A DNA stretch of 64,000 bases. Origin: Fulvivirgaceae bacterium JP3-4. GTDB lineage: Bacteria; Bacteroidota; Bacteroidia; Cytophagales; Cyclobacteriaceae. The first letter of the stretch is position 1. The number at the start of each line of letters is the position of its first letter. The translations under genes and the position numbers were made by a program. The stretch covers positions 1,612,001-1,676,000 of the forward strand of contig JARKND010000001.1 in NCBI GenBank assembly GCA_029309925.1. Reading direction: 5' to 3'. Below the pieces are notes generated by a model. The model saw nothing but the letters and a program-made list of their open reading frames with translations. It did no database searches and was not told where the DNA came from. This document shows positions 1 through 64,000 of the stretch, piece by piece.

Positions 1-6
1 CGATTT

Positions 7-2448
7 TCATTTTGAAGCAGGGTTAAGGGTAGTCGATGTCATTACGCGAGGGTTTTTGCTGTCAGCGTTCGGTAGAAACAGCATCTGGAAATATTGGCCT
101 TTCGTCCAGCGGTCGATCATGTCATCGTAGTGTTTGCTGCCCGGGTTGCCGGACTGACCTCCGGGGTAAGTTGCCCACGTTTTCACGCCAGATTTCTCGA
201 GACTTACCACCATTCTCCACGATGGACCATGCGTTGTTGAATGCGCGTTGACGATGTCGTGATTTCCTCCCGTGGTCACAGGAACAGAGAGGGCTTTGTT
301 CCGCGTGAGGTGTCCGATGTATGATCCTTTGTAAGTGGCCCAGTCAACCTTGTTGTCGTGTTCCACCTTGAACTCCTCCATATGCTTCACAGCTTTTGAG
401 AAGGATTGGCGCAGTACTTCTTTCGCGGTTTCCTTTTCGCTTGTCTCCTGGATATCAAAGAAGCTGAGAGCAGGTTGCTCTTTCAGCAATCTGATTGTCT
501 GGTACGTGGTTGGTCTCTGGAGTTCAACGCCTTCTTTACTCATTTCATCCCAAAGCATTGGCATCAAAATGTCCCACCAAGCCTCATAGTAACTTGCGCC
601 AACAGACTCTGCATTGTTATAGTAGTCCCAATTCTTAAGTGTCATGAAGGTGGTCAGTTCAGCGCCTTGCAGCTTTGTCGAGTCGAGCTGGCTGAGAAAA
701 TACGGAAGACTTTCTGCAGCTTTCAGGTTGTAATTGTCTAGCTGCAGCCTCATGAGATCCTGCGGCTGAATGGACGATGCTTTTCCCAAAACGTCATTAA
801 TTCTCCTGTTGCGGTAGGCTTCGTAGCTAGTCGCGGTTATGTAGTATGGATAGGTCGCATCCACGGGATACTGATTGGCAGAGCTCACAAAGCCGCGCGC
901 GGGATTTTTATAAGCCACGTTTTGCTCGTTCGGGATGAAAGCCTGCCATCCGTTGCTGCTCTTGCTTCCATCGAGCACAAACTTGCCTTCCTCTTTTCTG
1001 CGCACAGGAAACTTTCCCTGGATCCTCATGGCAATGTCTCCCGACACCGATGCAAAGACAAAATTTTGCGCAGGCGATCCGAAGTGATTGAGTGCATCCA
1101 TATAATCACCGTGATTCTTTGCACGGTTGAGCTTGTAGAGCGCGAGCACTTCCTCCGTCTGCTCATGCGCGATCCAACGGAAGGCATACCCGCTCAAATC
1201 ATTGTCACTTTGGAACGTTTCATCGTAGGTCACCGGGCCCCAGTATGTATAACACACGGTGTCGTAGTAAACAGGTCTTCCTTTTACTTTAAACGCCTCA
1301 ACTACTTTTTCTGTCGGGATCCATTTTCCATCGAGCATGTACTTGTCTTTGCGCTGATCTTCAAATTGGATTTTATACCAGTCCACCAGATCACGTTGGG
1401 CGTTTGTCATCGACCACGCGATTGAATCGTTGAAGCCGATAATGATCCCCGGAGCACCCGGAAGCGAAACACCCATTACATTGATGCCGGGCGCATGAAG
1501 CTGTATCGCATACCAGATTGAAGGAAGGCTTAGTGTGAGGTGAGGATCTCCGCTTAGCATCGGAGAGCCGGTTGCCGTTTTACTGCCAGCGACAGCCCAG
1601 TTATTGCTGCCTGTTGTCGGATCAGGCCCCGGAAGTTTTTTCACGTTGATCAGTTCGGCTGGGATCGCAAGGGCAACGGTATCGATACTGAGCGGCTTGA
1701 ATTTCCATCCACCAGGATTGTCAACGATGGGGTCGCCTGGCTTTTCATCGTCCGGGTAAAGCAGATCAACCACTTCCTTGCCGAATAACTTTAACGCATT
1801 GGTCATTTCAATGTCCTTGTCGCCCATGTTCAATGTCTGCGCGAGGTTTTTCGATTGCAATGCACACTTGAACGGAGTCCAGGGTTCAGGAGCATAATCG
1901 AGCAGTTTATATTCAAAAGGCAGATCATCGTAGTCGAGCGACTCGATGTAACGGTTGATACCCTCGGTGTATTTGTTCACACAGTGGCTGATCACCGAAT
2001 CCGATTCCATGAACTTCAGCGCGCGTGTTGCGCCATAGGCCATGCCGAGCCTTCGCTGCGAGCGATCATAGTTCAGAACCGCATCATTTGAGATGATTTC
2101 GGAAACCCTTCCCGCGGCAGCGTGCGTCTGAAATTCCATTTGCCACAGGCGATGATAGGCGGTGATGTATCCCTGCGCGAGATACAGATCGTCATCGTTC
2201 TGTGCGAAGATATGCGGGATCATCAGGCTGTCGAACCGGACTGTCACGGGTGCCTTGAGGCCGGGAATGTCAAGCTGCCCTGCGAAGGTTTGGTCCTCGC
2301 TCTCGATATTCTGCCAGAAGCCGTGGAACGGGTCTAGAAATTTTCCAAGCGGTGGTATGGGAATGTTTTTGATCGTCCAGCCGTTGTTGAGGAAAAGAAT
2401 GAGTCCAACAGTAACGACCAGCGAAATTGAAAACTTAACAACTTTCAT
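7..2448 (-). CDS. Penicillin acylase family N-terminal-nucleophile hydrolase
   Basis: The 813-residue protein has the layout of penicillin amidases and acyl-homoserine-lactone acylases, which cleave amide bonds after self-processing into two chains. A hydrophobic N-terminus (about residues 5-21) acts as a signal peptide or membrane anchor, so the enzyme is probably periplasmic. The segment GSNNWAV places Gly280-Ser281 at the expected autoprocessing site; Ser281 would become the nucleophile of the beta chain. GDPHL at about 300 and the following WY-rich stretch are also typical. Length fits the family. The substrate cannot be read from sequence: antibiotic, quorum-signal and general amide hydrolysis are all possible. 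It is the only minus-strand gene here, diverges from kdsC across about 100 bp, and its stop codon lies at the very edge of the window. Confidence 0.9.
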   Translation of the reverse strand: MKVVKFSISLVVTVGLILFLNNGWTIKNIPIPPLGKFLDPFHGFWQNIESEDQTFAGQLDIPGLKAPVTVRFDSLMIPHIFAQNDDDLYLAQGYITAYHRLWQMEFQTHAAAGRVSEIISNDAVLNYDRSQRRLGMAYGATRALKFMESDSVISHCVNKYTEGINRYIESLDYDDLPFEYKLLDYAPEPWTPFKCALQSKNLAQTLNMGDKDIEMTNALKLFGKEVVDLLYPDDEKPGDPIVDNPGGWKFKPLSIDTVALAIPAELINVKKLPGPDPTTGSNNWAVAGSKTATGSPMLSGDPHLTLSLPSIWYAIQLHAPGINVMGVSLPGAPGIIIGFNDSIAWSMTNAQRDLVDWYKIQFEDQRKDKYMLDGKWIPTEKVVEAFKVKGRPVYYDTVCYTYWGPVTYDETFQSDNDLSGYAFRWIAHEQTEEVLALYKLNRAKNHGDYMDALNHFGSPAQNFVFASVSGDIAMRIQGKFPVRRKEEGKFVLDGSKSSNGWQAFIPNEQNVAYKNPARGFVSSANQYPVDATYPYYITATSYEAYRNRRINDVLGKASSIQPQDLMRLQLDNYNLKAAESLPYFLSQLDSTKLQGAELTTFMTLKNWDYYNNAESVGASYYEAWWDILMPMLWDEMSKEGVELQRPTTYQTIRLLKEQPALSFFDIQETSEKETAKEVLRQSFSKAVKHMEEFKVEHDNKVDWATYKGSYIGHLTRNKALSVPVTTGGNHDIVNAHSTTHGPSWRMVVSLEKSGVKTWATYPGGQSGNPGSKHYDDMIDRWTKGQYFQMLFLPNADSKNPRVMTSTTLNPASK

Positions 2449-2545
2449 TACAGGCTCAGGGTTTAGGTTTAATAAAGTAAAAAGCTTTTCCTAATTTTCG
2501 CCAGAATTGACGTCATTTTTTAGAGAAACTATTTAACTCATCATC

Positions 2546-3073
2546 TTGCCAAGGTACAGTAAAGAACAGATCAAAAAAGCCTCTGTCGTTAAAGCGATCT
2601 TTTTCGATGTTGATGGGGTTCTAACGGACGGCCGCATTATCTATGATGATACCGGTCGCGAAATCAAGAGCTTTAACGTAAAGGATGGCCTCATTATCAG
2701 TTACCTGAAAAAGGCGGGGATAATTACGGGCGCGATTTCAGGAAGAGAATCTGCTGCGGTTACACGCAGGTGTGCAGAACTCAAAGTCGACTTCTGTCAC
2801 CAGGGTATCGTTGATAAAGCGATGGTGTTCGACAAACTTTTGAAACACTACAAGCTGAAATCGAAAGAGGTAGTGTTTATTGGCGATGACATCAATGATC
2901 TGCCTGTGTTCCGCCAGGTCGGATTCAGCGTCTGTCCCTCTGATACCTACGACTATCTGAAAGAACAGGTCGACCTTGTTACATACGCTAAAGGTGGAAT
3001 GGGTGTGTTGCGCGAAGTCGGTGACCTTGTGCTCACGGCAAAAGGTCTTTTTGAAAACATTATCAAAGCATAA
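2546..3073 (+). CDS. kdsC: 3-deoxy-D-manno-octulosonate 8-phosphate phosphatase (KdsC-type HAD)
   Basis: This 175-residue HAD phosphatase removes phosphate from Kdo-8-phosphate, the step after KdsA in making Kdo for the lipopolysaccharide core. The catalytic motif DVDGVLTDG lies at residues 21-29 with nucleophile Asp21 and acid/base Asp23. FIGDDINDLPV near residue 115 supplies the metal-binding acidic pair. Length and the absence of a cap domain fit KdsC. The start is TTG; there is no in-frame ATG or GTG before the catalytic motif, so TTG is forced. kdsA follows after 3 bp, which strongly supports the assignment and indicates co-transcription. Confidence 0.93.
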   Translation: MPRYSKEQIKKASVVKAIFFDVDGVLTDGRIIYDDTGREIKSFNVKDGLIISYLKKAGIITGAISGRESAAVTRRCAELKVDFCHQGIVDKAMVFDKLLKHYKLKSKEVVFIGDDINDLPVFRQVGFSVCPSDTYDYLKEQVDLVTYAKGGMGVLREVGDLVLTAKGLFENIIKA

Positions 3074-3076
3074 TCA

Positions 3077-3907
3077 ATGGAAAAATATACCAAAGAAGTC
3101 AGCATCGGTTCGTCAATCAAAACCGGCAGGAATAAAATGATTTTGTTTGCCGGTCCGTGTGCGGCAGAGAGCTACGAGATCTGTATCGAGACGGGATCAA
3201 AAGTGAAGGAGATCTGCAAGAAGCTCGACATCGATTATATTTTTAAATCGTCATTCGACAAGGCGAACCGCACGTCAGCGGGCTCATATCGCGGCCCATC
3301 CCGCGAAGGCGGACTTGAAATTTTAGCACGTGTTAAAAAAGAGCTCAGCGTTCCGGTTGTAACGGATGTACACGAATCATATCAGTGTGCGGAAGTGGCC
3401 GAAGTCGTGGATGTTCTCCAGATCCCGGCATTTCTTTGCCGCCAGACGGATCTGCTGAAAGCTGCTGCGCGTACCGGTAAGGTTGTAAAGATCAAGAAGG
3501 GCCAGTTCATGGCTCCCGAAGACATGAAGTATGCAGTGGATAAAGTACGCGGTGAAGGCAACGATAATGTATTTCTTACTGAACGCGGTGCAAGCTTTGG
3601 TTATCACACGCTTGTGGTAGATATGCGTTCACTTCCCATCATGCGTCAGTTTGCTCCGGTGATTTTTGACGTCACGCATTCGGTGCAACAGCCAGGGGGC
3701 AAAGGCGGATCTTCGGGAGGCCAGCGCGAGTTTGCGCCATTCCTCGCGCGCGCTGCAGGTGCTGCCGGAGTTGACGGCTTTTTCATCGAAACCCATCCCA
3801 ATCCCGAAAAAGCGCTCAGCGATGGACCGAACATGATCCCGCTTCACCAGATGGAAGCGTTCCTCACGATGGCTAAGAAAGCGTGGGAGTTGGGAGGGGG
3901 GTATTAG
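3077..3907 (+). CDS. kdsA: 3-deoxy-8-phosphooctulonate synthase
   Basis: KdsA (276 residues) condenses phosphoenolpyruvate with arabinose 5-phosphate to give Kdo-8-phosphate in the cytoplasm. Family motifs are clear: FAGPCAAES at about 24-32, [11 protein letters not shown] near 57, FLCRQTDLL near 118 and a C-terminal ETHPNP segment. Cys28 in GPC occupies the position that separates metal-dependent enzymes (Cys) from the E. coli-type metal-independent ones (Asn), so this should be a metal-dependent KdsA. It sits 3 bp after kdsC. The last codons and stop lie inside an unusually G-rich stretch (Gly-Gly-Gly-Tyr-stop) that continues into the downstream repeat region, so the extreme C-terminus may have been altered by an insertion. 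Confidence 0.95.
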
Positions 3908-3931
3908 GCCGGGGTGCCGGGGATGCCGGGG
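3896..3931 (+). other. G-run tract, possible G-quadruplex, at the kdsA stop
   Basis: Four G-runs occur in 36 bp: six G at 3896-3901, then GGGG at 3911-3914, 3919-3922 and 3928-3931, the last three separated by TGCC and ATGCC. This can in principle fold as a G-quadruplex on the + strand (and in the mRNA). It forms the outermost part of the left arm of the candidate mobile element; the right outer arm (about 4735-4770) is correspondingly C-rich. Confidence 0.4.
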
Positions 3932-3955
3932 ATGGCGCGCTTCGCTTGGAAGGGT

Positions 3956-4078
3956 GGTTGCAGGTGGCAGGTTACAAGTTGCAGGTTACAGGTTGGAAAC
4001 GGTGGATGTCGGTTGACGGATTCCGTTGGCCAGTGGTGGTCTCAGTTGCAGGTTTCATGTTTCAGGTTGCAAGCAAGG
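3956..4078 (-). repeat. Heptamer array, left arm of element A (RCAGGTT units on + strand)
   Basis: Seven-base units can be read in phase: GGTTGCA, GGTGGCA, GGTTACA, AGTTGCA, GGTTACA from 3956 to 3990, then GGTTGG. A decayed middle (4004-4031: GGATGTC, GGTTGAC, GGATTCC, GTTGGCC) is followed by AGTTGCA, GGTTTCA, TGTTTCA, GGTTGCA at 4044-4071. Read on the minus strand these are AACCTGY-type units. The remaining 130 bases up to the ATG at 4214 hold no gene I can support. Confidence 0.75.
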
Positions 4079-4213
4079 TTTAGACATTTCCAGCTGTGGG
4101 ATAGCGGTTGGAGAGTGTGGGGTCGGTAAGTTATACGTTTCGGGTTTTCCTTGAAATTGCTGAGGAGTTTTACATTACCAAGGATGCTGATGGTTATGTC
4201 AAAACTGTAGGAA

Positions 4214-4579
4214 ATGAATAGTTATCGGGATCTCGAGATTTATAAGGAGTCAAGGCGACTTGCGCTTGACGTTCACCGGATGACGCTTACACTTCCCAAA
4301 TTCGAGTTGTACGAAGAGGGCTCTCAGGCAAGGCGCTGCTCAAAATCGGTCACATCAATGATCGTGGAGGGGTATGGAAGGCGGAGATACAAGAAGGATT
4401 ACATCAAATATCTGATTTATGCTCACACGGAATGCGATGAGACAAACGTCCACCTCGATTTTCTGTTTCATACAGGGTCATGGAAGGATGAACTATTTTT
4501 CAACCAGCTCACCCGCGACTACATCACATTGAGTAAAAAAATAAATAACTTCATTACTTGGGTTGAAGACAATCTTTGA
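4214..4579 (+). CDS. Four-helix-bundle protein (23S-IVP / Avd-like, TIGR02436 type)
   Basis: This 121-residue, helix-rich protein has the family hallmarks: an N-terminal 'R-D-L-E-I-Y-K' helix start, the central IVEGYGRR motif (related to the family's N-I-A-E-G-F/Y-G-R) at about residues 50-57, then YIKYLIYAHTECDE, matching the usual 'FLRFLxIAxGSxxE' helix. Family members occur in 23S rRNA intervening sequences and, as Avd, in diversity-generating retroelements; the biochemical role of stand-alone members is not known to me. No reverse transcriptase is nearby. The ATG at 4214 is the only sensible start. The gene is framed by inverted heptamer arms, and a second, diverged family member lies at 8366 in the same kind of setting. 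Confidence 0.82.
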   Translation: MNSYRDLEIYKESRRLALDVHRMTLTLPKFELYEEGSQARRCSKSVTSMIVEGYGRRRYKKDYIKYLIYAHTECDETNVHLDFLFHTGSWKDELFFNQLTRDYITLSKKINNFITWVEDNL

Positions 4580-4597
4580 GCCAGGCAAAACTCTGTC

Positions 4598-4718
4598 CAC
4601 CTGCACCTTGCGCCCTGCAATTGCAACATGTAACTTGCAACTGGCAGCTGACACCTGGCAACCAGGAACCGGTGACCTGCCGCGACCTGTAATTTGTAAC
4701 CTGTCACCTGCAACCTGT
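4598..4718 (+). repeat. Heptamer array, right arm of element A (AACCTGY units)
   Basis: About 17 units of 7 bp run nearly without phase loss: CACCTGC, ACCTTGC, GCCCTGC, a 6-bp unit, then AACATGT, AACTTGC, AACTGGC, AGCTGAC, ACCTGGC, AACCAGG, AACCGGT, GACCTGC, a 3-bp insertion, GACCTGT, AATTTGT, AACCTGT, CACCTGC, AACCTGT. The consensus is AACCTGY. The units differ by scattered substitutions but keep the period, which is unlike a freshly expanded microsatellite. It is oriented opposite to the left arm. Confidence 0.8.
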
Positions 4719-4855
4719 GACGTCAATAGACCCCCAGTTCCCTGGCCCCCCGGACACCCGGCTCCCATCTTCAACCGTTTGAACCTACCCACGAACACGT
4801 CATTTTAAAGTTTCCGCCAATTCGCGTACTTTCGTCCCTAAATTCTACAGAGTAG

Positions 4856-6625
4856 GTGGACTTAACATTCGCTCAGTACTTCGTTTTTGCTGTTGTCGTG
4901 TTCCTGGTGCTGGCGCTGTATCGCGAGTGGTTCAATCCTTCGCTGACCTTCTTCATCGCAACCGTTGCGCTTCTGCTTGGCGGAATACTCACGCCCTCTG
5001 AGTTGCTGAGAGGATTATCTAACCAGCAAATCGTCCTGGTTTTTCTGCTCGTGGTTGTCACTGCCGGAATCCGCGCAATCTACGGTAGTGCACTCTTTTC
5101 CGGCTTGTTCAATCCAAACCTGAAACCGAAACAATTTCTTTTCAGGTTGATGGTGTTCGTTTCGTCCATCTCCGCCTTTCTCAACAATACACCCATCGTT
5201 GCGTTTATGATCCCGTATGTAAAAGACTGGGCGCAGCGCACGGGCAATCCTGCTTCGAAGTTTTTGATTCCGTTGTCGTTCGCAACAATCCTTGGCGGGA
5301 TGATAACCGTGATCGGAACGTCTACAAACCTTGTGCTGAATGGACTCATCGCAGAATACCAGCTTCCGCTGCTCGGCTTCAAGGACTTCTTCTTCCTCGG
5401 TGTTGGCGTCACCGTGTTCGGAGGACTGTATCTTTATTTTATCGGTTATAAACTCTTGCCTTCGAACGCAGATGAGATCGATGCACTTCGCGAGAACCTG
5501 AAGGAGTATATCGTTGAGACGGATATAACACCGACATCAAAACTCATCGGCAAAACAGTGAAAGATGCAGGCTTGCGAAACCTTAAGGATGTTTTTCTTG
5601 TCGAGATCATTCGCGATGACCGTGTGATTTCACCGGTGTCGCCTGATGAGGTAATTGAAACCGGAGATGCATTGTTTTTTGCAGGCAACACAGAATCCAT
5701 TTACAAGCTGATCCGTGAAGACAACGGTCTGACTATTCCAAAAGAAACTGTCGGAGATCCCGAAGAGCAGTTCAACTTTGTGGAGGCCGTAATTCCCGCT
5801 AACTCAGCGCTTGTCGGCATGCGTATTAAAGATTCGGATTTCAGAAAGAAATTTGATTCATCGATCATCGCGATCCATCGCAATGGAAAGCGTGTCCCGG
5901 GCAAGGTAGGAGAGATGCAGATTTCTGCAGGGGATTTCCTCTTGCTCCTGGCAAACGATAAACGAGCCAATGGAAATCATGAAAGCGATCTTTTCTTTTT
6001 GTCTGTTCCCAAGAAAGTCACAGAGAAAAAATCACCGTGGAAAAAAGTATTTGGACTGCTCTGCTTTGGATTGCTGATCAGCGGAGTGGTAGGTTTGTTT
6101 CCGCTGTTTGATGTGTGCCTGGTGATCCTGACGCTGCTCGTGTTCTTCGGGGTGCTTAACCTGACCGACATCAGGCGTGAACTTGATCTCAGCCTGCTCA
6201 TGATCCTGGTGTGTTCCCTTGCCATTGGGGTGGCGCTCGAGAAATCCGGGACCGCGAAGATCATGGCTACGGTACTGATCGATGCCGGAAAAAATTTCGG
6301 CCCGGTTGCCGTGCTCAGTGCATTGTTTGTCGTCACGATTTTTCTCACTGCACTGATCACCAACGCAGCAGCGGTGGCCATTGTGTTTCCAATTGCCATG
6401 TCGATTGCCCAGCAGATGTCGCTGAGTTATACGCCTTTCTTTGTCGCGATCGCTTATGCAGCTTCGGGTGATTTCATGACTCCCATCGGATACCAGACCA
6501 ACCTGATGGTGTATGGGCCGGGCGGATACACATTCAAAGATTTTATGCGTGTCGGTGGGCCGCTCACAATTATTTATACAGTAATTTGCATCGGCTTTAT
6601 CTCATACTATTACAACCTGATCTGA
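4856..6625 (+). CDS. SLC13/DASS-family permease with two TrkA-C domains, probable sulfate transporter
   Basis: The 589-residue protein is a divalent-anion:sodium symporter-type permease. N-terminal membrane helices (about 4-200) contain NNTPIVAFM and [10 protein letters not shown], typical of the family's first half. Two soluble TrkA-C (RCK-C) domains follow at about 205-285 and 300-385. The C-terminal membrane half contains [11 protein letters not shown] and [12 protein letters not shown], the second copy of the TN motif. Permeases of this TrkA-C-bearing type include known sulfate transporters, and cysC begins 1 bp after the stop, so sulfate is the likely substrate (inference). The start is GTG. 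TACTTTCG at 4827-4834 is a weak -7 candidate. The gene lies just downstream of element A, which may have separated it from an older promoter. Confidence 0.87.
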
Positions 6626-6626
6626 C

Positions 6627-7223
6627 GTGAACAACCTTTACCCCATACAGACAAAAGTAGATGCCTCGAAGCGTCAGCAGCTTCTGAATCAGCGGCCGCT
6701 GTTGATTTGGTTTACAGGTTTGTCGGGATCAGGAAAGTCAACGCTTGCAGTGCAGCTCGAAGCGATGTTGTATGATCGAAGTTACAAGACGTATCTGCTC
6801 GATGGGGATAATATTCGCACAGGTCTGAATAAAGATCTGACGTTTACCGAGGAAGGACGTGTTGAAAACATCAGGCGTATTGGTGAGGTGGGTAAGCTGA
6901 TGGTAGATGCCGGACTGGTAGTGTTGTCTGCATTTATTTCTCCGTTCGAAGCGGATCGTCAACAAGTGCGAAACATTGTCGGCAGACAGAACTACTTTGA
7001 AGTCTTTGTTGACACACCACTCGAAATTTGCGAGCAACGCGATGTCAAGGGATTGTACAGGAAGGCGCGGGCTGGCGAAGTGAAGAATTTTACCGGCATC
7101 GATTCACCTTATGAAAGACCGAGCGCACCCGACATCAGAATTGAAACTGATAAAATCTCTATTGAAGACGCGGTTGAGAACTTATTCAGAACCATCGAAT
7201 CAAGAATAACACGTAAACATTGA
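6627..7223 (+). CDS. cysC: Adenylyl-sulfate kinase
   Basis: CysC phosphorylates adenosine 5'-phosphosulfate to PAPS. The 198-residue protein has the P-loop GLSGSGKST at residues 31-39, followed by [18 protein letters not shown] and the downstream '[13 protein letters not shown]' and '[18 protein letters not shown]' segments diagnostic of APS kinases. The start is GTG, one base after the permease stop, so translation is probably coupled to the transporter. It is a stand-alone kinase rather than a CysN-CysC fusion. Confidence 0.95.
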
Positions 7224-7272
7224 AAAGAAACGGCCCGGCACCGGCCTCCCGGCACCTGGCAACCTGATTAAC
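7224..7272. repeat. Short C-rich repeat remnant between cysC and cysD
   Basis: These 49 bases contain CCCGGCACC, CCCGGCACCTGG and CAACCTG segments that resemble the outer (CCCGG/CCGGGG) and inner (AACCTG) arms of element A. It carries no gene and could be a decayed or minimal copy of the same repeat family. It also occupies the space where the cysD ribosome-binding site should be. Confidence 0.5.
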
Positions 7273-8178
7273 ATGAGCCAATATTATCTCACGCACTTAA
7301 AAGAACTTGAAGCCGAAGCCATCTACGTCATTCGTGAAGTAGTGGCGCAGTTTGAAAATCCGGCTTTGCTTTTTTCCGGTGGCAAAGACTCCATTGTGCT
7401 GGCATATCTGTCGCGCAAAGCATTCCATCCGGCAAAAATTCCTTTTCCACTCGTCCACATCGACACAGGTCATAACTTTCCTGAGACGATGGAGTACCGC
7501 GACTGGCTGATCAATGAGCTGGGCGTAAGACTCGTGGTTGGATCGGTGCAGGAAAGTATCGACAAAGGTCGTGTGAAGGAGGAGACCGGATTCAATGCAA
7601 GCCGCAATGCGCTTCAGACTGTCACGCTGCTCGATACGATCGAAAAAAATAAATTCGATGCGGCAATGGGTGGCGCAAGGCGTGATGAAGAAAAAGCGCG
7701 TGCGAAAGAACGTTTTTTCTCGCATCGCGATGAGTTCGGTCAGTGGGATCCGAAGAATCAGCGTCCGGAGTTATGGAACATCTTTAACGGACGTAAACAC
7801 ATTGGAGAACACTTCCGTGTATTTCCGATCTCAAACTGGACCGAGATGGATGTGTGGCAATACATTCACGCTGAAAATATTCCGATTCCAAAATTGTATT
7901 ATGCGCATGAACGCGAAGTGATTGTGCGTGACGGTGCGATACTGTCAACGTCACCGTGGCTGAAGCTGAAGCCGGATGAAAAACCGATGCGAAAGCGCGT
8001 GCGCTTCAGAACCTGTGGCGACATGCCGATCACGGGTGCTGTTGAGTCAGATGCCGACACACTGGAAAAGATCATCGAGGAAATTTCCATCTCGCGCAAG
8101 ACCGAACGCGGAACCCGTCACGATGACAAGCGAAGCGAAACAGCGATGGAGGATCGCAAAAAATCGGGGTACTTCTAA
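7273..8178 (+). CDS. cysD: Sulfate adenylyltransferase subunit 2
   Basis: CysD is the catalytic ATP-sulfurylase subunit that makes APS from sulfate and ATP, driven by the CysN GTPase. The PP-loop SGGKDS is at residues 35-40, and the protein shows the family's 'HIDTGHNFPE' and 'GGARRDEEKARAKER' segments plus a C-terminal 'RYRTCGD'-like stretch (here RFRTCGD). Its 301 residues are normal. In most bacteria cysN follows immediately; here 779 bp containing a four-helix-bundle gene and repeats intervene. Confidence 0.96.
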   Translation: MSQYYLTHLKELEAEAIYVIREVVAQFENPALLFSGGKDSIVLAYLSRKAFHPAKIPFPLVHIDTGHNFPETMEYRDWLINELGVRLVVGSVQESIDKGRVKEETGFNASRNALQTVTLLDTIEKNKFDAAMGGARRDEEKARAKERFFSHRDEFGQWDPKNQRPELWNIFNGRKHIGEHFRVFPISNWTEMDVWQYIHAENIPIPKLYYAHEREVIVRDGAILSTSPWLKLKPDEKPMRKRVRFRTCGDMPITGAVESDADTLEKIIEEISISRKTERGTRHDDKRSETAMEDRKKSGYF

Positions 8179-8338
8179 TGGTTTTTGGGAGGCGTTTGAG
8201 ATAACTTGTTTAGTTGTTGCGAGTTTGGTGTTTCGTGTTGGCGGAGAGTGTGATGGATGGGAGTTTAGTTTAATTATGATAGTTAAGGTTCAAAGTTTGT
8301 TTTTAGTTGTTCATAGGCCATTGACGGATTTAAGTATG

Positions 8339-8364
8339 GTTAAATTGTTTCAAAACAACTTAAC
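8339..8364. promoter_or_regulatory. 26-bp palindrome abutting the four-helix-bundle start codon
   Basis: GTTAAATTGTTT (8339-8350), a CA loop, then AAACAACTTAAC (8353-8364) form an inverted repeat with 12-bp arms and a single mismatch. It ends one base before the ATG at 8366. It could be a DNA-binding operator or an mRNA hairpin that hides the ribosome-binding region. No equally clear counterpart was seen before the element A gene. Confidence 0.5.
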
Positions 8365-8365
8365 G

Positions 8366-8842
8366 ATGGCAACTATTAAATCATTCGAAGAACTGGAAAT
8401 CTGGCAGATGGCAAGATCATTTTCGAAGAAAGTTTTTGAGCTTACCTGCGAAGGAAAGTTTGCTCGCGATTTTTCGTTGAAGGATCAAATCAATGGTTCC
8501 ACCGGATCTGTCATGGATAATATCTCCGAAGGTTTTGAGCGTGGCGGGAATCGCGAGTTCATTAATTTCCTGTCATACGCGAAAGGTTCAATAGGCGAAA
8601 GCAGATCCCAGTTGATTCGTGCATTCGATCGAAATTATGTCGATGCGAAAACATTGGCAGTTTTAAAGTCTGAAGCAATTCACATCGGAAATAAGATCGG
8701 CTCTTTAATGACGTATCTTCAAAAGTCAGAATACAAGGGGTCAAAGTTCCGCCAACAAAGAACAAAGGACTCAAAACACCCAAACCCCAAACAAACTCCA
8801 AACACAGAACCCGAAACCCCAAACCCGGAACCCGAAACTTAA
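8366..8842 (+). CDS. Four-helix-bundle protein (23S-IVP / Avd-like) with repeat-encoded tail
   Basis: The 158-residue protein resembles the one at 4214: ELEIWQMAR at the N-terminus, then VMDNISEGFERGG and EFINFLSYAKGSIGE, the core motifs of the family. An upstream open frame reaches back into cysD, but the family alignment begins at about the ATG at 8366; an ATG at 8336 is an alternative. The conserved bundle ends at about residue 122. The last 30 or so residues are rich in Asn, Pro, Glu and Thr because the frame reads into the heptamer array; this tail is probably not part of the fold. The stop codon lies inside the array. The function is unknown; the gene's position splits cysD from cysN. 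Confidence 0.8.
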   Translation: MATIKSFEELEIWQMARSFSKKVFELTCEGKFARDFSLKDQINGSTGSVMDNISEGFERGGNREFINFLSYAKGSIGESRSQLIRAFDRNYVDAKTLAVLKSEAIHIGNKIGSLMTYLQKSEYKGSKFRQQRTKDSKHPNPKQTPNTEPETPNPEPET

Positions 8843-8843
8843 A

Positions 8844-8946
8844 AACCCGGAACCTTGAACTTTGAACCCGGAACCTTAAACCCGGAACCCTGAACCCGAA
8901 ACCTTGAACCCGAAACCTTGAACTTTAAACCTTAAACTTTAAACGG
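8844..8946 (+). repeat. AACYYKR heptamer array upstream of cysN
   Basis: Fourteen consecutive 7-bp units are in perfect phase from 8844 to 8941: AACCCGG, AACCTTG, AACTTTG, AACCCGG, AACCTTA, AACCCGG, AACCCTG, AACCCGA, AACCTTG, AACCCGA, AACCTTG, AACTTTA, AACCTTA, AACTTTA, then AACGG. The first three bases are invariant and the last four vary mostly by transitions. The array continues leftward into the 3' end of the preceding CDS (units at 8822-8835). It ends 11 bp before the cysN start. Confidence 0.9.
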
Positions 8947-8957
8947 AAAAGAAGTCA

Positions 8958-10211
8958 ATGAATATAAACAACCAACTCCTCCGCTTCACCACTGCCGGGT
9001 CTGTCGATGACGGCAAATCAACGTTGATCGGGAGACTGCTGTACGATTCAAAATCGATTTTCGAAGATCAGCTTGAAGCCGTTGAAGCCTCTAGCGCGAA
9101 GAAGGGATTCGACTATGTCGATCTGTCTCTCTTAACAGACGGATTGAAGTCCGAGCGCGAGCAGGGAATCACAATCGATGTCGCGTATCGTTACTTCGCA
9201 ACGCCAAAGAGAAAGTTCATCATTGCTGACACGCCTGGTCACATCCAGTACACGCGCAACATGGTGACGGGTGCGTCAACGGCTAACCTCGCGCTGATTC
9301 TGATCGATGCCCGTAAGGGTTTGGTTGAGCAGACTTTTCGTCATTCGTTCATCGCGTCATTGTTGAAAATTCCGCACATCATCGTTTGTGTCAACAAGAT
9401 GGATCTTGTCAACTACGATGAAGCTGTATACGATCGAATCGTTGAGGAGTACAAGGCATTTTCATCGAAGCTCGAAGTTTCCGATATCCAGTTTGTGCCG
9501 ATCAGCGCTCTTGCAGGAGACAATGTTGTGAACCGCTCAGAGAAGACCACATGGTATCAGGGCGCAACGCTCATGCACATGCTCGAGACCGTGCACATCG
9601 AAAGCGACTACAACCATATCGACAGTCGTTTCCCGGTTCAGTACGTTGTGAGACCGCAGTCGAAGGAATATCACGATTACCGCGGGTATGCCGGGAGAGT
9701 AGCGGGAGGAATCTTTCGTCCGGGTGATGACGTCCTGGTGTTGCCTTCAGGTTTTAACTCGAAGATCCGCTCGATTGATTTCGGTGGGGAGCAGATTGCC
9801 GAAGCGTTTGCACCAATGTCTGTTACGATGACCCTTACAGACGAGATTGATATCAGCAGGGGAGACATCATTTGCAAGCCAAATAATCAGCCGCAGGGTG
9901 AACAGGATATCGACCTGATGTTGTGCTGGATGAATCAGCGTCCCGTGAATCTCAATACTAAGTTTTACATCCGCCATACAAGCCGTGAGGTGAGGGGAGT
10001 GCTGAAGGAAATCCAGTATAAACTCGATATCAACTCCCTGACACGAGTCGAAAATGTGGAACAACTGCAGATGAATGACATCGCCCGCGTCAAGTTGCGC
10101 ACAGCCCAGCCGTTGTTCTTCGACAGTTATCGCAAGAACCGCATTACCGGAAGTCTGATCCTTGTAGACGAAGGAACGAATGAAACGGTGGCGGCAGGAA
10201 TGATTGTGTAG
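8958..10211 (+). CDS. cysN: Sulfate adenylyltransferase subunit 1 (GTPase)
   Basis: CysN is the EF-Tu-like GTPase that powers CysD. The G1 P-loop GSVDDGKST is at residues 14-22, with DTPGH (G3) and NKMD (G4) further on, followed by beta-barrel domains. At 417 residues it lacks the C-terminal APS-kinase fusion seen in some species, consistent with the separate cysC upstream. The ATG lies 11 bp beyond a heptamer array, so its leader is largely repeat sequence. Confidence 0.95.
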   Translation: MNINNQLLRFTTAGSVDDGKSTLIGRLLYDSKSIFEDQLEAVEASSAKKGFDYVDLSLLTDGLKSEREQGITIDVAYRYFATPKRKFIIADTPGHIQYTRNMVTGASTANLALILIDARKGLVEQTFRHSFIASLLKIPHIIVCVNKMDLVNYDEAVYDRIVEEYKAFSSKLEVSDIQFVPISALAGDNVVNRSEKTTWYQGATLMHMLETVHIESDYNHIDSRFPVQYVVRPQSKEYHDYRGYAGRVAGGIFRPGDDVLVLPSGFNSKIRSIDFGGEQIAEAFAPMSVTMTLTDEIDISRGDIICKPNNQPQGEQDIDLMLCWMNQRPVNLNTKFYIRHTSREVRGVLKEIQYKLDINSLTRVENVEQLQMNDIARVKLRTAQPLFFDSYRKNRITGSLILVDEGTNETVAAGMIV

Positions 10212-10213
10212 TG

Positions 10214-10278
10214 GCAGGTTGCAAATTCCAGGTTGCAGGTGGAAAACCCGCACGACCTGCCCGAAACTTGTAACCTGC
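10214..10278 (+). terminator. Imperfect hairpin just after cysN, made of element-A-type repeat
   Basis: A left arm (10214-10240, starting GCAGGTTGCAAATT) and a right arm (10255-10278, ending CTTGTAACCTGC) pair with a few G-U-compatible transitions and a small bulge; the loop is 14 bases. There is no U-tract, so intrinsic termination is uncertain; mRNA 3'-end protection is another possibility. The left arm is nearly the same sequence as the left arm of element A at 3964-3996, differing mainly by A/G transitions, which makes this a gene-less miniature of the same repeat family. Confidence 0.5.
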
Positions 10279-10302
10279 AACTTTGAAACGCACTGAACTT
10301 TG

Positions 10303-10372
10303 AACCTTAAACCTTAAACCTTGAACCTTGAACCTTGAACCTTAAACCTTGAACCTTAAACCTTGAACCTTA
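10303..10372 (+). repeat. AACCTTR heptamer array overlapping the cysQ start
   Basis: Ten perfect 7-bp units are either AACCTTA or AACCTTG (order A,A,G,G,G,A,G,A,G,A), preceded by decayed units from about 10281. It is the most uniform array in the window and so probably the most recently expanded or homogenised. The TTG within unit 9 (10363-10365) is the only possible start of cysQ. Confidence 0.92.
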
Positions 10373-11124
10373 AACTTCTCCTCCCCACCGCCATCCTCGC
10401 TGCCGAAGCTGCGTGTGCTGAAATACTTTCAGTTTACAACTCGGGCGACTTTCAGGCCGAAGTGAAGGGTGATCATTCTCCATTGACCATTGCGGATAAA
10501 AAGGCGCATAAGGTTATCGAGGCGCTCTTGAGAGATACACAGTTACCCACCCTGAGTGAAGAGGGGAGAAATATTCCTTACGAAGAACGGAAGAATTGGA
10601 AACGCTTCTGGATGGTTGATCCGCTTGACGGCACAAAAGAATTTTTAAAAAAGAACGGAGAGTTTACAGTTAACATCGCATTGATTGAGGACGGTATTCC
10701 TGTGCTTGGCGTGGTGGCCATTCCCGTCAGCGGAGAAATTTTTTACAGCACGCGGCAGGGTGGGGCATGGAAAAAAAGCGGGGAACAGTTGCAAAAGCTT
10801 GCGCTGCGGGAACCAGCAGATCATCGCATGGCCGGTATCCGTGTCGTTGCCTCGCGGTCGCACATGAATGATGAGACTGAAAAGTTTATTGGTGGGTTAA
10901 AAGATCCTGTCCTGGTGTCGAAGGGAAGTAGTCTCAAGTTTCTTCTGATGGCAGAGGGAAAAGCCGATGTATATCCTCGCTTTGCACCCACGATGGAATG
11001 GGACACAGCAGCGGCTCATGCTATTGTGAATGAAGCAGGCCTTCACGTTTACCGTACCGACCGCCCCGAAGAACTGACCTACAACAAACCCGATCTCCTC
11101 AACCCTTACTTTATCGTTCGGTAA
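10363..11124 (+). CDS. cysQ: 3'(2'),5'-bisphosphate nucleotidase
   Basis: CysQ hydrolyses PAP to AMP, clearing the by-product of PAPS use. The 253-residue protein has the inositol-monophosphatase-fold metal motif VDPLDGTKEF at about 85-94 and the C-terminal EWDTAAAHAI signature. The N-terminus reads M-N-L-K-L-L-L-P, which fits the family, yet its first codons come from the heptamer array: the TTG start is inside repeat unit 9 and an in-frame TAA lies two codons upstream. No Shine-Dalgarno is visible. The gene completes the sulfate-activation set. Confidence 0.93.
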   Translation: MNLKLLLPTAILAAEAACAEILSVYNSGDFQAEVKGDHSPLTIADKKAHKVIEALLRDTQLPTLSEEGRNIPYEERKNWKRFWMVDPLDGTKEFLKKNGEFTVNIALIEDGIPVLGVVAIPVSGEIFYSTRQGGAWKKSGEQLQKLALREPADHRMAGIRVVASRSHMNDETEKFIGGLKDPVLVSKGSSLKFLLMAEGKADVYPRFAPTMEWDTAAAHAIVNEAGLHVYRTDRPEELTYNKPDLLNPYFIVR

Positions 11125-11280
11125 AACAAACCCGCAACCCGAAACACGCGAACATTGAATCCCGATATTCTGCCTGCGCTTCAATCGGCATCTGCGACAT
11201 TGAACCTGGAATGTTGAACCGTGAACCAATGACATTGAACCCTCAACTTTAAATCCTATTTTAGAGACAAAGTTTTTTAC
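11125..11280. repeat. Decayed heptamer region between cysQ and the epimerase gene
   Basis: From 11203 to 11258 eight 7-bp positions keep phase despite heavy substitution: AACCTGG, AATGTTG, AACCGTG, a 14-bp double unit, AACCCTC, AACTTTA, AATCCTA. Upstream bases (11130-11160) have looser AACCCG/AACATTG units. A possible promoter for the next gene uses repeat sequence: TTG at 11235-11237 and TATTTTAG at 11257-11264 (one mismatch to TAnnTTTG). No gene is present. Confidence 0.65.
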
Positions 11281-12237
11281 ATGGCAGGAAAGCGAATTAT
11301 CGTTACAGGAGGTGCAGGATTTATCGGGTCGAACCTTACGGAGAAGTTGCTTGCCGATCCGCGCGTGGAGAAGGTGCGTGTGATCGATGATCTTTCGAAC
11401 GGCTATTACGAAAATATCGAGGAGTTTATCGGGCATGAAAAATTTGAATTCGTGCAGGCCGACATTTGCGACTACGCTTCTGTTCTCGGGTTGACAAAAG
11501 GTTTTCATCTCATTTCCCATCAGGCTGCGTTGGGGTCCGTACCGCGGTCGATCAAAGATCCCATGTTGACCACCCGCGTGAATATTGACGGCACTGTAAA
11601 TGTGCTGCATGCTGCCGTGCAGAATAATGTTCAGCGCGTTATCCTCGCGTGTTCATCAAGTACATACGGTGACAGCCCCGACTTGCCAAAAAAGGAAGAT
11701 CGTATAGGCAAACCGTTGAGCCCCTATGCCATCACTAAATACGCCATCGAGTTGTATGCCGATGTATTTAAAAAGACTTATGGACTTGATTATATTGGCC
11801 TTCGTTATTTTAATGTCTTTGGGCCAAAACAAAATCCTGATAATCCATACGCGGCTGTAATCCCGCTGTTTTGCAGGGCGTTTATTGACGGGCGGCAGCC
11901 GGTGATCAATGGTGACGGAACAAATAGCCGCGACTTCACTTACGTTGACAATGCCGTGAACGCGAACTCACTGGCCATGTTTACTGACCGCCCGGACGCC
12001 CTGAACCAGGTCTATAATGTCGCGTGCGGTCAGCAAACCACATTGAATGAGATGGTGGAAATCTTACAAACCGTTTCAGGCAAAAACATTAAAGCTGTAC
12101 ATGGGCCTGACCGGCCAGGCGATGTCAGGTATTCGAAAGCTGATATTGGAAAAATCAAAAGTCTCTTAGGTTATTCTCCCACTGTACTTTTCGCTGACGG
12201 ACTGCAAAAAGTTTACAACTGGTATAAGTCAAACTGA
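11281..12237 (+). CDS. NAD-dependent epimerase, WbpP-type (UDP-GlcNAc/UDP-GlcNAcA 4-epimerase)
   Basis: This 318-residue extended short-chain dehydrogenase has the Rossmann motif GGAGFIG at 10-16, a Ser-rich active-site strand (CSSSTYG near 126) and catalytic Tyr149/Lys153. HQAALGSVPRS near residue 80 is characteristic of the WbpP group, which prefers N-acetylated UDP-hexoses. It probably interconverts UDP-GlcNAc and UDP-GalNAc, or the uronic acids, to feed the polysaccharide locus. A repeat-filled spacer separates it from cysQ. Confidence 0.85.
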   Translation: MAGKRIIVTGGAGFIGSNLTEKLLADPRVEKVRVIDDLSNGYYENIEEFIGHEKFEFVQADICDYASVLGLTKGFHLISHQAALGSVPRSIKDPMLTTRVNIDGTVNVLHAAVQNNVQRVILACSSSTYGDSPDLPKKEDRIGKPLSPYAITKYAIELYADVFKKTYGLDYIGLRYFNVFGPKQNPDNPYAAVIPLFCRAFIDGRQPVINGDGTNSRDFTYVDNAVNANSLAMFTDRPDALNQVYNVACGQQTTLNEMVEILQTVSGKNIKAVHGPDRPGDVRYSKADIGKIKSLLGYSPTVLFADGLQKVYNWYKSN

Positions 12238-12273
12238 TCTTTGGCGGGCCGCGCAAATTTTGAGTTTTAGCCG

Positions 12274-12281
12274 TATATTTG
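12274..12281 (+). promoter_or_regulatory. Bacteroidota-type -7 box upstream of fcl
   Basis: TATATTTG matches TAnnTTTG exactly and lies 40 bases before the fcl ATG. No good -33 TTG/TTTG element is found at the usual 19-23 bp distance (the nearest TTTG is 11 bp away), so it is a partial match. Confidence 0.38.
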
Positions 12282-12321
12282 CGATCCAAAATGTGGTAAA
12301 AAACCCCAATCTGGCACTTTA

Positions 12322-13269
12322 ATGAATAAAACCTCAAAGATTTACATTGCCGGCCATCGCGGAATGGTTGGATCAGCGATCCTCCGAAACCTTCAGAAAA
12401 ACGGCTACGCTAATCTTGTTGTTGCAACCAGTAGTGAATTGGATCTGCGTGATACGGCAAGTGTAAAGGCTTTCTTCGAAGATGAAAAGCCGGAATACGT
12501 GTTTGATGCGGCAGCGAAGGTTGGTGGTATTCATGCAAACAATACTTATCCGGCAGAATTCCTCTATGACAACCTGATGATCCAGAATAACATCATTCAC
12601 CAGGCCTATCTCAACAAGGTTAAAAAGCTGATGTTTCTCGGATCTTCCTGCATCTATCCAAAACTCGCGGAGCAGCCTTTGAAAGAGTCCAGTCTCCTTT
12701 CAGGCTACCTCGAGCCGACAAACGAGGCTTACGCCATCGCGAAGATCTCTGGGATCAAGATGTGCGAATATTATCGCAAACAGTACGGCTCCAATTTCAT
12801 CTCGGCCATGCCGACCAATATGTATGGCTACGGAGACAACTATCATCCCACCAATTCACATGTTCTCCCGGCACTGCTCCGGAGATTCCATGAAGCGAAG
12901 CTGGCGGGTGCGCCTTCGGTAACGATCTGGGGATCTGGTAAACCGTTACGTGAATTTATGTTTGCTGACGATCTTGCTGATGCATGTGTCTTTCTGATGC
13001 AGCACTACAATGAATCTGAATTTATTAATGTGGGCACCGGTGAGGAAGTAAGCATCCTTGAACTGGCAAAGCTGATCAGCAAGACAGTCGGGTACGAGGG
13101 AGAGATCACCTTCGACTCAACGAAACCGGACGGTACACCGCGCAAGCTGATGGACAGCAGCAAACTCCACAACCTTGGCTTCAAACACAAGACATCGCTC
13201 GCGGAAGGTTTGAAGCTCACCTACCAGGATTTCCTGTCGAAGGAAAAAACTTACTCAGCGGTCAAATAA
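12322..13269 (+). CDS. fcl: GDP-L-fucose synthase
   Basis: This 315-residue 3,5-epimerase/4-reductase converts GDP-4-keto-6-deoxymannose to GDP-L-fucose. The nucleotide-binding motif is GHRGMVGSA (about 11-19), catalytic Tyr137 and Lys141 sit in [10 protein letters not shown], and the stretches 'GSSCIYPK' and '[13 protein letters not shown]' are diagnostic. The gene is followed by gmd, which makes its substrate, 37 bp downstream. The pair supplies GDP-fucose to the locus. Confidence 0.95.
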
Positions 13270-13306
13270 GATCCAGGCTACGAATTTTATAAACGAAGTT
13301 ACCCCA

Positions 13307-14428
13307 ATGAAAAAAGCACTCATCACCGGAATTACAGGTCAGGACGGAGCTTACCTTGCAGAATATCTGCTCGACAAGGGATATGAAGTCCACGGTATAA
13401 AAAGACGCGCATCGTCTTTCAATACTGATCGTATTGATCACCTCTACCAGGATCCGCACGATAACAAAGGCGCACGCCTGAAACTGTACTATGGTGACCT
13501 GACGGATTCAACGAATCTCATTCGTCTCATCCAGGAAATTCAGCCCGATGAGATTTACAACCTCGGTGCGATGAGCCACGTGCGCGTGAGCTTTGATATG
13601 CCAGAGTATGTTGCCAACACCGATGCGATCGGGACACTCCGCATCCTTGAAGCAGTTCGCCTGCTCGGCATGTCGAAGAAAACGCGAATCTATCAGGCGT
13701 CTACGTCCGAGCTATATGGTAAAGTTCAGGAAACTCCGCAGAAGGAAACTACTCCGTTCTATCCACGATCACCCTATGCTGTTGCAAAACTGTATGGTTA
13801 CTGGATTACGGTGAACTATCGCGAAGCTTACGACATGTATGCCTGCAACGGTATCCTCTTCAACCACGAATCGCCACTGCGCGGTGAGACGTTTGTTTCG
13901 CGTAAAATTACACGCGGGGTTGCACGAATCCTTCTCGGCCTTCAGCAGAAACTCTACATGGGTAACCTGGATTCGAAGCGCGACTGGGGACATGCAAAAG
14001 ATTATATTGAAGCGATGCATCTCATCCTCCAGCAACCAAAAGCGGATGACTATGTGATCGCGACAGGCGTCACTACCTCGGTTCGCGAATTCCTCACACG
14101 GGCGTTTGCGCATGTTGGTGTGATTCTCGCATACAAAGGCAAAGGCGTTAACGAAGTGGCGGTGGTTGAGCAGCTCAATGGCGCTCCTGACGACTGCGTG
14201 TTAAAACCAGGACAGGAGATTGTGGCCATCGACCCGCGGTATTTCCGTCCGACCGAAGTTGATCTGTTGTTGGGAGACCCGACAAAATCAAAAACGATCC
14301 TCGGCTGGAAGCCGAAGTACGATGTGCATTCGCTTCTGGCGGAAATGGTTGACGCTGACCTTGCGCTGATGAGACGTGATACACACCTCAAGGAAGGCGG
14401 ATTTAAGGTATACAGCTATAATGAGTAG
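13307..14428 (+). CDS. gmd: GDP-mannose 4,6-dehydratase
   Basis: Gmd (373 residues) converts GDP-mannose to GDP-4-keto-6-deoxymannose. Motifs: GITGQDGAY at 8-16, QASTSELYG and [12 protein letters not shown] with the Tyr-x3-Lys pair, and '[18 protein letters not shown]', which is diagnostic for the family. The product serves Fcl next door and could also feed a perosamine branch, but the aminotransferase at 20607 looks more like a dTDP-sugar enzyme. Confidence 0.96.
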
Positions 14429-14503
14429 ACCGCATCGGCAATTATTGCTCGTCTACCACCGTTTTCAAAGTTCGCTGTTACACGGTAATCTTAAATTGAT
14501 TTC

Positions 14504-14535
14504 TTGTGTAAACACGCTAATGCTCTGTATATTTG
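14504..14535 (+). promoter_or_regulatory. Bacteroidota promoter for the export/polysaccharide operon
   Basis: TTG at 14504-14506 and TATATTTG at 14528-14535 are 21 bp apart, matching the Bacteroidota sigma-factor pattern. The -7 box is 19 bases before the ATG of the Wza-like gene. The genes downstream are tightly packed or overlapping for tens of kilobases, so this is a plausible main promoter of the locus. The 126-bp spacer otherwise shows nothing recognisable. Confidence 0.55.
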
Positions 14536-14554
14536 CGCTTTTTAATCCTGAACT

Positions 14555-15352
14555 ATGCGGCTTGTACCTTACCTGTTTGTGACATTCCTCCTGCTGTCCG
14601 CGTGCGTCTCTAACAAGAAGGTGCAACTCATGCAGAAAAACGATGTCAACGCGAAAGGTCTCCTGAAAGATACAGTGCTCAGGACATACGCGGTCGATAC
14701 GTTTCAGTATAAAGTACAGCCGAACGACATCCTTTCCATCAGTTTTCAAAGCCTGACGCCAAAGGAATTCGACTTTTTTTCAAATTCGGTTTCTGCCGCT
14801 CAGGGCGCAAACATCATTCAGGGCGGTGCCCTCGTGGTGGGTGAACTGGTTGATGAGTTTGGGCAAATTCCTTTCCCGGTCATCGGAAAAGTCAAGGTTG
14901 CCGGTCAGACGGTGATGCAGATTCAGGACCAATTGCAAAAACTTGCGAGCCAGTACACTGAATCACCTCTCGTGAAAGTCCGTCTGATCAATTTTCGGTT
15001 TACCATTCTGGGTGAGGCGATGAAGGAAGGTACTGTAATCCTGACGAACAATCGGGTGAGTATGCTTGAAGCTATCGGGCAGGCTGGTGGCCTGACAGAT
15101 CTGGCTGACCGGAGTAACATTAAGCTGATCAGACAAAGGGGAGGACAAACCGAAGTGCAGTATATTAACCTGCTCGATGAGAATTTTTTCAACTCACCTT
15201 ACTACTACGTGTATCAGAATGATGTGCTCATCGTTCCACCGCTTCGTCAGCGCCCGTTCAGAAGATATTTTGGCAACAACCTGGCGCTTGTCACATCAAC
15301 GCTGTCGCTGTTGCTCATTGTCATCAATACGATTGTAATTACTAACAACTAG
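14555..15352 (+). CDS. Polysaccharide export lipoprotein, Wza/BexD-like
   Basis: This is a 265-residue outer-membrane export protein. The N-terminal signal ends in a lipobox LLSAC with lipidated Cys17. A poly-export domain (about 45-150) follows, then an SLBB-type domain (about 155-235) and a hydrophobic C-terminal helix (about 244-262). It would form the outer-membrane channel working with the Wzc-like kinase encoded 4 bp downstream. Confidence 0.9.
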   Translation: MRLVPYLFVTFLLLSACVSNKKVQLMQKNDVNAKGLLKDTVLRTYAVDTFQYKVQPNDILSISFQSLTPKEFDFFSNSVSAAQGANIIQGGALVVGELVDEFGQIPFPVIGKVKVAGQTVMQIQDQLQKLASQYTESPLVKVRLINFRFTILGEAMKEGTVILTNNRVSMLEAIGQAGGLTDLADRSNIKLIRQRGGQTEVQYINLLDENFFNSPYYYVYQNDVLIVPPLRQRPFRRYFGNNLALVTSTLSLLLIVINTIVITNN

Positions 15353-15356
15353 TTCT

Positions 15357-17726
15357 GTGACCCAACAGGAAATTCGGAAAGATTTCAGCAGCGCGCCCGA
15401 AAGGGGTGGTTTGCAGATCGACTATAAGCGTGTGCTGTACCGCGCGCTCCGCTACTGGTATGTCATTGCGCTTTCGCTTTTGCTCGCGCTCGTACTTGCG
15501 TTTCTGAACAACCGTTACGCACAGCGCATTTATTCAGTCTCTGCGTCCATTCTGATCAAGGAATCCAAGCAGACGCGTGGCCCTGAGCTGCTGTATTCCA
15601 ATGAGCTTACCGATCCGTATAGAAATTACTTCAATGAGATTTACATCATTCGTTCCTATCCGATGATCCAGGCCGTGCTCGAAGAACTGAACTTCGGCTC
15701 CCGTTTCTTCATGGAGGGCAATATTCTCACGAGCGAATCATACGGCTTCCCTGCAACTGCACAGGTCTTGAACAAGGATGTGATGAAAAGTTGCAGTTTC
15801 ACGTTCACCGCGCTCAACGATAACACGTTTTCACTCAGCACTGAAAATGAAAGTGTCAAGCCTGCCCAGTTCAACTACAACGACACCATTCAGTTTGGCG
15901 GGGCGATGCTTGTGTTTAGGCTGACCGATCGTGAGGCGATGCGCGCCTTCCACAACAGGCCGGTCATCTATTCCTACCTCGCACCCGAGTTTCTTTCCGG
16001 TGAGTATGTTTCGAAACTTGCTGTGAGTTGGGCCGAAGAAGGCTCAGGTGTGATGGACCTCAACGTTAACGGGCCCAACCCGCAGAAAGAAATTGATTTT
16101 ATGTACGGCCTCATCCGCCAGTACCAGCGATACGATCTTCAGAATAAAAATCAGATCGGCTCCCGGACCATCGAGTTCATCAACGATCAGCTTGGCGATA
16201 TCACCGATTCACTCAGGAATGTCGAAAACGTCCTCCAGGGATTCAAAGACAAGAACGTCATCACCGACCTGAATTCGGAGACCACACGCCTTTACAAACT
16301 GATGGAAGAAGTGGAGTTGCAGAAAACCGAAATGATCATCCGTCAGAATTACTACCAGTACCTGATGGACTACATCGAGAAAAACCAGAACCTCGACCAG
16401 GTGATCCTTCCGACAAGTGTAGGCATCAATGATGGCGTGCTCGCAGGATTCATCACCGAGATGATCAGGATTCAACTCGACCTGAAGGCAGTGGTGGGAG
16501 GTGGCGAGCGTCTTGATAACCCGCTCATCCGTCAGAAGCGAGAGCGTCTTCAGGAGATTAAGGAAAATATAATCGAGTCAGTGAAGAATCAGCAGCAGAC
16601 CGACAAGATCAGGCAGGCATCGCTGAACAAGCGCATTTCCGATATGGAGAAACAAATCGCTACTCTGCCCGAGGCTGAGCGCCAGTATATCTCGATCAAT
16701 CGTAATTATTCGCTGCTCGAAAATTTGTACATCTTCCTGCTGCAGAAACGGGCGGAGGTGAGCATTTCACAGGCATCCAACGTTACTGATATAGAAATAG
16801 TTAACCCGCCCATGTCAGGCGGTGCGATCTCCCCGAACATCAACAGGAATTACATTATAGCGGTGCTGGCTGGTCTTGGTATTCCGATCATCGCATTTGT
16901 GCTCATCGAATTGTTCAACACGCGGATCCAGTCGAAGGAAGACATCGAAAAGATTACCAATATTCCGTTCATCGGGGGCGTGGGTCACAAGCAATCCGGT
17001 GACAACAAAACGGTGCTGAACTCACCCAAGTCTGCCGTTGCCGAATCTTTCCGCGCGCTTCGTTCTAACCTAACATACTTCCTGAAACAACAGGAAAAGG
17101 CTGTGATCCTCATCACCAGTTCGATCAGTGGCGAAGGAAAAACTTTTACAACCATCAACCTTGCTACGGTGCTGGCTTTTTCCGGTCGCAAAACCCTGAT
17201 CGTTGGTGCCGACCTCAGAAGACCTAAACTCTTTGGCGATTTCGATTTGTCAAACGAAAGAGGCCTGAGTTCATACCTCGCGAAACTGACTTCGTTCGCT
17301 GATGTGGTGCAGGCTACCGGAGTTCCGAACCTCGACCTGGTGAGTGGGGGACCAGTGCCACCAAACCCGTCAGAACTGATTCTCAGCGAAAGGATGTCGG
17401 AATTTATTGCCGAGGCCAGACAGCGTTATGACTACATCGTGGTTGATAGTCCGCCATTGGCGATTGTCGCAGACGCATTTGTCCTTGCAGATCACGCTGA
17501 CCATATGCTTTACCTGACGCGTCAGAACTATACGCCAAAAAATATCCTGATGTCGCTGCAAGACCATTACAACAGCGGACGACTTAAAAATACCAGCATC
17601 GTTCTCAATGATATCTATCGGTCCGGCCCTGGCTACGGATATGGCTATGGCTACGGCTACGGTTATGGTTACGGCTATGGGTACACCAGCGGAAAGAATG
17701 GCCACGGCTACTACACCGAGAGTTAA
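15357..17726 (+). CDS. Wzc-like polysaccharide co-polymerase and BY-tyrosine kinase
   Basis: The 789-residue inner-membrane protein controls chain length and export. A Wzz domain with a first membrane helix (about 33-50) precedes a coiled-coil periplasmic region and a second helix near 499-521. The cytoplasmic kinase has Walker A SGEGKT at about 590, Walker A' VGADLRRPK near 617 and Walker B IVVDSPP near 694. The C-terminus carries nine consecutive Gly-Tyr pairs and two further tyrosines, the expected autophosphorylation cluster in an unusually regular form. The start is GTG, 4 bp after the Wza-like gene. Confidence 0.93.
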   Translation: MTQQEIRKDFSSAPERGGLQIDYKRVLYRALRYWYVIALSLLLALVLAFLNNRYAQRIYSVSASILIKESKQTRGPELLYSNELTDPYRNYFNEIYIIRSYPMIQAVLEELNFGSRFFMEGNILTSESYGFPATAQVLNKDVMKSCSFTFTALNDNTFSLSTENESVKPAQFNYNDTIQFGGAMLVFRLTDREAMRAFHNRPVIYSYLAPEFLSGEYVSKLAVSWAEEGSGVMDLNVNGPNPQKEIDFMYGLIRQYQRYDLQNKNQIGSRTIEFINDQLGDITDSLRNVENVLQGFKDKNVITDLNSETTRLYKLMEEVELQKTEMIIRQNYYQYLMDYIEKNQNLDQVILPTSVGINDGVLAGFITEMIRIQLDLKAVVGGGERLDNPLIRQKRERLQEIKENIIESVKNQQQTDKIRQASLNKRISDMEKQIATLPEAERQYISINRNYSLLENLYIFLLQKRAEVSISQASNVTDIEIVNPPMSGGAISPNINRNYIIAVLAGLGIPIIAFVLIELFNTRIQSKEDIEKITNIPFIGGVGHKQSGDNKTVLNSPKSAVAESFRALRSNLTYFLKQQEKAVILITSSISGEGKTFTTINLATVLAFSGRKTLIVGADLRRPKLFGDFDLSNERGLSSYLAKLTSFADVVQATGVPNLDLVSGGPVPPNPSELILSERMSEFIAEARQRYDYIVVDSPPLAIVADAFVLADHADHMLYLTRQNYTPKNILMSLQDHYNSGRLKNTSIVLNDIYRSGPGYGYGYGYGYGYGYGYGYTSGKNGHGYYTES
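17631..17684 (+). repeat. In-frame Gly-Tyr hexamer repeat at the kinase C-terminus
   Basis: Nine GGN-TAY codon pairs are in tandem. Both tyrosine codons and all but the pattern positions vary (GGC, GGA, GGT, GGG with TAC or TAT), so selection on the protein rather than recent slippage probably maintains it. A length change in steps of 6 bp would keep frame and alter the number of phosphorylatable tyrosines. Confidence 0.9.
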
Positions 17727-17747
17727 ACAATTCACACGAAAACGATT

Positions 17748-18599
17748 ATGCAAATGGAAGAGGAGTGGGACCTGCAGATCAAACCCAAGCCCAGGCTGCT
17801 CGATCTTAATCTTGCCGAGGTGTGGCGATACCGCGATCTCCTCTGGCTTTTTGTCCGCAGGGATTTCGTAGCGCAGTACAAGCAGACCGTGCTGGGTCCC
17901 GTCTGGCATTTTGTTCAGCCGATCCTGACAACGATCATGTTCCTGCTCATCTTTGGAAGGATCGCCCGCATACCCACAGATGGCGTCAACCCGATTCTTT
18001 TTTACATGACAGGCATTACCATCTGGAATTACTTCTCGGTAAGTCTTAACAACACGTCCCACACGTTTACGGCCAACGCATCCATCTTCGGTAAAGTATA
18101 TTTCCCAAGGCTGATCATGCCGCTGTCGGTCATTATTTCAAACCTCATTCGTTTTGGCATCCAGTTTCTTTTGCTCGTGGCGATGATCGTGTGGTTTCAT
18201 TTCAATGGTCATCCGTTTGAGTTCACAGTAAACTTGTTGTTCATCCCCGTTATTCTTGTATTGATCGCGGGCATCGGACTTGGCTTTGGAATTATCGTAT
18301 CATCACTGACAACGACTTATCGCGACTTTTCCGTGCTGCTCGCGTTTCTGCTGCAGCTCGGGATGTACGCAACACCGATCGTGTACCCCATGTCGTACCT
18401 GCAGAACAAATCCTACGCACGCATCATCGAGCTGAATCCGCTTACACCGCTGGTGGAAGCTTTTCGATACGCGTTGTTCGGCAAAGGAACATTCGACAGC
18501 CTTGACATCCTTTATAGTTTCATTTTTATGGTTGTCGTACTCGTGATCGGGTTAATACTTTTTAACAGGGTGGAGAAGACGTTTATGGACACTGTTTAA
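17748..18599 (+). CDS. Polysaccharide ABC transporter permease, Wzm-like
   Basis: This 283-residue ABC-2 permease has about six membrane helices. The N-terminal 'WRYRDLLWLFVRRDFVAQYK' helix and the 'QTVLGPVWHF' motif are typical of permeases exporting lipid-linked O-antigen or teichoic acid. It pairs with the ATPase at 18612, 12 bp downstream, to move the completed glycan across the inner membrane. Confidence 0.93.
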   Translation: MQMEEEWDLQIKPKPRLLDLNLAEVWRYRDLLWLFVRRDFVAQYKQTVLGPVWHFVQPILTTIMFLLIFGRIARIPTDGVNPILFYMTGITIWNYFSVSLNNTSHTFTANASIFGKVYFPRLIMPLSVIISNLIRFGIQFLLLVAMIVWFHFNGHPFEFTVNLLFIPVILVLIAGIGLGFGIIVSSLTTTYRDFSVLLAFLLQLGMYATPIVYPMSYLQNKSYARIIELNPLTPLVEAFRYALFGKGTFDSLDILYSFIFMVVVLVIGLILFNRVEKTFMDTV

Positions 18600-18611
18600 C
18601 AATTGCTCTGA

Positions 18612-19901
18612 ATGTCAAAGACAGTAATACGTGTTGAAAATGTTTCGAAGCAATATCGTCTTGGTAGTGTTGGCACGGGTACGTTCTCACACGACCTGAA
18701 CCGCTGGTGGCATACGATCCGGGGCAAGGAGGATCCTTACCTGCGCATTGGCGAAGAGAACGATCGCACAAAAAAAGGGGACAGTGAATACGTTTGGGCG
18801 CTGCGCGACATTTCATTCGATATCAAGCAAGGCGATGTGGTTGGCATCATTGGCCGCAACGGTGCCGGCAAGAGCACACTGCTCAAGATCCTGAGCCGCA
18901 CAACCCTGCCAACACTCGGAAGCATCAAGGTGAGGGGCCGTATTGCGAGCTTGCTCGAAGTGGGTACTGGTTTTCACCCCGAGCTCACCGGAAGGGAAAA
19001 CATCTTTCTGAATGGTGCCATCCTCGGCATGACGAAGCGCGAGATCAGGGAGAAGTTTGATACCATTGTTGATTTTGCCGGAGTTGAGAAATATATCGAT
19101 ACGCCAGTGAAGCGCTACAGCAGCGGAATGTACGTGCGTCTCGCGTTTGCAGTCGCGGCACACCTTGACCCTGAGATCCTGATCGTTGACGAAGTTCTCG
19201 CTGTTGGCGATGCCGAATTTCAGAAGAAAGCGCTGGGCAAAATGCAGGATGTAAGCAAAGGGGAGGGAAGAACAGTGTTGTTTGTCAGCCATAATATGGG
19301 CGCGATCAGGCAATTGTGTAAGACCGGCATCTTGTTGAACAAGGGAAAGGTGGAAATCTCTGGTATGGTGGAGGATGTTTTTAAACATTATTATTTCAAC
19401 CACGGACATGATATCGTGACTAAGCCGCCTATTGATTCTTATCGTAATTACGATACAACTCACTCGCCCGTAATTATAGAAGATATTTTTATCGATCGAC
19501 CGGATAATTATCTACCAGTTTTACAAATCGGTGGTGTACCTGTTCTAACTATTGTCGTAAAGGCGAAAGAAGCTATCGAGAACGCAAATGTGACGGTTTC
19601 ATTATTTAATTCAGAGGGAGTTAACCTGGGGATTGCATTTAGCTGGGACGACAGTTTCTACTTAAGTCTTCAACCGGGCTTGTTTGCGATTGAATTAAAA
19701 CTTGGTCAATTAAAGCTTACGCCTGGACAATACTACATCGGAGTCGGGATCAATCAGTCGGTGAAAACAGTTGCATGGGATGGAATCGCTTTCTACCCAA
19801 TTTTTAAAATTGAGAATCAAAACAACGTCACTCAATTTACGCACCGTAACTGGGGCGTGAACCATTTTGACGGAAACTCGTGGACTTTAAAAAAAACGTA
19901 A
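18612..19901 (+). CDS. Polysaccharide ABC transporter ATPase, Wzt-like with C-terminal glycan-binding domain
   Basis: The 429-residue protein combines an ATPase (Walker A GRNGAGKST near 81-89, signature YSSGM near 170, Walker B ILIVDEVLAVGD near 190) with a C-terminal domain from about 255 that in Wzt proteins recognises the capped end of the exported glycan. The nucleotide sequence changes character at the domain boundary: 19141-19200 has 34 G+C of 60, while 19441-19500 has 21 of 60. This suggests that the specificity domain was exchanged together with the AT-rich sugar genes downstream. Confidence 0.93.
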   Translation: MSKTVIRVENVSKQYRLGSVGTGTFSHDLNRWWHTIRGKEDPYLRIGEENDRTKKGDSEYVWALRDISFDIKQGDVVGIIGRNGAGKSTLLKILSRTTLPTLGSIKVRGRIASLLEVGTGFHPELTGRENIFLNGAILGMTKREIREKFDTIVDFAGVEKYIDTPVKRYSSGMYVRLAFAVAAHLDPEILIVDEVLAVGDAEFQKKALGKMQDVSKGEGRTVLFVSHNMGAIRQLCKTGILLNKGKVEISGMVEDVFKHYYFNHGHDIVTKPPIDSYRNYDTTHSPVIIEDIFIDRPDNYLPVLQIGGVPVLTIVVKAKEAIENANVTVSLFNSEGVNLGIAFSWDDSFYLSLQPGLFAIELKLGQLKLTPGQYYIGVGINQSVKTVAWDGIAFYPIFKIENQNNVTQFTHRNWGVNHFDGNSWTLKKT

Positions 19902-19902
19902 G

Positions 19903-20610
19903 ATGCTAGGAAGATATTTACCAGCAGGCTTATTGCGCGCGATGCGTCATAAATCAAAAAAAATGTTTGGATTTAAGGAGGAGGCGGATGTGCGTGCAGA
20001 AATCCTGGTGAATCGTAAAATTCAAGAGGAAAAAATTCCGAAGATACCGCTGCAGGAGAAGCATATTCGCAACTTGAGAGTGGTGCTGGACAGGGAGGCA
20101 TTTCTTAAAGCTATGCCAGTTGGCGGCATTTGCGCAGAGATAGGTGTCAACAAAGGTGAATTTTCTGAGCGTATCCTTTCAGTCATGAAACCTAAAAAGC
20201 TGCATTTGATCGATGCATGGGGTGATGTGGGCAGGTATCATGATGAGTTAAAGATTGAAGTCAGCGAAAAATTCAAAACTCAGCTAAATGAGGATAAGGT
20301 TGAAATTAACATTGGTTTTTCAACTGAAATTCTAAAAACGTTTCCTGATAAATACTTTGACTGGGCTTATGTTGATACCGATCATTCGTATTTGACAACG
20401 AAGGCCGAGTTAGCGCTACTTAAGCAGAAGGTGAAGGATAACGGTATAATTGCCGGACATGATTATGCGATAGGTAATTGGCTGGCAGATTATCGTTACG
20501 GTGTGATTGAAGCCGTGCATGAGTTTTGTGTGATGGAGGGCTGGGAGTTAATTTACCTGACAGCAGAAACCGATCAGTTTCGAAATTTTGCAATTAAGAG
20601 AATACTATGA
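19903..20610 (+). CDS. Class I SAM-dependent methyltransferase (Methyltransf_24-like)
   Basis: In this 235-residue protein, GGICAEIGVNKGEFS near residue 75 looks like SAM-binding motif I, followed by HLIDAW and the 'FDWAYVDTDHSY' motif found in small-molecule and sugar methyltransferases. It starts one base after wzt and overlaps the next gene by four bases, so it belongs to the operon. In Wzt-type systems a methyltransferase often caps the glycan; that role is possible here, but glycan decoration in general fits equally. Confidence 0.8.
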   Translation: MLGRYLPAGLLRAMRHKSKKMFGFKEEADVRAEILVNRKIQEEKIPKIPLQEKHIRNLRVVLDREAFLKAMPVGGICAEIGVNKGEFSERILSVMKPKKLHLIDAWGDVGRYHDELKIEVSEKFKTQLNEDKVEINIGFSTEILKTFPDKYFDWAYVDTDHSYLTTKAELALLKQKVKDNGIIAGHDYAIGNWLADYRYGVIEAVHEFCVMEGWELIYLTAETDQFRNFAIKRIL

Positions 20611-21695
20611 TCTACGTCACAAAGCCATTTTTACCACCGATTGCCGAATATCAGAAATACGTAGACGGGATCTTTAGGCGTCAATGGTTGACAAACAACG
20701 GTCCGTTGGTAAATGAGTTCGAGCTGAAGCTCAAGGAATATCTGGGCCTGCCACACTTGTTATATCTGAACAACGGGACAACGGCTCTGCAAATTGCTAT
20801 TAAGGCCTTTGGACTTTCGGGCGAGATAATCACTACACCTTTCAGTTATGTTGCGACAACCTCATCGATAGTGTGGGAGGGCTGTGAACCAGTATTTGTT
20901 GATATTGATGAAGGTAGTTTAAATATCGATCCGAAGAAGATCGAGACCGCGATTTCAGAGCGCACAACAGCGATTCTTGCCACCCATGTGTATGGAAATC
21001 CTTGCGACATAGAAAGTATTCAGAATATAGCCTCGAAGTATAACTTAAAGGTCATCTACGATGCTGCGCATTGCTTTGGGACTAAGTATAAAGGCAAGTC
21101 CGTGTATGCGTATGGTGATATTTCAACTGCGAGTTTTCATGCTACTAAAATCTTCCACACGATAGAAGGTGGGGCAGTAATGACAAGTGATCCAAACTTG
21201 CTTCGCAAAATGGCCTATCTCCGGAACTTCGGTCATGAAGGAACAGAGGCTTTTGCTGATCTCGGTATCAATGGAAAAAACTCTGAGATGCATGCAGCTA
21301 TGGGCCTCTGCAACCTGAAATACATTGACCGGATCCTTGCTCAACGGAAAAATCAACATCAGATATACGATCAATGGTTGCGGAAATCTGCCTTGAAGTT
21401 TCAGTCTATAGCTCCAAATTCAGATTACAACTACTCGTACTACCCAATTATCTTTCCAACTGAGGAGTTATTGCTGAAAGCTGTCAAAAGCTTGAACACT
21501 CAACTTATTTATCCTCGGAGGTATTTTTTTCCGGCTCTCCACAAAGGTCTACCATATCTGAAGGAGGTTCCGGCATGTAAGGTTACCGAGTCAGTATCAA
21601 CCAGAGTATTATGTCTCCCGTTGTATGATGATCTTTCGATTGAGGAACAAGAAATGGTAGTTAGGATTATCCTCAGAACTTTAAATTTTAACTAG
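20607..21695 (+). CDS. DegT/DnrJ aminotransferase, VioA-like (dTDP-4-amino-4,6-dideoxyhexose)
   Basis: This 362-residue PLP enzyme has Lys181 in FHATKIFHTIEGG as the likely Schiff-base lysine. The N-terminal 'VTKPFLPP' and 'RQWLTNNGPLV' segments resemble VioA-type enzymes that aminate dTDP-4-keto-6-deoxyglucose. The adjacent VioF-like formyltransferase and WecF-like transferase support a dTDP-Qui4N (or Fuc4N) product. The dTDP-glucose enzymes RmlA and RmlB are not in this window. PerA-type activity on the Gmd product is a less likely alternative. Confidence 0.85.
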   Translation: MIYVTKPFLPPIAEYQKYVDGIFRRQWLTNNGPLVNEFELKLKEYLGLPHLLYLNNGTTALQIAIKAFGLSGEIITTPFSYVATTSSIVWEGCEPVFVDIDEGSLNIDPKKIETAISERTTAILATHVYGNPCDIESIQNIASKYNLKVIYDAAHCFGTKYKGKSVYAYGDISTASFHATKIFHTIEGGAVMTSDPNLLRKMAYLRNFGHEGTEAFADLGINGKNSEMHAAMGLCNLKYIDRILAQRKNQHQIYDQWLRKSALKFQSIAPNSDYNYSYYPIIFPTEELLLKAVKSLNTQLIYPRRYFFPALHKGLPYLKEVPACKVTESVSTRVLCLPLYDDLSIEEQEMVVRIILRTLNFN

Positions 21696-21728
21696 GGCAG
21701 AGGTATTTGAGGCAATAAGAAATAGTCT

Positions 21729-22454
21729 ATGGTAAAAGTCGCAGTTATTTCAGATAATCCGTTTTTGGTTGAGAAATTCAAGCAGATTGTTGGGACGATC
21801 GCAGATGCATCGGTCGATTATTACTACAGCAAGCAAAACAATAAACCCGAGGCGTTGCAAGCACTTAATTGCAAGCCAATTGATCTGAAAGTAGAGTACC
21901 AGGTAATCTGTGACCGTTATGATGTTGCTTTTTCTTTGCACTGTAAACAAGTTTTCCCACAGAAATTGGTGCATGCCTTAAGGTGTTATAATTTGCACCC
22001 TGGCTTAAATCCATACAACCGCGGCTGGTTCCCTCAGGTTTTTTCGATCATCAATAAGTTGCCGGCAGGTGCAACTTTGCATGAAATTGATGAACAGATC
22101 GACCATGGCTCTATCATCGATCAGGAGCCTGTTGAAGTTGAAATCAACGACACATCGTTGACTGCCTACAACAAAGTATTAGATGCTGAACTTAGGATCT
22201 TGAAGCGGTCGTTGAGCAGTGTGTTGCTTGGTAAGTATGAGCGCAAAAACTTTGGTGAAGGGAATTACAATTCAATCAAGGATTATAACAAACTTCTCGA
22301 ACTCGATCTAAATAAGAAAATGACACTTGGCGAGGCAATAGACCTGTTGCGTGCTTTAACGCATCCTCCGTACCGGAACGCATACTTCATCGATCCGGAG
22401 ACAAAAGAAAAATACTTTGTTTCAATCTCGATAGACAAGGCGAGCGACTTGTAA
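21729..22454 (+). CDS. Sugar N-formyltransferase, VioF-like
   Basis: This 241-residue protein is related to methionyl-tRNA formyltransferase. The catalytic triad expected of the family is visible as Asn88 and His90 in NLHPGLNPYNRGW and Asp125 in EQIDHGSIID. Members use N10-formyl-tetrahydrofolate to formylate the 4-amino group of nucleotide-linked dideoxy sugars. Placed directly after the VioA-like aminotransferase, it should give dTDP-Qui4NFo or the Fuc4N equivalent. Confidence 0.87.
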   Translation: MVKVAVISDNPFLVEKFKQIVGTIADASVDYYYSKQNNKPEALQALNCKPIDLKVEYQVICDRYDVAFSLHCKQVFPQKLVHALRCYNLHPGLNPYNRGWFPQVFSIINKLPAGATLHEIDEQIDHGSIIDQEPVEVEINDTSLTAYNKVLDAELRILKRSLSSVLLGKYERKNFGEGNYNSIKDYNKLLELDLNKKMTLGEAIDLLRALTHPPYRNAYFIDPETKEKYFVSISIDKASDL

Positions 22455-22498
22455 CGAAAGAAGAGTTTTGAATTTGAAGTCGCAATGTCGAATATGTT

Positions 22499-23674
22499 AT
22501 GAATTATCATTTAATGATCGATCACTGGTTTATCAATGGATTCATTGCTATTGCTGAGTCGGTATCACCAGGAAAAAATACTTTTATCTTCACTTTTCCG
22601 TCTCCAGGGAAGTACGTAAAGACAACTGCTGGCACTTATGCTCCCTTCGACAGTCCGGAGCTCGATGCATTAATTGCGGGTATTAACCCGCGAGATAGAT
22701 TTTTCATTCACTGGTTTCATGCCCCCGTAATAGATGTGATAAGAAGATTGCACAAGGATGTCCCGGTCTATTTGTGCTTCTGGGGGGGCGAACTTATCAG
22801 TCAAACTAAAAACCTTTATAGGTTCAATTACGATGACTTAACAAGAAAATATTTAGAAAACGCAAAAGAGTCGCAAGGACTTAGTGAAATAGACAGCGTG
22901 ATGAATTTCCCCAAGTGGGTTCGTGATCGAGTTAAACGTTGGTTAATAGCAAGGCGCGAAATGGGAATCACAGTTGGCAGTAGACGAGAGCTTATGAATC
23001 GTGTTGATTTTTTTTGTCACTGGAACGAGCTGGACCTTGATGTTGTTAAGAAAGAGTATGGAGGGAGTCCGACCTTCTTAAATTTTTTTTATGAGGGATC
23101 CCTTGAGAAGATAACATTTCAGGAAAATGCTGTGAAGTCACCCGGTACTAATCGGGTTGTTTGGCTCGGGAACTCAGACACCGACACCAACAACCATCTG
23201 GATGCAATTGAATCTCTTAAAACATTTGCGGCCATGCCAATGCAGGTAGTCTGTCCATTGAGCTATGGTTTCAAGGACTACGGTGATATGGTTGACGAGG
23301 AAGGAAAACGTGCATTTGGCCCAAAATGGAAGAGCCTTCGTGAATTCATGCCGCTAGACGAATATCTCCAGCTCCAGATGGACGTTGATGTGGTGGTTAT
23401 GTATCATAACAGGACCCAGGCCGGTTTTAATATTTTTGGTTTTCTTAAGATGGGCAAGAAAATATATCTCAAACCCCAATCAACAATCTATCATTTTTTG
23501 AAAAAACACGGCATTCTGGTTTTTGATGCCACACTCATTGACAAACAAAATTTTGAACAATTTTGCGAACCACTGACTGATCGGCAGCGGAGAAGTAATA
23601 GCGAACTGATTTCAGCGCTTTTTTCTGAGGAAAGAAAGATTGAGTCATACAAGAAGATGCTCATTGAAAACTGA
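22499..23674 (+). CDS. Glycosyltransferase family 56 (WecF-like 4-amino-4,6-dideoxyhexose transferase)
   Basis: The 391-residue protein matches the layout of TDP-Fuc4NAc:lipid II transferase (WecF): HWFHAPVIDVIRR and 'VYLCFWGGEL' near the N-terminus, 'VVWLGNSDTDTNNH' in the middle and 'VVVMYHNRTQAGFNI' towards the C-terminus. WecF transfers a 4-acetamido-4,6-dideoxygalactose from a dTDP donor, so this copy probably uses the formamido sugar made by the two genes before it (inference). Confidence 0.82.
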   Translation: MNYHLMIDHWFINGFIAIAESVSPGKNTFIFTFPSPGKYVKTTAGTYAPFDSPELDALIAGINPRDRFFIHWFHAPVIDVIRRLHKDVPVYLCFWGGELISQTKNLYRFNYDDLTRKYLENAKESQGLSEIDSVMNFPKWVRDRVKRWLIARREMGITVGSRRELMNRVDFFCHWNELDLDVVKKEYGGSPTFLNFFYEGSLEKITFQENAVKSPGTNRVVWLGNSDTDTNNHLDAIESLKTFAAMPMQVVCPLSYGFKDYGDMVDEEGKRAFGPKWKSLREFMPLDEYLQLQMDVDVVVMYHNRTQAGFNIFGFLKMGKKIYLKPQSTIYHFLKKHGILVFDATLIDKQNFEQFCEPLTDRQRRSNSELISALFSEERKIESYKKMLIEN

Positions 23675-23688
23675 TTCAAACGAATTAG

Positions 23689-24318
23689 ATGCTGCAAATG
23701 AAACGAATTATAACACGGTTAAAAATTAAAATTAAGGCTGCGATCATGCCGATTGAGCGATTCCTTTTTTTCTATAAAATGAAAAAGAGAAAGTTCAATG
23801 TTGGATCGGCAGGGGTCAATCCTGATTCTACCTGGTTTGCTACAGACATCAATACGCTCGATATTACCAGTGACAAGGACTGGCGAAACCTATTGATGGG
23901 ATTGAAAGTTGACAACATCATGGCCGAGCATGTCTGGGAGCATTTGACTTCTGAAGATACTGATCTCGCGAACGCAAACTGCTTTAAGTATCTGAAAAGG
24001 AATGGTGTTTTACGATTAGCTGTGCCGGACGGATTTCATCCCGATCCAGCCTACATTGACTATGTCAAACCAGGCGGACACGGGCTTGGCGCTGACGATC
24101 ATAAAATACTTTACAATTACAGGACAATGAAGCAACGCCTTGAGAAGGCTGGCTTTCGGGTTGAACTTTTGGAGTACTGGGACGAGTCTGGTAAATTTCA
24201 TTATCAGGATTGGAACGATGACAACGGTCGAATTTCCCGCTCTCGCAGATATGACAAACGGAATGCTGGAGGCGCGCTAAAATATACATCACTGATTGTT
24301 GATGCAGTAAAACCATGA
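23689..24318 (+). CDS. SAM-dependent methyltransferase-like protein
   Basis: In this 209-residue protein, KFNVGSAGVNPDSTWFATDIN resembles motif I of the 'predicted SAM-dependent methyltransferase' group, with AEHVWEHLT and GVLRLAVPDGFHPD typical of that group's later motifs. Substrate unknown; probably a sugar in the glycan. It overlaps the following glycosyltransferase by four bases. The coding sequence is clearly AT-rich, like its neighbours from about 19.4 to 26.7 kb. Confidence 0.75.
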   Translation: MLQMKRIITRLKIKIKAAIMPIERFLFFYKMKKRKFNVGSAGVNPDSTWFATDINTLDITSDKDWRNLLMGLKVDNIMAEHVWEHLTSEDTDLANANCFKYLKRNGVLRLAVPDGFHPDPAYIDYVKPGGHGLGADDHKILYNYRTMKQRLEKAGFRVELLEYWDESGKFHYQDWNDDNGRISRSRRYDKRNAGGALKYTSLIVDAVKP

Positions 24319-25283
24319 GTGAAAGTCTAGCACCTATTGTCTTATTCGTTTTCAACCGGCCGCATCATACGCTGAAAACGCTCGAAGCGCTATCGATGAA
24401 CGAGCTGGCTTCGGCATCGACACTTTACATTTATGCCGATGGGCCTAAGGACAACGCGTCCGTCCAAACGTTGAATGCTATTGAGGAAACAAGGCGCATT
24501 CTGCGTGTAAAGCAATGGTGTGGCAATGTAGTGATCTCCGAATCTGCTGCTAACCTCGGCTTGGCAAATTCCATCATCCGTGGGGTGACTGAGGTTGTGA
24601 ATCGTCACGGCAAAGTCATAGTCTTGGAAGATGACTTGATAACCTCCCCTGGATTTCTAAAATATATGAACGAGGCCTTGTCTACCTATCAGGATGATGA
24701 AAGGGTGATGCATGTGTCTGGTTACATGTATCCACTCGGTAACCAGGTACAGCAAGGCACTATCTTCCTTCGGATCCTTTCGTGCTGGGGTTGGGCAACC
24801 TGGCAACGCGCATGGCGGCACTTCTCAGATAACACGGAAAGTCACCTTACGAAATTGGATACAGATAGGAAGATAAGGGAGTTCAACATCAGAGGAAATG
24901 CTCCATTCTATCAGCAACTTGTCGACAATCGTAACGGGGTGCTCAACACTTGGGCTGTTAAATGGTATAGCTCGTGGTATTTTGCGGGCGGGTTTTCCCT
25001 CTTTCCGAAAACAACATTAGTGTCGAACATTGGTCATGACGGGTCGGGTGTTCATTGTGGAAACGACAATGACTACCAGAACACTTATATTGCTAACGCA
25101 ATTACTGTCAGCCGCATTGAAGTAGTTGAAGATTTGAATTATCTAAAGATGATCGATGGGTTTTACAAAACGATCAATCGCAAAAGTAGAATTTCCAGTG
25201 ACAACAGGCAGCCACTTTTTGCAAGCCAAATTAAGTTTTGGAAGTCTTTTATTAGGTTAAGCTTTAAGAAAATCTTCAAATGA
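24315..25283 (+). CDS. Glycosyltransferase, GT-A fold with VLEDD motif
   Basis: This 322-residue protein starts with an APIVLFVFNRPHHTLKTLEAL strand-helix. The metal-binding motif is VLEDDLITSP near residue 105, and 'WGWATWQRAW' is typical of a bacterial GT-A group related to GNT-I-like transferases. The donor and acceptor cannot be inferred. Its stop overlaps the next start (ATGA). Confidence 0.8.
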   Translation: MSESLAPIVLFVFNRPHHTLKTLEALSMNELASASTLYIYADGPKDNASVQTLNAIEETRRILRVKQWCGNVVISESAANLGLANSIIRGVTEVVNRHGKVIVLEDDLITSPGFLKYMNEALSTYQDDERVMHVSGYMYPLGNQVQQGTIFLRILSCWGWATWQRAWRHFSDNTESHLTKLDTDRKIREFNIRGNAPFYQQLVDNRNGVLNTWAVKWYSSWYFAGGFSLFPKTTLVSNIGHDGSGVHCGNDNDYQNTYIANAITVSRIEVVEDLNYLKMIDGFYKTINRKSRISSDNRQPLFASQIKFWKSFIRLSFKKIFK

Positions 25284-25924
25284 ACTGGTTCATTTCAAAA
25301 CTTTTGAATTCTGTAAAAAAGTACATTGAGTTATCATTTCCTGATTTTGAACATTATAAGACATTTCAGCATAACGTTACGACTGGCAAAAATGTGAAGC
25401 TCTACAACCCGGTAAACCTTACGAATGTAACGGTTGGCGATTACTCTTACGTGGGAATGTATTCAAAGTTAAAAAATGTTGAAATCGGAAAATTCTGTTC
25501 AATCGGGCCGCAATGTTTAATCGGCTGGGGAATTCATCCGACCACTGGCATTTCAACAGCTCCGATGTTTTACTCGACAGGAAGACAGAACGGAATGACA
25601 TTAAGCAAAGTTGACAAAATTATAGAACAGAAAAAGATCACGATAGGTAATGATGTCTTTATCGGGATGAACGTGACGATCCTTGACGGGGTGAATATAG
25701 GCCATGGTGCAGTCATTGGTGCCGGAGCCGTTGTTTCTAAAGACATACCTGCCTATGCAATCGCTGTGGGTAATCCAATTCAGATCGTGCGCTATCGCTT
25801 TCCGCCTGAAACCATTGAGCAGTTGCTCAGGTTGCAATGGTGGAATTTCTCCGAGGCAGAACTCGCAGCTGTTGAGCAGGATTTCTTTGACGTTGAGCAA
25901 TTCTTAAAAAGAATGAAAAAATGA
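25280..25924 (+). CDS. CatB-related O-acetyltransferase (left-handed beta helix)
   Basis: This 214-residue hexapeptide-repeat transferase shows repeats such as VTVGDYSYVG, VEIGKFCSIG and ITIGNDVFIGMNVTILDG, and the CatB-like HP element (WGIHPTTGISTAP). The C-terminal 'AVGNPIQIVRYRF' is typical. It probably acetylates a sugar hydroxyl of the glycan with acetyl-CoA in the cytoplasm. It overlaps both neighbours by four bases. Confidence 0.87.
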   Translation: MNWFISKLLNSVKKYIELSFPDFEHYKTFQHNVTTGKNVKLYNPVNLTNVTVGDYSYVGMYSKLKNVEIGKFCSIGPQCLIGWGIHPTTGISTAPMFYSTGRQNGMTLSKVDKIIEQKKITIGNDVFIGMNVTILDGVNIGHGAVIGAGAVVSKDIPAYAIAVGNPIQIVRYRFPPETIEQLLRLQWWNFSEAELAAVEQDFFDVEQFLKRMKK

Positions 25925-26646
25925 TACGCAGATTAATTCGAAAGTTGGGTGTTGATGTTGTCAGATATCCCCACCGACATCTGAAAACTGAAGTGAGTAT
26001 TGTCAATGTTTTGAAAGCCAATCGATTCAAGCTTATTAAAACCTACGATATTGATTTAGTGATTGATGTCGGGGCAAATGAGGGCCAGTTTGGTGAAGAG
26101 TTGCGGTCATTTGGTTACACGGGCAAAATTGTGTCATTCGAACCGTTGAAAGATGCGTTTGGTAAACTTGTAAGCAAGGCAGGTAAAGACGAAGATTGGG
26201 ATGCGTACAACCTTGCGTTAGGTGATGTAAGTGCCGTAAGCGAAATTAATATTGCAGGCAACTCACAGAGTAGCTCAATTCTGCCGATGGGTGAAGTGCA
26301 TCAGCAAAGTGCTCCAGAGTCAATTTATGTAGGCACACAAAAGGTCGAAATAAAAAGGCTCGATGAATTGTTTCCGAAGTATGCCCACTTTAAAAATATT
26401 TATCTCAAACTGGATGTTCAGGGGTTCGAAAAAAAAGTATTTGAAGGAGCCGCAACCAGCCTGAAGAAGATCAAGGCGGTTCAGCTCGAGATGTCCCTTG
26501 TTGAACTGTACACAGGGGAGAGCACGTTCTTTGAACATAGTGAGTTTTTGATTTCACAAGGATTTCGGCTGATGGGATTGGAACCTGGTTTTAGCGATGC
26601 AACAACCGGTCAGTTGCTGCAGGTCGATGGAATATGGTATCGTTGA
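25921..26646 (+). CDS. FkbM family methyltransferase
   Basis: This 241-residue protein has the FkbM hallmark LVIDVGANEGQFGEEL near residue 47 (SAM motif I), 'IVSFEPL' following, and 'IYLKLDVQGFEKKVFEGA' near 160. FkbM enzymes O-methylate sugars and polyketides; a glycan O-methyl group is likely. It is one of three FkbM-type genes in the locus (others at 43459 and 47460). Confidence 0.87.
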   Translation: MIRRLIRKLGVDVVRYPHRHLKTEVSIVNVLKANRFKLIKTYDIDLVIDVGANEGQFGEELRSFGYTGKIVSFEPLKDAFGKLVSKAGKDEDWDAYNLALGDVSAVSEINIAGNSQSSSILPMGEVHQQSAPESIYVGTQKVEIKRLDELFPKYAHFKNIYLKLDVQGFEKKVFEGAATSLKKIKAVQLEMSLVELYTGESTFFEHSEFLISQGFRLMGLEPGFSDATTGQLLQVDGIWYR

Positions 26647-26667
26647 CAGCCGGGAATTAATTCCGCC

Positions 26668-27429
26668 ATGATGAGTACACCATTCCTGACCATCATCATT
26701 CCCACGTTCAACTCAGCAAAAACGCTGACGAGATGCCTCGATAGCGTCATTAATCAGCGCTACAGGGATTATGAAATTGTTATAGTAGACGGACAGTCCA
26801 CCGATGGCACACTCGGAATTATTGATGACTATGCGACCAGCTATCCGTCTATCGTTTACACTTCCCAAAAAGACAACGGCATTTATGACGCGATGAACAA
26901 GGGAATCGAAAAGGCGCGTGGTACATGGCTGTATTTTCTTGGCTCAGATGATGCCCTGTACGATGACCGTGTTCTGGAAAAGATTTCATCAAAGCTCACC
27001 TCCGAGGCGGTTATGGTGTACGGCCGGGCTTTCGTCACGCCAGACAACACTATAACTGATATCAATTTTACTTTTGAAAAGCTCATGCGGTGGAATATCT
27101 GCCACCAGGCAATATTTTATTCGAAAGAAATTTTCACGCGATGGAAATATGATACGCGCTATCCCACGCTGGCCGACTGGGACCTCAATTTCAAAATCTT
27201 TGCAGCTTATGCTGCCAGGATCCGCTGCTATGACGTGATCGTATGCACGTTCAATAATGCAGGCAAAAGCGCAGACTGGTTGCAACAGGCTGAATATAAA
27301 AATGGTTTCAGCTCTCCGCTCAGACTTTTTCTCCGCTACATAAAGTTTCCACAATCACTATATTGGATCCGGAATTATTATCGGGACAACGGCTTGAAAA
27401 ACCTTTTGCAACTGGATCGCAGCAGATGA
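26668..27429 (+). CDS. Glycosyltransferase family 2
   Basis: This 253-residue GT-A enzyme has the N-terminal TIIIPTFNSAKTL strand, VDGQSTDGT, a KDNGIYDAMNKGI segment and the metal-binding region GSDDALYDD near 97. It is the subtype common in colanic-acid-like clusters, close in motif order to the gene at 53574. An ATG three bases later (26671) is an equally good start. The 3' end overlaps the next gene. Confidence 0.87.
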   Translation: MMSTPFLTIIIPTFNSAKTLTRCLDSVINQRYRDYEIVIVDGQSTDGTLGIIDDYATSYPSIVYTSQKDNGIYDAMNKGIEKARGTWLYFLGSDDALYDDRVLEKISSKLTSEAVMVYGRAFVTPDNTITDINFTFEKLMRWNICHQAIFYSKEIFTRWKYDTRYPTLADWDLNFKIFAAYAARIRCYDVIVCTFNNAGKSADWLQQAEYKNGFSSPLRLFLRYIKFPQSLYWIRNYYRDNGLKNLLQLDRSR

Positions 27430-28586
27430 AAGCATCTTCGCCTGACATTCTTTTTATCTCTACAAACGACTGGGTTCCGTGGGGCGGGAGTGAGGTACTG
27501 TGGTCGCAGAGCGCATTGCTGCTGAAGAAGTTGCATCCTGAGAAACACATTGCCGCGTGTGTCAAAGAATGGAATCCGGTGCCGCGACATATTGATGAAT
27601 TGTCGCGCGCAGGCGTTGAAATCATCTATAAGAAAAATCGAAGGCTTCCGGCTTATCAGCGTTATGCAAACCGTCTGCTGCCTACCGCAAAACAGTTCCG
27701 ACACAGTCAATTCTATCAGGAGCTTATCAACCGAAGACCTCAACTTGTAATTTTTTCGCTCGGGGATCACAATGAAGCGTTCGATCTGATCGAGGAATTC
27801 CGTAAGGCAGGAATCAGGTACGCGCTTAATATTCAGCTTGCGAAAGATGCGCAGATCGCCAGCGATGATTACCATAACACCATCCGCGACAATTATGTTG
27901 GTGCAGCCCGGGTGTATTTCGTATCAAACCAGAACAAGCGCATACTCGAAACGCAGCTTGCACAAAACCTGGCCAATGCCGAAGTGATTTCGAATCCGTT
28001 TCCGTTTTTAAACAATGCATCAGATGTTCGCTATCCTGCAACTGACAACGGATTCCATCTTGCGTTTGTAGCAAGCCTTAGCGCCAACCACAAGGGCCAG
28101 GATATGCTGTTTGAAGTGATGGCCGACAAAAAATGGAAGAACCGAGAGCTGACGGTCAACCTTTATGGAAAAGGTCCACATGCGCAGTATCTCCGCGACC
28201 TTAAGAAGTTTTATGGTCTCGAACGTATCAACTTTGCGGGCTTCGCGGATTCGGTTGACAAGATCTGGAGCGCAAATCATGCAGCGATTCTATGCTCGCG
28301 AATGGAAGGACAATCGCTCGCACTGCTCGAGGCCATGAGCTACAATCGCATGCCGATTGTTACTGATGTTGGTGATGCACGGGAGCTGATCGACCATGGT
28401 GTAAACGGATTTGTTGCGGAGGCGCCCACCGTAAAGCATATTGACGAGGCACTGGAAGCAGCGTGGCAGAAACGCGCGCAGTGGAAAGAGATGGGCGCAA
28501 GGGCAGGAGACAAACTTCGTTCGTTACGGCAGGAAGATCCGGTGAAAGTGTTTGCCGAAAAGATCACCACACTCCTCAACACGTAA
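27426..28586 (+). CDS. Glycosyltransferase family 4
   Basis: This is a 386-residue GT-B enzyme. A longer open frame begins at 27363, but the ATG at 27426 overlaps the previous stop (ATGA) and opens directly into the first Rossmann strand (ILFISTNDWVPWGGSE), so it is preferred. The C-terminal half has FVASLSANHKGQDML and the donor-binding motif 'AILCSRMEGQSLALLEAMSY', a standard GT4 E-x7-E region. The sugar is unknown. Confidence 0.87.
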   Translation: MKASSPDILFISTNDWVPWGGSEVLWSQSALLLKKLHPEKHIAACVKEWNPVPRHIDELSRAGVEIIYKKNRRLPAYQRYANRLLPTAKQFRHSQFYQELINRRPQLVIFSLGDHNEAFDLIEEFRKAGIRYALNIQLAKDAQIASDDYHNTIRDNYVGAARVYFVSNQNKRILETQLAQNLANAEVISNPFPFLNNASDVRYPATDNGFHLAFVASLSANHKGQDMLFEVMADKKWKNRELTVNLYGKGPHAQYLRDLKKFYGLERINFAGFADSVDKIWSANHAAILCSRMEGQSLALLEAMSYNRMPIVTDVGDARELIDHGVNGFVAEAPTVKHIDEALEAAWQKRAQWKEMGARAGDKLRSLRQEDPVKVFAEKITTLLNT

Positions 28587-29728
28587 TGAAAGCGAAAAAC
28601 ATCCTGTTCGTCACGCACGATGCAAGCCGTACTGGTGCTCCCATTCTTCTCCTGAATCTGGCCGGACTGCTGCGCGACAACGGATACGATATTTCATTTA
28701 TCATCAATCGTCCACCATACGATCTGCTGCAAGACTTCCAGCGTTTCCCGGTCACGCTTGCTATGCCCGATGCTATTGTGTATGACAGGTGGAATTTCGT
28801 GAAGAAAAAAGCCCGCACACTGGCTGGCCTGTCGCCTTACAGCGCGGGCAGACTTGGAGCAGCGCTTCAATGCGCAGACCTGGTCATCTCAAACACGATC
28901 ACGAATGGCGATATCCTGCCTGTTATCCGGCAGAAATTCAGCGGACCGATCGTTAGCTACGTGCACGAACTCGCGGCAGCCACAAAGACATTTACAAACG
29001 AAAAAGATCTTCAATCGCTCTTGCAGAGCAGCGATGGGTTTCTTGTGCCCTCGGAAGCAGTGCGATCGCACCTGCTGAGCAATCTTCAGCTTGATGCGCG
29101 GAATATTCAATTGCTGCATTACTACATACCGTCTCCGGCACAACCGCGCGCAACGGCAGGATTACCTGTCTTCACCGTTGGCGGTGCGGGAACCCTTGAT
29201 TGGCGGAAGGGGCCGGACCTCTTCGTCCAGCTCGCAAAAATGATATTCATGAAAGGTCCGGACGCACGGATCAGGTTCAGCTGGAAAGGGGCCTACGAGG
29301 GGGAAGATCTCAGACGCCTGATGGAGGAGGTAAGCAATAGCGGACTCGGGGGCAAGGTTGAATTTCTGACAGCCGATAGCGAGATGGAATCGTTCTACAA
29401 CACGCTTGATCTCTTCGCGCTCACCTCACGTGAAGACCCGTATCCCCTGGTCGTCCTCGAGGCAGCAGCCGCAGCGAAACCCACAGTTTGTTTCGCGTCA
29501 GCAGGAGGAGCACCCGAATTTATTCAGGCTTCGAACGCGGGTGCAGCCGTTCCCTACCTTGACATCGAAGCAATGGCAGACCGGGTACTTTCTTATTATC
29601 GCAACCGTGCTGAACTGCAGGAAACAGGTCAGCGGGCAAGGAAGCACCTGATCCAGACGCACGCCAATCCGGCATACATCCTGCGTCAGTTTGAATCTGT
29701 TTTTGATTCGTATTCGATCAAAAAGTAG
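28586..29728 (+). CDS. Glycosyltransferase family 4
   Basis: This is a 380-residue GT-B enzyme with start at 28586, sharing one base with the previous stop; an upstream extension to 28463 overlaps the previous gene and is not favoured. ILFVTHDASRTGAPILLLNL opens the N-terminal domain, and 'LFALTSREDPYPLVVLEAAA' is the GT4 E-x7-E motif. It is probably another transferase of the same repeat unit as the gene at 27426. Confidence 0.87.
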   Translation: MKAKNILFVTHDASRTGAPILLLNLAGLLRDNGYDISFIINRPPYDLLQDFQRFPVTLAMPDAIVYDRWNFVKKKARTLAGLSPYSAGRLGAALQCADLVISNTITNGDILPVIRQKFSGPIVSYVHELAAATKTFTNEKDLQSLLQSSDGFLVPSEAVRSHLLSNLQLDARNIQLLHYYIPSPAQPRATAGLPVFTVGGAGTLDWRKGPDLFVQLAKMIFMKGPDARIRFSWKGAYEGEDLRRLMEEVSNSGLGGKVEFLTADSEMESFYNTLDLFALTSREDPYPLVVLEAAAAAKPTVCFASAGGAPEFIQASNAGAAVPYLDIEAMADRVLSYYRNRAELQETGQRARKHLIQTHANPAYILRQFESVFDSYSIKK

Positions 29729-29730
29729 AT

Positions 29731-29738
29731 TATTTTTG
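29731..29738 (+). promoter_or_regulatory. Possible -7 box before the WbsX-type gene
   Basis: TATTTTTG fits TAnnTTTG and lies 16 bases before the ATG at 29755. A TTTG at 29702-29705 is 25 bp upstream, longer than usual. It may allow internal transcription of the operon. Confidence 0.28.
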
Positions 29739-29754
29739 CATTTGATTTTACCTG

Positions 29755-30867
29755 ATGTTAAAGACGATCGCGATTCACCTGCCGCAATTCCATCCAATCC
29801 CGGAAAACGATGCGTGGTGGGGGAAGGGTTTTACCGAATGGACCAACGTTGCGAAGGCAAAACCGCTGTTTGACGGCCATTATCAGCCGCACATTCCGGC
29901 TGATCTTGGCTTTTACGACTTGCGCCTTGAAGAGTCGCGGGTCGCTCAGGCAGCGCTTGCGCAGGAGTACGGAATCGATGGCTTCTGCTATTACCACTAC
30001 TGGTTCAACGGCAAACGTTTGCTGAATCGCCCGCTCGATGACATGTTACGGTCAAAAAAGCCCGACTTTCCTTTTATGCTTTGCTGGGCGAACGAGAACT
30101 GGAGTCGCAGGTGGGACGGAGACGATCGGCAGGTTCTCATGCGACAGGACTATTCTGCCGAAGACGACCGGCAGCACATCCGTTTTTTGATTGAGCACTT
30201 TTTCTCTGATCCGCGATACATCAGAGTAGACGGCAAGCCTTTCTTTCTCATCTATCGTCCACAACTGTTTCCCGATATCCGCAGGACGATCGAACTGTGG
30301 CGCGGACAGGCGAAGGAGACGGGCGCTGGTGATCTTTACATAGGCTACATGCAAAGTTTTGGTTTTCGCGAAGCCCCGGAAAAATTCGGCTTCGACTGTG
30401 CGGTTGAGTTCGAGCCAGATTTTGGTCTAGCCCAGACGTTGCGAAAAAAACCATCAATTATCAACCGTGTCCTGAACAGGTTAGGAAAGAGGCAGCCAGC
30501 GATGCAGAACACGATCTTATCCTACGGTGATTACGTGGCATTGAAGCTGGGTGACACGGCTAAAAGTCCTTCGACATTTAAATCGGTGTCGCCAATGTGG
30601 GATAATTCGCCCAGGCGGAAGCGAGATGCCGTCATCTTCCAGGGATCAACACCGGAATTGTACGGGCAGTGGCTTCGTCACGCTGCGAAGGTTGCAATGG
30701 CATCGCGTCAGACAAATCAGTTTTTGTTCATTAATGCGTGGAACGAATGGGCCGAAGGCAATCACCTCGAGCCCTGCCAGCGGTGGGGACGGAAATACCT
30801 TGAGTCCACGTTGAGTGCAATAGAAAGCATTCGAGATCAACAAACGGAAAAAATTACACAGCGCTGA
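29755..30867 (+). CDS. WbsX-type glycan-biosynthesis protein (GH99-like)
   Basis: This 370-residue protein is of the WbsX family found in O-antigen and capsule loci. The opening 'IAIHLPQFHPIPENDAWWGKGFTEW' is diagnostic, as are 'GIDGFCYYHYWFNGKRLL' and 'PFMLCWANENWSRRWDG'. The fold resembles GH99 endomannosidases, but members are annotated as putative glycosyltransferases; which activity holds is unresolved. 'FINAWNEWAEGNHLEP' lies near the C-terminus. It overlaps the next start by one base. Confidence 0.87.
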   Translation: MLKTIAIHLPQFHPIPENDAWWGKGFTEWTNVAKAKPLFDGHYQPHIPADLGFYDLRLEESRVAQAALAQEYGIDGFCYYHYWFNGKRLLNRPLDDMLRSKKPDFPFMLCWANENWSRRWDGDDRQVLMRQDYSAEDDRQHIRFLIEHFFSDPRYIRVDGKPFFLIYRPQLFPDIRRTIELWRGQAKETGAGDLYIGYMQSFGFREAPEKFGFDCAVEFEPDFGLAQTLRKKPSIINRVLNRLGKRQPAMQNTILSYGDYVALKLGDTAKSPSTFKSVSPMWDNSPRRKRDAVIFQGSTPELYGQWLRHAAKVAMASRQTNQFLFINAWNEWAEGNHLEPCQRWGRKYLESTLSAIESIRDQQTEKITQR

Positions 30868-31847
30868 TGGAAGCCCCGCTCATATCGATTGTCATCCCCG
30901 TAAAGAATGGCGCGCCATGGCTTGAAACCACGCTTTCATGCATCTTCAGCCAGACGCTTATCAGCCAGACCGAAGTAATTGTGATCGACTCGGGCTCAAC
31001 CGATGGCACGCTCGGGATATTGAGCCGCTTTCCGGTGCGTCTGATTACCATTCCTTCTGAGACCTTTAATCATGGACGAACACGGAACCTTGGTGCGAAA
31101 GAGTCTCGCGGTAAATACGTGGTGATGACCGTTCAGGATGCCAGCGCTCAGGACAACAGATGGCTGGAACATCTGGTGAATGGATTTAAAGATGACACTG
31201 TGGCTGGCGTCTGCGGGCAACAAATTGTACCTCATGATGCCGACAAGAATCCGGTGGACTGGTTCCGGCCAGTATCGGCACCCAGCATGACCCGATATAT
31301 ATTTCCTGACAAGGCTGCATTTGATGCGCTGCCTCCGAACGAACAACTGCATATCTGCAGGTGGGATAATGTGAATGCGATTTACAGACGGAGTGTGTTG
31401 CTCGCCATACCATTCCGAGACGTCTCCTTCGCAGAAGATGCGCTCTGGGCGAAAGATGCGCTTCGAAATGGGTATGCGATCGTATACAACCCACTTGCCC
31501 GCGTTTTGCATTATCATGACGAGGATGAGTCATACACGTTTCGCAGAACATTTACCGTGAATTATCATTTTTATAAATTCTTTGGCGTGAGGCCGGAGCC
31601 GGTGTCGAATGGCACGCTGACGTTGCTGTCAAATATCAAGCTACTGCTATTCGAAAAGAAGATACACTGGCGCGATAAATACCGATGGGTCTTATTCAAT
31701 ATCCGGCAAAGAGCGGCAGCGAATCGTTCGACCAGGCTTTTCTTGTTTACACTTGCAGAGGGAGAACAAAAACTAGATCAGACACACACAGAGGTATGCC
31801 TTACACCGCCACAGGCCAATACTCCTGGAAAAAAAATCTTATCGTAA
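30867..31847 (+). CDS. Glycosyltransferase family 2, rhamnosyltransferase-like
   Basis: This 326-residue protein has the N-terminal ISIVIPVKNGAPWLE strand, IDSGSTDGT and a FNHGRTRNLGA stretch typical of rhamnosyltransferase-like GT2 enzymes, followed by a VMTVQDASAQD acidic region for nucleotide-metal binding. Donor sugar is not determinable; a deoxyhexose is plausible. Confidence 0.83.
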   Translation: MEAPLISIVIPVKNGAPWLETTLSCIFSQTLISQTEVIVIDSGSTDGTLGILSRFPVRLITIPSETFNHGRTRNLGAKESRGKYVVMTVQDASAQDNRWLEHLVNGFKDDTVAGVCGQQIVPHDADKNPVDWFRPVSAPSMTRYIFPDKAAFDALPPNEQLHICRWDNVNAIYRRSVLLAIPFRDVSFAEDALWAKDALRNGYAIVYNPLARVLHYHDEDESYTFRRTFTVNYHFYKFFGVRPEPVSNGTLTLLSNIKLLLFEKKIHWRDKYRWVLFNIRQRAAANRSTRLFLFTLAEGEQKLDQTHTEVCLTPPQANTPGKKILS

Positions 31848-31848
31848 T

Positions 31849-32601
31849 ATGCTACTGACGCTGGAAAAAATTTTTGCGACAAAAACAATTGAGGGGCCGG
31901 GAGGAAAAGTTGCCGAGATGCATTCGAACACATCCAGGGAACAAGGATTGTTTTTGCAGCAGATTTTTGACAAGATCAAACCAAGGAAATCCATTGAAGT
32001 TGGGTTTGCATATGGTATTTCTTCCATGTTCATCCTGGAAAAACACAGGGAAGCCGGAAACGACCCGAAATGTCATCTGATCATCGAGCCATTTCCATGG
32101 GGAGGAGTAGCCGAGTACAACATCGAAAAGGAAAAGCTCACTGAGTTTGCAGACATTCGATACGACCTTTCGGATAAGATTCTTCCAGGCCTGTATCTGC
32201 AAAATCATCGTATTCAGTTTGCCTACATCGATACGACTAAAGTGTTTGATACGGTGCTGCAGGATTTTTATTTTATAGACAAGATGCTCGATGTAAATGG
32301 CGTAGTGATCTTTGATGACTGTGGGGCCGGGTGTCCTGGCGTACAAAGGGTGGCCCGTTTTGTAAACTCCCTTCCGCATTATAAGCTCTATGCAAAGCAC
32401 AACAAGGCAAAGGAATCTCTTAAAAGACGGGCAGCCCGTGTTGTTGTAAGTAAAATGATTGAAGCGATTCCGTTTAAAGACGCTGTTTATCCGACTATTG
32501 ATTTTAGAACAGATGAAGCACTGGGCATTGACTCATCATGCATCGTGTTCCAGAAAGTAAGTATTGATCAACGCACCTGGGACTGGGATGCGAAGTTTTA
32601 G
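31849..32601 (+). CDS. Class I SAM-dependent methyltransferase (Methyltransf_24-like)
   Basis: This 250-residue protein has KSIEVGFAYGISSMFIL near residue 45 as the SAM-binding strand-loop, LIIEPFPWGG following, and 'FAYIDTTKVFDTVLQDF' and 'GVVIFDDCGAGCPGVQRV' as later motifs. It resembles the family of the gene at 19903 more than the FkbM group. A role in glycan methylation is inferred from position. Confidence 0.75.
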   Translation: MLLTLEKIFATKTIEGPGGKVAEMHSNTSREQGLFLQQIFDKIKPRKSIEVGFAYGISSMFILEKHREAGNDPKCHLIIEPFPWGGVAEYNIEKEKLTEFADIRYDLSDKILPGLYLQNHRIQFAYIDTTKVFDTVLQDFYFIDKMLDVNGVVIFDDCGAGCPGVQRVARFVNSLPHYKLYAKHNKAKESLKRRAARVVVSKMIEAIPFKDAVYPTIDFRTDEALGIDSSCIVFQKVSIDQRTWDWDAKF

Positions 32602-32613
32602 CGCTGAAAATAT

Positions 32614-33489
32614 ATGACAACGCAGCCGTTGGTAAGTATTCTGATGACAGCCTACAATCGCGAAAAGCTAATTCCTTTTGCGATTGAAAGTGTGTTGGCG
32701 TCTACTTACACTAATTTTGAACTCATCATTGTTGATGACCGTTCGAAAGATAAGACGTTTGAGGTTTGCGAGGGCTTTGCAGCGCGTGATCAACGCATTC
32801 GGCTGTATCGTAATGAAATTAATCTGGGCGACTACGCGAATCGGAATCGTGCGGCCGAGTATGCAAATGGTAAATACATCAAGTACGTAGATGCGGATGA
32901 TGCGATCTATTACTGGGGATTGCAGGTTGAAGTGGAAATGATGGAACGCTTTCCGGAGGTGGGGTATGGGTTGGATAGTATCCTCCAGGATGATGAGAGG
33001 CAATTTCCGTTCGTTCTTCATCCGAGGGAGGCTTATGAAGGATATTATTTCAAACGCAACGGGATTTTCGACAAATCTCCCACGTCTGCGATTATTAAAC
33101 GTGACGTTTTTCGGGATGAAAAAGGATTCAGGAACCTCAGGATGGTCGGTGACTGTGAAATGTGGCATCGCCTTTCGCGGAGATATCCGGTGCTCTTAAT
33201 GCCGCATGGAATAATATGGTCACGCGGGCATGCAGAGTCAGAGAGTGGGAAATTGAAGACTGACCTTATGATCAACTATCATTATCTGCTCGTGAAGAGG
33301 CAACATGTGATGAGTAATGACTGTCCGTTGACCGAGGCTCAGCGGAAATCTGTTTCAGCGCTGCTGGCAAAACTGCAGCTAAAACTTATCGCGAAAATGA
33401 TTGTCCGGGATCGCAACGCGTTGGAGGAAGTCAGGCGGATCGATCCTGAATTTAGTCGTCTCTTAAAAATTGCATATCTCGATTCATGA
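32614..33489 (+). CDS. Glycosyltransferase family 2
   Basis: This 291-residue GT-A enzyme has VSILMTAYNREKLIPFAIES at the start, IIVDDRSKDKT, and YVDADDAIYYWG near residue 90 as the DxD region. It ends overlapping the acyltransferase at 33486 by four bases. Specificity is unknown. Confidence 0.87.
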   Translation: MTTQPLVSILMTAYNREKLIPFAIESVLASTYTNFELIIVDDRSKDKTFEVCEGFAARDQRIRLYRNEINLGDYANRNRAAEYANGKYIKYVDADDAIYYWGLQVEVEMMERFPEVGYGLDSILQDDERQFPFVLHPREAYEGYYFKRNGIFDKSPTSAIIKRDVFRDEKGFRNLRMVGDCEMWHRLSRRYPVLLMPHGIIWSRGHAESESGKLKTDLMINYHYLLVKRQHVMSNDCPLTEAQRKSVSALLAKLQLKLIAKMIVRDRNALEEVRRIDPEFSRLLKIAYLDS

Positions 33490-34118
33490 TAAAGATCGTC
33501 CGCTATATGGCACGCATGCTGGCGAACCTGATCGCACGGCTTCCCTATTTCCGGTTTATCAGAGAGACCAGAGAGAGTGAGGTTCCGATTCATTTGTCCA
33601 CCTGGTTTGTTCAAAAGGTCCTGGGAGCAAATGAAGGTGCTTATTGGCCGATGCACAGCAGCAGCATTGTGAGCTACCCGAAACGCGTTTATGCCGGCAT
33701 CGAAACATCACCCGGGTACAATCCCGGATGTTACATTCATGCTGTGAATAAAATTTACATTGGCGACTATACTCAGATCGCACCCAACGTTGGTCTCATG
33801 AGCGGCAACCATGATGTGCATGATTTCAGACTTCAGGTGGCTGCCGAGCCGATCCGGATTGGTAAGTATTGCTGGATAGGAATGGGGGCAGTCATTCTTC
33901 CCGGTGTGACACTTGGTGATTTTACAATTGTCGGAGCGGGAGCAATTGTGACAAAATCATTTCCCGAAGGCCATTGTGTGATTGTGGGAAATCCCGCACG
34001 GAAGACCCGGGAACTTGAGAAGGAAAAGTGTGTTCCCTTTCGAACAGAGAAAGCATATAACGGATACATTCCTGCAGAAAAGTTTGAGGAGTATAGGAAA
34101 AGAAATCTGGAAGTGTAA
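33486..34118 (+). CDS. Acyltransferase with left-handed beta-helix repeats
   Basis: This 210-residue hexapeptide acyltransferase has repeat motifs IYIGDYTQIAPNVGLMSGNH, IRIGKYCWIGMGAVILPGV and TIVGAGAIVTKSF, then 'VIVGNPARKTREL'. Catalytic His is likely in SGNHDVHD. It probably O- or N-acetylates a sugar precursor; it differs from the CatB-like gene at 25280 in sequence. Confidence 0.85.
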   Translation: MIKIVRYMARMLANLIARLPYFRFIRETRESEVPIHLSTWFVQKVLGANEGAYWPMHSSSIVSYPKRVYAGIETSPGYNPGCYIHAVNKIYIGDYTQIAPNVGLMSGNHDVHDFRLQVAAEPIRIGKYCWIGMGAVILPGVTLGDFTIVGAGAIVTKSFPEGHCVIVGNPARKTRELEKEKCVPFRTEKAYNGYIPAEKFEEYRKRNLEV

Positions 34119-34120
34119 TT

Positions 34121-35974
34121 ATGTGTGGTATCAGCATAGCAATCAATACTCGTAAACAGTCTGTCAGTCCGGAACAGATCAAAGCGATGAACGACAAGGT
34201 CAGTCACCGCGGCCCTGACGATGAAGGTTTCTTTCATGGAGACGGTTTCGCATTCGGACATCGCAGACTGTCAATTCTTGACCTGAGTTCAGCCGGCCAT
34301 CAGCCCATGCAGCGCGGTAAACTGTGGATCACGTACAACGGGGAAGTTTACAACTACATCGAGCTTCGGGATGAACTGAAGTCTTTCGGCCATACCTTTA
34401 AGACCGGCACCGACACGGAAGTGATTCTGGCGGCCTATGCGCAGTGGGGCACCGATGCTTTTGCGCGGCTCAATGGAATGTGGGCTTTTGCGATCTACGA
34501 TGCTGAAAAAGCCGAGATCGTTTTCTGCCGCGATCACTTCGGCATCAAGCCATTGTATTTTACTGCGATGGATCAATGGTTCCTTGCAGGCTCAGAGGTC
34601 AAACAGTTTACTGTGTTTGATGACTTCAGGCCAAAGCTCAATAATGCAGTCGCTGTGAACTTCCTGGTCCACGGGTGGCTTAATCACTCGGATCAGACAT
34701 TCTTTGAAGGGGTGAACGAACTGCGTCCGGGACACTTTTTGAAATACGATTTAAAGAAAGACACGTTCAGCATCCGGCAGTGGTACGACCTTGGACGTGA
34801 AGCACAACCTGTGGCTGACAGCTTTGATGTTGCTGTGAAGAAGGTGCGTGAACTCTTCATCGACAGCGTCCGGCTGCGGATGCGCTCGGATGTAAAAGTA
34901 GGCGCATGTCTTTCCGGTGGCATAGATAGTTCTGCCATCGTCAGCCTCATTCACAAAGAGAAACTTGCCAACGCAGATTTTGCCACGGTCACATCCTGCT
35001 ATGAAGATCCGCAATATGACGAGCAGAAGTACAGCGATCTCGTGTCTGCCCAGACTGGTTTCCTTGCTGCAAAGGTGTTTCCTAATCTGAACGAACTTCT
35101 AGATTCCGGAGATTTTGACCGGATGATCTATCACCAGGATCAACCGTTCAGCGGAGCAACGAACTATTCTGAGTTCAAAGTGTTTGAGACTGCGCGCAAG
35201 AATGCAATGATTGTGATGCAGGATGGGCAAGGCTCTGATGAATATCTCTGCGGATACGGAGAATTTTATATTACACACATCAGGGAACTTGTGCGCAGCC
35301 TCAAACTTGGTCGGGCACTTTCACTGATCCGTGCAAAGGCGGCACACAAGAATACAAGCTTTACGGCCGAACTGAAATCGGTGATGCGCAACGCATATGT
35401 GTACCGGTTGCAGAGGCGCGTCAAGCAATTAGGGGCTGGCTCTGCCTATCCGTGGCTTGCCGACCGGTGGAAGGCGATCGCAAATGAGTCGATAACCAGT
35501 TATGATGAGCGCGATGTCAGGTCGCTCAGCATCACCGAGATCATGAAGTCGAGCATTCCCTACCAGCTTCATTCCGAAGACAGGAATTCTATGCTTTTCT
35601 CGATCGAGTCAAGACTGCCTTTTCTCGATCACCGACTTGTGGAATACGTGATTGGATTGCCTTCAGCGTACAAGATCAGCCGCGGCTATACGAAGTATGT
35701 TTTGCGCGAAGCATTGCCTGAATTACCTGAACCGATAAAGCACAGAAAAGACAAGATGGGTTTTGTGGCGCCCGACCGCGCGTGGATCCGCCAGAACAAA
35801 GACCGCGTGCGGGCAGAACTGCAGCAACTCATTGAATCAACAGATATTTTTTCCGACCAGCTGCTGCAGCGCTTTGACAGGTTCATCGAGGGAAAGCTTG
35901 GGTACGAACCGATATATTTCCGGGCAATGGCCTTTAACCGCTTTTGCAAAGTCTTTAACGTCTCATTGAATTAA
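34121..35974 (+). CDS. asnB: Asparagine synthase (glutamine-hydrolysing)-type amidotransferase
   Basis: The 617-residue protein has an N-terminal class II glutaminase domain starting Met-Cys-Gly, with Cys2 as nucleophile, and a synthetase domain with the PP-loop CLSGGIDSSAIVSL near residue 265. In O-antigen and capsule clusters such AsnB-like proteins are thought to amidate uronic acid carboxyls; the gene's place between an acyltransferase and the HisH-HisF module favours that over amino-acid metabolism, but the sequence alone does not decide. ATG at 34121 is fixed by the catalytic Cys2. Confidence 0.88.
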   Translation: MCGISIAINTRKQSVSPEQIKAMNDKVSHRGPDDEGFFHGDGFAFGHRRLSILDLSSAGHQPMQRGKLWITYNGEVYNYIELRDELKSFGHTFKTGTDTEVILAAYAQWGTDAFARLNGMWAFAIYDAEKAEIVFCRDHFGIKPLYFTAMDQWFLAGSEVKQFTVFDDFRPKLNNAVAVNFLVHGWLNHSDQTFFEGVNELRPGHFLKYDLKKDTFSIRQWYDLGREAQPVADSFDVAVKKVRELFIDSVRLRMRSDVKVGACLSGGIDSSAIVSLIHKEKLANADFATVTSCYEDPQYDEQKYSDLVSAQTGFLAAKVFPNLNELLDSGDFDRMIYHQDQPFSGATNYSEFKVFETARKNAMIVMQDGQGSDEYLCGYGEFYITHIRELVRSLKLGRALSLIRAKAAHKNTSFTAELKSVMRNAYVYRLQRRVKQLGAGSAYPWLADRWKAIANESITSYDERDVRSLSITEIMKSSIPYQLHSEDRNSMLFSIESRLPFLDHRLVEYVIGLPSAYKISRGYTKYVLREALPELPEPIKHRKDKMGFVAPDRAWIRQNKDRVRAELQQLIESTDIFSDQLLQRFDRFIEGKLGYEPIYFRAMAFNRFCKVFNVSLN

Positions 35975-35984
35975 AAAAAAATTG

Positions 35985-36599
35985 ATGATTGTTATTGTTG
36001 ACTATGGGGTAGGTAACCTTTCATCTATCCAAAACATGTTAAAAAAGGCAGGGGTGGACAGTGTGATATCTGCGAATAGAGAGGTGTTGTCAGGCGCCAA
36101 CAAACTTATTCTTCCCGGAGTGGGTGCTTTTGACACGTGCGCTGAAAAACTGCAGCAGTCAGGTTTGCGCGAACTGCTAAACGAAAAAGCACTTGTGCGA
36201 AAAACGCCCGTGCTTGGTGTGTGTGTCGGCATGCAGTTACTGACGGAGGGAAGTGAAGAAGGCAAATTACCCGGGCTCGGCTGGATTAAAGGCAACATTG
36301 TCCGCTTCAGAAGAGAGAGTATGGCGGATGGATTGAAGATCCCACACATGGGCTGGACTGACGTATCCCTGGCCAAGCCATCTCGTCTTTTTGAGGGCAT
36401 GCATGAAGAGCCGCGCTTTTATTTTGTGCATTCCTATCATGCTTCGCTGAGGAACCAGGATGATGTATTGCTGAAGGCTACCTATGGATATGAGTTCGCT
36501 GCTGCTTTGGAGCACGAGAACATTATGGGCGTTCAGTTTCATCCTGAAAAAAGTCACAAGTTCGGTCTAAAGCTGCTCGCCAATTTTGCAAATCTCTAG
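35985..36599 (+). CDS. hisH: HisH-type glutamine amidotransferase for sugar amidination
   Basis: This is a 204-residue class I glutaminase. Catalytic Cys lies in GVCVGMQLL near residue 80, with the His/Glu pair in QFHPEKSH near the C-terminus. A TTG three bases earlier is an alternative start. It lies next to a HisF-like and a WbpG/PseA-like gene with no other histidine genes, the arrangement of P. aeruginosa O-antigen loci, where HisH supplies ammonia for converting an acetamido group to acetamidino. It is not expected to serve histidine synthesis. Confidence 0.88.
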   Translation: MIVIVDYGVGNLSSIQNMLKKAGVDSVISANREVLSGANKLILPGVGAFDTCAEKLQQSGLRELLNEKALVRKTPVLGVCVGMQLLTEGSEEGKLPGLGWIKGNIVRFRRESMADGLKIPHMGWTDVSLAKPSRLFEGMHEEPRFYFVHSYHASLRNQDDVLLKATYGYEFAAALEHENIMGVQFHPEKSHKFGLKLLANFANL

Positions 36600-36602
36600 C
36601 GC

Positions 36603-37370
36603 ATGAAAAGAATACGTGTCATTCCCTCATTGCTGATCCAGAACGGAGGTTTGGTGAAGTCCGTGAAATTTAAGAACCATACATACGTTGGCGATCCGAT
36701 TAATGCAGTCAAGATTTTTAATGATAAAGAAGTTGATGAACTGGTGCTGCTTGACATTTCGGCAACCGCTCAGAGACGCGCTCCGAATTTTCAGCAGATC
36801 AGAGAAGTGGCGAGCGAAGCTTTTATGCCTGTAGGATACGGAGGAGGCGTAACAACCCTCGACCAGGTGAAAGCACTCATCGGGATAGGCGTGGAGAAAG
36901 TAATCCTGAACACGAGTGCATTTGACAATCCAAAGCTCGTGGAAGAGTCTGCGCGTTACGTTGGCAGTCAAAGCGTTGTGGTATCAGTTGATGTAAAAAA
37001 GAACATCTGGGGTTCGTACAAGATGCATGTGCAGAACGGCTCGCGGAACACAAACCTCGATCCGGCCGAGTTTGCGCTGCGGATGGAAAATGCAGGTGCA
37101 GGTGAGGTGCTCCTGAATTCAATCGACCGGGATGGCACGTTCTCAGGATATGACACGGTGCTGATTCGCCATGTGAGCGAAAAGTTAACCATTCCGCTGG
37201 TAGCCCTTGGCGGTGCTGCTTCTGTTGATGACTTTAAAATGGCTGTTCTGGCGGGAGCGTCAGCTGTGTCTGCAGGAAGCTTCTTTGTTTTTCAACGGCC
37301 ACACCGTGCCGTATTAATTAGCTACCCGGGCCAGAAAGAATTGAAAGAAAAGCTATTTTTGCAGGTTTAA
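36603..37370 (+). CDS. hisF: HisF-like ammonia-channel partner of the sugar amidotransferase
   Basis: This is a 255-residue TIM barrel like imidazole-glycerol-phosphate synthase subunit HisF. In true HisF the first strand carries a catalytic Asp (the 'CLD' of strand 1); here the same position reads P-S-L-L, so that Asp is missing, while the second Asp (VSVDVKKN, near residue 130) is kept. Loss of the cyclase acid fits the sugar-amidination paralogues, in which the barrel conducts ammonia from HisH. It begins three bases after hisH and precedes the amidotransferase by 7 bp. Confidence 0.87.
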   Translation: MKRIRVIPSLLIQNGGLVKSVKFKNHTYVGDPINAVKIFNDKEVDELVLLDISATAQRRAPNFQQIREVASEAFMPVGYGGGVTTLDQVKALIGIGVEKVILNTSAFDNPKLVEESARYVGSQSVVVSVDVKKNIWGSYKMHVQNGSRNTNLDPAEFALRMENAGAGEVLLNSIDRDGTFSGYDTVLIRHVSEKLTIPLVALGGAASVDDFKMAVLAGASAVSAGSFFVFQRPHRAVLISYPGQKELKEKLFLQV

Positions 37371-37377
37371 CCGGGGT

Positions 37378-38544
37378 TTGAAACGTATGGTACTGGAGGA
37401 AAACGATCCGCGCTACAGGCAGTGTTCCGTGACGGTGATGGATAATATTGCTGACCCGGACATTAGCTTTGACGCCCACGGCATTTGCAACTATTACTAC
37501 GAATATAAGAAGGCCGAAGGCGAGGGAGTATTCACCGGAGCCACTGGTGAAGCAAAGCTCAACGCTCTGGTGTCGGCTATCAAAGCAAAGGGTCGTGGCA
37601 AGCCGTATGATTGTCTGATCGGCCTCAGTGGTGGCGTAGACAGCACCTATGTTGCGTATCTTGTGCACAAGCTGGGGCTCCGACCACTGGCCGTGCATCT
37701 TGATAATGGATGGAACTCTGAACTTGCCGTCCAAAACATCCACAACATCATCAGCAGGCTGAACATCGACTTATTCACCCTCGTCATTGACTGGGAAGAA
37801 TTCAGAGACATTCAGCTGGCCTACCTGCGGGCCTCTGTAGTGGATATCGAAGTGGTTTCGGATCACGCAATTTTTGCAACGATGTATAAGCTTGCCAAGG
37901 AAAAGGACATCAGCTACATCATCAGCGGAACCAATATCGTGACCGAATTCATCATGCCTCCAGGCTGGCTTTACAAAAAAATGGATTTTGCAAACCTTAA
38001 AGATATACATAAGCAGTTTGGCAGGCGGAAGCTGAAGACATACCCGTTCGTTGATTTTAAGAAGCATGTTTACTACAGTGCTTTCCTGCGTTTAAGTCCC
38101 GTCTCGATACTCAACTATGTGCCTTATAACAAGGCAGAAGTGAAACGAGTTATCACAGCGGAACTCGGGTGGCGCGACTACGGAGGTAAACACTATGAGT
38201 CGCTGTTCACAAAATTCTATCAGGCATACATCCTGCCTGTTAAGTTTAGAATAGATAAACGCAAAGCACACCTCTCGACATTGATTTGTGCGGGGCAGAT
38301 GACGAGAGAACAAGCCATTGAAGAATTGTCAAAACCGCTGTACGATCCGGTTGAACTCAACTCTGATAAGGCGTATGTCCTGAAGAAACTCGGGCTCAGT
38401 GAAAGCGAGTTTGAGGCCATTATGCAAAAACCTCCGCGCGGACACCAGGAATTTAGAAGTGATACAATATTGAAGCAACGCTACATGAAATTTTTGCAAC
38501 GGACGCAGAAAGTCAGACATGTTTTAAAGAAAACGATCGGATAA
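37378..38544 (+). CDS. N-acetyl sugar amidotransferase, WbpG/PseA-like
   Basis: The 388-residue ATP-dependent enzyme has PP-loop LSGGVDSTYVAYL near residue 82. Members convert an N-acetyl to an acetamidino group using ammonia from HisH/HisF. The N-terminal Cys-rich motif is degraded: the usual C-x2-C-x-M-D reads C-S-V-T-V-M-D and the later C-N-x-C reads C-N-Y-Y, so two of four putative zinc ligands are absent. The start is TTG at 37378 or ATG at 37387. TATTTTTG at 37354-37361 might be an internal -7 box. The following gene overlaps by one base. Confidence 0.87.
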   Translation: MKRMVLEENDPRYRQCSVTVMDNIADPDISFDAHGICNYYYEYKKAEGEGVFTGATGEAKLNALVSAIKAKGRGKPYDCLIGLSGGVDSTYVAYLVHKLGLRPLAVHLDNGWNSELAVQNIHNIISRLNIDLFTLVIDWEEFRDIQLAYLRASVVDIEVVSDHAIFATMYKLAKEKDISYIISGTNIVTEFIMPPGWLYKKMDFANLKDIHKQFGRRKLKTYPFVDFKKHVYYSAFLRLSPVSILNYVPYNKAEVKRVITAELGWRDYGGKHYESLFTKFYQAYILPVKFRIDKRKAHLSTLICAGQMTREQAIEELSKPLYDPVELNSDKAYVLKKLGLSESEFEAIMQKPPRGHQEFRSDTILKQRYMKFLQRTQKVRHVLKKTIG

Positions 38545-39554
38545 TGGCTAAACTAAGATTTGCAATCATTGGCTGCGGCCGCATTGCGCAGCGTCACGCA
38601 GAACACATTGCTGCCAATGGAGAACTCGTTGCTGTCTGTGATATTGATGTCAACAAAGCTAAAGACCTTGCCGCCAAACACAAAGCAACGGCCTACCAGG
38701 ATATCGATGAACTTCTGAAAATAGAGAAGAGCCTGGATGTTGTAGCGATATGTTCTCCCAACGGGCTGCATGCCACTCACGCCATCAAGGCGTTGCAGGC
38801 AGGGATCCATGTATTGTGTGAGAAGCCTATGGCCATCAGCGTGCATGATTGTGGCCGGATGATACAGGCAGCAGAGAAAGCAAATCGCAGGCTGTTCGCG
38901 ATCAAACAAAACCGTTTCAATCCCCCTGTGGTGGCTGTGAAACAACTCATTGATGAAGGCCGCCTCGGCAAGGTCCTCAGCGTTCAGTTAAGTTGCTTCT
39001 GGAACCGGAATGCCGACTATTATAAGAATTCCTGGAAGGGAACGCTCGTACTTGACGGAGGCACACTCTTTACGCAATTCAGCCATTTTGTAGATCTGTT
39101 GTACTGGATCGTAGGCGATGTAAAGAATGTTCAGGCATATATGGGAAACCTGGCGCACCAGGGAATTATTGAGTTCGAAGATACCGGTGCCGTGATCCTT
39201 GAATTTCATAACGGTGCGATCGGGACAATCAATTACACGGTTAACAGTTACGAAAAGAATATGGAAGGCTCGTTGACCATTTTCGGTGAAAAGGGGACGG
39301 TCAAGATAGGTGGTCAGTATCTCAATGAGCTTGAGTACCAGAACATAGAAGGTTACAGGATCGAGAATCTGCCGCAGGGCAACAAACCCAACAATTACGG
39401 TAACTATGTTGGCTCGATGAGCAACCACGATAAAGTTTACGAAAATCTTGTTGAAGTACTGCAGAACAATGCCTCGATCACTACCAATTCGTTCGAGGGG
39501 TTGAAAACCGTTGAGATCATTGAAAAAATATACCAAGCCGCGATCAGAAAATGA
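38544..39554 (+). CDS. Gfo/Idh/MocA oxidoreductase, WbpB-like sugar 3-dehydrogenase
   Basis: This 336-residue NAD-dependent oxidoreductase has the Rossmann motif GCGRIAQRHAEHI near residue 9, CSPNGLHATHAIKAL, and the EKPMAIS motif with its conserved Lys. In WbpB-type enzymes this oxidises C3 of UDP-GlcNAcA, preparing it for transamination. The WbpD-like acetyltransferase and WbpE-like aminotransferase follow directly, and the amidination genes precede it, so the four activities form one pathway. Confidence 0.87.
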   Translation: MAKLRFAIIGCGRIAQRHAEHIAANGELVAVCDIDVNKAKDLAAKHKATAYQDIDELLKIEKSLDVVAICSPNGLHATHAIKALQAGIHVLCEKPMAISVHDCGRMIQAAEKANRRLFAIKQNRFNPPVVAVKQLIDEGRLGKVLSVQLSCFWNRNADYYKNSWKGTLVLDGGTLFTQFSHFVDLLYWIVGDVKNVQAYMGNLAHQGIIEFEDTGAVILEFHNGAIGTINYTVNSYEKNMEGSLTIFGEKGTVKIGGQYLNELEYQNIEGYRIENLPQGNKPNNYGNYVGSMSNHDKVYENLVEVLQNNASITTNSFEGLKTVEIIEKIYQAAIRK

Positions 39555-40018
39555 CAAAGCCTGTTTTGCTATCGTCCGGAATCCGTGATGTAAACTTCGG
39601 AAACGATGTTAAAGTCGTTGAGCCCGTGAATCTGTACGGCTGCAGCATCGGGGACAAATCATTTATCGGCCCGTTTGTAGAGATCCAAAACGATGTGATC
39701 ATCGGAAAGCAAACGAAAGTTCAGTCTCACGTGTTCATTTGTTCCCTCGTGGAAATCGGTGACGATTGTTTTATTGGCCACGGAGTCATGTTCATCAACG
39801 ATGTTTTTGCTTCAGGTGGCCCCGCGCGCGGTGATAAGACAAAGTGGAAGCGCACAAAGATTGGAAGCCATGTCTCAATCGGGTCAAATGCTACAATACT
39901 TCCGGTGTCAATTTGTGACAACGTTGTGATCGGTGCCGGTTCCGTTGTTACCAGGGATATTGTCAGGCCGGGTATTTATGCTGGCAACCCTGCAAAGTTT
40001 AAGCGTTCAATTGTTTGA
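39551..40018 (+). CDS. WbpD-like N-acetyltransferase (hexapeptide repeats)
   Basis: This is a compact 155-residue left-handed beta-helix acetyltransferase with repeats CSIGDKSFIGPFVEIQ, VIIGKQTKVQSHVFIC and VEIGDDCFIGHGVMF, then 'KIGSHVSIGSNATILPV'. WbpD-type enzymes acetylate the 3-amino group of the UDP-2-acetamido-3-amino uronic acid. Its position between WbpB- and WbpE-like genes supports this. It overlaps the oxidoreductase by four bases. Confidence 0.86.
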   Translation: MTKPVLLSSGIRDVNFGNDVKVVEPVNLYGCSIGDKSFIGPFVEIQNDVIIGKQTKVQSHVFICSLVEIGDDCFIGHGVMFINDVFASGGPARGDKTKWKRTKIGSHVSIGSNATILPVSICDNVVIGAGSVVTRDIVRPGIYAGNPAKFKRSIV

Positions 40019-40031
40019 AATTTTCTCCGTC

Positions 40032-41150
40032 ATGCACGTACCTTTTGTAGATCTTAAAATCCAGTATCAGAATATCAAGGCTGACATCGATCGCGCTATC
40101 GCTGAAGTCATTGCCAAAACTGCTTTTATCGGTGGTGAACCGGTAAAATCATTTGAAGAAAAATTTGGCGCACTGTATGGTGTTAAACATGTAATCTCCT
40201 GCGCGAACGGTACGGATTCTCTTTATATCATTATGAGAATGCTTGGCATCGGAGCTGGTGATGAGGTGATCACCGTTGCAAACAGCTGGATTTCGAGCGC
40301 TGAAACCATTTCTCAGACCGGAGCAAGACCTGTGTTTGTTGATGTGCATCCTGACTACTACAGCATTGACGAAAATCTGATCGAAGCCAGGATCACACCA
40401 AGAACTAAAGCAATCATTCCTGTGCATTTGCACGGGCAGATGTGCGATATGGAACGCATCAAGGCAATCTGCGATAAGCACAACCTATTCCTGATCGAAG
40501 ATTGTGCACAATCGCACTTCTCCGAGTTTAAGAATGTGCGTGCAGGATTGTTCGGCATTGCAGCATCTTTCAGTTTTTTTCCAGGAAAAAATCTTGGTGC
40601 CTACGGAGATGCGGGGTGCATCATCACCAATGACGACACGCTGGCAACGAAGTTTACAATGTTTGCAAGACACGGAGCGCTGAAGAAACACCAGCACGAA
40701 ATGGAGGGGATTAACAGCCGTCTAGACGGATTGCAGGCTGCCGTTCTGAGCGCAAAACTTCCATATATTCTCCAGTGGACTGAGAGCCGTATTAAGAATG
40801 CCCAGCTGTATTCAAAGTATTTGTCGGGCGTTGATGAGATTGTCTTGCCATCGGTGAGGCCGCAGACAAAACATTCGTTTCACCTGTATGTCATCCGTGC
40901 GAAGGAACGCGATGCACTGGCCACGTATCTAAACGGTAAGGGAATTGAAACTGCGATTCATTATCCGAGAACACTGCCCAACCTTCCTGCGTACAGATAC
41001 CTCGGCCACACACCTGAAGATTTCCCCGTGTCGACAGGATTACAGAGCCAGATACTTTCACTGCCGATGTACCCGGAATTGACAGGCGAAATGATCGAAT
41101 ACGTTGCTGATACGATCAGATTATTTTACGCCTCAACCAAAGGCCGATAA
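40032..41150 (+). CDS. DegT aminotransferase, WbpE-like
   Basis: This 372-residue PLP enzyme has Lys186 in FFPGKNLGAYGDAG and the PFVDLKIQY N-terminus usual for the family; the long frame from 39933 overlaps the acetyltransferase and adds no conserved sequence, so the ATG at 40032 is chosen. It should place the 3-amino group on the 3-keto uronic acid made by the WbpB-like enzyme. The product of the set would be UDP-GlcNAc(3NAc)A, then amidinated by WbpG/HisH/HisF. Confidence 0.88.
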   Translation: MHVPFVDLKIQYQNIKADIDRAIAEVIAKTAFIGGEPVKSFEEKFGALYGVKHVISCANGTDSLYIIMRMLGIGAGDEVITVANSWISSAETISQTGARPVFVDVHPDYYSIDENLIEARITPRTKAIIPVHLHGQMCDMERIKAICDKHNLFLIEDCAQSHFSEFKNVRAGLFGIAASFSFFPGKNLGAYGDAGCIITNDDTLATKFTMFARHGALKKHQHEMEGINSRLDGLQAAVLSAKLPYILQWTESRIKNAQLYSKYLSGVDEIVLPSVRPQTKHSFHLYVIRAKERDALATYLNGKGIETAIHYPRTLPNLPAYRYLGHTPEDFPVSTGLQSQILSLPMYPELTGEMIEYVADTIRLFYASTKGR

Positions 41151-42289
41151 TGTCGAGACTAACTTCAAAGACGATTCTGGTCCTTTCTCCCCAGGGATGG
41201 GGAAAAATGTTTTTATCAAAGCACCACTACGCTGTGGCACTGGCAAGGCGTGGTAATCGCGTTTATTTCCTGAACCCTCCTGATTCGTCTTCGTCAGGCG
41301 TTTCTGTAACTCCGTCTGATTTGCATGAAAACCTGTTCATCATCAGCCACCGGTTGTTTTTCCCGTACAAGCTTAAATTTCGTCTTCTCCCCGTATTTCA
41401 TGCACTGATGCGCTTTCACATCAGACGGATCGAGCGGAGCATAGAAGGAAGAATTGATATAATCTGGTCGTTTGACCTGGGCAACCTCTACCCACTGAAG
41501 TTTTTTACGAAAGGAGCTTTGCGTGTTTTCCATCCGGTGGATGAGCCTTTAAGCGCAGCAGCAATCCAGGCCGCAAAAGGTGCGGAAATAATTTTTTCAG
41601 TGACCAGAGAGATTCTTGAAAAGTATGAAGCGTTTCAAGCCCCGAAACATTTTGTGAATCACGGTGTATCGGAAGAATTCCTGAACAGTGAGCCCGTCCT
41701 GGACCCGAATGCATCATCATCTGTCAATGTCGGACTTTCCGGTAACTGGCTCCGTCCCGATATCGATGGCGACATTCTTCAAAAAATAATTATCGACAAT
41801 CCGCGGATTAATTTCCACTTCTGGGGTAGTTACCAGCTCTCCGATGCAAACATTGGCGGAGGGCTGAACGAACAAACGAAGACGTTGATTGACGTGCTCA
41901 AACAACGGCCTAATGTCACGTTTTATGGTGCAGTCTCGTCAAGGCAACTTGCGACTGCCATCCGCAAGATGCAGGCGTTTCTCATCTGCTATGATGTTCA
42001 GCGCGATCAGAGCAGGGGAACAAATTATCACAAGATCATGGAGTACCTCAGCACCGGAAAAGTGATCGTCTCCAACAATGTCACGACTTACCGTGATATG
42101 CCTGTGCTGGTGCAAATGGTAAAAGAACGCGACCACAACCGGTCATTGCCTGACCTTTTCAAAACGGTTGTATCAAACCTTGATTACTACAACTCGGCAG
42201 AATGGCAACGCCAACGGATATCGTATGCGCAGGATAATGCTTATGACAAACAACTGTTGAGAATTGAAAACCTGATCTATGGAGCATAA
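41150..42289 (+). CDS. Glycosyltransferase, GT-B fold (GT4-like)
   Basis: This 379-residue protein has TILVLSPQGWGKMFLSKHHYA opening the acceptor domain and 'VNVGLSGNWLRPD' and 'QSRGTNYHKIMEYLSTGKVI' in the nucleotide-binding half, the last taking the place of the usual E-x7-E loop. The family is diverged; donor unknown. It shares one base with the WbpE-like gene before it and overlaps the next gene by 11 bp. Confidence 0.78.
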   Translation: MSRLTSKTILVLSPQGWGKMFLSKHHYAVALARRGNRVYFLNPPDSSSSGVSVTPSDLHENLFIISHRLFFPYKLKFRLLPVFHALMRFHIRRIERSIEGRIDIIWSFDLGNLYPLKFFTKGALRVFHPVDEPLSAAAIQAAKGAEIIFSVTREILEKYEAFQAPKHFVNHGVSEEFLNSEPVLDPNASSSVNVGLSGNWLRPDIDGDILQKIIIDNPRINFHFWGSYQLSDANIGGGLNEQTKTLIDVLKQRPNVTFYGAVSSRQLATAIRKMQAFLICYDVQRDQSRGTNYHKIMEYLSTGKVIVSNNVTTYRDMPVLVQMVKERDHNRSLPDLFKTVVSNLDYYNSAEWQRQRISYAQDNAYDKQLLRIENLIYGA

Positions 42290-43466
42290 GCCAAAAATTG
42301 CGCTGGTGGTCTCGCATCCGATCCAGCATTTCTGCCCCCAGTACGCGAGCTTTGCAACGAATCCAAATGTCAGGTTTAAGGTTTTTTTTGCGTCTGCACT
42401 TGGACTGAAAAAATATGTAGACCCGAATTTCAAAAAGGAAATTTCCTGGGCGAATCTCAACCTCGATCAGTTCGAGCATCACTTTCTCAACGGAGATGTT
42501 GCGCTGCCCTCTTCAAAAGATATTGATGCCCCTGCACTGGATCAGGAACTGGCGGGATTTGAACCGGACCTCGTTGTTATTTATGGCTACTTCCAAAAGC
42601 TTCAGCGAAGAGCGCACCGCTGGGCGAAGAAGAACAACGTTTCACTCGCCTACATCTCGGACAGTGAGCTGCGCCAGAAGCGAAGTCGCCTCCGGGAATT
42701 GGTAAAATACTGGTGGGTTCGTCACTATTTCTCATCCATCAGATTTTTCCTGTCCGTTGGCGATGCTAATGAAGATTTCTACAGGCACTATGGTGTAAGT
42801 GACGACCGGATGCTGCGGATGCACTTTCCGATCGACATAAAACAATACGAAGCAGCCTATGAGATGCGCCATCAGCTTAGAAATAAAGTTCGGAAGGAAT
42901 TTGACATTTGCAATGACGTGCTGGTGATTTGTGTTGTTGGAAAATTGGTTGGCTGGAAGAACCAGGATCATCTGATCGATGCGCTGGCCGCACTGGAGTC
43001 GGAAGGCGTTTATGCAGAAGCATTGATCGTGGGTTCAGGGCCCATGGATCAGCTATGGAAACAGAAGGCACAAAAGCTTTCAAAAAACAAGGTGCACTTT
43101 GCAGGCTTTGTCAGCCCGGCCGAACTGCCGGGTTACTACGCAGCAAGTGACGTCTATGTGCATCCTGCATCGGTAGAGCCTCACTCTATTGCTGTAAGCG
43201 AGGCCATCTTTATGAGTCTGCCTGTAATTATGAGCGATCGTTGCGGCAGTTATGGCCCGAGCGATGATGTGCAGCCGAACCACAACGGATTCATTTATCC
43301 ATTTGGTGATATTCAGGCGTTGGCCGGGCAAATCCTTAAGTTCTGCACGAACATCGATCTGCGAAGGACTTTTGGAGCCCGGTCGCATAAAAATGCTGTT
43401 GCCTTTCAGCAACGTGCGCACGATGGAATAATGAACGAACTAAGCAGGAAACTATCACGTGGTTAA
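42279..43466 (+). CDS. Glycosyltransferase family 4
   Basis: This 395-residue GT-B enzyme has KIALVVSHPIQHFCPQY at the N-terminus, 'VVGKLVGWKNQDHLIDAL' opening the donor domain, and 'VYVHPASVEPHSIAVSEAIF' as the E-x7-E region. Specificity unknown. The next gene starts 8 bases before its stop with GTG. Confidence 0.87.
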   Translation: MEHKPKIALVVSHPIQHFCPQYASFATNPNVRFKVFFASALGLKKYVDPNFKKEISWANLNLDQFEHHFLNGDVALPSSKDIDAPALDQELAGFEPDLVVIYGYFQKLQRRAHRWAKKNNVSLAYISDSELRQKRSRLRELVKYWWVRHYFSSIRFFLSVGDANEDFYRHYGVSDDRMLRMHFPIDIKQYEAAYEMRHQLRNKVRKEFDICNDVLVICVVGKLVGWKNQDHLIDALAALESEGVYAEALIVGSGPMDQLWKQKAQKLSKNKVHFAGFVSPAELPGYYAASDVYVHPASVEPHSIAVSEAIFMSLPVIMSDRCGSYGPSDDVQPNHNGFIYPFGDIQALAGQILKFCTNIDLRRTFGARSHKNAVAFQQRAHDGIMNELSRKLSRG

Positions 43467-44220
43467 AAAGCTGATTTACCGCACGCTCTGCAACCGCTTC
43501 ACGGGGGCTGTTATCCGCGCGCTGTATAAGGATACTGTGCCATCAGTCCGATGGAGGGGTTTTCGTTTCAATCTCGCGCGGAAAGAAACGTCAAACACAA
43601 TCCTTGCATCGATCTTCTGGGGGTTTTACGAAAGCGCTGAAGTGCGGTTGGTAAGAAAATATTTCCGGGGTGATGTTGATGCGGTCGAATTCGGGTCGAG
43701 CAGCGGAGTGGTCTCGGCTCAGATCGTTTCCAGGTACTCCGTTGCGGGCCGGAGGTACCTTGGTGTCGAGGCAAATGCCTATTTAAAGGACGCGTGGCTC
43801 AAGAATGTACAACGACATGCCATTACAGCAGTTGATACGCAGCTCGTTCATGCCGCGGTTTACTACGATGCCGAAGCAGTCAGTTTTCAAATCAGCAATA
43901 ATCCTACGGCCTCCGGCATTTCCGGTACACCTTCCTCATCTCTGGCAAATGTGATCACCGCAACCACCTTGACAAAGGTTATTGAAAAATATTCGCTTAC
44001 TGATTACGCTTTGTTCTGCGACATAGAAGGAGCAGAGGCCGCGATGCTGCTGTCAGAACAAGAGGCTTTCGTCAGATGCAGATATCTTTTTATTGAATTG
44101 CATGAAACTGTGTACCATGGTAAGGATTACAACGTCAACGATCTGATCGCTCTGATCGAGTCGAAGGGTTTTGAGCTGATCGAAAAACTTGGAGCGGTCT
44201 GTTATTTTGAAAAGCGATGA
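43459..44220 (+). CDS. FkbM family methyltransferase
   Basis: This 253-residue protein has DAVEFGSSSGVVSAQI near residue 76 as the SAM-binding loop, 'YLGVEAN' following, and 'YALFCDIEGAEAAMLL' near the C-terminus, the FkbM-type motif. The start is GTG at 43459. It is one of three FkbM-like genes, consistent with several methyl groups on the glycan or with different repeat units. Confidence 0.8.
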   Translation: MVKKLIYRTLCNRFTGAVIRALYKDTVPSVRWRGFRFNLARKETSNTILASIFWGFYESAEVRLVRKYFRGDVDAVEFGSSSGVVSAQIVSRYSVAGRRYLGVEANAYLKDAWLKNVQRHAITAVDTQLVHAAVYYDAEAVSFQISNNPTASGISGTPSSSLANVITATTLTKVIEKYSLTDYALFCDIEGAEAAMLLSEQEAFVRCRYLFIELHETVYHGKDYNVNDLIALIESKGFELIEKLGAVCYFEKR

Positions 44221-45329
44221 CTCCTGACCGCCAAATATTGCGGATACCCGAACTGGATGGACTGAGAGGTCTGGCGATCCTGGCAGTTATGAGCTTTCAT
44301 TATCTCAATAATCAATTGGTGCATGCCGAAAGTCAGTTCGCCAGGGCGTTGTACACGGTTACATCCTTCGGTTGGGTAGGGGTTGATCTCTTCTTTGTGT
44401 TGTCGGGGTATCTCATAGGAAACATTCTCATCCTCAATAAAAATGCGACTAACTACTTTAGTGTATTCTACTGGCGAAGATTTGTGAGGATTATTCCGAC
44501 ATATTACTTCGCGCTTGCACTTTTTCTGTTTGCTCGCGCCATACCCGGTGTTGACGAAAATTATTTCCTGAGTGGAAATCTTGTTATTCCCTTCTGGAGT
44601 TACTGGCTTCTCCTGCAGAATTTTTTTATGGCAGATCTGGCTAACCTTGGCAACAGCGCGCTAAGTGTGACGTGGTCGATCGCAATAGAAGAACAATTCT
44701 ACATTCTCTTTCCGCTGATTGTTTTTTTTGTAAACACCAGGCTTCTGCCCGTCATTCTTGCAGTAGTTATCATACTCGCTTCAATTGTCAGGTTGCAGTT
44801 CGATCATTGGATCCCGGCATATGTCCTTCTCCCATCGCGGATGGATGCGCTCGCCTTCGGCATTTTTATAGCTCACCTTAAGAATGAAACGGATCTAAAG
44901 TCTCTGGCCGACAAATACTACTACTGGCTCCTCTTCCTTTTCGCAACTTTGATGGTCGCGCTGGGCGGTCTTTATCTGTATTATGGCGACCTTGGTCCTG
45001 TTAAGCATAGCCTTTTTGCTGTTATTTTCAGTATTCTTTTGATAATTGCGCTGACAAAAAAGTCAACGTGGTTCGCGGCATTTCTCCGGTGGCCGGTGCT
45101 GATGTGGATAGGCACAATTTCCTATTCATTGTATCTCCTGCACTATTTTATTCTCGGGGTTGTGCATCATATGTTTGGCAACACACAGGGAATCGGAATG
45201 TACACACCAAGAGATATTGGAGTTTCGCTGGTGGCACTTGGAATGTCATTCCTGATAGCCTGGGTCACATATCACAAAATAGAAATGCCAATGGTGGCAT
45301 TGGGTAAACGAATGAAGTATAAATCATGA
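44217..45329 (+). CDS. Acyltransferase 3 family membrane protein (OafA-like)
   Basis: This 370-residue integral membrane O-acyltransferase has about ten helices. The N-terminal 'RIPELDGLRGLAILAVMSFHY' with catalytic His, 'FVLSGYLIG' and 'WRRFVRIIPTYY' are standard for the family. Such enzymes acetylate surface glycans from the membrane. It has no C-terminal SGNH domain. It overlaps its neighbours on both sides by four bases. Confidence 0.9.
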   Translation: MTPDRQILRIPELDGLRGLAILAVMSFHYLNNQLVHAESQFARALYTVTSFGWVGVDLFFVLSGYLIGNILILNKNATNYFSVFYWRRFVRIIPTYYFALALFLFARAIPGVDENYFLSGNLVIPFWSYWLLLQNFFMADLANLGNSALSVTWSIAIEEQFYILFPLIVFFVNTRLLPVILAVVIILASIVRLQFDHWIPAYVLLPSRMDALAFGIFIAHLKNETDLKSLADKYYYWLLFLFATLMVALGGLYLYYGDLGPVKHSLFAVIFSILLIIALTKKSTWFAAFLRWPVLMWIGTISYSLYLLHYFILGVVHHMFGNTQGIGMYTPRDIGVSLVALGMSFLIAWVTYHKIEMPMVALGKRMKYKS

Positions 45330-46348
45330 AAATTCTGGTTGTCGGGTCGGATAAAATCTTTGCAATTGAGAATTTTTACGTCAGGTATCTGCGGGGACTT
45401 GGCAATGACGTAGTCCATTTTCCATCCGTCAGCATGTTCTATGACTTCCATCAAAAAAATGTGGTTAATAAAATCTTCTTCAAGCTCGGATTCTCCGGCA
45501 TTTATCAATCGATCAACAAAAAGCTAAAACAGGTCGTAAAACGAGAGAGACCGGACGTCATCTGGGTGTTTAAGGGTCTCGAAATTTTTCCGGATACACT
45601 CCGTTGGATAAAGGGCCAGGGAATTCCCCTTGCAAATTTTAACGGAGACAACCCGTTTCTTTTTTCTGGCAGGGGTAGCGGCAACCAAAACATAACGAAC
45701 TCCCTCGGGCTATACGACTTGCATTTTACTTACAATCTTGCGATTGAAGCCGAACTCAGAAGACGAGGCTACCGCACTGCAATACTTCCGTTTGGTTTTG
45801 ATCTGGACGATCAGGTTTATGAACGTTGCACGCAGGAGCCTGAAATTATTCGCGTTTGCTTTTTGGGAAATCCTGACAAAGATCGAAGCGCATTTATCAT
45901 GCGGCTTGCAGAGAAAAATATTCCGATGACCGTTTTTGGCAATCATTGGTCGTCCTTCGTTCATCATCCTGGCATCGAAATTCATCCGCCTGTGTATGGT
46001 GAGGCACAGTGGAGGGCGCTTAGACGATACCGGGTGCAACTCAACCTGATGCGACCGCATAATCCCGACTCGCACAACATGCGAACTTTTGAAGTGCCTG
46101 GTGTTGGTGGAATAATGCTTGCACCGCGTACGCGTGAACACCTCCAGTTTTTTGAAGACGGTAGAGAAGCATTCTTCTTTTCTGATATCACGGAATGCAT
46201 TCAACGCGCTTTGGATATTTTAGCGTTCACAACGCCAGAAGCTTTGAAGGTACGCGAGGCGGCAAGAACGCGTTCACTGGAGTCAGGTTATCGGTATGAG
46301 GATCGTGCTCGCTCCGTAGACAGCATTCTTAAATCTTTGATCAGGTGA
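45326..46348 (+). CDS. CgeB-like glycosyltransferase
   Basis: This 340-residue protein of the CgeB/spore-maturation-like GT-B group has 'ILVVGSDKIFAIENFYVRYL', 'PDVIWVFKGLEI', and the C-terminal 'NMRTFEVPGVGGIMLAPRT', which is diagnostic. Substrate unknown. It overlaps the next gene (GTGA). Confidence 0.83.
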   Translation: MKILVVGSDKIFAIENFYVRYLRGLGNDVVHFPSVSMFYDFHQKNVVNKIFFKLGFSGIYQSINKKLKQVVKRERPDVIWVFKGLEIFPDTLRWIKGQGIPLANFNGDNPFLFSGRGSGNQNITNSLGLYDLHFTYNLAIEAELRRRGYRTAILPFGFDLDDQVYERCTQEPEIIRVCFLGNPDKDRSAFIMRLAEKNIPMTVFGNHWSSFVHHPGIEIHPPVYGEAQWRALRRYRVQLNLMRPHNPDSHNMRTFEVPGVGGIMLAPRTREHLQFFEDGREAFFFSDITECIQRALDILAFTTPEALKVREAARTRSLESGYRYEDRARSVDSILKSLIR

Positions 46349-47463
46349 CAGCAATTTCAATAATACATTTTAGTCCGATTGAGCTTTACCCGCCAATCAT
46401 CAATCTCCTCCGCGAACTTGAAAAGCAGGAGGGGCAACTGAAGATTGTTGTCATCACTACAGCCAATCGTGCCGGCCTTGACAAGTTTGTAACGCAATCG
46501 CATAGCATACAAATTCTGAGGATGGGGGCAATGGGAGCCGGAATTGGACCTATAAAACGCTACCTGACCTATCTTGCATTCTTTTCAAGTGCCTTCGTTC
46601 ATTTACTTGTCACGCAGCCGAAACGCGTTCTTTATTTCGAGACAATCTCTTCCTGGCCCGCCTACATCTATAAGCGATATCTCAACAGAAAGGCGGAAGT
46701 TTTTATTCACTACCATGAATACACCAGTCCAGCGGAGTACGCTGGCGGCATGAAGCTCGTACGATATTTTCACACGCTTGAACAGTGGTTATATGGAAGG
46801 GCGGCATGGGTTTCGCACACAAATGCTTACCGGCTTGATAAATTTGAAAAGGACATTGGAATGAAACTCAACGCTGTGGCTGCAGTTCTTCCAAATTTTC
46901 CCCCTCGCACCTGGTTCAGAAAACCAAAGGCAGCATTAGGCAGCCCGGTCAGGATTATTTATGCTGGCGCCTTGAGTATGGATACCATGTTCACCGAAGC
47001 TTTTGCGCGTTGGGTCACCTTGCAGAACGGAAAGGTTTTATGGGATATCTACAGCTACAATTGCACAGATAGTGCAAAGCGCTTCCTTTCAGGTTTGAAC
47101 TCAGCGTACATTACACTGCACCAGGGAGTTTCATACGAGTCATTGCCTTCGATTCTCGGCCAGTACGATGTAGGAGTTATTCTTTACAATGGCCATATAC
47201 CAAACTACGTTTTCAATGCGCCAAACAAGATGTTTGAATATCTTGCGTGCGGACTGGCAGTCTGGTTTCCCGATATTATGGTTGGCAGCTTACCGTACAC
47301 TACTCAGGATGTGTATCCGGAGGTTGTTCCGCTGGATTTCACCCGCCTGCATGAGTACTCGCCCGAACAACTGACAGAGAGACAAAACAAACATGAACGA
47401 ACTTCCGAGTTCTATTGCGAGGAAGCGCTTACCGATCTTATTAAGAACCTTGTAAAAAAATGA
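46345..47463 (+). CDS. Glycosyltransferase, GT4-like
   Basis: This 372-residue protein has ISIIHFSPIELYPPIINLL at the N-terminus, 'VFIHYHEYTSPAEYAGG', and 'YVFNAPNKMFEYLACGLAV' as the donor-binding region. The start is GTG at 46345, overlapping the previous stop. Sugar unknown. Confidence 0.8.
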   Translation: MTAISIIHFSPIELYPPIINLLRELEKQEGQLKIVVITTANRAGLDKFVTQSHSIQILRMGAMGAGIGPIKRYLTYLAFFSSAFVHLLVTQPKRVLYFETISSWPAYIYKRYLNRKAEVFIHYHEYTSPAEYAGGMKLVRYFHTLEQWLYGRAAWVSHTNAYRLDKFEKDIGMKLNAVAAVLPNFPPRTWFRKPKAALGSPVRIIYAGALSMDTMFTEAFARWVTLQNGKVLWDIYSYNCTDSAKRFLSGLNSAYITLHQGVSYESLPSILGQYDVGVILYNGHIPNYVFNAPNKMFEYLACGLAVWFPDIMVGSLPYTTQDVYPEVVPLDFTRLHEYSPEQLTERQNKHERTSEFYCEEALTDLIKNLVKK

Positions 47464-48290
47464 TTTCAAAGATATTCAGGCTCTTTCCACCGTTTAAAGG
47501 CAAGCAACGACTTGCCCGCATGCTGCTACGCAAGACGCTAGACACTGCGACTGATGTGAGGGTGGATGGTCAGTATGGATGCCGATATAAAGTTCCCAAT
47601 GTCAAGGAAACCATCGGATTTGAATTGCTGATTAACGGCATTTACGAGAAGGACACCGTTGATTTCATCGCAGGGCTTCTGAAAGCAAACCAGGTTTTTC
47701 TCGATGTCGGAGCCAACATCGGAGCAATCAGCATACCCGTCAGTAAAAAGAGAAATGACGTCAGAACGATTTCGCTGGAAGCAGCTCCGTGGATATTTAA
47801 GATCCTTGAAGAGAATGTCACAGAGAATAAACTTTCAAACATCACGATAATTAATCGTGCTATCGCTGATGCGAATGATAAAAAGGTACCTTTTTTCAGT
47901 CCGCAGGAAAAATTTGGTAAGGGCTCGCTAGCTCCGGTGTTTACATCCGAAGGCGTTGAGGTAGATACAATCACGCTTGATGCGCTGGCATCGCAGGCTG
48001 GCCTGGCAAAAGTCGGCTTCATCAAGATTGATGTTGAAGGATTTGAGTGGCACGCGTTTGCAGGTGGTAGCTCATTGCTTAAAGCCAGCGATGCGCCCGA
48101 TATCCTTTTTGAATTTGTCGACTGGGCTGAAGATCTTGCAGGTCTGAAGCCAGGTGCTGCGCAGCAAAGCCTGCTGGACTATGGCTACCGGATCTTTGTG
48201 TTCGAAAAAAATGCATTGGGGCAGGAAGTAACAGCTCCGCTCACGAAAGGGGCTAACATGCTTTTCGCGACCAAAAAACGCCCTGGATAA
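47460..48290 (+). CDS. FkbM family methyltransferase
   Basis: This 276-residue protein has QVFLDVGANIGAISIPVSK near residue 78 as SAM motif I, 'ISLEAAPW' and 'VGFIKIDVEGFEWHAFAGG' near 178 completing the FkbM signature. It is the clearest of the three FkbM members. It begins inside the previous stop (ATGA). Confidence 0.89.
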   Translation: MISKIFRLFPPFKGKQRLARMLLRKTLDTATDVRVDGQYGCRYKVPNVKETIGFELLINGIYEKDTVDFIAGLLKANQVFLDVGANIGAISIPVSKKRNDVRTISLEAAPWIFKILEENVTENKLSNITIINRAIADANDKKVPFFSPQEKFGKGSLAPVFTSEGVEVDTITLDALASQAGLAKVGFIKIDVEGFEWHAFAGGSSLLKASDAPDILFEFVDWAEDLAGLKPGAAQQSLLDYGYRIFVFEKNALGQEVTAPLTKGANMLFATKKRPG

Positions 48291-48303
48291 ATTTTCTCCC
48301 ATC

Positions 48304-49302
48304 ATGAAAGTTGTCTTTTTCCACCGGAAGCCAGAGCAAGGAGTGAATTTCAGCATTGAAAATCTTTTCACGCTCGTCAGAAGCGCACTGCCAGCGGAGG
48401 TACAATCTCAGGTTAAGGTTTTGCGATACAAAAGTCGCGGATTCTGGAGACGTTTTTATATTACACTTGAGGCGGCATTCAGCCAGGGAGATGTCAATCA
48501 CATTACCGGTGACGTACATTTTATAGCCCTTTTGCTCAGAAAGAACAAGACCATTCTCACTATTCACGACCTCGGCCTGATGCGCCATACCAGCTGGCTC
48601 GTCCGTTCTGTTTTTCGTTTTTTCTGGATCACAATGCCAGTAAAAAGATGTGCTTTAGTAACGACAGTTTCATATGCAACCCGCGCTGAGCTGATGAAGC
48701 ACATTAGCATTTCGGAATCTAAAGTCAGGGTTGTGTATAATCCCGTTCCGGACACATTCATCCCATCTCCGAAGCTTTTTAATAAAACCGAGCCTCGAAT
48801 CCTTCAGATCGGTACGAAAGCAAACAAGAATATTGATCGACTGCTCGAGGCACTTGCAGGAATTTCGTGCCACCTTCAGATTATTGGCCGCGTTTCTAGC
48901 GTCACACGTCAAAAGCTCGAGGACTTAAACATAAGTCATACGATAGCTTCCAGTCTGAGCAATGATGAAATGATTGAGCAGTACAGGCAGGCTGATATCA
49001 TCTCTTTCGTGTCAACTTTCGAGGGATTTGGAATACCCATTGTTGAAGCGAATGCGATTGGAAGGGTCGTTGTAACGTCAGATTGCTCATCAATGCCGGA
49101 AGTAGCTGGCAATGCTGCTCATCTGGTGAATCCTTTCGATATAGCGGCCATCAGAGCAGGTTTCCTCCGTGTGATTTCTGACGATGCGTACCGCGACCAG
49201 CTCATTCAAAACGGTTTTGAAAACCGGAAACGATTCACACCGGCAAGGATTGCATCCGATTATCTGCAGATTTACAACGCCCTGGCGAGTGCGCGATTGT
49301 GA
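48304..49302 (+). CDS. Glycosyltransferase family 4
   Basis: This 332-residue GT-B enzyme has 'TILTIHDLGLMRHTSWLV', 'VTTVSYATRAELMKH', 'ILQIGTKANKNIDRLLEAL' and 'VSTFEGFGIPIVEANAIG', the last being the E-x7-E motif. The motif order is that of WbaZ/mannosyltransferase-like GT4 enzymes. Specificity not determinable. Confidence 0.88.
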   Translation: MKVVFFHRKPEQGVNFSIENLFTLVRSALPAEVQSQVKVLRYKSRGFWRRFYITLEAAFSQGDVNHITGDVHFIALLLRKNKTILTIHDLGLMRHTSWLVRSVFRFFWITMPVKRCALVTTVSYATRAELMKHISISESKVRVVYNPVPDTFIPSPKLFNKTEPRILQIGTKANKNIDRLLEALAGISCHLQIIGRVSSVTRQKLEDLNISHTIASSLSNDEMIEQYRQADIISFVSTFEGFGIPIVEANAIGRVVVTSDCSSMPEVAGNAAHLVNPFDIAAIRAGFLRVISDDAYRDQLIQNGFENRKRFTPARIASDYLQIYNALASARL

Positions 49303-49327
49303 CCTACCTTCAAAATTACTAAATTTG
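49297..49327 (+). promoter_or_regulatory. Bacteroidota promoter before the polymerase gene
   Basis: TTG at 49297-49299 and TAAATTTG at 49320-49327 are 20 bp apart and end 26 bases before the ATG at 49354. It is one of the few places in the locus with a real intergenic gap, so a separate transcript is plausible. Confidence 0.5.
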
Positions 49328-49353
49328 CGTTTTGCCGGGAGCCGTTCCACGCG

Positions 49354-50637
49354 ATGACAACCACACTTGCTTTTATCCTTTTTGCTGCAATTTATTTGCT
49401 CCTGATGTGGAAGGCAGGCAAGACCTACCCGATTCTGTATCTTTTTCTTTTCACCTATTTTCTGCAGTATATTTTCTCAACACAACTAATCTACGATGAG
49501 TATCAGCAGTTGAGCAGGCAGATGCCAATTCCCGATGAACGTTATTTCGATTATGTCAACATGGCGATGCTGTTTTTGTTTGCGGGGATTTTTACTTTCA
49601 ACCGCGACATTGATGTCCGGTCTTTGCTAAATAAAATTGATCCTAAAGCTGCAGCAGGACTTGGTTGGCTGCTGCTGTTTGTATCGTATTTTTTCGCGGC
49701 TTTGCAGATGATCGGGATACCTGGGGTGGGTTCCGTCATCTCGTTCACACAGTACCTGATTTATCCTGCGGCCTTCTGTTTTCTACTGAGCACTCACCCG
49801 TTTAAGTACCTGCTGGTCGTCTTAATTTTTGTGCAACTGTTGTTCACGGGTCTGCAAGGCGGAATGTTTCTGAACTTGTTTGTGTGGTCGACCTATTTGT
49901 TTTTCTTCGTCACCCATAGTTTTAGGCTTTCGTTCTTTGTGAGGGCTGCAATTTTTCTGCTTGGTATTCCGGTATTGATTGTCGTGCAGAGCGTCAAGGA
50001 TGAATACCGTAAGGCTACGTGGGTAAACAGGAGGGAAGCAGGAATTGGATTATTTGCCGACATCGCCAGCAGTCAGAACGAAAAGACAAAGAATGTCCCT
50101 TTCATTGAATCACCTGGAGTAGTCAAGACAGTCGGACGTCTCACGCAAGGATGGCACCTTGGACTTACACTGAGAAGAGTGCCGTCAAAAGTACCACTCT
50201 CGAATGGTGAGGAAATGGTGAGTGATATCACCTCGTCTATCCTGCCGCGCATCGTTGTCAGTGATAAAAAAATTGTGGGGTCGCAGGATAAGTTTGAGAA
50301 ATATACAGGCCATCGTCTTTGGAACACAACTTCCATGACAATCGGTGTTATCGGAGATTTTTATATCAACTTCGGGAAGTGGGGATCGTTTGCTGGCTTG
50401 TTTATTTTTGGTGCGTTCATCTCTCTCGGGCTTTACTTCTTTATGAAAAGGTTCGTTATACCTGACCCGATCAATATCGTCTGGGTGCCGTTCATCTTCA
50501 GCTATCTCATTCGCGCAAACAATGACTTTTACATGGTATTCAATTCGCTGATCAAAGGCCTGATAATTTTTCTTGTTGTTAATTACATTAGAAAAAAATG
50601 GTGGTCTCCGAAACCAGTCAGCAGCCTTCAGCGATGA
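49354..50637 (+). CDS. Oligosaccharide repeat-unit polymerase, Wzy-like membrane protein
   Basis: This 427-residue protein has about ten hydrophobic helices and a large loop at roughly 220-325 rich in polar residues. Low-conservation, multi-helix proteins in this position are usually Wzy polymerases, which join lipid-linked repeat units in the periplasm. 'GVIGDFYINFGKWGSFAGLFIFG' near residue 330 resembles the family's conserved C-terminal segment. Its presence alongside a Wzm/Wzt exporter is unexpected. Confidence 0.72.
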   Translation: MTTTLAFILFAAIYLLLMWKAGKTYPILYLFLFTYFLQYIFSTQLIYDEYQQLSRQMPIPDERYFDYVNMAMLFLFAGIFTFNRDIDVRSLLNKIDPKAAAGLGWLLLFVSYFFAALQMIGIPGVGSVISFTQYLIYPAAFCFLLSTHPFKYLLVVLIFVQLLFTGLQGGMFLNLFVWSTYLFFFVTHSFRLSFFVRAAIFLLGIPVLIVVQSVKDEYRKATWVNRREAGIGLFADIASSQNEKTKNVPFIESPGVVKTVGRLTQGWHLGLTLRRVPSKVPLSNGEEMVSDITSSILPRIVVSDKKIVGSQDKFEKYTGHRLWNTTSMTIGVIGDFYINFGKWGSFAGLFIFGAFISLGLYFFMKRFVIPDPINIVWVPFIFSYLIRANNDFYMVFNSLIKGLIIFLVVNYIRKKWWSPKPVSSLQR

Positions 50638-51770
50638 GACCGCGGGTCGTCTTACTGTATCCGTATTACTGGCCAACCTATAAGGCTGGCGGACCTGTGC
50701 AGTCGCTGTTTAACCTTGCCGGCTTTTACAAAGAGCATGCTGACTTTTATGTGATCTCGTTAGCAAAGGACATTGACGGCACTGCTCCTGACGTTCCGGT
50801 CAAACTCAACGCTTGGGCTAAGGGTCCTAATCATGAGAACATCTTTTTTGTATCACGGATCACGCCCCTGGTGATTGAACGGTTCCTGAAAACAACGAGA
50901 CCGGATAGGATTTTTATCAATGGGCTTTTCAACATTGAGACATCCCTGCCAGGACTCCTGTTTGCGCGACTGAGAGGAATTCCGGTAATTATCTCTCCGC
51001 GCGGAATGCTGCAAGCCTGGGGGCTGAAAAAAAAATACTTATTGAAACGCACCGTGCTGGCGTTGTTCAGATTTCTGATGGGTAAGAATGCAGTGTGGCA
51101 TGCTACCGACCAGCAGGAGGTGGCTGACATTCAGTTTCACTTTGGCAAATCCCGGAAAATTTTTGTTGCGCCAAATATTCCCAGGGCCGCAAATAGTCAC
51201 TCTCGCGGTATAGATCTCCAGCCCGGCAACAAAATAACCTTGGTCTTTCTCTCGCTCATCAACCCGAACAAAAATTTACATTTGGTAATCGATGCGGTGA
51301 AGAAGTTGCCGGAGAAGTTTTCGCTCGACATCTACGGGCCTGTGATCGATCAGCAGTACTGGTCGGCCTGTCAGCAGTCAATTGGTGAAGCCCCGCATAT
51401 CCATTATCGCGGACCGGTGCCCGCATGGCAGGTTCCGGACATCCTCTCAAGGTTTCACTTCTTCGTGCTACCGACACAAGGCGAAAACTTTGGCCATGCC
51501 ATTTTCGATGCATTGGTGTCGGGCGTACCGGTAATGATTTCGCGAAATACGCCATGGCATGATGTCGAAGCAAGCGGAGCGGGGTTTTATCTGCCACTAG
51601 ACGATCCAAAGGCTTTTGGTGAAGTGCTTATGAGCGCAAGCAAAATGCAGCCAAAAGATTATGAGGCGATGAAAGCTGCGGCAAGTGCCTACGCTGAAAG
51701 ATATTGGTCAGCAACCGATTACCATAAACTTTATTCGTTCTTGCTGAAAGGTGATCCTGTACCTGCATGA
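50634..51770 (+). CDS. Glycosyltransferase family 4
   Basis: This is a 378-residue GT-B enzyme. The ATG at 50634 overlaps the previous stop (ATGA) and precedes VVLLYPYYWPTYKAGGPVQS directly; an extension to 50598 is not needed. 'IISPRGMLQAWGLKKK' and 'FVLPTQGENFGHAIFDALVS' are typical of a GT4 subgroup found in capsule loci. Sugar unknown. Confidence 0.88.
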   Translation: MRPRVVLLYPYYWPTYKAGGPVQSLFNLAGFYKEHADFYVISLAKDIDGTAPDVPVKLNAWAKGPNHENIFFVSRITPLVIERFLKTTRPDRIFINGLFNIETSLPGLLFARLRGIPVIISPRGMLQAWGLKKKYLLKRTVLALFRFLMGKNAVWHATDQQEVADIQFHFGKSRKIFVAPNIPRAANSHSRGIDLQPGNKITLVFLSLINPNKNLHLVIDAVKKLPEKFSLDIYGPVIDQQYWSACQQSIGEAPHIHYRGPVPAWQVPDILSRFHFFVLPTQGENFGHAIFDALVSGVPVMISRNTPWHDVEASGAGFYLPLDDPKAFGEVLMSASKMQPKDYEAMKAAASAYAERYWSATDYHKLYSFLLKGDPVPA

Positions 51771-51791
51771 CTGCAATTCCGTAGACTTTTT

Positions 51792-51799
51792 TAGCTTTG
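51792..51799 (+). promoter_or_regulatory. Possible -7 box before the carbamoyltransferase gene
   Basis: TAGCTTTG fits TAnnTTTG, 29 bases before the ATG at 51829, in a 58-bp gap. No clear TTG at the right distance upstream. Confidence 0.33.
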
Positions 51800-51828
51800 C
51801 GGCTTATTATTCCTAAAACCTCGATTCA

Positions 51829-53577
51829 ATGTATATTCTGGGTCTCAACGCCTACCATGCTGATTCTTCAGCAGCGATTTTCAAGGATGGCGTGCTCATC
51901 GCAGCGACTGAAGAGGAGCGGTTCAGGCGCGTAAAACACTGGGCTGGGTTCCCGGCAAAGGCGATCGAGTTTTGTCTCCGCGAAGCAAACATTCGGCTGG
52001 ATCAGGTTGACGCCATAACCATCGGACGTGATCCGGGCGCGAAGGTTTTAAAGAAAATGCTGTTTCTCCTGAAGGATCCGTTTGCCGGATTTAGCACCGT
52101 CAAAACGCGGCTGCGAAATCGGCAGAAAGTGTCCTCTCTCGAATCTGAATTTGCATCGCATTTCGGAGTTGAAGAAGGTGGTATAAAAAAGAAAATTGTT
52201 CATGTCGAACACCACAGAAGCCACATGGCGTCTGCCTTCTTCCCCAGTCCCTTTGAAGAGGCGGCTATCTTATCAATCGATGGTTCTGGAGATTTTACCA
52301 CCACAATGATTGGCAAAGGTAAAGGGAATCAGTTTGAAGTATTCGATTCGGTTGACTTCCCTGTGTCGTGCGGTTTGTTCTACACAGCCTTCACACAATT
52401 TCTCGGTTTCCCGCATTACGGTGACGAGTATAAAGTGATGGGACTGGCGCCATACGGTAATCCCGTTTATGCAGATAAGATAAGACAGATTCTGAAGTTC
52501 ACGGAGAACGGACTTTTTAACTGGGACGCAGAGTTTTTCAAGTCTCCACGCGAGGTGGTCGTTACGTATGATGAAAACAATATTCCCGTTGTTGGTAATC
52601 TTTACAGTGATGCCTTCGTCAGGGAATTTGGTGCGCCCCGCAGTTCTAAAGACGAGTTAACGCAATATCACAAAGACCTGGCGGCATCGGTGCAAAAGGT
52701 TACAGAGGAATTGATCATACACATATTGATTCACCTTCATGAGCGCACCGGCCTCAAAAATGTTTGCATTGCGGGAGGGGTCGCACAGAATTCGGTGGCG
52801 AATGGCAAGGTGATCGAACGGACTCCTTTTGAGAAATTGTACATTCCGTCTGCGGGCCACGATGCCGGCCTGTCAATGGGTTCTGCTCTGTATCATTATC
52901 ATCAGCAATTAGGACGTCCTAGAACAGCTCCGGTGCTGTCAGCTTATACGGGCAGCAGATTTTCGAACGAAGAAATTGAAGCGGTGCTTAAAAAACGTGG
53001 TATCGTTTACACAAGAATGGACGATGATCAACTTTACGAAAAGGTGGTGGACAAGCTCATCGAGCCGGGCGTGGTGGGCTGGTTTTCCGGCCGCGCGGAA
53101 TTCGGACCACGCGCCCTCGGAGCAAGATCTATTATTGCAGATCCAAGGAATCCGCATGCCAAGGAATTGTTGAATTCAAAAATAAAGCGAAGAGAAAGTT
53201 TTCGCCCATTTGCGCCCTCCATCCTGAAGGAATTCACCGGTGAGTATTTTGAAAAAGTTGAAGACGTTCCGTTTATGGAGAAAGTGTTTCCGATCCGTAA
53301 AGAAAAAAGAGCCGATATTCCTGCTGTGACACATGTTGACGGCACTGGCCGGCTTCAAACGGTGATGAAAGATGTGTCGCCACGCTATTATGCGTTGATT
53401 GAAAAATTCCGTCAAAGGACTGGCGTCCCGATTCTGCTCAACACATCGTTCAACGAAAATGAGCCGATTGTGAACAAGCCGGAAGAAGCGTTGGACTGTT
53501 TTCTGCGAACGCAGATGGATATGCTTGTGCTGGAGAACTGTGTCATTGTACGGGACGGCAATAAACTGACGAAATGA
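51829..53577 (+). CDS. Carbamoyltransferase (NodU/CmcH family)
   Basis: The 582-residue protein opens with ILGLNAYHADSSAAIFKDG, has the metal-site motif EHHRSHMASAFF near residue 127, and the C-terminal YrdC-like portion includes 'GWFSGRAEFGPRALGARSI'. Such enzymes transfer a carbamoyl group from carbamoyl phosphate through an adenylate to a hydroxyl, here most likely on a glycan sugar. Length and domain order match the family. Confidence 0.92.
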   Translation: MYILGLNAYHADSSAAIFKDGVLIAATEEERFRRVKHWAGFPAKAIEFCLREANIRLDQVDAITIGRDPGAKVLKKMLFLLKDPFAGFSTVKTRLRNRQKVSSLESEFASHFGVEEGGIKKKIVHVEHHRSHMASAFFPSPFEEAAILSIDGSGDFTTTMIGKGKGNQFEVFDSVDFPVSCGLFYTAFTQFLGFPHYGDEYKVMGLAPYGNPVYADKIRQILKFTENGLFNWDAEFFKSPREVVVTYDENNIPVVGNLYSDAFVREFGAPRSSKDELTQYHKDLAASVQKVTEELIIHILIHLHERTGLKNVCIAGGVAQNSVANGKVIERTPFEKLYIPSAGHDAGLSMGSALYHYHQQLGRPRTAPVLSAYTGSRFSNEEIEAVLKKRGIVYTRMDDDQLYEKVVDKLIEPGVVGWFSGRAEFGPRALGARSIIADPRNPHAKELLNSKIKRRESFRPFAPSILKEFTGEYFEKVEDVPFMEKVFPIRKEKRADIPAVTHVDGTGRLQTVMKDVSPRYYALIEKFRQRTGVPILLNTSFNENEPIVNKPEEALDCFLRTQMDMLVLENCVIVRDGNKLTK

Positions 53578-54326
53578 AAATCTCGCTGATCACGGTCTGC
53601 TATAATGCGGCAAGTACGTTGGGCGATACGATCAACTCGGTCTTGTCGCAGGATTACGATAACCTGGAGTACATTGTCATTGACGGGGGATCGACTGATG
53701 GCACGAAATCCTTGCTGGAGACTCACAAGAATCGAATCACAAAATGGATCAGCGAACCTGACAAGGGTATCTACGATGCGATGAACAAAGGGTTGAAGCT
53801 GGTCACCGGGGATATCGTGGGTATGATCAATGCGGACGATTTTTACGTTGACAACTCTATTCTTTCCAAAGTAGCAGCCGCATTTGCCGACAAGGAGGTC
53901 GATGCGATTTTTGGAGATCTCGTTTTTGTTGATCCGCAAAACATAAGCAAGGTAGTTCGGAAATACAGTTCGTCAGGTTGGCGACCGGAAAAATTTGCGA
54001 AAGGATTCATGCCCGCCCATCCGACTTTTTTTACCAGAAAAAAATTCTATGATCAATTTGGTTTGTTTAAGACCGACTACAGAATTGCCGCAGACTACGA
54101 GTTGCTGATCCGTTTTTTGTACGTGCAGCGGCTGAGATATAAATATTTACCGCTCACCATGGTGAAGATGCGCAAGGGTGGGGTCAGTTCGAATGGCATC
54201 AAAAGTAACATCATTCTGAACAACGAAATCATTCGCGCGTGTCGCGAGAACGGCATATCCACGAATCAATTGAAAGTGTATGCGAAATATTTCAGAAAGC
54301 TTTTCGAACTTCGTTTATGGCACTAA
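53574..54326 (+). CDS. Glycosyltransferase family 2 (WcaA/WcaE-like)
   Basis: This 250-residue GT-A enzyme has SLITVCYNAASTLGDTI, IDGGSTDGT, 'DKGIYDAMNKGLKL' and MINADDFYVD with the metal-binding acidic pair near residue 86. It is similar in plan to the gene at 26668. It overlaps the previous stop by four bases and the next start by ten. Confidence 0.88.
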   Translation: MKISLITVCYNAASTLGDTINSVLSQDYDNLEYIVIDGGSTDGTKSLLETHKNRITKWISEPDKGIYDAMNKGLKLVTGDIVGMINADDFYVDNSILSKVAAAFADKEVDAIFGDLVFVDPQNISKVVRKYSSSGWRPEKFAKGFMPAHPTFFTRKKFYDQFGLFKTDYRIAADYELLIRFLYVQRLRYKYLPLTMVKMRKGGVSSNGIKSNIILNNEIIRACRENGISTNQLKVYAKYFRKLFELRLWH

Positions 54327-55261
54327 ACATCCTGATCACTGGTATTGGTGGATTTGTCGGAACAAACCTCGTAGCGTATTTTCAGCAGCGCACAGATATT
54401 AATTTGTTTGGACATGGGCGTAATGCGGATGAACTGAAGAAGAAATTTGCCAACGCCCGCGTCATCATCCTTGACAGTTATATGGACGGGGCGCTGAACG
54501 CACATAAGATCGATGCTGTTATTCACACTGCCGGCATCGCCCACGACATTAGCAATGTCTTTAAGCCGGAAGATTATTTTGACGTCAACACAAGGGGAAC
54601 ACAAAAAGCTTACGAAGCTTTTCTCAAATCGACTGCAAAACAATTCCTGTTCATAAGCTCGGTGAAAGCGGTTATCGATTCCTATTCCGACCTGCTTTTA
54701 GAGACAACTGCACCCTCGCCAAAAACGCCTTACGGAAAATCGAAACTGGAAGCAGAGAAATTCATTCAGGCGCAGGTGCTGCCTCCCGGAAAACAGTTTT
54801 TTATCCTGAGACCGTGTATGATCCACGGCCCGGGAAATAAAGGCAATCTGAATCTACTCTATAAGTTCGTGAAAGCCGGTATTCCTTACCCGCTTGGCGC
54901 GTTCGAGAATAAACGATCCTTCTTAAGCATTGATAATTTTTGTCTTTATGTTGATTACATTCTGAAGGGAAATGTGCCGACAGGGATATATAATCTTGCT
55001 GATAACGAATTCATTTCGACTGTGGCGCTCTACACGCTAATCGCAAGGGCGACAAATGCAAGGCCTAGGGTGATGAGGATCCCGGCAAGGCCGCTTGTTT
55101 TTTTTGCTAAAATGTTGGGCAGGGGCGGTATGCTGCGAAAACTGACAGAAAACATGATGGTCTCGAACGGCAAAATCCTTCAATATGTTCCAGTCTCGGC
55201 CACACTCAAACTTGAGGACGGGTTAATTCGAACAATAAATTCTTTTCGGAGTGAAAAATGA
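54317..55261 (+). CDS. NAD-dependent epimerase/reductase, WbpV-like
   Basis: This 314-residue extended short-chain dehydrogenase has GIGGFVGTNL near residue 9, FISSVKAV and TPYGKSKLEAE with the Tyr-x3-Lys pair. A longer frame from 54239 overlaps the GT2 gene and is rejected in favour of the ATG at 54317. It is followed by a WbpL/WecA-type transferase, the P. aeruginosa wbpV-wbpL order; WbpV-type proteins reduce UDP-4-keto-6-deoxy-GlcNAc to UDP-FucNAc or UDP-QuiNAc. The required dehydratase is not in the window. Confidence 0.82.
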   Translation: MALNILITGIGGFVGTNLVAYFQQRTDINLFGHGRNADELKKKFANARVIILDSYMDGALNAHKIDAVIHTAGIAHDISNVFKPEDYFDVNTRGTQKAYEAFLKSTAKQFLFISSVKAVIDSYSDLLLETTAPSPKTPYGKSKLEAEKFIQAQVLPPGKQFFILRPCMIHGPGNKGNLNLLYKFVKAGIPYPLGAFENKRSFLSIDNFCLYVDYILKGNVPTGIYNLADNEFISTVALYTLIARATNARPRVMRIPARPLVFFAKMLGRGGMLRKLTENMMVSNGKILQYVPVSATLKLEDGLIRTINSFRSEK

Positions 55262-56219
55262 CCTCTTGCGGTATCTGCTGATTTTTGCAAGTCTGACAGT
55301 TGCGTTAATCGTGTACTTCAGAATTGCTGAAAAGTTTGCAATCCTCGACAAGCCAAATCAGAGAAGTTCGCACAATCGCCCAATAATTCGCGGTGGCGGA
55401 ATCGTCTTCATTCTTGCCTTGTGGACATGGTTTGCTCTTAATGGTTATAAGTGGCCGTATTTTTTGTTAGGTGCCACAGCCATTGCGGTGATAAGCTTTA
55501 TGGATGATCTCATGACCCTTCAGCCAGTTGTGAGATTCACGATTCATTTGTTCGCGGTACTGCTCATCGATTACCAACTTGACCTCTTTCAATGGCCGCC
55601 TGGCCTGGTCGTTGCCTCCATCGTTGTATGCATTGGTGCACTGAATGCATTTAACTTTATGGACGGGATCAACGGCATCACCGGAGTTTATGCCCTTGTA
55701 ACTTTTGGAACATTCTGGTATGTGAACACCAATATCCACCCATTCACTGACCGTGAACTGATCCTCCTGATGATCGGCACGGTGCTCATTTTCCTTTTCT
55801 TCAACTTCCGAAAACGAGCAAGATGTTTTGCCGGAGATGTCGGTAGTGTCACCCTGGCATTCGTTCAGATATTTTTACTGCTGCAGTTGATGCATGAGAC
55901 GAGTTCACTGGGATGGTCACTGTTTTTCCTCGTTTTTGGCATTGATTCAGTCGTCACCATTGTCTTCAGGATCAGGCGGAAGGAGAATATTTTCAAAGCC
56001 CATCGTACACACTTGTATCAGTACATGACTAACGAACTAGGGTATAATCATCTTGTAGTGTCAATTGCGTATGGGCTCATTCAACTACTTGTGAACATAC
56101 TAGTGGTAAATTACTTCCAGGCATTTACTATTCATACGGTGGCAATCGTTATCATATATACAGGTGGCTATCTGCTCGTTCGTCACGCTGTGCTGCGGGC
56201 CGCGCGGGAACGTCATTAA
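55251..56219 (+). CDS. Polyprenyl-phosphate HexNAc-1-phosphate transferase, WbpL/WecA-like
   Basis: This 322-residue polytopic membrane enzyme of the MraY/WecA family has FMDDLMTLQP near residue 83, NAFNFMDGINGI near 135 with the catalytic Asp, and the cytoplasmic 'KAHRTHLYQYM' loop. It loads a UDP-N-acetylhexosamine (perhaps the FucNAc/QuiNAc made by the neighbour) onto undecaprenyl phosphate to start a glycan. The start is GTG, overlapping the epimerase by 11 bases. Confidence 0.9.
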   Translation: MKNDLLRYLLIFASLTVALIVYFRIAEKFAILDKPNQRSSHNRPIIRGGGIVFILALWTWFALNGYKWPYFLLGATAIAVISFMDDLMTLQPVVRFTIHLFAVLLIDYQLDLFQWPPGLVVASIVVCIGALNAFNFMDGINGITGVYALVTFGTFWYVNTNIHPFTDRELILLMIGTVLIFLFFNFRKRARCFAGDVGSVTLAFVQIFLLLQLMHETSSLGWSLFFLVFGIDSVVTIVFRIRRKENIFKAHRTHLYQYMTNELGYNHLVVSIAYGLIQLLVNILVVNYFQAFTIHTVAIVIIYTGGYLLVRHAVLRAARERH

Positions 56220-56232
56220 AAAAATTCAAACC

Positions 56233-56823
56233 ATGTCACGCATTTATCCACGCTATGTCAAAAGGATTTTCGATGTGACTGGAGCTCTCATTATTCTGAT
56301 TTTAACTTTCTGGTTAATGCTGCTGATCTGTGTTGTATACGTGGTTACATTTCAGCTGCCCGTTTTCTTCGTACAAAAGCGCATCGGAAAAGATGAACGG
56401 ATTTTTATGTTGTATAAGTTTCGGACGTTGAAGACAACAGGGGGGGGCGGTGTCGGACGGACTTTTGCATGGGGACAATTTCTGAGGCGCACCTCGCTTG
56501 ATGAACTGCCGCAACTCTTTAATGTACTGAAAGGCGAGATGTCATTGGTAGGGCCCCGCCCGTTGCCAGAACAATATCTGCCGCTCTTCGATTCCGCTCA
56601 GCGCACGCGTCACACGGTGAAGCCTGGCATTACCGGGTATGCTCAGGTTAAGGGCCGTCATAAGATTTCATGGGAAAAAAAATTTGAACTGGATTTGCAT
56701 TACATTCAGAATCAGTCGTTGATGCTCGACCTGTGGATCATCATCAAAACCGTTTTGGTCCTTCTTTCATTCAAAAAAGATGAGTCTCTGCGTGAGGAGC
56801 CATTCACAGGTACTACCAAGTGA
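56233..56823 (+). CDS. Monotopic sugar-1-phosphate transferase, PglC-like
   Basis: This is a 196-residue small phosphoglycosyl transferase with one N-terminal hydrophobic hairpin (about 13-42). It has the catalytic Asp-Glu in SLDELPQL, GPRPLPEQYL and 'KPGITGYAQVKGR'. It lacks the extra membrane helices of WcaJ, so it is PglC-sized. The frame from 56164 overlaps the previous gene; ATG 56233 is preferred. With the next two genes it forms a PglC-PglD-PglE-like set. It is the second initiating transferase in a row. Confidence 0.9.
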   Translation: MSRIYPRYVKRIFDVTGALIILILTFWLMLLICVVYVVTFQLPVFFVQKRIGKDERIFMLYKFRTLKTTGGGGVGRTFAWGQFLRRTSLDELPQLFNVLKGEMSLVGPRPLPEQYLPLFDSAQRTRHTVKPGITGYAQVKGRHKISWEKKFELDLHYIQNQSLMLDLWIIIKTVLVLLSFKKDESLREEPFTGTTK

Positions 56824-56859
56824 ACTAATTTTATTTTACTTTGCTGATCAATAACTGAC

Positions 56860-57498
56860 ATGCAAGACCTGGTGATTTACGGTGCAGGAGGGTTCGGGCG
56901 CGAGACTGCACTGATGATCGAAGAAATAAACCAACAACATCGCTCGTTCAACCTGATCGGCTTTTGTGATGATGCAATTCCGAAAGGCGAGCGTGTCGAT
57001 GACTACGAGGTGCTCGGTAACAGTGATTACATTAACACCTTCGGTGGGATGCTGGCAGTGGCTATTGCTGTCGCAGACTGTAGCGTTCGCAGAAATCTTC
57101 GGGCGCAGATCAAAAACAGAAACGTAAGCTTTCCTTCCCTAATACATCCAAGTGTCCTTCGAGGAGCTGTGAAAAAAAATGTGATCAGTGAAGGGGTTAT
57201 TCTTACAGCAGCGAACGTCCTGACGACCAACGTTCGTTTCGACCCATTTGTCATCGTCAACCTCGCGTGTACCATTGGGCATGATGTCAGAGTAGGGGCT
57301 TTCGGGACAATTATGCCGGGTTGCTCTATCTCTGGTCATACTGTCATTGACGAAGGAACATTAGTCGGCACAGGGGCGCGCCTTCTGCCAGGATTGACCG
57401 TTGGCAAAAGTTGCCGGATAGGCGCAGGGGCGGTCGTCACACGTTCTGTTCCAGATTTTACTACCGTTGTGGGAATTCCTGCAGAGCCGCTAAAATGA
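56860..57498 (+). CDS. UDP-4-amino-sugar N-acetyltransferase, PglD/NeuD-like
   Basis: This 212-residue protein has an N-terminal Rossmann-like domain (VIYGAGGFGRETALMI) followed by a left-handed beta helix: TTNVRFDPFVIVNLACTIGHD with catalytic His, then VGKSCRIGAGAVVTRSV and 'VVGIPAEPLK'. PglD-type enzymes acetylate the 4-amino group made by PglE, whose homologue follows 25 bp downstream. Confidence 0.88.
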   Translation: MQDLVIYGAGGFGRETALMIEEINQQHRSFNLIGFCDDAIPKGERVDDYEVLGNSDYINTFGGMLAVAIAVADCSVRRNLRAQIKNRNVSFPSLIHPSVLRGAVKKNVISEGVILTAANVLTTNVRFDPFVIVNLACTIGHDVRVGAFGTIMPGCSISGHTVIDEGTLVGTGARLLPGLTVGKSCRIGAGAVVTRSVPDFTTVVGIPAEPLK

Positions 57499-57523
57499 AC
57501 AATTGAATTCAAAAAATTAAGAA

Positions 57524-58651
57524 TTGAGTCACCCGCCAATCTACCTTTCGCCACCTCACTTGTCAGGTGCTGAATTCGAAACCGTAAATGAAGCGCTTCG
57601 GTCGAATTGGGTAGCACCTGTGGGCCCGATGGTCAATCAATTTGAAGCGGGGCTCGCAGAGATTCTGAAATGCCACTACGTGGTTGCCACCAGTTCGGGC
57701 ACTTCAGCAATTCACCTGGCACTACTCTCACTCGGTGTTGGCCACGGTGACGAGGTCGTGTGCGCTACATTTACCTTCTGCGCATCGGCCAATCCAATAG
57801 TTTATTGCGGGGCGCGGCCGGTATTTGTCGATTCAGAGCGTGACACATGGAACATGGACCCAGAGCTGCTGCACGCAGCGATCGAGGATCGCATCCGGAA
57901 AACCGGAAAAAAGCCAAAGGCAATCATTGTGGTTCATCTCTATGGCATGCCTGCGAAAATCGATGCACTGGTTAAAATAGCAACGCAGTTCGACATCCCA
58001 ATCGTGGAGGACGCGGCTGAGGCGTTGGGCTCCCGATACGATGACCGTGCGCTCGGAACGTTTGCGGAGGTCGGAATCCTTTCGTTCAACGGAAACAAGA
58101 TTATCACTACGTCTGGCGGTGGCGCTGTCTGCACCAGCCAGATAAACGTTGCAAGCCGCGTGCGTTATCTTCGCGATGATGCAAAACAGCCCGTGCCGCA
58201 TTACGAACATACGGAGATTGGCTACAATTACAGGTTCAGCAACATCCTTGCAGCATTAGGATGTGCACAATTGCGCGTACTTGCCGAACGCGTTGCGCGC
58301 AGACGCGAAATATTCAATTACTACCGGCAAGCGCTGTCGAACCAACTTGAGTTTCTTACTGAACCGCCAAAAGCATTTTCGAACCGCTGGCTAACGGTAG
58401 CGCTACACGCGCCCGGAAATATTGAGGGTCTGCGGCTGGAGCTGGCCAAACATAAAATCGAGTCAAGGCAGGCGTGGAAGCCGATGCACCTGCAACCCGT
58501 TTTTGCCGATGCCCCGTATTATGGCAATGGCGTTTCAGACGCATTGTTCCAGACCGGAATTTGCCTTCCCTCGGGCACTGCCCTGACCAATTCCGACCTT
58601 GAGAGAATAGTGACAATCATCAGGCAGTATGTTTATGAGAATTCTAAGTGA
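57524..58651 (+). CDS. DegT aminotransferase, PglE-like
   Basis: This is a 375-residue PLP aminotransferase. The N-terminal 'IYLSPPHLSGAEFETVNEAL' and 'SNWVAPVGP' are typical of UDP-4-keto-6-deoxy-GlcNAc aminotransferases; Lys192 in FNGNKIITTSGGG binds PLP. The start is TTG at 57524, as no in-frame ATG precedes the conserved N-terminus. With PglD and PglC homologues before it, UDP-diacetamido-bacillosamine is the likely product; the dehydratase PglF is not present here. Confidence 0.9.
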   Translation: MSHPPIYLSPPHLSGAEFETVNEALRSNWVAPVGPMVNQFEAGLAEILKCHYVVATSSGTSAIHLALLSLGVGHGDEVVCATFTFCASANPIVYCGARPVFVDSERDTWNMDPELLHAAIEDRIRKTGKKPKAIIVVHLYGMPAKIDALVKIATQFDIPIVEDAAEALGSRYDDRALGTFAEVGILSFNGNKIITTSGGGAVCTSQINVASRVRYLRDDAKQPVPHYEHTEIGYNYRFSNILAALGCAQLRVLAERVARRREIFNYYRQALSNQLEFLTEPPKAFSNRWLTVALHAPGNIEGLRLELAKHKIESRQAWKPMHLQPVFADAPYYGNGVSDALFQTGICLPSGTALTNSDLERIVTIIRQYVYENSK

Positions 58652-59177
58652 GTTTAAGCCGGCTTTGCTGTTCCTCGGTAAGTTCCTTGCGGTCTATCTG
58701 GTCGGAAACATTCTCTATGGACTATGGATCGAATCGTATGGAACGAAACCTGATCCGCTCACGCGAATTGTTACAGGTCAGACTTCCGACATGCTGGCAT
58801 CTTTTGGATTCGCAACCGAGGTAGCTGACAACCCCGCAAGGCCGACCGTGTTCATCTTGACGGAAGGAAAAGTTGTGATCAGTGTATTCGAAGGATGCAA
58901 TGGGCTAAACGTAATGATTGTGTTTACAGCTTTTATCCTTGCATTCTCGGGACCGTTCCGTAACTCGATTTGGTTTATTCCAGCAGGACTTGCGCTTATC
59001 TACCTGCTGAACCTCGGAAGGGTCGGGGCACTGTACTGGATGGCTCGTTTTCAGCCGCACTACTTTTACTATTTTCATAAATATTTCTTTACGGCCTCAC
59101 TCTATGCAGTCGTATTTTTACTGTGGTGGATCTGGATCTACAAAATAAATGCTGCAGCCAAACCAAAAACTGATTGA
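58629..59177 (+). CDS. xrtF: Exosortase family protein XrtF
   Basis: This is a 182-residue integral membrane protein with about five helices. The exosortase triad is visible: Cys90 in FEGCNGLN, Arg131 in NLGRVGAL and His150 in YFHKYFF. Its small size and the partner gene downstream match exosortase F of Bacteroidota. Exosortases cleave and anchor proteins with C-terminal sorting signals; for XrtF the substrate is not known to me. The start overlaps pglE by 23 bases (an ATG at 58635 is an alternative). Confidence 0.88.
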   Translation: MFMRILSEFKPALLFLGKFLAVYLVGNILYGLWIESYGTKPDPLTRIVTGQTSDMLASFGFATEVADNPARPTVFILTEGKVVISVFEGCNGLNVMIVFTAFILAFSGPFRNSIWFIPAGLALIYLLNLGRVGALYWMARFQPHYFYYFHKYFFTASLYAVVFLLWWIWIYKINAAAKPKTD

Positions 59178-59601
59178 GAATCGGGTGACCCGCGTGGCCG
59201 TGATTGGCCTGGCCGTTGTTGTACTGGTAAGCGTTTACATCTTTCAGCGCGTCAGCTACCTTGGCTTGTTCACCAATACCGCAACCATACATCCGAATAC
59301 CGTTTTCATCTTTGACAAAACTATGCGGCTCATCCTGAATGATGTTGCCTGCTTTGGTCTCATTGCAGCAATTTTTCAAACAAAAGCACACGTCAGGATT
59401 GCTTTTTATGTGTTCCTGTTCGAAATCGCGGTCATCTTGCCTGGTTATTTCCTTATAAAACTTAGCCTTGAAGGCACCTCCGAAATTTCGTCACCATTAT
59501 TGTCACAAATTCACCGCATAGTGGTCAATCCAACCATGATGTTTTTGCTTATGGCCGGTTTTATTTATCAGCGTTTTCGGGCAACCGGCACCTTGAAATA
59601 A
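59149..59601 (+). CDS. Exosortase F system-associated protein
   Basis: This 150-residue protein has about four predicted membrane helices (near 17-35, 62-80, 83-105 and 125-142). NKLxENRxTR-like start and 'HPNTVFIFDKTMRLILND' in the first loop are in keeping with the small protein that accompanies XrtF. Function unknown; it overlaps xrtF by 29 bases, which suggests coupled translation and a physical partnership. Confidence 0.82.
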   Translation: MLQPNQKLIENRVTRVAVIGLAVVVLVSVYIFQRVSYLGLFTNTATIHPNTVFIFDKTMRLILNDVACFGLIAAIFQTKAHVRIAFYVFLFEIAVILPGYFLIKLSLEGTSEISSPLLSQIHRIVVNPTMMFLLMAGFIYQRFRATGTLK

Positions 59602-59681
59602 TTGTGCCCGAGTAAGGTGGTTACGCTTTGATTCTAGCCTGTATTAAGCTTATTCGATACCACATAATTGGATTATTCTTC

Positions 59682-59689
59682 TAACTTTG
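59682..59689 (+). promoter_or_regulatory. -7 box before the large secreted protein gene
   Basis: TAACTTTG is an exact TAnnTTTG match 26 bases before the ATG at 59716, in a 114-bp gap after the exosortase genes. TTG at 59668-59670 is only 11 bp upstream, so the -33 part is not convincing. Confidence 0.4.
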
Positions 59690-59715
59690 TGAGTTCAAAC
59701 TCTTTAAGCTGTAGC

Positions 59716-62700
59716 ATGAAGTCTTGGTTCTGCTTTATCTTGATCCTAATCTCGATCACTACTTTTGCCCAAAATGGCAATTTTCGAACTATTGCTTCAG
59801 GGGACTGGGATGACCCGGCCACCTGGGAGCAGGACGTTGACATGAATGGCATCTGGGGTGAACCCGGGGACGAAAACCCGTCACTTTCTTCGCCCAACAA
59901 CGATAGCGGTACAATTACTATTGGCAATGGCCACACAGTTACTATTGATGCTGATATAACTATAGATGAAACAACGATTCTTGGTGGGGGTAACCTCATT
60001 GTCGCAACCGGTTTTGCACTTACACTTAATGAAGATTTTGCCACCTCTCCACTGGTCGTGAGTTCTGGCGCAACGCTTACCGTGAATGGTACCCTTGACG
60101 CCACTGGACTTATTATTTCGGTGATGCAGGTAAACGGCACAGGAAACGTCATCAGCACCGGTGTGATAAGCGCTCCTGACGATCCGCTTGTAATTGAATT
60201 TAATGGGACTTCTACCTATACGCACGATCATCCAACCGGGGGAGCCGTGCCGAATGCGCTCTGGGCCCTTACCTCAACATGTCTGATAACAGGAATGGAT
60301 GTAGTTGGAAGCCCTGCACCGCCAACGAATCTGGATCAGGCGTTTGGAAATTTCACATGGAATTGCCCGGGCCAGACTGCCAATGCTACGTTCAATTTCG
60401 GTGGTCAATTGACAACGGTGAATGGTAGCCTTACTTTCGTAACATCTGCCAACCGGCCCATTCGTTTCGCGCGAGCTTCTACTGGCTATACGCTAAACAT
60501 TGGCCAGAACTTTTCCAACCAGGGCGTACCGATTATTCTCACGGATGCGGTTACGACTGCTACTGTCGTGAATGTTGGCGGAGACTACTCACAAACGGGT
60601 GGTTCTCTGACTTTCAGGGCTAGTACACCTTCTACAGTCGCGCTCGAGGTTCGGGGCGATTTTAACAAGACCACCGGAGCTTTCGCTGGAGGTACTGGTA
60701 CAGGCAGTTCATCGCTAGTTTTTGATGGCGCTACTTCAATCGATGATCCCCAGCTTGTCGATATTGCCGGTACTGCTCCCGCAACGCTAAATTATATCAT
60801 CCGTGATAATTCGCATATCCAGCTCGGATCCACGAGTTCGCTCACCGGAGCAGGTACGCTGACGGTGGCCAGTGGAAGTTCAATCGCTGTAACATCAAAT
60901 GCAGCGGCTGGTGCTCTCCAGCTTGGGAATACTGCCGGATCGATCCTCACCACTGGCGTAAGAACTTATGAGTCCGGTGCTACGATAGTTTACGCAGGTT
61001 CTGCAGTTGCCATTGGGACAGGCCATCCAACGGATGCAGGGATCTCGACTTTGATCCGCAGCAACGTTGCGCTCGTAGCGAATACAACCATAACTGGTGA
61101 TCTTATACTGAATGGCGGTAACTTATCGGTCAGTTCGTTTACGCTGACATTAGCAGGGGCCTTTACCAGAAATTCAAACTCGCTTGTATTCAATGGTAGC
61201 CCAACCTATTCCAGTCTCGTGATCAATGGCTCAGGTGCTTTTGGCACATTATCGACTTCCGCTGTAACACTTAATAATTTTACCGTTAACAGATCGTCCG
61301 GCTCAGTGACTTTAGGTAACAACTTGACCACGGTTGGAACGTTCACGCAAACAAATGGCAACCTTATATTAAACGGCAACACCCTGCGCATCAGCGGAGC
61401 ATTTGCCCGTACTGGCGGCTTTATTCAGGGGTCAAATACGTCAAGCGTAATTATTGACGGCACTGGCGCAGTCCCAGTGGGTGGTATGGGGATAGCTGGT
61501 GGTGCGTTGAACACTTTGACATTGGATAGAGCGGGAGTGACACTCCTTTCTTCATCAGCATTTACGGTTACGAATCTGAATTTGTTAGAAGGTTCTCTGA
61601 ACAACACGGGCACAATCACGATGGCATCAGGTGGAGCAGTGATTACGCGGGATATAGGAAGTTTATCAAATGCGGTGAGTGCGGCAAGCTCTTACGATGT
61701 TCTTTATCAGAATTCTGGCGTTGATCCCCAGTCGACTGGGCCTGAACTGCCAACGACAGCTACAGGCCTACGCCACCTCACCATCGATGCAACTGGTGGT
61801 AATATCCTGCTGAGCGCTCCCGTCACTGTCAACGGCACGCTGACGTTCACGAATGGAATTTTTAATTCTAATGCGCAGGCCCTTGTCATCAATGGTAATG
61901 TGGTCAGCAACAATACATCGACCTTGACTGCGAGCGCCATTACATTTTCCGGAACAACGGTTATGACCGGAGGCACTCAGATTATACTGGGTCCGACTAC
62001 AATCACCGGCACCGTTACGCCAAATGTTTCAAATGCATATGCCGGTAGCCTTGACGTTAGCGGGACACTCAACGCTGGGTCAGGCTCCACAACCTTCCAG
62101 GGCGCAAACACAATCACGTTGTCGGGTTCAGGAAGTGCATCCTTTAACAACTTTATCATCAGCAGTTCGGGCAGCGTAACAGCCCCAACCGGAACCATTA
62201 ATGTCTCTGGTAACTTTACTATGAACGGGGGAGGAGCATTTGCTCACAACAACGGCACAGTAAATTTTAATGGGTCGAATTCATCCGTTAATGGAACAGG
62301 AATCGTCTTCGGCAGCATTCTTATTTCAGGAACACTGAACGGACCAACCAACCTTAGTCTGGTTGGAAACTTCACAGACAACGGCACCTTCAACCGCGGA
62401 ACGGGAACCGTTAATTTCACAGGTACTGATACGCAGATCATCGGTGGCTCGGCTGTGACAAACTTCAACAACATCAACATTACAAATACTGCGGGACCAC
62501 CGTCTGTACAGATCACGACAAACAAAAATCTTCGTGGCGTGCTGACATTGGCTGCCGGCACAAATTTCGATCCGGATGGGGTTTCCGGTGCGACCGTATT
62601 TACGCTTGTATCTACCGGTGACAGCCCTACGTCCGATGCTGCGATCGCCCAGTTACCTGCAACCGCGGTTATCGATGGGGCAATCACCGTTCAGCGTTAC

Positions 62701-64000
62701 ATGTCAATTGAGGGTGCGAACAGCGGAAGGATTTACCGCTTCATCTCCTCGCCAATTGCCAATGCTCCCGTAACACAACTCCTCGATAACATTCCGATTT
62801 CCGGAACATTTACAGGAGCAAATCACACCGGAAACCAGTCGATGTTTGCCTATGATGAAAGAAGCATCAACACGGATGTAAATGGCGATGGTGTCATAAA
62901 CCTGCACGATGGATATTTTGATTTCCCGAATACCACTGCAACAGAGACAATGGAAAACGGACGAGGCTATAGCATTTTCATCAGAGCCAACGAATCACCG
63001 ATTTCCGGTGCTGGTTCCGCACGCTGGGACATCAGGGGTGCCGTTAACCGTGACGAGGTAATATTCAATTCTTTCACGTTTTACACACCTTCATCTAATA
63101 GCGCTAGTGATGGGTGGAATCTTGTTGGAAACCCATACCCTTCGACAATAGACTGGGATGCAGCGACTGGTTGGACAAGGACAGGACTGGATAACGCGCT
63201 TTATATGCGTGATAATGGGAGACTTACACCAGCTTACGCGACATACATCAATGGATCCTCTGTTAACGGTGGCTCGAGGTATATTCCTATCGGCCAGGCA
63301 TTCCAGGTGCGAACAAACAATGCGTCTGTTAACTTCCGGGCGACAGAGGCAGTAAAAGTTGCAGGAACACAATCGACTTTCTTCCGCGAGGAAAAGTACG
63401 AAGCCTTGAGGATTACGCTCCTCCAGGGAGCCGACCGGGATGAAACCCTTATTCGATTCACCGATAAGGCAACGAACAATTTCGATAGTCAGTGGGACGC
63501 GTACAAATTCCGGAATGACCAATTGAATGTTTTCACCAAGGTTGCCGGTACGCTTGACGAGCTTGCTATTAATGTCGTTTCCCTTCGTGACTGCGGGGAG
63601 GCATTTGAAATCTCAGTTGAAGATGTTAAGGAAGGCACCTACGATCTCGGTTTTTCCGAACTCGAAACGCTTCCCGCTGACCTGAAGGTTTATCTGTTTG
63701 ACGCATTTACGGGCACAACTGTTAACGTCCGTGAAAAAAATTACTACACGTTCGAGGTGACAAAGGACTCTGTTTCTTTTGGAAGTAAGCGCTTCGAAAT
63801 TCGATTTACAACACGGGCTATCCCTGTAATCGAGGCATCGCTGGTTAAGGATTGCGTAAGTGAGAATATTCAGGTAGTGTTGCAGAATTCAGAACCAGAT
63901 ACAAAATACCGCCTCAGCAGAAATGGACATGCATTAACGGAGTGGGCACCAGGTGGTGAAAATCTACAGTTACAGGTTAGCACTGCCACGTTAAACGAAG
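59716..64000 (+). CDS. Large secreted repeat-rich surface protein (3' end outside the window)
   Basis: An uninterrupted frame from ATG 59716 runs 1,428 codons to the window edge. A signal peptide (Met-Lys-Ser-Trp..., cleavage after ...TTFAQ at about 19) is followed by GDWDDPATWEQ, common at the start of Bacteroidota surface proteins. A long Thr/Ser/Gly/Asn-rich stretch (about 70-950) has short beta-strand repeats such as N-G-T-L-T-F and V-N-G-x-G, suggesting a beta-helix or adhesin. From about 990 the composition becomes globular; DVNGDGVINLHDG near 1055 resembles a calcium-binding dockerin-type loop. The C-terminus, where a T9SS or exosortase signal would be, is not visible. It is adjacent to xrtF, so substrate status is possible but unproven. 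Confidence 0.85.
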   Translation, partial: MKSWFCFILILISITTFAQNGNFRTIASGDWDDPATWEQDVDMNGIWGEPGDENPSLSSPNNDSGTITIGNGHTVTIDADITIDETTILGGGNLIVATGFALTLNEDFATSPLVVSSGATLTVNGTLDATGLIISVMQVNGTGNVISTGVISAPDDPLVIEFNGTSTYTHDHPTGGAVPNALWALTSTCLITGMDVVGSPAPPTNLDQAFGNFTWNCPGQTANATFNFGGQLTTVNGSLTFVTSANRPIRFARASTGYTLNIGQNFSNQGVPIILTDAVTTATVVNVGGDYSQTGGSLTFRASTPSTVALEVRGDFNKTTGAFAGGTGTGSSSLVFDGATSIDDPQLVDIAGTAPATLNYIIRDNSHIQLGSTSSLTGAGTLTVASGSSIAVTSNAAAGALQLGNTAGSILTTGVRTYESGATIVYAGSAVAIGTGHPTDAGISTLIRSNVALVANTTITGDLILNGGNLSVSSFTLTLAGAFTRNSNSLVFNGSPTYSSLVINGSGAFGTLSTSAVTLNNFTVNRSSGSVTLGNNLTTVGTFTQTNGNLILNGNTLRISGAFARTGGFIQGSNTSSVIIDGTGAVPVGGMGIAGGALNTLTLDRAGVTLLSSSAFTVTNLNLLEGSLNNTGTITMASGGAVITRDIGSLSNAVSAASSYDVLYQNSGVDPQSTGPELPTTATGLRHLTIDATGGNILLSAPVTVNGTLTFTNGIFNSNAQALVINGNVVSNNTSTLTASAITFSGTTVMTGGTQIILGPTTITGTVTPNVSNAYAGSLDVSGTLNAGSGSTTFQGANTITLSGSGSASFNNFIISSSGSVTAPTGTINVSGNFTMNGGGAFAHNNGTVNFNGSNSSVNGTGIVFGSILISGTLNGPTNLSLVGNFTDNGTFNRGTGTVNFTGTDTQIIGGSAVTNFNNINITNTAGPPSVQITTNKNLRGVLTLAAGTNFDPDGVSGATVFTLVSTGDSPTSDAAIAQLPATAVIDGAITVQRYMSIEGANSGRIYRFISSPIANAPVTQLLDNIPISGTFTGANHTGNQSMFAYDERSINTDVNGDGVINLHDGYFDFPNTTATETMENGRGYSIFIRANESPISGAGSARWDIRGAVNRDEVIFNSFTFYTPSSNSASDGWNLVGNPYPSTIDWDAATGWTRTGLDNALYMRDNGRLTPAYATYINGSSVNGGSRYIPIGQAFQVRTNNASVNFRATEAVKVAGTQSTFFREEKYEALRITLLQGADRDETLIRFTDKATNNFDSQWDAYKFRNDQLNVFTKVAGTLDELAINVVSLRDCGEAFEISVEDVKEGTYDLGFSELETLPADLKVYLFDAFTGTTVNVREKNYYTFEVTKDSVSFGSKRFEIRFTTRAIPVIEASLVKDCVSENIQVVLQNSEPDTKYRLSRNGHALTEWAPGGENLQLQVSTATLNE

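Follow-up and report, generated by a model that had tools for sequence, protein, structure and literature searches.

Between the sulfate adenylyltransferase genes cysD and cysN of Fulvivirgaceae bacterium JP3-4 lies a gene for a four-helix-bundle protein of the PF05635 (23S rRNA-IVP) family, accompanied by arrays of 7-nt repeats. On balance, this insertion is probably a gene-bearing copy of a REP/RAYT-like system of IVP elements that operates without a transposase, in which the protein would recognise the array and promote the spread of its hairpin. The gap between the two genes measures 779 nt and occupies exactly positions 8179–8957 of the window, i.e., the whole stretch of 64,000 nt analysed here, with cysD ending at 8178 and cysN starting at 8958; in both extent and content it agrees with the initial annotation of this DNA (Table 1). 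That annotation had also proposed a mobile or formerly mobile element. We do find a recurring kind of element that has the four-helix bundle as its sole protein and is absent from the same junction in near relatives, whereas its movement, like the binding of the arrays by the IVP protein, is what we infer from these patterns.

Table 1. Features of the cysD–cysN junction and of the second IVP unit (window coordinates).
Feature	Position	Strand	Evidence or remark
Left arm of second unit, heptamer GGTTGCA/GGTTACA	3955..4071	.	Repeat and inverted-pair searches
IVP gene of second unit, subfamily B	4214..4579	+	PF05635 E 1.9e-23
Right arm of second unit, inverted copy of left unit	4598..4721	.	31-nt arm, 90% complementary
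cysD, sulfate adenylyltransferase small subunit, left flank	7273..8178	+	NCBIfam PRK05253.1 CysD E 6.2e-138
Left arm, eroded RGTTNNA-type array	8208..8299	.	Inverted pairs; arm score 16
IVP (four-helix-bundle) gene, subfamily A	8366..8842	+	PF05635 E 1.1e-28, TIGR02436 E 3.4e-26
Right arm, heptamer array, units e.g. AACCTTG, AACCCGA, AACTTTA	8774..8944	.	Tandem Repeats Finder
cysN, sulfate adenylyltransferase large subunit, right flank	8958..10211	+	TIGR02034 CysN E 1.2e-168
Gene-less inverted pair, GGTTGCA-like units, gap between cysN and next gene	10214..10290	.	Edges by eye
Gene-less heptamer array AACCTTA, about 10 copies, RGTTNNA type	10294..10375	.	Tandem Repeats Finder

The start codon of the IVP gene in the gap (an ATG) was picked by eye, and its PF05635 E-value was obtained on the open frame 8276–8839; in the whole-genome search the PF05635 match lies at C1:1620387–1620698, corresponding to 8387–8698 of the window. 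The two IVP proteins of the window score 100 and 83.1 bits against PF05635 (cut-off 33.8) and 91.6 and 84.4 against TIGR02436 (cut-off 24). Tandem Repeats Finder reports the right array with periods of 7, 14, 21 and 28, and the C-terminal tail of the subfamily A protein is translated right-array sequence. Inverted repeats flank the IVP ORF in both window units, and both units are sited between protein genes, not in an rRNA gene. In the cysD–cysN copy the inverted repeats are weak, consisting of the pairs 8208–8245/8748–8785 (71%) and 8283–8297/8921–8935 (93%), and this copy is among the weaker-armed ones (its own-arm score has rank 2 in its row). The gene-less array downstream of cysN has pattern matches at C1:1622322–1622368. 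Elsewhere in the window, a TGGCTA/TGGCTACGGCTA tandem repeat with a period of 6/12/18 occupies 17630–17684.

The unit at 3908–4770 had been described as similar to the one at cysD–cysN, which proves correct for the arms and incorrect for the proteins. Scored against each other, the arms of the two units reach 16.0, which is also the own-arm score of the cysD–cysN copy, and the heptamers of both units fit RGTTNNA, whereas the proteins are 23% identical and belong to different subfamilies, which rules out that the two units are recent copies of one element. Because the arms are so alike, RGTTNNA-type arrays are not safely assigned to one unit or the other. The second unit is absent from the kdsA–transporter junction of a genome of the same genus (G002), where the junction measures about 100 nt.

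The paired-array anatomy recurs throughout the own genome (G000), which has 12 PF05635 matches, 10 of them above the cut-off. Complementary flanking arrays with an own-arm score of at least 15 accompany all 12 loci, and 10 loci that were read singly have short-period arrays on both sides. We extended the comparison to a window-family set of 85 loci, which come from the own genome and from others of its genus and family, drawing on the best-scoring 30 family loci among the matches listed; one of the 85 was dropped from arm scoring, so that totals are 84 or 85. Own left and own right arms score 20.5 on average and reach 15 in 81% of these loci, as against 0–4% of pairs whose proteins are <45% identical and 4% of same-genome pairs whose proteins are <35% identical. 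Lag 7 is the best in 58 of the left and 65 of the right arms and lag 8 in 15 and 16, respectively, compared with 14 and 11 of 169 control pieces taken further out. Arrays have a median length of 35 to 38 nt, or about five heptamers, vs. 25 nt in controls, and the IVP gene shares the strand of both its neighbours in 72 of the 78 loci scored. Arms are unrecognisable (scores 10–12) at L035, L116, L119, L133 and L123, two of which (L035 and L116) share a junction with the armed L002; the genes at these five loci are possibly domesticated.

The repeat unit goes with the protein subfamily, an association that is strong and not one to one. For related-protein pairs across genomes (n = 67) the mean arm score is 14.81, above the maximum of 11.93 in 1000 within-genome permutations. 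For the 42 pairs at non-orthologous sites, defined by the lack of a common flanking gene, it is 13.06, a value that none of 2000 permutations reached (highest 12.06), and 15 of these 42 pairs score at least 15. At the other end of the range, the proteins of L133 and L119 are 89% identical and neither has arms, and among unrelated IVP pairs from the same genome 7 of 186, including the two window units, have a cross-arm score of at least 15. No two IVP proteins of the own genome are >47% identical. A correlation of unit with protein across phyla (0.246) was dropped as evidence, as it did not exceed arm shuffles within phylum (mean 0.258).

Arrays of the same kinds are also abundant without a gene. 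We sampled 864 kb of the own genome, comprising 40 pieces of 20 kb, none of which covers an IVP locus, and the window. With a minimum length of 35 nt, this sample contains 71 lag-7 and 20 lag-8 arrays, compared with 0, 3, 5, 1 and 1 at lags 5, 6, 9, 10 and 11. Subtracting from the 91 arrays at lags 7 and 8 the five inside the two window units leaves 86 gene-less arrays. In the own genome the gene-less form is far commoner than the gene-bearing one. An inverted partner lies within 190 nt of 45 of them, compared with 8 in the reversed control, and 65 match the arms of the 12 own IVP genes at a score of at least 18. By comparison, sets of 12 random IVP elements drawn from 30 of other family genomes match a mean of 9.9 arrays and never more than 16 (500 draws). 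The IVP sets of near relatives match 22 (G002), 18 (G094), 16 (G067), 14 (G001), 11 (G035) and 3 (G017) of the own arrays; the G002 set has six elements, and random own subsets of six match 35.5. In the 40 pieces (window left out), 84 of 85 arrays are outside ORFs, against 9.4 expected. Divergent gaps contain few of them (8 of 80, vs. 97 of 516 for all gaps) and convergent ones many (27 of 80, vs. 87 of 516).

This gene-less population form is lineage-specific, because many of the IVP-bearing genomes sampled had no array: none was seen in G017, G076 and G035 (100, 100 and 60 kb sampled), and only two of seven further IVP-bearing genomes, at 100 kb each, had any. The idea that array load tracks IVP in all IVP-bearing genomes (Spearman 0.59, p 0.034, 13 genomes) was rejected, given that five of the seven further genomes had none. 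In five family genomes without a PF05635 match there were 0 arrays in 100 kb each.

Counts of individual units in nine genomes, which include overlapping matches within one array and matches in the IVP arms themselves, show that, for the most part, the unit variant of the gene-less arrays is that of the resident IVP gene, provided that this gene keeps its arms. The octamer GTGTTNAN, the unit of the IVP class of L006, occurs 52 times in G000, 26 in G017, 34 in G094 and 6 in G035, yet 0 times in G067, where a gene of the class is resident; it has 0 matches in each of the four genomes in which the class was not found (G001, G002, G026 and G076), and its reversed control has 0 in all nine. Strict GTTTRAR, a variant of the subfamily A arms in G001 and G094, has 183 and 26 matches there, 4 in G000, a single one in G002 and in G017 and none in the remaining four, with reversed controls of 2 in G001, 0 in G094, 4 in G000 and 8 in G035. 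GTTCARG, a variant that could belong to either window unit, is found 14 times in G000 (3 of them in the window array 10294–10375), once in G001 and in none of the seven others. AGCTNNA, the unit of the L002 class, has 59 matches in G000, 2 in G094 and 1 in G035; it has 0 in G001 and G067, both of which carry the protein without arms, and 0 in G017, with 5 in the reversed control.

The occupation of the cysD–cysN junction is variable. CysD matches were present in 90 genomes, of which the best 30 supplied cysD loci; two of these loci were dropped with cysN out of reach, and we read the junction in the 28 family genomes closest by CysD and in G001. An IVP gene is present in 10 of these 29 junctions, in all 10 on the cysDN strand, and none was found in the other 19; among the latter, the junction of G069 contains 235 masked bases. 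Relatives with an uninterrupted junction, which the initial annotation had recommended looking for, therefore exist, and the gene is not common to all relatives at this position; in G076, with a CysD 91% identical, a bare junction of 36 nt remains. Subfamily A occurs here in G000 and G001, subfamily B (like the window gene at 4214) in G026 and in G002, whose copy holds a stop, and the two subfamilies are 20–25% identical; the copies of G079, G089, G063, G062, G037 and G070 look by eye like further subfamilies. Arrays without an IVP gene are found at this junction in G067 (82 nt) and G035 (58 nt). At neighbouring cysC–cysD, G001 has a gene-less hairpin in a gap of 149 nt, which is 76 nt in the window and 41 nt in G002. 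The spacers of relatives are too diverged to be aligned for element ends or a target duplication. Two side observations concern the start of cysN. In G009 (L058) an array stands alone there with no IVP gene, possibly a remnant after IVP loss. In L059, L061, L066 and L068 (G089, G063, G062 and G037) the right arm seemingly lies within the cysN start as an in-frame N-terminal extension (by eye), with the IVP stop beside or overlapping the new cysN start.

A search with a Calothrix IVP gave a named set, the best 80 of at least 522 confirmed candidates, which by record titles spans Cyanobacteria, Chloroflexota, Alphaproteobacteria, Latescibacterota, Planctomycetes, Terriglobia, Fibrobacteria and Gracilibacteria. 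Four of the 80 were dropped from arm scoring, and 74 of the 76 testable loci have an own-arm score of at least 15, the exceptions being L149 (14) and an Armatimonadetes locus, L206 (10). Cross pairs in this closely related set also reach 15 in 37.6%, and the periods are therefore firmer evidence here than the arm scores: the best lag is 7 in 65 left and 67 right arms of 76, and 8 in 8 and 7. Orientation in the named set is unreliable, as antisense frames are chosen in nuo loci when the longest ORF is taken (++ was scored for 37 of 70). G exceeds C in the left arm of 70 of 74 named-set elements, vs. 43 of 74 control stretches, and in 60 of 69 window-family elements, vs. 58 of 69, so that a strand polarity of the arms is suggestive in the named set only. 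In the Fischerella genome G099, arms accompany three of five tested IVP loci. Nine plasmid-borne relatives were taken from 25 plasmid records with a match; by eye, copies on Calothrix, Nostoc, Anabaena, Geminocystis and Azospirillum plasmids have inverted heptamer arms, and the arrays beside the IVP genes of Pseudanabaena (L141) and Nostoc HK-01 (L138) read as direct. Phage records gave no match with one query.

In the named set, the nuoC–nuoD junction is split by an IVP element in 22 of the 80 loci (L208, 1345–3606, and 21 others), alphaproteobacterial by title. Two Mesorhizobium records (L208 and L213) have different units at this site. We compared distances at 21 of these loci, leaving out L174, whose nuoC and IVP genes are separated by a further gene. 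The distances of IVP follow those of the host genes weakly (Spearman 0.21 and 0.28, vs. 0.79 for nuoC against nuoD), and simple vertical inheritance at this junction is not supported. In the pair L181/L186, dS is 0.19 for IVP and 0.62 and 0.50 for its neighbours. IVP dN/dS is 0.05–0.13 in 12 of the 14 closest nuoC–nuoD pairs, with dS saturated in most.

Several known systems share parts of this anatomy. Intervening sequences of 23S rRNA with an S23p/IVP ORF have the same protein family and terminal inverted repeats, and one of our loci is such an insertion: in L142 (277–3318, Azospirillum lipoferum plasmid AZO_p2) the IVP ORF lies inside a 23S rRNA gene (RF02541), with GAGGACR heptamers on both sides by eye, where no feature is listed. 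The classical rRNA intervening sequences are thus tied to the same anatomy, and tandem heptamers upstream of the ORF are described in the available text of a study of the Coxiella intervening sequence (PMC4990558). By contrast, the elements described here are sited between protein genes, come in several unit types per genome, have gene-less relatives and show a link of unit to subfamily. REP/REPIN–RAYT systems have a distinct protein gene beside the repeats for each repeat group and many extragenic inverted doublets (for REPINs, excerpts of PMC3116915). The own genome resembles them in outline, but some unrelated IVP genes overlap in their units, as noted above, and many IVP-bearing genomes have no gene-less arrays in the stretches sampled. 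The difference is that an IS200-like tyrosine transposase is absent beside the repeats, PF05635 being the only gene recognised in each window unit (Pfam, E 0.001), that the units are tandem and of 7 or 8 nt instead of a REP palindrome, and that the protein is a four-helix bundle. In line with the earlier statement that no transposase or reverse transcriptase is present, the two IVP frames match no other Pfam family in the same search. Avd of diversity-generating retroelements resembles PF05635 in structure and sequence (excerpts of PMC10053308), and the window units differ from these retroelements in holding no reverse transcriptase.

Heptameric repeats without a protein are a further point of comparison. 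Intergenic repeats with a period of 7 include the cyanobacterial STRR sequences. GGGAATC in Xanthomonas and GGGGA(C/T)T in Nostoc are others, of which the Xanthomonas heptamers form inverted pairs in 70 and 75 cases in two genomes and those of Nostoc in few (excerpts of PMC4692102), and TAACTGA arrays occur in Beggiatoaceae (excerpts of PMC4679880). They resemble the arrays described here in their period of 7 and mostly intergenic position and differ in that, in the portions of these papers available to us, they are tied to no protein. The open-licence literature, among the papers listed and as far as their accessible text goes, gave no general link between PF05635 and heptamer arrays, and earlier work on the link may exist elsewhere.

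Taken together in a single model, such elements would form a class that pairs a PF05635 four-helix-bundle protein with inverted arrays whose cognate unit is 7 or 8 nt long, with the IVP gene placed between two arrays and some genomes containing many gene-less arrays or hairpins of the same units. An IVP oligomer would bind single-stranded DNA or RNA of the array unit, each protein subunit perhaps taking one unit. A profile of 39 relatives matches PDB 2gsc and 2rld, with five chains each, and one might speculate that the median array of about five heptamers fits one unit per subunit of a pentamer. Binding would then promote duplication or re-insertion of the array hairpin via host replication, repair or another helper, much as has been proposed for RAYT and its REPINs. 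To our knowledge, no catalytic activity has been described for the IVP protein, and cutting and joining would fall to host enzymes or a helper, IVP contributing no nuclease of its own. With gene-less arrays so dominant in number in the own genome, a protein that serves many hairpins becomes a likelier mechanism than an element that moves itself. The IVP gene would then maintain its class and seldom move, and spread would be left to the hairpins. At cysD–cysN, a subfamily A element would have been gained or exchanged in this lineage.

Other readings of the same observations have to be weighed against this model. The insertion might be a regulatory element of the operon, its arms pairing in the mRNA and RNase III or IVP acting on the stem to set the ratio of the flanking cistrons, with the gene-less arrays acting similarly; we regard this as rather unlikely, although not negligible. 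It would accommodate the shared strand of the IVP gene and both neighbours in most window-family loci and all 10 cysD–cysN cases, the low dN/dS of the protein, the cutting of its rRNA relatives by RNase III (excerpts of PMC4990558), and the reuse of cysD–cysN and, in more than a quarter of the named loci, of nuoC–nuoD; the latter could mean a host function, which would count against the IVP-element reading. However, selection on an RNA hairpin should leave G.U changes between the arms in excess of A.C changes, and the counts of 130 vs. 109 in 69 of 85 elements (16 with an arm score <15 were left out) show no clear excess or signal. The weak agreement of IVP and host distances at nuoC–nuoD and the 19 cysD–cysN junctions in which no IVP gene was found also argue against regulation, as does a Nostoc copy on the strand opposite to both of its nrd neighbours.

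An ordinary mobile-element relic, moved in trans by a reverse transcriptase or transposase with IVP as an Avd-like RNA/DNA-binding accessory, seems to us improbable. The resemblance of PF05635 to Avd (excerpts of PMC10053308) and the presence or absence of gene-bearing and gene-less units within the genus fit such a relic, whereas no target duplication is seen among relatives with spacers too diverged to align. Moreover, a resident reverse transcriptase looks dispensable, because a search for RVT_1 found nothing in the draft genome G001, which has seven PF05635 and 183 GTTTRAR matches; the single RVT_1 match of G000 falls short of the cut-off and is on contig C5, not in the window, and G002 has one above the cut-off. 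We give very little credence to a third reading, in which the arrays would be microsatellites of the host, expanded through replication slippage, and would serve IVP genes simply as places to settle. Slippage would explain the variation of the arrays in length and letters, but not that their periods are nearly only 7 and 8, that they have inverted partners and match the arms of resident IVP genes, that each of five genomes without a PF05635 match has 0 arrays per 100 kb, or that the unit tracks the protein subfamily at non-orthologous sites.

Extending the IVP-element reading beyond this family, we tentatively put forward, as an idea that we hold as somewhat short of probable, that these elements are one phylum-spanning class of repeat systems in which a nuclease-free four-helix-bundle oligomer is the specificity factor for the dispersal of its own 7- or 8-nt array hairpins, with rRNA intervening sequences as members that came to lie in rRNA and much of the unexplained heptamer content of bacterial genomes as gene-less progeny. 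If so, what the protein of rRNA intervening sequences does and where intergenic heptamers come from would become one question, namely the recognition by each IVP of its own unit. A transposase-less dispersal resembling that of REP/RAYT would then operate in many phyla, at operon junctions such as cysD–cysN, nuoC–nuoD and nrdB–nrdA, and the protein–repeat pairs would provide a set for learning a recognition code.

Further sites of IVP genes were seen in cyanobacteria. In Nostoc edaphicum (L137, 331–3312), an IVP element with GGGAGTA arms lies between the ribonucleotide reductase beta and alpha genes, in the orientation opposite to both. On plasmids of Anabaena sp. 90 and Pseudanabaena galeata (L139, 301–2549, and L141, 377–2541), the IVP gene lies between cas6 and cas4 in CRISPR operons. 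IVP appears in a figure legend on CRISPR-linked proteins (excerpts of PMC10910872), an appearance that such cas6–cas4 genes may explain.
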